NCBI RefSeq assembly: GCF_000002865.3
Contig: NW_001865040.1
Location: 2,200,715 to 2,221,861 of the forward strand
Direction: 5' to 3'
Length of the DNA: 21,147 bases
Source of the DNA: Monosiga brevicollis MX1
Taxonomy: Eukaryota > Opisthokonta > Choanoflagellata > Craspedida > Salpingoecidae
Positions 1 through 21,147 of this stretch are shown here, piece after piece. A model generated the notes under the pieces. It saw nothing but the letters and a program-made list of their open reading frames with translations. It searched no databases and had not been told where the DNA came from. Numbering within the stretch: position 1 is the first letter of the stretch; every line of letters starts with the position of its first letter. Position numbers and translations under genes: made by a program.

Positions 1-618
1 GCAAGGACAACGACGCTGGCGTCGTACTGTCCCAGGTACGAGACAGCGCTCTTGTACGGCGAGGCCCAACGTCCTGCAAAGAGCCAAATTCCAGTCAGCG
101 GGACAGATAGGGTCAATGAGAGTCCGTTGCACCCACCCAAAGTCATGGGGAAGCCAAACATGCGCTGCGCGTACCGCCAAATTGTGGAAGTTGTGCAATC
201 AGGTCATCAAAGCTTGACATATCGTAGGTGGGGGTCTAAAGTAGCGGACCAGCGCGGCAGTCGTGAGCGAGTATCACCCTGATCATCATCTCATCATCGC
301 CAATTGTAAAAAAAAAAAGGCACGCCAAGGCGCGGCGTGGCGTTCAGGTGCAAGGGGGTGACTTACTTGAAGGAGGTTGTTCGTGGCGTGAATGGCGCAG
401 CACATTCGCTTCTGGCGTTCCAAGTACAAGCCATCAGGTGCAAGCCGACGAAGCGCCTCGGCGTGGCTCGCCTCAGCCCCAGAGTCGGCCATGGACGCGG
501 GACCATGCCATTCCGCTACCGGCTCGGCATCATGCTGAACTTGGCCCTGTTGATCCTGTATTGCCCTCCCCGCTTCAACCGAGGCGCCTTGCGCTCCACC
601 GGATGCCGTTTCCGCCAT
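1..618 (-). CDS. Josephin-domain deubiquitinase, 5' part (runs off the left edge)
   Basis: Exons read on the minus strand are 618-367, 235-175 and 73-1 (continuing outside). The introns 366-236 (GTAAGT...TTTAG) and 174-74 (GTACGC...TTTGCAG) keep the frame at phases 0 and 1. The Josephin active-site block falls at residues 66-84 (LERQKRMCCAIHATNNLLQ). It matches the family pattern ERQ...CA(I/L)HALNN(L/V)(L/F)Q, so the likely catalytic Cys is residue 74. Exons 2-3 give a short helical segment (SSFDDLIAQLP) and then SPYKSAVSYLGQYDASVVVL, which fits the NPHKSMLGNGNYDVNVI-type stretch of JOSD1/2. The catalytic His and Asn/Asp lie outside the window. The family consists of cysteine proteases that cleave ubiquitin chains. 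The short form resembles JOSD1/2 more than ataxin-3, but the C-terminus (UIM motifs or not) cannot be seen. The frame is open upstream of the chosen ATG through low-complexity DNA, so a longer N-terminus is possible but unlikely. Confidence 0.78.
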
Positions 619-1516
619 CGCCACCCCGGATGCGTCCAAAAAGTGAGAGCGGTCTGAGTCAGTCTCGCTCTCTCTGTGTCTTGCTCTGTCCCTCTGTGTC
701 TCTGTCTCTCGCTCTGACTCTCTGACTCTCTGTCTCTCTGTTTCTCGTCTCTCTCTCTGTGTCTCTGATGTCTCTGTCTCTCGCTTACTTTGACTCGGTG
801 CACACGCAACCTCGGGTATTTTCAATACAACACCTCTTTTTTAGATTACAAAATTCAAGGGGTAGTGAGAACTCCCTAAAGTAAGATCATTATCAATGCA
901 TGTATGCAAACCGCGCGACAAGGTCGCGGACACAAACCTGCATTCCGCGCGCGACGACCGACTCCTGGTGACTGTCCTCCTCCTGTTGTTGATCCTGCAA
1001 GGCAAGGCTGGCTTTGGTTATATGTATAGCATCGTCCTTGAGTGTTTGAAGTCTGGACGTCTTTACTCAAACAAGCCCACTAGCGCGCGTGCGCTTGCGC
1101 TTCATGAGACCTCTGTCACCTTGCCACACCGGCTCGCTGACACACGTTGCTGGATGATTTGTTGGGGTATCCACATTTCTTCCCGTCAACAGAGGCTTGC
1201 TCGTGCGGTTCGCGCCCGCTCGCCCCACAGACATTTCTCGGCTTGCCCCTTTTGGCATCAACAGTCCCTGCCTGACCTTTGAAGCATAAAAACACGCTTC
1301 ACAACGCAGCCGCAGCCCAGACCAGACACATCAGTCTCCAGTGCCCCGCGGCCCCGCTGCCACAACCTATTTTTTTCCCTTCCGCCGCCACCACCATCCA
1401 TATTCACGTTTGCTTAGCCACCCGAGTAGCCGTGAGCACCGCAAGCCCTCCGCGCGGCGTTGTTCAACAGAGCTCGCACCGTGCGTCACAAGACAATACC
1501 CGCACCCACCGGCACG
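619..1516. other. Divergent intergenic region between the Josephin and MH2 genes
   Basis: This 898-bp stretch separates two genes transcribed away from each other, so it should hold both promoters and 5' leaders. Positions 656-785 are an impure TCTCTG/TCTCTGTG microsatellite, lying in the 5' leader of the Josephin gene. The remainder shows no convincing coding exon. A 128-codon plus-strand frame at 896-1282 has no recognisable domain. I see no tRNA or clear TATA element. Confidence 0.6.
656..785. repeat. CT-rich (TCTCTG)n microsatellite
   Basis: Imperfect tandem TCTCTG, TCTCTGTG and CTCTGACT units run through this stretch. It reads as Arg/Glu/Ser/Thr-rich low-complexity peptide on the minus strand. 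That explains the spurious N-terminal extension in front of the Josephin start codon. Confidence 0.9.
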
Positions 1517-3605
1517 ATGGCCACCGCCGATCTTGCTGGGCCCACCCCTCCCGTGCACCAGGACCCCGACTTTAAATCGATCAGCGATGACGAGGAGGAG
1601 GGGCCGGCGGCCATGGCCCAGCACCTGCGCACACGCCGCCGCCTGGACATGCGCACCTCGTCCACGGGTGGTCTCTCTGAGGCCTCCTCTCTCCCCTCCA
1701 GCCCCGATGCCGACGAGCACGGAGAGAATCAAGAACACGAACATACCCAGGACGATGAGTGCTCCACTCAAACGAACCTTGAAGAGACACCAGCCAATTC
1801 TACGCTGGGCATGGTGGTGCCATGTCCTGGTGACGTGAGCATTGGCCCACCAAACGAAGACGAACTGCCCACGTTTCAAGACATGTGGGTTATCCCCGGC
1901 TTTCAGCGCCTGCTTTGCAAGAGTGTCCACGCACAACCGCGCCGTGCCCATCGGGATTCCGACTTTAACGAGAATGGTGTGTCCCCCCTGCTCCCCTTCT
2001 CCTACCGCGTCCCCGTCTTGCGTTGTATCCCGTCGCCCTCTGCCTCTGAATTACCCTTTTCAAGCGCTCATCCCCACTTTGCCTTGCTTGGCCTCTTGCA
2101 TCTGGGTGGCTCGGCTGTCCGGCTGAAACAACAGCCAGCTCTGTCGGAGGGGACTCGCCCCGTCCATCGCTTGACGGGGCTGCTGCCCCTGGAACGCGGC
2201 GACGCGCCAATAGTGGCGCCTCCTCGATTGTCTCTGCCCTCTCATTCCGATCCGCAGACACGACCTCCCGTGGTTCCCTCAGTGAGGGCAGCGTCCGCAA
2301 ACCACGCAACACCCTACTGCGCCGCCTCTCCTGGAAGCGCACGAAGAGCAACTACAATATGAAGGAAGCCCTCAAGCAGAGCGAAGCCTGTGGTTCAGCC
2401 AGCGACAGCGACTCCACCATCAAGCCCGTCACTAAGAACGACAAGCCTAAGCGTCGCAAATCGTTCCTGCGCCGTAAAAAGGGCCTTGATGCCAACACAG
2501 CCGTCGAGAGTGCCGCTAAAAAGTTTGAGGAAGAAACCACGACCTCACGCCGCCGCCACCTCTCCGGCTCGGACGAGGCCGAGGTGACAGGCCTCTCTCT
2601 CATCACATACATCAACTCGCTCAAAGAGCTCGAAAGCATGAAAGCTCAGTGTTTCGCCGACGACTGCGATGAGCAATTCACCTCCTTGGCCGAGCTGCAA
2701 GAGCACATGCTCACTCTCCACGTCCTGCCACGCATTCAGCAAGTCCCAGACTACGTGTACCTTTTCCACGAGGACCTTCCATTCTTCAACCAGCGAGACG
2801 TCGTGGCTAGCATCACCTATCATGAGCGCGATTCGCCCCTGGCCCAATTTTACCTCAACCAGCCCATCTTCAATATCTCTTGCTTTCGGCCAGGTATGTT
2901 TTCAATGGAGCCTGACCCCCCCTTCCCCACTCTTCTTTTACGTCCAACCGCTGCATGCTTGACACTCGTCAGCACTCATCACCTGACCCTTCATCCCTAA
3001 TCCGTGCCCCTAGTGGAGGACAACACCACCACAGTGAGTCTGTCCGACATTGACAATCCTTGCCGTGACAGTCGGACGGAGAAGATTCGCCGCTTCATTG
3101 GCAGCGGCCTTCAAGTCTCAATCCGACGCAAGTGCCTCTACGTGACGCGCCTATCGCGCAATCCCGTCTTTCTCAAGGTTCGAGACTGGTTTCGCTGACA
3201 CAAGAAAGAAACATGACCCCCGTCATCCCTCTCAACCTCAATGTTTTCTTCTCAGAACTATCAAAGCCCGTCAACAGTCTCAGACTCAATTCTGTTGCGT
3301 GAAAACGGGGAGCTTCCCGACGGCGCCGAAGTCTGCCTCTTCGACTACCAAGTGTTCTCCAAAGAGATTGCTCGCATGCCTGCCGAGCTGGCCCTCAAGA
3401 TGGCGACGGTCTCTCTCGCCTTTGTAAGTGACTTGCCTTTAAGGGCAACCTCCTCCCCGTACATTGTCCTTTCTCATCACGCAATCCTGTTTAGGTGCGA
3501 ACGGGTGAGTTTGACGACAAAATTCCTTGCTGGATCCGCATTCGAATGGGAGATGCCTTGCGCATGTGGGAAACCTTGACCCATTCAACCCAAGATCACG
3601 CGTAA
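1517..3605 (+). CDS. C2H2 zinc finger plus SMAD-type MH2 domain protein (553 aa)
   Basis: Exons are 1517-1976, 2135-2893, 3014-3177, 3256-3423 and 3495-3605. Phases (1,1,0,0) agree and the total is 1,662 nt. The start ATG is the first in frame (CACGATGG context). Residues 1-320 are acidic, then Ser/Arg/Lys-rich and probably disordered. A canonical C2H2 finger lies at Cys326, Cys331, His344 and His349 (C-X4-C-X12-H-X4-H, with the usual Phe and Leu). An MH2 domain spans about 376-545. VASITYHE matches WCSI.Y.E; RRFIGSGLQVSI matches RRHIGKGV.L; LYVTRLSRNPVFLKNY matches V...CLSD.A.FVQS; CLFDYQVFSKEI matches the K(I/V)F(N/D).Q.F strand; PCWIRIRMGDALRMWETL matches TPCWIEIHL...L..LD.VL. In animals MH2 binds phosphorylated receptors and forms SMAD trimers in TGF-beta signalling. 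Here no MH1 DNA-binding domain is visible and the tail ends STQDHA, not SSXS. The GWG of the L3 loop is absent. The donor of exon 3 (GTTCGA) is weak, and the first intron is the least certain. Confidence 0.82.
2641..2712 (+). other. C2H2 zinc-finger coding segment of the MH2 gene
   Basis: The spacing C-X4-C-X12-H-X4-H and the inner residues (C-X3-F-X5-L-X2-H) are those of a classical single C2H2 finger. It lies about 30 residues before the MH2 fold, in the position where SMADs carry a proline-rich linker. It could bind nucleic acid in place of the missing MH1 domain, or protein; this role is inference. Confidence 0.75.
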
Positions 3606-4055
3606 AAAGCGCTGGATCAGCTATATAAGATGGTTTCGATGTGCATGTGCTCGCAAGCGCCAACATTGCTTCGTGTGTTTCCATCATCCTGCCGTCCATG
3701 TTGTTTGAATCGTTGATTTTGTGCAGCACCATGGTGCTCGGTGCATTCGTCGTGATATCAAAATCATTCTTTGAGTTAACCCTCCCCGGTCGCTGTCTCG
3801 TTCTCGTTACACCTGCACAAGTGCGTTCATGCTCGAATGCCACCGATTGCGGCCCTTATGCCAGTTCTTGATTGTATTCGTGCATACTGGCCTGCTTCGG
3901 TACGCTTCTGCCGTCTGGGCGCCTGCATCTTGTATATACTGTACATGTCATAATGAAGCCTCGTCAATTTTACTATCCGAGCCAATTGATTAATGGATTT
4001 TCCATGCCTACACACTGCTCACACCGCCAGACGCTCAAGCAAATAACGACATGCA
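3606..4055. other. Convergent intergenic region and 3' UTRs
   Basis: Stop codons of the MH2 gene (+) and the laminin-like gene (-) face each other across 450 bp. No AATAAA signal is obvious on either strand. A TGTATATA octamer at 3931-3938 on the plus strand fits the Pumilio-family site UGUANAUA; it would lie in the MH2 gene's 3' UTR if that extends about 330 nt. No coding exon is supported here. Confidence 0.5.
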
Positions 4056-7000
4056 TTAGTGACTGAGCTCCAGGCTCAGAGAGACTAGGTTGGTCGCGAC
4101 CACATCTTCAGCTCGTTCGAGAAGAACGCAATGTGGCATCCCTGACCCTGGGGGCAGGTAGTGGAAAATCGCGGCGCACAAGCCGTGGTGAGTGCAGGCC
4201 TGGGTACACTCTTCTACGGTGCGACCGTCGCGCAACACGTCCAACTGAGCGTCTGTCTGAAAGGCATTGCCAAAGCGCAAGGATTCCCCAAGGGGCTGAG
4301 ACCCCGAGGCGCGGAGTAAAGTGCCCGACGGTGTCCAGCGTGGATCAAAGTCAAACTGTGCTCGGCATTGCAATGAGGTGGAGTGCGAGCTTGTCGCTAC
4401 GCCCGCCTCACCCACGTCCGCGAGAAGCTTACAGCGGGCTCGTGCGCCTACGAGCCAAAAGAAGGCTCCGGTGCATGAATTTCGACGTAAGCAGGCTGCT
4501 TCGCAGCCGGATTGGTCCAAGTCGTACAACTCCTCCAAGAGCGCTGTCGCTACAAAAGCCGTGGCAAAGCGCCGTGGCGTGTGGGAAACGTTGGTCAGGC
4601 CAGGAACCGTCAAGACACCCTGATGTGCCACCTCGCACCCACGCCACGTTTTTCGAGTCAAAGATAGTGAGTTTGACTCTGTTGAGACCCCATCGGGTGT
4701 TCCAAGATCAGAGAGGAGATGGCATCGTGTTTCTCCAGCTTTTGTGAGCCAGAAGAATGCACCGCGGCAAATGGCCGATGTCTCGCAGGCTGCACAGCAT
4801 GCCTCGAGCGACACCTGTTTGAGTTCAGCCTCGTACTTCTCTGGAGTGAAGGCGGTCGAGAAGCGCCGCCGGTCGGTTTCGCTGTCAAAAGTGATGCTAA
4901 AGCCGGGAAGGCTAGGCGCCGTTGGTGCCGCTGTCTCTGACGTTGTTCCAGGAGTTGCCATGTTGTCAGTCGTTGTGAACGAGCTTGAAGTTATGGAGGC
5001 CATTGGCTCCGAACGCGAGCTGCTGGAGGTGGAGGTGGAGGAGGTGGACGTGGAGGTGGACGTGAAGGTAGAAGTAGAGGTCGAGGTCGAGGTAGCGGTC
5101 GAAGTAGCGGTAGAGTTCAAAGGCAGCGGCTGCGTCGCGGTGGCGGTGAGACACTCGAAAACATAAGCCGGTCGCTCCACATGCGGGGAAAACAACGCAA
5201 CAGTGCTTGAGCTGAGCAAATAAGCGCGAATGCTCGAGCCCGCTGCCATGGTAAATTGCACCCGAGTTCGTGGCCCCGGTAGAGTGCCCCCGTACACCCA
5301 GGAGCTCGAGCCATTGTCAGCATGACCCGGCAGCAACAAGGGGCTTGCCATATGGAGCAGGTTTGAGCCGGCCACATGCAACGACAGTTCTGCCGCCAAG
5401 CCACCATCCCAGGATCGTGTTTCGATGACGAGTGCGACAGAGCAAGTTGTTGGCGTTCGGTTGTGCTCCACCTGCCAGTTGACTGCCGCGACTATCGGCA
5501 GGCCCAAGTAGGCCTGAGCCCACAACCGCGTGTCGGGCTGATTCAAGGCGCCATCGCCGTTGAAGTCCAGGCTTGCGGCATTAAACAGCTTATTCAGCTG
5601 CTGCAACCCGCTGAGGTGCGTTGTTGGCAAGACCATTTGTTGCAGGGGCGTGCTCCGAAACACGAGAGCTGCCAGGTCCCGTAGATCTAACTCACAGTCT
5701 CCGTTGGCATCACCCCAAACGTCTACGGGGCAGCTGGCAGCCGCGGCACCGTTGCATTCATTGCGAGTAATAATGTCATAAGGTGTGCATGATACGTCTC
5801 GCGGACGTCGCGCCAAAGTGGCGGCCTCAAGCTGCAGGCTACTGTTAAGGACATTTGTATACGTGCGGCTCAACAGGCCGGGCCCCACGAGCTCCAAAAC
5901 CTCGGCATGAAGGGCTGCGTGAGCAGCCGCGTCAAGTTCCACCCACGCCATCTCCAGAACTGTGCCTGCATCGGCCACAATGACTACAACCTCTAGCTCG
6001 CAGTCGCGAAGTGCAAACTCCAACCAGGCTCCAGCCTGGCCAACGCGTGCACTCGCATTGGCCAGTGCCTCACATGAAGCGGACAGAACAAAACGCAGTA
6101 TCGTGCCAGCGCTCAGCTCTTCATCCATGTAGAGCCACAGTGGAACCGTCACTCTATTGGTTGTCATGTCGTTTGTCGATCCAATCCACAGCCCACGCTG
6201 CGGCGGCGCGCCGAGAGCTATTGAGAAAGATCCATTCGAGAAAAAGAGGGAAAAAAAAAAAAAAAAAAAAAAAAAAGTCCAAGGCCCGCGTTAGAGTGTC
6301 AACGTTGCCTTCCTCATACATGCCAGAGGGCCAGAAAGAGAAATCGAGAAAGCTCGCCATGCACCACGGGTAGGCACACAATACAGGGCACAAACAAAAC
6401 CAACCTGGGACTTGCACGCTTGCAAATGGACTGCCTCGAAATTGAATGTCCACTTGCACTGAGCCAGCACGGGGTGACATCACCTGGCAGTGGCCTGTCT
6501 CGGCATTGACACCAACGACTTCAGGTTCATGGCTGCGGAAGGACAAGAGCTGCGGCAGTAGGGCTGTGCCATCCCGCACAAAGAAGGTATGGGGTAAGAG
6601 GACCCCCTCAGCAAACAAGACGTGGTCAAAGACCACCTGCTGCGCTGGCGAAACACTGGCCCCATGAACGGCGACCACGGCCCGTGGGGAGCTGCTCACG
6701 CGGGTTTGCGCGATATTGCTCATGGAGACACCGAGAAAATATGCAAACGACACTAAGCCTGGCGCCTCTGGCGTGACCACATGGCCACGATAGCCATAAG
6801 TGGGTTCATGTTGGAAGGACAACCGCGCTCGATTATCATAGGTGGTCATGCCCAGCTCGCCGGCTGCAATTCCTCCAAAGGCCAATGCTAGACGTTCAAG
6901 CGATGGCCAGCAAAGTCATGCAAGGGAAAAGGGAAAGAAACAACCCATTTGTGAGACTGTTGAACAACAGGCCATAGCAGCAGATTCAATCTTTTTCGGG

Positions 7001-10000
7001 TGGCTGTGCGCCTACACACTTACCGTCAGTGGCGGGGCCGGGGCTGAGGGCCAGAGTCGACCCATTGCTGAGGTTGGCAACACAAAGCAACATGGCACTT
7101 TCATACACGCGGCGGCCGGTACGATCGACTCCCGCTGGTGCCAACGTGGTTGCTTCACTTTCTAGATGGGGGTCCGATTGCGTCGCAGGCCAGTGCACCA
7201 TGCGCAAGGACAGTCCAGTGCTGGCAACGACGTGCACCGTGTGTGACGCTCGTAGTAAAGGGGCGTCTGTGTGCACAAAATGGACAGTATGTTGGCCCGT
7301 GCTGACACCAGAAAAGCAGAGGGAGGTACCACTTCGGCGTAACGCCGAGGCATTGAATGCAATAGACACGAGCGCGCTCGCGTCTGACGCCGGACGTCCG
7401 CCATCGTAGAGCAACTGGACGCGAAAGCAACGGCTAATCGCGGTACCAAAGCTGACCAACAAGTCTCCCGGCACGGTGACAATTGAAGTAGAATCCATGG
7501 GGGCTTCCACCCCAGAGTCGAGGTCATATGCAATGACCTGTAGGGCGACTGCGCGAGCCGGAGCCACGGACAAGTTGACCGCATTGGTCGACGCCACAAT
7601 TCCGCCGCACGGCACTGGTTGCATCAATGCCACAGTCAGAGTGGCCGTTTGAGCCATTGCCACCGGCACCCGCGCCTCGATTGAAAGGTTCCGGGTGGCT
7701 AGGACCGCTAGAGCAGAGCTAGATACGGTTGTTTCCAGTTGATGCATTGAAAGAGGCACGATGGACCAATCTTGAAGCACCAGATAGGGTGCTAACGTGG
7801 CTGTGGTCTCGTTGTCTCGCAATACCGTGCTGTAGGGCGAGGGTGGTAGGGATGCTGAGAGATCCCACTGCTGTGCAGCTTCGCCCCGAGCGCTAAACGC
7901 AGCCTCGACGACGCTGGGAGTAATGAGGGCCATGTTCAAGCCCAAAATTGTGGCGGGAACGGGCAAGATGGACCGAGACACGACCGAAGTCCACAAGCTG
8001 TTTCCCTGACGGAGTGCCAATGTCAGATTACTTTGGACGGTCGCGGTCCACACATGGGGACCGCTGCGCCAAGCTGCGGCGTCAGGCAAGCAGTCGGCCA
8101 GTGAGCAGCGGTGCGTCACATCGACCATCATCCCGTCAACGTGTGCCAAGATGCGCAAGCGTTGCGGAGCTCGTCGTGCACCGTTTGTACAGGTGTCATC
8201 TGACCGCCAGCCCCAGATGGGGCGACTGAACCCGCGATCAGGCACCAACGATACGTTCTGCGGTTGGTGCACGCGAACTTGGACGGTGACGTTGCGTCCG
8301 AAATCGCCCGTGGCCAAGCGCGTCGTTGCCGTCAGCTGCAAATCAAAGCTGTCACTGAGTGTGTCGGGCCAAAGCACTACCTCAGCGCAGCTCGCAGCTT
8401 GAACGGCTGCCGCAGGATGCGCCGTGCAAGTCATGGCCTCGGTCGACATGTTGGTGGTACGACCGTCTGTTGTCAGAGCCCGCAGTCGCAGGCTCAGGCG
8501 CCGAGGTTGGTGCTGCAGAGCACCGTCATTCAAGAGCGCGTAGTGGCTGGGCACGGGGATCAGCAATGAGGTCGCATCGGCAAGCTCGGTGTCCAAGACA
8601 CGAATGTTGCAGTTCGTTGAGGTACAGTACGATGAAAGAGGTGCCAGTGCCCCGCCCCCGTCACTAGCGGTCCACAGATGGAGGGCGAGTGGAAGAGGCA
8701 CACTGCTAGCTGCATCCATAGGTTTACTGACGGTCAATGCCACGCGCAAAAGGTCGAGGACATGGATAATCTGTCGTGTTATGGTGCTCGAAGCCGTGGC
8801 AGCCGTGGTCTGGCGCGCCGAGAAGACGACCCAACAATGCGTACTGTTTCGCACAAACCGGCTTGTTCCTGTCCAGCCAGTCGCCAGCTGTGCATCGCGG
8901 AGTTGGAGTACGCAGGGTACATCCAGCGCCCCACTGAGAGTGATGGGCCCGTGTGACCAAGCATGGGCTCCGATTTGCACGGCAACCACGTCACCAGCCC
9001 GTGCCGGCTGCAAAGGGGTGGTTAGAGAAAGCTGAGCTGCTTCTGACACGGGAAAACCCGGCTGCGTAACGTCGTGGCTGAGCCTGAGAGGTGGGCAGGC
9101 GATTTTCTGGCCTGAGAGCGTGTCGATCAAGTCAGGCGTCACAACGACCTCACGTCGATCTGGATGGCTCATGTTTGCCCAAGTTGAGGGATCGGCGCCA
9201 ACTGTGGCCGACAACGCGGCCGTCAGCTCCACTGGCGTGAGCTGGAAGACACAGAGGCCGTCATTGTCAAGGCGACATGTTTGCAGCTCCACGCCACCCA
9301 CTTGCATGGCCAGTGGACGCATGACGAGACTTGTCGCCGCTGGGTGATATGCATGGCCGATCAGGGTGATCTTGTCAACGGCACTGTGTGCAGCAACCAC
9401 CGGGGCCGCCCAATGGCAAGCCAGACGTAAATCGAGGGGAGCAAGTGACCCACTCAGCATCAGCTCCCGAATGACCGGCACATGACCTGTGGCCCGAATC
9501 GGCACAGGAAGAGTCAGCACATCACCCGCATGGCCACCGGGACTCGCAGGCATTAGATCCACCGACTCGACCTGAATGGCCCTTGAGTTGTTTGAAGCCA
9601 ACAACAGAGCCGCGCTCGGGCCTAGTTCGAGTTGGATATCAGGCCAAGAAGGCGGCTGGGCTTGTAGCAAGCGCTGGTGAGCCGCTGCCATGCGTGCAGC
9701 TAAGTTGGCCAGACGCTCGCTGGTCGTCGCCAAGCGAGTCTGCAAAGCGGCCGTCGCATTGAACGTCGGCACTACGTGCAGACGGCTTTCCAACTCGGAT
9801 GCCAGTGTTTTGCTGGTGTGCACGAGCTGTGAAGCGTCCACGGCGAGGCCGTCGGTGCCACGTGTCAAGTTGGCTAACAGAACAATGGGAGTGGATGTAT
9901 TCAAGGAAGTCCAAGCGCAGGACATATTCATCTGATCCGTGGCATTTTGGGCTGCTGTTGCTATGGCCGCAAAGCCAGCTGTAGTGCGAGACGTCAGTCG

Positions 10001-13000
10001 CGTAACTTCTGCAAATGGATCGATGCCTGCCTCGGCGGCCAGGAATAACGAGGTATTGAGGGTAGCTGCGGCTTCGTTTAGGCCTGATAGGACTGCAGAA
10101 GCGTTGTTCAAACGACTCACATCTGCTTGCAAAACTGCCTCATCGAACTCCTTCAGCAGTGGAAGATGTGCAACCTGTGACTGGGCAGCCCTTGTTGTGG
10201 CATTGGCAGCTCGGTTTGCAGCCACAAGTGTAGCCAGGTCGGCAGCACTGTGGTTAGCAAGGACTGCGTTGTCCGGATTCACAGGCGGTGCCAATGCAAC
10301 CAGCCATTCGCCCATGGCTGCAACCGTGCGCTCCGTCTGATCGACATCACTGGCTGCCACACGAGAGAGGTTGTGAGTCTGAATGGCCTGGGCGTCAAGT
10401 GCGTCCACTGCTGCATCGAGCGTAACTGCTGCAGCCGGGATGGCCTTGTCCAGAAGGTGTGCGCTGTTGTTGAGGCGAACTTGCATGCTGGCGCCATCAA
10501 TACGCAGTGCGGCTGCTTCAGCCTCGACTTCTGACAAGAGGTTGGTGGTGTTGTTCAGCGACCCTTGGACTTGCACCAGCGCTTCGACGCTGGCAATATG
10601 GTGCTCTTGCAGCCTGGAAATATGAGCAAAAGTGTCGCTTATTTGAAGACGGCTGGCCTCGAACCGATCAACTAAGGTGGCGATGCCAAGCGTCGAGTGG
10701 TTGAGGCTAGCAAAGGCATCAGCAGAGTCGGTTGTGGCATTATCCAAAGCGATCTGGATGAGGCCACGTTGGGCTTGCACCTGAGCCAGCTGCCGGTGCA
10801 ATCCGGAGACCGCCAGAGGGAACGCGCGTGCCTGCACCTCGGCATGTAGGGCTCTATCAAATTTCGTCTGAGCGGTCGCGAGCGCAGACCTGTTGAGGCT
10901 GTTGCTGGCTTCCGCGAATAAGGCGGCCCACTGAGCAGCCAGCGTCTCGAGTGTGGCAGCAGTGTGTGCAACTTCCCACGCCGTTTGAGCTTGGTGTCCC
11001 CCAAGAGCCTCCAGGGACAAACGTAGCCGATCCGTCGCCAAAATCATCGTCACAAAAGCCGGGGCCTGCCAGGTGGTGACTGCTCTGCGAAGGGTGCTGT
11101 TGCCTGCGTCCACCGTCGTTGCCAACGTGGAGAGCTCTTGGGCAGTCACTGTGAGGGACGTCAAGGCAGATTCGCGTGCAGCCTGAGCTGCAACCAGGTC
11201 TGAACGCACTGCATCGAGACCCATCATTGCAGTCATGTTCACATTTCCAAGTGCATTCGAAGCGTTGTGCCACAAGTCGCGCAAGTGTTGCGAGCACGCA
11301 TTGCACGTCGCGCAGCCCACAAATGGAATCAGGTTGATGGCGGTTGCGACACACTGATCGCATCGTGGCCCTGCCACCCCGGGTAAGCATCTGTGGGCCG
11401 CCACAAGAACACGTGTCATCGGTCAGCCAGCCGTGACTGGATGGATGATCTCATATCTTTAGCATGGGAAGGGGTAGACTTACAGGCAGGTACCAGACAG
11501 AGGATCGCAGGCTCCGCGGTGAAGAGTTCCAGCTGGATCGCAGGCACAGGCGCGGCACCCAGACGCGCTCAGGTTGAAATGGCCAAACGCGCAGCGATTG
11601 CATCTACAACAAGTCCCAGTCGTCCCAGTGGTCAATATGTGGGGGCAAAGCCGTTGTGATGCGGATGTGGTGACCAATCAAGCATGGGCAAGAACTTCGC
11701 GTGCCACCCCGACAACAACAGCCCATATGCGCACTCGGCCCACAAGCCCGCTCCATGATCGATCAGCTTACCTTCTATCGTTAGCAACGCCGGGCCGACA
11801 CGTGCAGGCCCCCTGGGCCTCATCACAGATCGGGGAGACGGCCCCGAGGGTATGGCAGTCACAATCTTGACAATCACCAGCGGCTGAGAGAGCTGCGGCA
11901 CGAGCGCCACGAGCGCACTGTGCAGCGTCCACTTGGTTCAAGGGATAGGCTAGGGCTGAGCAACGGTGTGTGGTGCGTAAGCTGGCCGTGGCTGTGATGG
12001 CCGCTACAGCAGGGGCCACTGCAGGCTCCAGAGCAGCTTCCATGGCAACAACTGCGCGTGGTACCAGCGCGAGGGCGTCCCAAGCACAAAAGGAACCCAT
12101 CTCTGCATTGCACACAAGCGTGATAAGGACGCTCCCTTGGATCGTGAACTCCAGCGCATCGGCCAGAATGGTGTCACAAAAGTCATCATTAAGACATGGG
12201 GCCAGATTTGTTGTTCGGGCGGCAATGGCAAAGTCGTTGAACTCGATGCGCACGAGCGCGCTTGCTTGTGAGGCATGGCGCAGAACCAAAGTATGCGAGC
12301 CGCTGCTGGCAGTCAGGGGCAGGGCCACATGAATAGGGAGATGGCTGCGTACAAATGCCAACCCCAGGCCTGAATACTGCATGGTTGCGTTGGGATTGCT
12401 GGGTACAATGCGTTGGATCACGCTCGCTGCGTTGATAGCATCCTCAATCTGATACAATGAGGTGGCCACAACGGGCGCAAAGGTGCCGGCTGAACAGTGA
12501 TCACAGGAATGGCCTTGGATGTAGTGCCCACGACACGAGCATGTTCCGTTGGGTGCACACACAGAGCTGGCGCTAGCGCCGGGCAGACAGGTGCAGCCCG
12601 CGCACGGCAGTGAAGTGGTTGCATTGGTTGATACAGGGGTGTAGCCAGTGGCGCACTGGTCGCAGTGCTGCCCAGTCATGCCTTCCCGACACGTGCACTG
12701 GCCTGTTTCCTGCAGCAATAAGAGACCGGTGTGCAGTCCAGGAATGAGTCGAGCATGGCGGGAGCCTTTAAAAATGAAAAAAAAATATCATCATTCACTC
12801 CGAAGACCAAATCTCTCGACACAAATGTGTCATGTGCATCCGGCGGACAAGCCAAGTTTGAGGCTCGAACTATTCTGATTGGTTGCCGCTGGCCTACCTG
12901 ATCGCAGCTTGAACCGATCGCACCGCGTGGATCACAGGCGCAGTCGAGACATCCATCTGCATGTGCCGTGGATAGATTGTAAGAGCCGGTGCGACACGTA

Positions 13001-15432
13001 TCACACTTGAGACCAGTGACACGGGCTTTGCAAAAGCACTGTCCAACGCCAAGGGCCTGTACGTCATCCTCCTCCTGTACGCAGGACTGCACGCCACGAT
13101 TCAGGAAATTGACACGTGAGATGGATCGCATCACAGCAGGTGATACACGTCTGGCTGGAGGATGAAGTGACGTCGCTGGTGCCACACCTGATTGGAAGCA
13201 CCTGCTCGCACGCAGTTGCACGCTGAGCAAGGCGTGGGCGCGTGGCGGCTCACACCCTCGGGTCGGAAAAAGCCTGATAGACAGCGCTCGCAGTTGATTC
13301 CTGTGGGCACGTTTCACCGATGTCAGTACCATGACATAACATTTCAGCCAGAGGCTATTTGGCTGCGCCTCAACCTGCACCGACCTGCAGTATGATTGGC
13401 ACAGGCTACACAGCGTCCGGCTCCCACATACTGGCCATCTACATTAAGTGAGGAACCTTCCACACTCGGGTCATAGATGCATGAAGCAGCATGTCCGAAG
13501 CACTCGCATGGTTGACATGCGTGGGTGGCATTGCTCGTTGCCGGGGCCCAGGGTTGCTTGAGTACGTGCTGACCGGTGGCATCAAGGACCCCTGTCCAGG
13601 ATATACAAGCGTAAGTGTTGATGATGGGGATGATCGTGGGTGGGGCCAGCTCGGCAGATGAGATCGCACCTTGGTTGAAAAGGGGTAAACAAGACTGGCA
13701 AGACCGGCCTTGGGTATCGTGCTGGCAAGCACAAATACCCTCGTCCAAATCACAGCTATCAGCATGACCATGACAGTTGCAAAGCCCCACCATGTCCACT
13801 TCAAGGAGGGAGTGATGGTAAATAGGCGCATCTACAAGGGCGGCAGGAGGCTAGAGACAGTCCAGGTATAGAAATGTGGACGTAGAGACGCCAGCAAAAA
13901 AAAAAACAGAAACACATGCATGAAATGGGCAACGTCGGCATGAGGACACAAAGTCGCTGTTGTCACCAGACTGGACGGAGGTGCTGACCACGAAGCGATG
14001 CAGCTGCAGAAGACGAAGGCGGATGTGATCGGCCGTCACAAACGCGCGGACGGCATCCACCTCAAGACTGCGGTAGTCACTTGTCAGGCCTAGCGACGGG
14101 TCACGCCGTGGCATGAGACGCGGTCCGGTTTGACGCACGGGAACAAACGTGAACGCGAAAGGTAGTCGATGTACCTACTCGGCAAGGAGAGGAGAGCTAG
14201 CACAACAGGGGCTGGCGCATATGGATCGAGCTGTTCTTGCACGCACTCGGCCTCGGCGGTGCCTGTGGAGGTGATGCCGGACAGCGGCTGCATGCCAAAC
14301 GAGGCTATGATTTGTCAAGGCAAAAGAGCACCGGGTGAGATCAACGAGGCCAAGCCAGCGGTTCTGCGCACATGTGGCATTCTCACAGGATATGGGGGCA
14401 AAAAGCAAAAGGCCTGGGACGTGCCTTGACAGTCGCGGGCCATGTACCGCCAGGGCGTGAAGGAGTGACCCCCATCTGTCGAGCGCTCGATAACCATGGC
14501 TGCAGGCTTGGGCGAGTTGAAACGAATCAGGACATAGGCAAGGTGGTACTGAAAACTGGACTCGGCTGAATTCTAGGGGCGATGCGTCAGCGTCAGCGTC
14601 AGCAATGAGATATAAGGGTAAGAATTTGAGTGAGGGTGACAATGACCATCGTCAGAAGAATGAAGAACGTGAAAACCGGGAGAGCGCAGGGGTGGAACCA
14701 GAGGCCAAGGCCAAGGTCGAGGCAGAGACAGAGACAGAGACAGAGAGTCTCAGCCTCTTCGCACAAAAGGGAAAGGAACAGGGTGAGGAGCACACGCACG
14801 GGATCAAGGCTGATTGTGACGTTGATGTCGTCCATGCCAGGTGGACCTTGCCAGAAAGAAGATAGGTCGCCATCAAGGATGTGGGAAGGCGGGTGGAAGG
14901 TGTCTGGGTGTGCGAGACTGCAGCTGTGTCCGCAGCTGTAGGTCAGCTGGGTGAGGCCTGCACAAAGACCGCCATTAGGCACAGTCAAGGCAAGACTTGG
15001 TCGTTAAAGAGGGGAGCCAAGCACTGATGCGGGAGCTCACCGGCGACGAGGCAGACATTTTCGTCTACGGGAGCAAATGCGGGGGGCGTCGAGGAGTGGT
15101 GCTGCTGCGCATAATCCAATGCATCATGCTCGAGCAGGTTATAGGGTGGGACTGCCGACTCGCTGCTGGACCGGGCACCACAGGTCTCGGTTGCGATGGC
15201 TCGGGCGCCATGGCGTAAGGAACCTGCAGCAATGACCCAATGGATACTAGAGGGATGAGGGCTTATGAAGCTGTGCAGCAGCGCTGCCCATGCCTGTACG
15301 AGTTGAGCGCCAGTTCCAAGTTCGGCGAGCTTTACCGGCTTGTGGTGGCAGGAGCAGTGAGCTGTAGACCAGATCTGCTTGCAAAGCCAGCAGAACAAAC
15401 AGGCAAACGCCTGCGCTCAGACACCCATCCAT
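4056..15432 (-). CDS. Secreted laminin-like / TMEM132-like / dockerin / PAN chimera (3,191 aa)
   Basis: Fifteen exons on the minus strand: 15432-15336, 15223-15041, 14957-14800, 14572-14425, 14304-14179, 14089-13967, 13831-13670, 13591-13385, 13300-13188, 13086-12898, 12709-11772, 11603-11484, 11390-7024, 6887-6405 and 6217-4056. All phases agree; the sum is 9,576 nt. Domain order is: signal peptide (1-32), LN (35-295), five LE repeats (296-579), domain-IV-like insert (590-722), two LE repeats (785-886), helical coiled-coil (893-1433), TMEM132-like beta region (about 1441-2470), dockerin-like pair (2641-2700), Thr/Ser stalk (2839-2908) and three PAN-like repeats (2911-3191). The first two thirds follow the short-arm-plus-coil plan of laminin beta/gamma chains. 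The rest does not: I see no LamG domain and no transmembrane helix, so a secreted matrix or theca protein is likely. Exon 4's donor appears to be GC (14424-14423), and the exon 7/8 intron (78 bp, frame-neutral) may be retained. In-frame ATGs at 15522 and 15510 offer longer N-termini, but the ATG at 15432 gives the best signal peptide. Confidence 0.83.
4059..4901 (-). other. Three tandem PAN/Apple-like cysteine repeats
   Basis: Three units of about 85-95 residues end the protein. They share RF(S/A/G)(T/N)AF, then an E.C...C motif, then a C..(A/G)(A)(F/I)F(W/H) strand, C.LL.D.G and a final TxSxSL strand. Each holds four or more cysteines in a PAN/Apple-like order. The first two are closest (GAFFWL and C(H/K)LL(S/A)D(L/V)G); the third is more diverged. 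PAN-type modules bind proteins or carbohydrates; no partner can be named. Confidence 0.6.
4908..5117 (-). other. Thr/Ser-rich stalk encoded by microsatellite-like DNA
   Basis: Residues 2839-2908 are a run of TATSTSTST and STSSSS units followed by further Ser/Thr/Pro. The DNA is a degenerate GAGGTGGAC-type repeat on the plus strand. Such stalks are usually mucin-like, O-glycosylated spacers. It separates the dockerin-containing part from the C-terminal cysteine repeats. Length is likely to vary between strains. Confidence 0.8.
5532..5711 (-). other. Dockerin-like pair of calcium-binding loops
   Basis: Two 12-residue F-hand loops, DANGDCELDLRD (2641-2652) and DFNGDGALNQPD (2689-2700), have ligand residues at positions 1, 3, 5, 9 and 12. 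Each is followed by a short helix, as in type-I dockerin duplicated segments (D.NGDG.....D). The spacer of about 36 residues between loops is longer than in bacterial dockerins. Calcium binding is expected from the motif; partner binding is unknown. Confidence 0.72.
6251..6276 (-). repeat. Poly-T tract (26 nt) upstream of a 3' splice site
   Basis: Twenty-six adenines on the plus strand lie inside intron 6404-6218 of the laminin-like gene. Read in the sense direction this is T26, ending about 33 nt before the CAATAG acceptor. It probably acts as an extreme polypyrimidine tract rather than a retroposon tail, because no target duplication or retroposon body is seen. Confidence 0.8.
6405..9622 (-). 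other. TMEM132-like (cohesin plus Ig-like) beta region
   Basis: Residues about 1441-2470 show a string of TMEM132-family landmarks in the family order. CRLDNDGLCVFQL (1560-1572) resembles TMEM132 CRL...GLCVA.L. ARAGDVVAVQIGAHAWS resembles the KGDVLTFPVSI start of the cohesin domain. TDGRTTNMSTEAMTC (near 1830-1843) resembles DGTV.E..ESV.C. A GWR motif (1915-1917) is followed by VDVT (1944-1947), as in TMEM132 GWR...VDIT. STGLSLRM and ESAMLLCVANLSNGSTLALS resemble TGLSLSL and EAAISCWVQFSDGS. Animal TMEM132 proteins are single-pass adhesion molecules with a cohesin domain and Ig-like domains. Here the transmembrane helix is missing. The assignment rests on motif recall, not an alignment. Confidence 0.62.
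9656..11278 (-). other. Long alpha-helical, coiled-coil-like region
   Basis: Residues 893-1433 are Ala/Leu/Gln/Glu-rich with frequent N-glycosylation sequons (NAS, NMT, NST, NRS, NHS, NNT, NLS and others) and almost no Pro or Cys. They directly follow a CATCNAC motif after the last LE repeat, just as laminin domains II/I follow the LE arm. Heptad regularity looks loose, and many sequons suggest heavy glycosylation, so it may be a helical rod rather than a trimerising coil. Confidence 0.6.
12050..12448 (-). other. Laminin domain-IV/LF-like insert between LE repeats
   Basis: About 130 residues of probable beta-sandwich (residues 590-722) interrupt the LE array, as the L4 or LF module does in laminin chains. 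It starts LYQIEDAINAASVIQRI and includes GSHTLVLRHASQASALVRIEFND and a CLNDDFC segment. Identity to a specific laminin IV subtype is not clear by eye; position in the array is the main evidence. Confidence 0.5.
12479..13781 (-). other. Five tandem laminin-type EGF (LE) repeats
   Basis: Residues 296-579 carry the eight-cysteine LE pattern. Examples are CNCHGHADSC...CQHDTQGRSCQSC; CECFGHAASC...CANHTAGINCERCLSGFFRPEG; CNCVRAGASNQSC...CFCKARVTGLKCDTC; CACDPRGAIGSSCDQETGQCTC...GQHCDQC; and CTCLPGASASSVC...CSC. The repeats are split by short introns at 13669-13592, 13384-13301, 13187-13087 and 12897-12710. These fall in the same place in the joined protein as expected from the cysteine spacing. Confidence 0.88.
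13782..15432 (-). other. Signal peptide and laminin N-terminal (LN) domain
   Basis: Exons 1-7 (start). The signal peptide begins MDGCLSAGVCLFVLLALQA. LN landmarks are ILDGDLSSFWQGPPG (family DGN..TWWQSPP), INVTISLDP (VNITLDLG), FQYHLAYVLIRFNSPKP (Y.L.YV.IRF.SPRP) and MVIERSTDGGHSFTPWRYMA (a near-perfect LN signature). Then come RDCQASFGMQP, FVTADHIRLRLLQLH (ATNIRI.F.KLHTLGD) and IYHHSLLEVDMVGLCNCHGHA, the usual LN-to-LE junction. In laminins and netrins LN mediates polymerisation or receptor contact; that it does so here is inference. Confidence 0.88.
14573..14799 (-). other. Longest intron of the laminin-like gene, with GTCTCT repeat
   Basis: This 227-bp intron (donor GTGCGT, acceptor CCCCTAG) splits the LN domain between INVTISLDP and NSAESSFQYHLAYV. 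It carries a short (GTCTCT)n run and a (GACGCT)3 triplet near the acceptor. Removing it restores a continuous LN signature at phase 0. Confidence 0.75.
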
Positions 15433-15573
15433 TCCCCTTTGAATCTGCCAGAAAATGCGACGGCACTCGTGCGCACAGTTGCCGCGGATGGGAACGTTTT
15501 GACCCGCCATCAGCAGCCTCACTCGAATGCATGCATGCAGGCTAATGGGAATGATCCATTTTTTTCTGACAAG
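15433..15573. promoter_or_regulatory. Compact bidirectional promoter region
   Basis: Only 141 bp separate the start codons of the laminin-like gene (-) and the Barentsz-like gene (+). Both promoters and both 5' leaders must fit here or overlap the neighbouring gene. The stretch contains a GAATGCATGCATGCAGG near-palindrome (15526-15541) and a T-rich run at 15559-15566. No TATA box is obvious. If either start codon is wrong the gap would change. Confidence 0.45.
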
Positions 15574-15585
15574 ATGACGGAAACG

Positions 15586-15622
<37 letters not shown>

Positions 15623-17067
15623 GTCTGTCGTCGGTGGTCGTCGTTCGTCGCCGCGCCCGGCTGCCCATGCGACCCCTGCTGCTGTGCTCATCACTGCTGG
15701 GTGTTCCGGGGGGTTTTTTTTGGTGGGGGGCGGGGGACATGCTTCTTGGCTTGTGCTAGTAGTCGGCAAGGCCGGCTCACCTCGGCCATTGCACGGCGGC
15801 CGTCGCCAGAAGGTGAGTCTGGATTTTCGTACAATCCATCAGTGTGGACCTTTGCGTGCACTGATAGTGTGGTGCACCTGAACTGCAGGCGCGGGCCGCC
15901 GCGGGCGTGAGGCGCGCGAGGAACGCGAGGGACGCGAGGAGCGTCGATTCTCAAGCCGTGAACGCGACTCCCGGTATGTGTTCATACAAGCAGGACCGCT
16001 CGGACAGCCTGCGGTTTAGGCCTTGACTTTTGATCGCGGCACCCCACTCTGCAGCTCGAGGTCCATGCAAGAGCGCCTCTCCTATCGAGACGATGACCGG
16101 CGTCGGCCGGGCCGCAACGAGGAGGACCGGTATGCTTCACCACCTTCTTGCAGAGCACATAGCACTGTGCCCTTTCAGCGCCGTGTCTGAACACCAAACG
16201 GTCTCATCACAGTGCTTGCCTCTTGCCTTGCTGTACCCTGGCCGGCCTGGTGACAGAGACGATCGATCGCGCAGCTGGCAACGACGATCGAACGAGGATG
16301 AGAAGAGCGACGCTCCTCGCAGGTCTGCTTACGGGAACAATCGCTTCTAGTTACGAACAAGTCCATCCTTGTCTTTTACACAGAGGAGGAGAGGAAACAA
16401 ATTGACAAAAATGGCTGCTCATCTGTCTTTGGTGTCGCTGGCATCAGGGAGCGAGATGACGGTCAAGAGCAGGAGCGGCCGCGAGACCCTCAGCGTGTAC
16501 CGCGACGTGGCTACTTTTACGACCATGATGACCGTGCGCGAGGACGCTTTCATGGTCGCCGCGAGGGTTCGAACCAGGCACCGCTGAAGCTACCTCATCT
16601 GCCTGCCCGATGCTACCTCCTGGTGCTAACCAAACGTGTCGCCCAACTTGACAGGAGGGCGGTACGATGACCGCCGCCGTGATGACCGCCGCCATGATGA
16701 CCGCCGCCGTGATGACCGCCGTGATGATCGCCGCCGTGATGATCGCCGCCGGGATGATCGCCGCCGGGATGACCGCCCTCGTGGAGACTACCGGCGCGAG
16801 GATCGACAGACCTCGGCCGCCAACGGAAAATGGTCTCACGATCGCTTTCAGGTATGCCACGGGCACCCCACAACAGGCACATGTCTATCACACGCGCAGT
16901 GTCTCAACGATCCCTGTGCCGTTCATACGCAGGAGCTGCAAGCAGAGGCCGCAAACACGGCCGAGCCCACAACTGCCGGGGAGCGTGCCGCTCAAAACGA
17001 CAATGCTAAGACTAGCCCCATGGCCGAGTCAGGGGCATCGCCAGCCCGCCGGGGTGAAGATGAATGA
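15574..17067 (+). CDS. CASC3: Barentsz/CASC3-like exon-junction-complex factor, Arg/Asp-rich (247 aa)
   Basis: Exons are 15574-15587, 15760-15812, 15889-15973, 16055-16129, 16257-16322, 16448-16566, 16655-16851 and 16933-17067. Phases agree and the total is 744 nt. Residues 1-110 are Arg/Glu/Ser-rich with RSRS pieces. Residues 115-125 (VPRRGYFYDHD) match the first half of the SELOR/Btz motif (IPR.G.FFEHD). Residues 195-202 (GKWSHDRF) match the second half (G(R/K)W.HD.F). In MLN51/Barentsz these two segments wrap eIF4A3 and the RNA, with an aromatic from the first half stacking on a base and the W-x-H-D contacting eIF4A3. Between them sits a (DDRRR)n expansion (141-178) where animals have a shorter disordered linker. 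The C-terminal 45 residues are acidic/Ala-rich. The tiny first exon (14 nt) is the weakest part. An unrelated RD/RS-rich RNA-binding protein is the alternative. Confidence 0.66.
15588..15620 (+). repeat. (GT)n microsatellite overlapping a predicted 5' splice site
   Basis: An uninterrupted run of GT dinucleotides of 33 nt begins exactly at the donor predicted for the first intron of the Barentsz-like gene. The codons ATG ACG GAA ACG AG precede it. On the opposite strand it reads THTHTH. Confidence 0.9.
16666..16780 (+). repeat. Coding minisatellite GATGACCGCCGCCGT
   Basis: Tandem 12- and 15-nt units (GATGAYCGCCGCCRK and a shorter form) encode DDRRR, DDRRH and DDRR repeats inside exon 7 of the Barentsz-like protein. 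Unit length changes in multiples of 3, so copy-number change would keep the frame. It is coding and has no spacers, so it is not a CRISPR array. Confidence 0.88.
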
Positions 17068-17476
17068 GGCACATTGTCTTTCGGGAATGAATCCCCTTGT
17101 CAGTGACTGCCGGGTGCATAAAAACAGCCCTTCCTTCCTCTGCCATCACCATGAGGCTTTTTCAAATCAGCGTCAACTCTTGGGTCCGGATTCATGACGG
17201 CTGCGATTCTTGCGGCATGTGTTGTTAATTTCTCTTCTTTTCTTCATTTTTTCCTCCCGTGTGTGCGTGTTGGAGTTTGGAAGCACGCGCGTTTGCATTA
17301 ATTAAGATCAGACGGTTAAGAGGCTTGGTCAGGTGCGCTCGCTTGCGTGCCGTGAGGCATGTCGCAAAACAAAAGCTCAGGACATAAAGAAAGAGGGCTG
17401 GAGGAACAGGGGAGAGGCCCTAAAGTGGCTCGCTCGCTGTTCACGCTCCGTCGTGCGGCCTGGCCCTGAGGCGTCA
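17068..17476. other. Convergent intergenic region (Barentsz-like / COA7-like 3' ends)
   Basis: The two stop codons face each other across 409 bp. The stretch is T-rich after 17220 (TTAATTTCTCTTCTTTTCTTCATTTTTTCC), consistent with a 3' UTR. It holds no ORF with recognisable features and no AATAAA on either strand. Confidence 0.5.
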
Positions 17477-18530
17477 TCAAGTCTCGGCAAGTAGCTCTTG
17501 CGCCTGTGCCTGCAACTGCTCAGCCCTGCCGGCGTCTTTGGCAACACCATCGCCTAGGAACAAGTTTGAAATGAGCGGCGGCAGGGAGCCAGGTTGCGAG
17601 CCGTCGGCCAGCATGGGGGCTGTTGTTCACACTCACCAATGCGTAGCATACGAGCCGCGTTGGCGCAGCCCCAGGCATGGTTGAGCTCGCAAGCGCGAAG
17701 AGCAAACTCGAGGGCTTTGGGCATATCCTTGGCCACGCCTGTCGAGGAAGCAAGGGGAAAGTGTTAACAAGACTTGTGATGGAAACAGACGATCAAAGTG
17801 AGGAGGGCCAGGTGGGTGCCGTTGTGCCTGCTACGCGTACCCTCGGCCCCTTGCAGGTACATGGTTGAGGCCATGAAGCAGCCGTTACGAAAATCGCGTT
17901 GGCAGCACTTTTTGAACAGCTCGAGAGCCTGGGGTGCATCTCGGGGCACCTCATCTGGGATACCGGCTCGTAGCATCATAGCTGGGCGATGAGGTGCAGA
18001 TCAATGCAAGCCACGCATGGAGTGAGCGTACAGGGCCAAATCAAACTGGGGGCGCTGGTGGGGGGGCCGCAAACCTTTGTTGTGACAGCTCTCCACGTTG
18101 TCGAGCTCACAACCACGACAAAAGGTCTTGAAGGCAACTGGCAAACTGGCAGGTGTGCCACGCCCAGACATCTGCGCGCTTCCGAGCCGATAGCAACTGC
18201 GACCGTAGCTTTTCTCAAAGCACAGCTCCCGATACATCTCGATGGCTCTGTCAAGACACAACACCCCCGGCCCCATGAGAGACCGCGGATGTGACCAAGC
18301 CGAGTAAAACCTCTGCGCAGAGGCAGGCTGGCAAGTCCGCGCAAGTCCGAGCAAGTGGAACTCCCGTACTTTGTCGCGTTCTTGTCGACTGTCTCGTAAA
18401 ACTCGGCGAGGGCATGACAGTCAAAGGGCTTTTTGAACTCGGCACACTCGCGTTCATGCTCCCGTCGCAGGTCGTTAAAATACTCCTGAAGCTCAGACCC
18501 ATCCTTACTCCATCCGTACGTTTCCGCCAT
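17477..18530 (-). CDS. COA7: COA7-like Sel1-repeat, cysteine-rich mitochondrial assembly protein (217 aa)
   Basis: Exons on the minus strand are 18530-18370, 18247-18075, 17981-17841, 17738-17637 and 17553-17477; phases 2,1,1,1 agree and the total is 654 nt. Each repeat is a Sel1-like helical hairpin with paired cysteines. The pairs are Cys29/38, Cys63/72 (ELCFEKSYGRSCYRLG), Cys100/108 (CELDNVESC), Cys138/146 (CQRDFRNGC) and Cys175/183 (CELNHAWGCANAARML), in 12 cysteines total. The last repeat and the GDGVAKD continuation closely follow human COA7 ([25 protein letters not shown]). The human protein is 231 residues, so the length also fits. COA7 acts in the mitochondrial intermembrane space, where it binds haem and supports cytochrome c oxidase assembly; its cysteines form intra-repeat disulfides. 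No cleavable presequence is visible, as expected for import by the disulfide relay. Confidence 0.87.
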
Positions 18531-18623
18531 GGCGCCAAGGTCGCACGTCACCGACCGGGACCCGTCACGAACAGCACCACCAACACGAGCCACTGAGCTG
18601 AGCGGGCAAAATGGACTGACACA

Positions 18624-18643
18624 TGTGTGTGTGTGTGTCAAAA

Positions 18644-18706
<63 letters not shown>
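18624..18706. repeat. Inverted (TG)n / (CA)n microsatellite
   Basis: A (TG)7 run at 18624-18638 is followed by an 10-nt spacer (CAAAAAGTTT) and then (CA)29 at 18649-18706. The two arms are complementary, so a hairpin of at least seven TG/CA units can form. The repeat lies about 100 bp upstream of the COA7-like start codon, in or near its promoter. Confidence 0.9.
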
Positions 18707-18709
<3 letters not shown>

Positions 18710-19293
18710 CGGTTTTGTCTTTGAATTTTTCGAAAGGGTCATCTGCGTCTTTACTTTCGAGGCATATTGATCGAGTGGACCATACGGCACGCGAATCGCA
18801 TCTTTACTCACACTCGGTGTATGTGTGAGGTGGTGTGCTGACTGTGTGCGGTCGGTTGAAAAGAACTTTGCTGCACGTTAAAAGTCACCAACATATAAAT
18901 TGGCTGAAAGGCTCAAGCACAGGCATGTGACAGGTCGAAAGACACACGTATGCAAGGAAGAAGAAGGAAAAAACCGAAAGCGCGTAGGCAAAAGCAGAAA
19001 GAACAATGAACAACAATGGTTCTAGAGAGGAGGGCGGGCCAAACTGCCCAACAAAGCTGAAACTGGGACTGCGAACTGTCACAGGCAAAACACAGGCAGG
19101 AAACAAGAAACAGGACAGCAACATACAGAGCGAATCAAGAAAGGAAAACCAACAAGCAAGATTCGCACATGAAATCATGTGCACGTGAGTGTAGGGCACG
19201 CGAGCGAGCGAGAAGCAAACAAAAAGGGTGAAGAGAGGTCTGACGGCGGGGCACAACATCTCGTCCACGCTTCTCAAGCCAGACTCGTGCAGC
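18707..19293. other. Intergenic region upstream of COA7-like gene / desaturase 3' region
   Basis: No coding exon is supported in these 587 bp. A 212-codon minus-strand frame over 18885-19523 overlaps the desaturase in another frame and is low-complexity. The desaturase 3' UTR should occupy the right half. No AATAAA is clear on the minus strand. Confidence 0.5.
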
Positions 19294-20686
19294 TTAGGCG
19301 GCCTTGGCATGGGGGTTGCCAACCTGGTGCATGTTGGAGAGGGTGTCACCCAAGCAAGACCAGTAACCGCGGACGTCATAGGGCAGGCCGTGCTTCTCGA
19401 ACAAGGCCTTGACGCGAGGGGAGATTTGCGGGTGACGGAACTGGGGCATGCAGGGAAAGAGGTGGTGCTCAATCTGAAAGTTGAGGTAGCCCATCCACCA
19501 GTTGCAAAGGGGTGTGCCGGCAATGTTGGTGGTGTGCTTGGCGGCGTACTCGACCCAATGGAGGTACTCGTCGGCCTGGCTCACGGGCAGATGGGTGTGG
19601 GAGAGGGCAAAATTGGTAAAGATGTAGGCGGCCCCAATCATGTCGTACAAGATGTAGAGACCGATGGCTTGAGCCCAAGTGAAGTCACGAAGGACGACAC
19701 CAAAGATGACCAGGTAGCGCACGGCAAGAGTGAGGAGCTCGAAGCGCTTCTTGGTGCGGATCATGTAGCGCGGGTGGAGATAGATTTGCCAGCCGAGGGC
19801 CACAAGGAGGCAGGACAGGGGGATGAAGCAAAAGGCTTGGGCACGCAGCCAGAGCTTGACGAGGGGATTGCGGGCCTTGGCGGCGATGACAGAGTTGAAG
19901 GCAATCAGGGGAAGAGTCTCCAGATCCACGTCGTGCTGCAACTTTTGCGGGGTCGCATGATGACGGTTGTGCTGAGAGCGCCACCAACCGGCCGACATGC
20001 CACAACCAATGCCATAAAGGGCAATTTGGAGACCACGATCCAACATCACACGGCCCGTAATGCTGTAGTGACCACCCTCGTGCATGAGCCAGCCACAGCG
20101 ACCTTGGACGATCGCCAGCATCACCACGCCGAGGGCCGTGAAGAGACCCCCCTGCCACACAAGATAGGCACCGAGGACGTGCATGCCGATGATTTCAGCA
20201 AAGCGCAAGGCAATCTCGCCACGCGAAGGCTCAAAGAGGCCCTCCTCCTTGAACTGACGACGCAGGGCAGCATAATCCTTGGTCAGTTCCTCGCGGTTGT
20301 TGTAGCCACGCTCGACCATGACGTCCTTGGGGGCCGGGCGGTTGGGCAGGGACTTGAGCAGATACTGCGCGCGCTTGCTGCGCAGATGAAACTCCTCAAA
20401 GGCCTCTGTAGCATCGCCATTGTTCACCAAGAACTTGATGACCGAGCCACCTGGAAGGCCCATCAAACGGCGCATGAGATGACAGGTCTACCGGGCAGAG
20501 CCAAGGCAGCCGAGGCAGCCGAGGGGCGGAATGCTGGGTTTGTGGGGTCAAGGGGAAGAAGCGCCATCTCAAACCAACTGTACCTGGGTGCTTAAAGCCA
20601 GAGACATCGTAAAGCTTGCCATTGATCAGCACCTCCTGAACTTCCGACGACGCCTGGTCGGCGCTCGACTTGGTCGACGACGGCAT
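19294..20686 (-). CDS. Cytochrome b5-fused front-end fatty acid desaturase (419 aa)
   Basis: Two exons on the minus strand, 20686-20584 and 20450-19294. The 133-bp intron (GTACAG...TTCCAG) splits the haem-binding HPGG motif at phase 1. The N-terminal cytochrome b5 domain has its two haem ligands at His33 (HPGG) and His56 (EAFEEFH). The desaturase domain has the three histidine boxes HEGGH (158-162), HNRHH (195-199) and QIEHH (360-364). The Gln in the third box is diagnostic of front-end (delta-4/5/6/8) desaturases. Several hydrophobic segments (about 118-150, 238-256, 275-315) fit a membrane-spanning endoplasmic reticulum enzyme. It should insert a cis double bond between an existing one and the carboxyl end of a polyunsaturated acyl chain, using electrons from its own b5 domain. 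Regiospecificity cannot be read from the sequence. The start ATG is followed directly by the b5 domain; upstream in-frame sequence is microsatellite. Confidence 0.95.
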
Positions 20687-21100
20687 GACGAACGAGATAG
20701 ATGGCTGGCTGCAATCACAATTTGGTCCAAAGCACATCGATGAGCCATGGTCTTGAATCCCAACCACTTCCCACCAGGGCAATACAACCACCATGCCATC
20801 CAGAGCAACCCAGAGAGACCAGATCCAGCCGAGAATCAGCCCAAACCGCCTCCCGACCCCGGTCTCAGACGACAGACAGCCATCACGCACCTCGTTGAAA
20901 GAGAGAGAGAGAGAGACAAGCGAGAAAGTGAACTCAAGTGGTGCACTCTGTTCTTTGTTCTGTGCTTTGCTTCTCTCTCTCTCTCTCTGCTTTCTCTCTC
21001 TCTGCTTTCTCTCTCTCTGCTTTCTCTCTCTCTCTCTGCTTTCTCTCTCTGCTTTCTCTCTCTCTCTCTCTCTCAAACTCTCTCTCTCTCTCTCTCTCTT

Positions 21101-21147
<47 letters not shown>
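20687..21147. other. Desaturase upstream region
   Basis: The first 200 bp are unremarkable and should hold the promoter and leader. From about 20900 the sequence becomes GAGA and then CT microsatellite to the window edge. No additional gene is supported. Confidence 0.5.
20970..21147. repeat. Long CT microsatellite with TGCTTTCTC interruptions
   Basis: (CT)n blocks alternate with a repeated TGCTTTCTCTCTCTC unit at 20987-21050, then become nearly pure (TC)n to the edge. A short GAGA run at 20899-20916 lies on the same strand nearby, so the two can pair as an inverted repeat. The array continues past the window. Confidence 0.92.

Follow-up and report, generated by a model that had tools for sequence, protein, structure and literature searches.

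The question raised by this locus of Monosiga brevicollis is whether the short arm of a laminin, an animal protein by which tissue sheets are organised, is indeed continued, within one and the same protein, by a region related to the TMEM132 adhesion proteins and, if so, where such a protein came from and what it might do. In the window, that is, the whole stretch of 21,147 nucleotides that was analysed, none of which is an N, a minus-strand gene (15432-4056; 4056..15432) of 15 exons and 14 introns gives, upon spliced translation, 3191 amino acids without an internal stop. Exons 1-5 lie at 15432-15336, 15223-15041, 14957-14800, 14572-14425 (GC donor), and 14304-14179; exons 6-10 at 14089-13967, 13831-13670, 13591-13385, 13300-13188, and 13086-12898; and exons 11-15 at 12709-11772, 11603-11484, 11390-7024, 6887-6405, and 6217-4056. 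The splice sites of the exon 4/5 and exon 5/6 borders were set by hand, the former by colinearity of the LN domain with laminins and the latter having an alternative site a few codons off; the intron after 14425 needs a GC donor (at 14424), which was chosen because the LN domain thereby stays colinear with laminins, the inspected neighbouring GT donors having failed there. A signal peptide at about aa 1-24 (15361..15432, minus strand) is indicated by the hydropathy maximum just after Met1, the most hydrophobic segment of the whole protein (19-mer mean up to 2.13, the next best being aa 2546-2566 with 1.69), and secretion of the predicted protein is thus supported. From the translation one can read an open frame, LN and LE domains, a rod periodicity, a C-terminal homology to a family of adhesion modules, a dockerin, and PAN repeats. 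Two neighbouring parts of the window have matches of their own, namely a minus-strand open frame at 19297-20487 matching fatty acid desaturases (PF00487, E = 3.5e-35), and a plus-strand stretch at 2053-2997 with a weak C2H2 zinc-finger match under the cut-off (PF21816, E = 8.3e-5).

The laminin identity of the N-terminal half is, on its sequence, certain. The LN domain (aa 87-291; 13794..15062, minus) matches PF00055 with E = 9.9e-30 over profile positions 26-230 of 233, and right after it, as in a laminin chain, comes a tandem of LE repeats in which PF00053 finds seven stretches (E = 3.4e-48). The cysteine pattern resolves this tandem into LE repeats 1-4, all of them complete, a fifth repeat broken after its seventh cysteine by an insert (aa 575-781), and two further LE repeats. 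Repeats 1-5 (aa 296-574; 12494..13781, minus) were delimited by PF00053, the cysteine positions, and the alignment with laminin beta-1, and the rest of LE5 with repeats 6-7 (aa 782-881; 11312..11872, minus) by Pfam, the cysteines, and the laminin structures 1klo and 1npe, both of which align with aa 828-881. In a search of solved structures, the protein matched laminin beta-1 (4aqs, E = 4e-56, best stretch aa 88-525) and laminin alpha-5 (2y38, E = 4.6e-56, aa 104-426), with the netrins ranking behind the laminins at 9e-38 or weaker. As far as LE repeat 5, the laminin part is laid out like a beta laminin, and for this reason it may be old. In the genome, searched as 39.5 Mb in 57 contigs with the window on contig C55, this gene was the sole PF00055 match found at E<=0.001, which is not proof of absence elsewhere. 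Of the 13 PF00053 matches listed at E<=0.001, nine are found beyond the window (G000:C10:89116, C42:74587, C35:239920-243751, and C50:46860), with no LN found beside them, and could belong to possible partner chains. The studies of Fahey and Degnan in 2012 and of Williams et al. in 2014 are the most relevant to choanoflagellate laminin domains, and the laminin half presented here may already have been reported in them.

The insert in LE5, of about 207 aa (aa 575-781; 11873..12493, minus), is likely, rather than proven, to be an LF domain (domain IV type B), as judged from its position, which is the LF place of beta laminins, and from its length, which compares with the 210 positions of the Pfam LF model, the similarity itself being only suggestive. 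This similarity is a colinear match to the laminin beta-2 chain 5lf2, weak in score (14 bits, i-E 0.26) and spanning an LE repeat before continuing into the next domain, and the local score of the insert against the 5lf2 fragment was equalled by 10 of 2000 shuffles. The LF model PF21199 was unmatched in this protein by Pfam and had no match genome-wide, where control genomes were equally without a match, so that absence is not shown by it; AlphaFold2 run without an alignment on the LF piece gave a mean pLDDT of 34.6, too poor for use. The insert might instead be an unrelated domain, which would leave the short arm laminin-like without being beta-like, a reading that we consider doubtful while granting it a substantial chance: the unmatched PF21199 and the faint 5lf2 similarity agree with it, the LN-LE3 part resembles alpha-5 as strongly as beta-1, and the seventh cysteine of LE5, kept here, is missing in 5lf2. 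Against it, however, stand the shared place within the fifth LE, the similar length, the similar start, and an LE context identical to that of beta-2, and we therefore continue to treat the insert as a candidate LF domain.

Directly after the last LE cysteine (C881) there is a CxxC pair (C884 and C887; 11294..11305, minus), which may form interchain disulphides, by analogy with those at the top of laminin coiled coils. From there extends a helical rod (aa 888-1435; 9650..11293, minus), read as a heptad coiled coil from its hydrophobic period of 3.5 residues (2.74 versus 0.98 ± 0.33, reached in 0 of 200 shuffles), the 3.6 period being likewise raised (2.21, 0 of 200 shuffles). A coiled-coil arm after the last LE, as in laminins, is thus recognised here by periodicity alone, since Pfam placed neither Laminin_I/II nor any other laminin coiled-coil model on the rod and gave only two weak, non-laminin helical models. 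Roughly 550 residues after C887 contain a single further cysteine, and aa 886-1435 carry 19 N-glycosylation sequons and 21% alanine.

At the opposite end of the protein, a dockerin (aa 2624-2703; 5523..5762, minus) was located by a block profile of the paralogues described below (16.8 bits, E = 2.1e-4, 0 of 500 shuffles); its two calcium-type loops are both complete, each having the D-x-N-G-D...D/N..D ligand pattern. The Pfam dockerin model PF00404 falls under its cut-off on it (E = 0.38), the paralogue on contig C22 matches it by blastp with 1.2e-6 (9-sequence set), and a PDB sequence search returned nine weak matches, of which four are named dockerin and four are internalin B chains, the best dockerin (E = 0.028) being a 71-residue chain of a cellulosomal enzyme. 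AlphaFold2 without an alignment was again too poor for use on this piece (mean pLDDT 47.8). A Ser/Thr-rich linker (aa 2841-2905; 4917..5111, minus) then leads to PAN/apple-like repeats (aa ~2910-3188; 4068..4904, minus), where PF14295 (E = 1.2e-7, two stretches) and PF00024 (E = 2.1e-6) support two repeats, and a third is weak, with below-cut-off matches only. The dockerin, the PAN-like repeats, and the placement of the insert inside LE5 are additional to the account given in the initial annotation.

We consider it moderately probable that all of this makes up one secreted multidomain glycoprotein, with laminin short arm, CxxC, rod, a TMEM132-type Ig/cohesin/dockerin module, and PAN repeats, which acts as a matrix linker. 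Through pairing of its rods, the protein would form a coiled-coil oligomer locked by disulphides, with several LN/LE arms displayed at one end; at the other, the Ig module and the dockerin would anchor this oligomer to surface proteins of the cell that carry cohesins, and the PAN repeats would bind sugar or protein, so that the whole protein would be a matrix linker, probably an oligomeric one. The single transcript, the secretion, the oligomerisation, the dockerin binding, and the matrix function are what we infer. A laminin-style network, or a trimer of three LN-bearing chains, is unlikely because the genome search found a single LN. Going further, one may tentatively picture a pre-animal short arm of the beta type (LN, LE1-4, LF in LE5, LE, CxxC, and coil), working here as a homo-oligomeric node anchored through the dockerin to the cohesin-bearing cadherins of this genome, although as a complete proposal we rate this as rather unlikely. 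Equally improbable in our estimation is that the protein is not a matrix linker at all, and serves as a non-adhesive surface or prey-capture component; PAN and dockerin-type domains do bind protein or sugar without matrix roles too, but an adhesive linker agrees better with a laminin arm, a rod, and a module that cadherin proteins also carry.

The part of the proposed linker that lies between the rod and the tail is where the relationship to TMEM132 has to be decided. None of the TMEM132 models of Pfam matched the protein directly at E<=1, nor at E<=5, where weak matches are mostly filtered out. A paralogue profile was built from 13 sequences, all of them from PF16070-positive adhesion proteins of this same genome; the single pieces L017, L005, L008, and L015 were kept in it, L018 was not included, the joined pieces C54 and C40 were excluded, because it was not clear that the longest frame in them is that of the module, and L002 and C38, which are near-identical in their overlap (99.9%), were therefore not counted as independent. 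This profile matched the protein over aa 1637-2570 and 2591-2733 with 59.1 bits (E = 3.7e-18), versus a best score of 0.8 bits in 500 local shuffles and 1.0 bit in a second set of 500, a maximum of 2.8 bits among nine real decoys taken from this genome outside the module, and negative scores for the short arm, the rod, the PAN tail, and the reversed sequence; an earlier, narrower paralogue profile had given 30.6 bits versus 4.8 in 300 shuffles. Taken block by block, with E-values computed for about 514 sequences, the strongest signal is a homologue of the fourth TMEM132 domain (Ig4/BIG1; aa 1793-1924; 8183..8578, minus), with 32.5 bits, E = 1.8e-9, and 0 of 500 shuffles, whose alignment places two cysteines at the positions used by most family members, and which is of the PF16070 type through the paralogue profile only. 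It is followed by a later beta block in exon 14 (aa 2365-2446; 6481..6726, minus; 22.4 bits, E = 2.6e-6, 0 of 500 shuffles) and by the dockerin, and these three significant anchors appear in the family order and with similar spacing, which, together with the overall score, identifies a TMEM132-dockerin module of the choanoflagellate type.

The remaining blocks are less distinctive. A possible, weak Ig5-like block (aa 1976-2093; 7676..8029, minus) reaches 8.6 bits and is equalled by 0 of 500 shuffles, yet one real decoy scores 8.9; four of the nine block profiles (Ig2/CR, cohesin-I, Ig6, and cohesin-II) are not significant alone, Ig2/CR being equalled by 145 of 500 shuffles and the first cohesin block (1.3 bits) by 25 of 500, the latter lying within the colinear whole-module match; and the block after the dockerin, with one sequence in its profile, left the protein unscored. 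Residues 1436-1660, where the CRL..GLCV landmark of the initial annotation lies, score at chance when set against the family profile for the N-terminal TMEM132 region (-0.1 bits, which ranks 416 among 962 rows, mostly shuffles); the order LN, LE, insert, LE, rod, and TMEM132-related region in one frame is confirmed, and the profile match expected in residues 1441-2470 is obtained with the paralogue profile at Ig4, none being found by direct Pfam. By phmmer, the protein matched none of eight paralogue loci, and the best blastp value was E = 0.005 (two of the eight loci being in the wrong frame); a PDB sequence search with aa 1436-2310 gave one unrelated match (E = 0.74), and a genome search with the module itself returned its own gene alone at E<=1.

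It could be argued from the missing direct Pfam match, from the non-significant cohesin and N-terminal region, and from the decoy that equals the Ig5 block, that the C-terminal half is a generic series of beta-sandwich adhesion domains, TMEM132-like by composition alone. We regard this as quite improbable, since Ig4 with its 32.5 bits stands against 7.8 for the best of 500 shuffles and 3.6 for the best other piece, its cysteine pair is aligned, and the three anchors follow the family order with a dockerin as the last of them. The protein differs from TMEM132 proteins in its ending, given that, by hydropathy, none of the 12 top 19-mers marks a transmembrane segment with a cytoplasmic tail within its last 620 residues; the sole such segment besides the signal peptide, aa 2546-2566, is taken for a putative strand of the module and not for a membrane anchor, because it lies inside the module, ahead of the dockerin and PAN repeats.

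That one open frame unites the laminin short arm with this TMEM132-related region is supported by the predicted gene structure. Exon 11390-7024 is a single open frame of 1455 codons, for which the chance is about 6.5e-21 at its own base composition, and it runs from the last part of LE7 through the rod into the module, as far as aa 2311; both the LE/rod and the rod/module joins are inside this exon, and therefore the laminin-module fusion is not a splice artefact. On this point the initial annotation, which had placed the joins in an uninterrupted exon and counted 14 junctions, is borne out, the same 15 exons and 14 introns having been reached again, with a GC donor in one of them. GC3 is uniform across the gene (0.593-0.632), and in exon 13 the coding frame (0.611 vs. 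0.522 and 0.636 in the other frames) is not singled out by it. That two adjacent genes were merged here, the first laminin-like with the rod as its last part, the second of the TMEM132/dockerin kind and starting within exon 11390-7024, is very improbable, for although internal Met codons are present (e.g., aa 1422 and 1468), the unbroken frame joins the halves without an intervening stop, and none of the 15 internal Met of aa 900-1800 precedes a stretch as hydrophobic as that of Met1 (best 12-mer 1.66 vs. 2.67, by hydropathy only).

Elsewhere in the genome, PF16070 matches at 14 places, none of them in the window, with 13 marked over the cut-off, two of which qualify only with their neighbours in frame. 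Five loci were scanned by Pfam, and in four of them Ig_TMEM132_5th sits beside PF16070, two under its cut-off, while the same frames also contain cadherin, EGF, Kunitz, and one cohesin, all over their cut-offs. PF00404 matches at 13 places at E<=1, six over its cut-off. Six of these 13 dockerin places, two of the six being near-identical copies, are situated 2.1-2.5 kb downstream of a PF16070 match and in frame with it (five over the cut-off and one below), and in the present gene about 2.1 kb of coding sequence likewise separate Ig4 from the dockerin.

Some members of this family deserve mention for themselves. The TMEM132-dockerin copies L002 and L003 (G000:C38:613741 and 618490) are 99.9% identical over 873 aa, and two module places at G000:C11:129486 and 134436 have equal PF16070 scores, which together suggest recent duplication or gene conversion. 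On the minus strand of G000:C40:445110-456401, three PF16070 matches share one open frame of 11470 aa, a giant adhesion gene. In the cadherin gene L021 (G000:C22:140900-145900), the stretch that aligns with the dockerin is immediately preceded by a PF00963 cohesin and followed by a Kunitz domain, such that cohesin and dockerin are on one chain.

With respect to its origin, parts of this architecture were already known, namely that choanoflagellates have LN and that the TMEM132 module is mobile; the junction of the two was not found described. PMC6030884 reports the TMEM132 order of five domains within cadherins of choanoflagellates and sponges (lefftyrins, coherins, and hedglings), and the word laminin does not occur in that paper; accordingly, the original description of TMEM132 proteins as separate membrane proteins was too narrow, as it also is for this genome, where cadherin, EGF, and Kunitz domains stand in one frame with the module. 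In other papers, the Laminin_N domain is placed before animals, under Choanozoa (PMC6792448), and the laminin-domain proteins of choanoflagellates are said to lack clear animal homologues (PMC4448552), while laminins are called a metazoan innovation (PMC4582122) and beta-laminin is counted among the metazoan-specific clusters (PMC4054682). Neither the laminin-TMEM132 combination nor an LF-like insert at the beta-laminin place was found described in the open-access literature searched, as judged for the combination from titles and abstract starts. Between the shuffle and the relic that had both been offered as explanations, the mobility of the module among cadherin, EGF, and Kunitz frames makes a lineage-specific shuffle likelier than a relic in its entirety. 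Most likely, then, this is a choanoflagellate-type shuffle in which a laminin arm and rod were joined to a module otherwise carried by cadherins and other adhesion domains. A choanoflagellate-type protein composed of LN, LE repeats, an insert where LF belongs, and a coiled-coil rod would mean that much of the laminin arm came together before animals, and its union with a cadherin-linked TMEM132-dockerin module would allow a connection of matrix and cell surface to be tested in a unicellular relative.

In comparison with known systems, the protein shares with the laminin beta short arm (4aqs and 5lf2) the LN domain, four complete LE repeats, an interrupted fifth, more LE, and a heptad rod. In laminin beta chains, the LF sits in the fifth LE and the chain ends in the coiled coil, which fits the 5lf2 alignment; here, in contrast, only about two LE repeats follow the insert, the insert is missed by the LF model, and some 1750 more residues (Ig-like, dockerin, and PAN) extend past the coiled coil. 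Laminin alpha-5 (2y38) and the netrins also share the LN-LE start, alpha-5 scoring equal to beta-1, but neither LG nor a netrin C-terminal domain appears in the Pfam listing of this protein, which therefore ends neither in a coiled coil nor in the LG domains of alpha chains. With the animal TMEM132A-E proteins it has in common a homologue of their fourth domain, an Ig-like one, recognised by way of the paralogue profile, while differing from them in its lack of a direct Pfam match and of a C-terminal membrane segment, and in that the N-terminal region and cohesin are not demonstrated. Closer at hand, the paralogue on contig C27 also unites module, dockerin, and PAN in one frame, its tail similarity being weak (E = 7e-4, 9-sequence set), but in the stretch read it has EGF and a below-cut-off TSP3-like match before the module, and no LN. 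Finally, in lefftyrins, coherins, and hedglings (PMC6030884) the module is carried on cadherin repeats, whereas here it is carried on a laminin arm and rod, and the cadherin-linked copies of this very genome present Ig4 and the later blocks in the same order as here, followed likewise by a dockerin.
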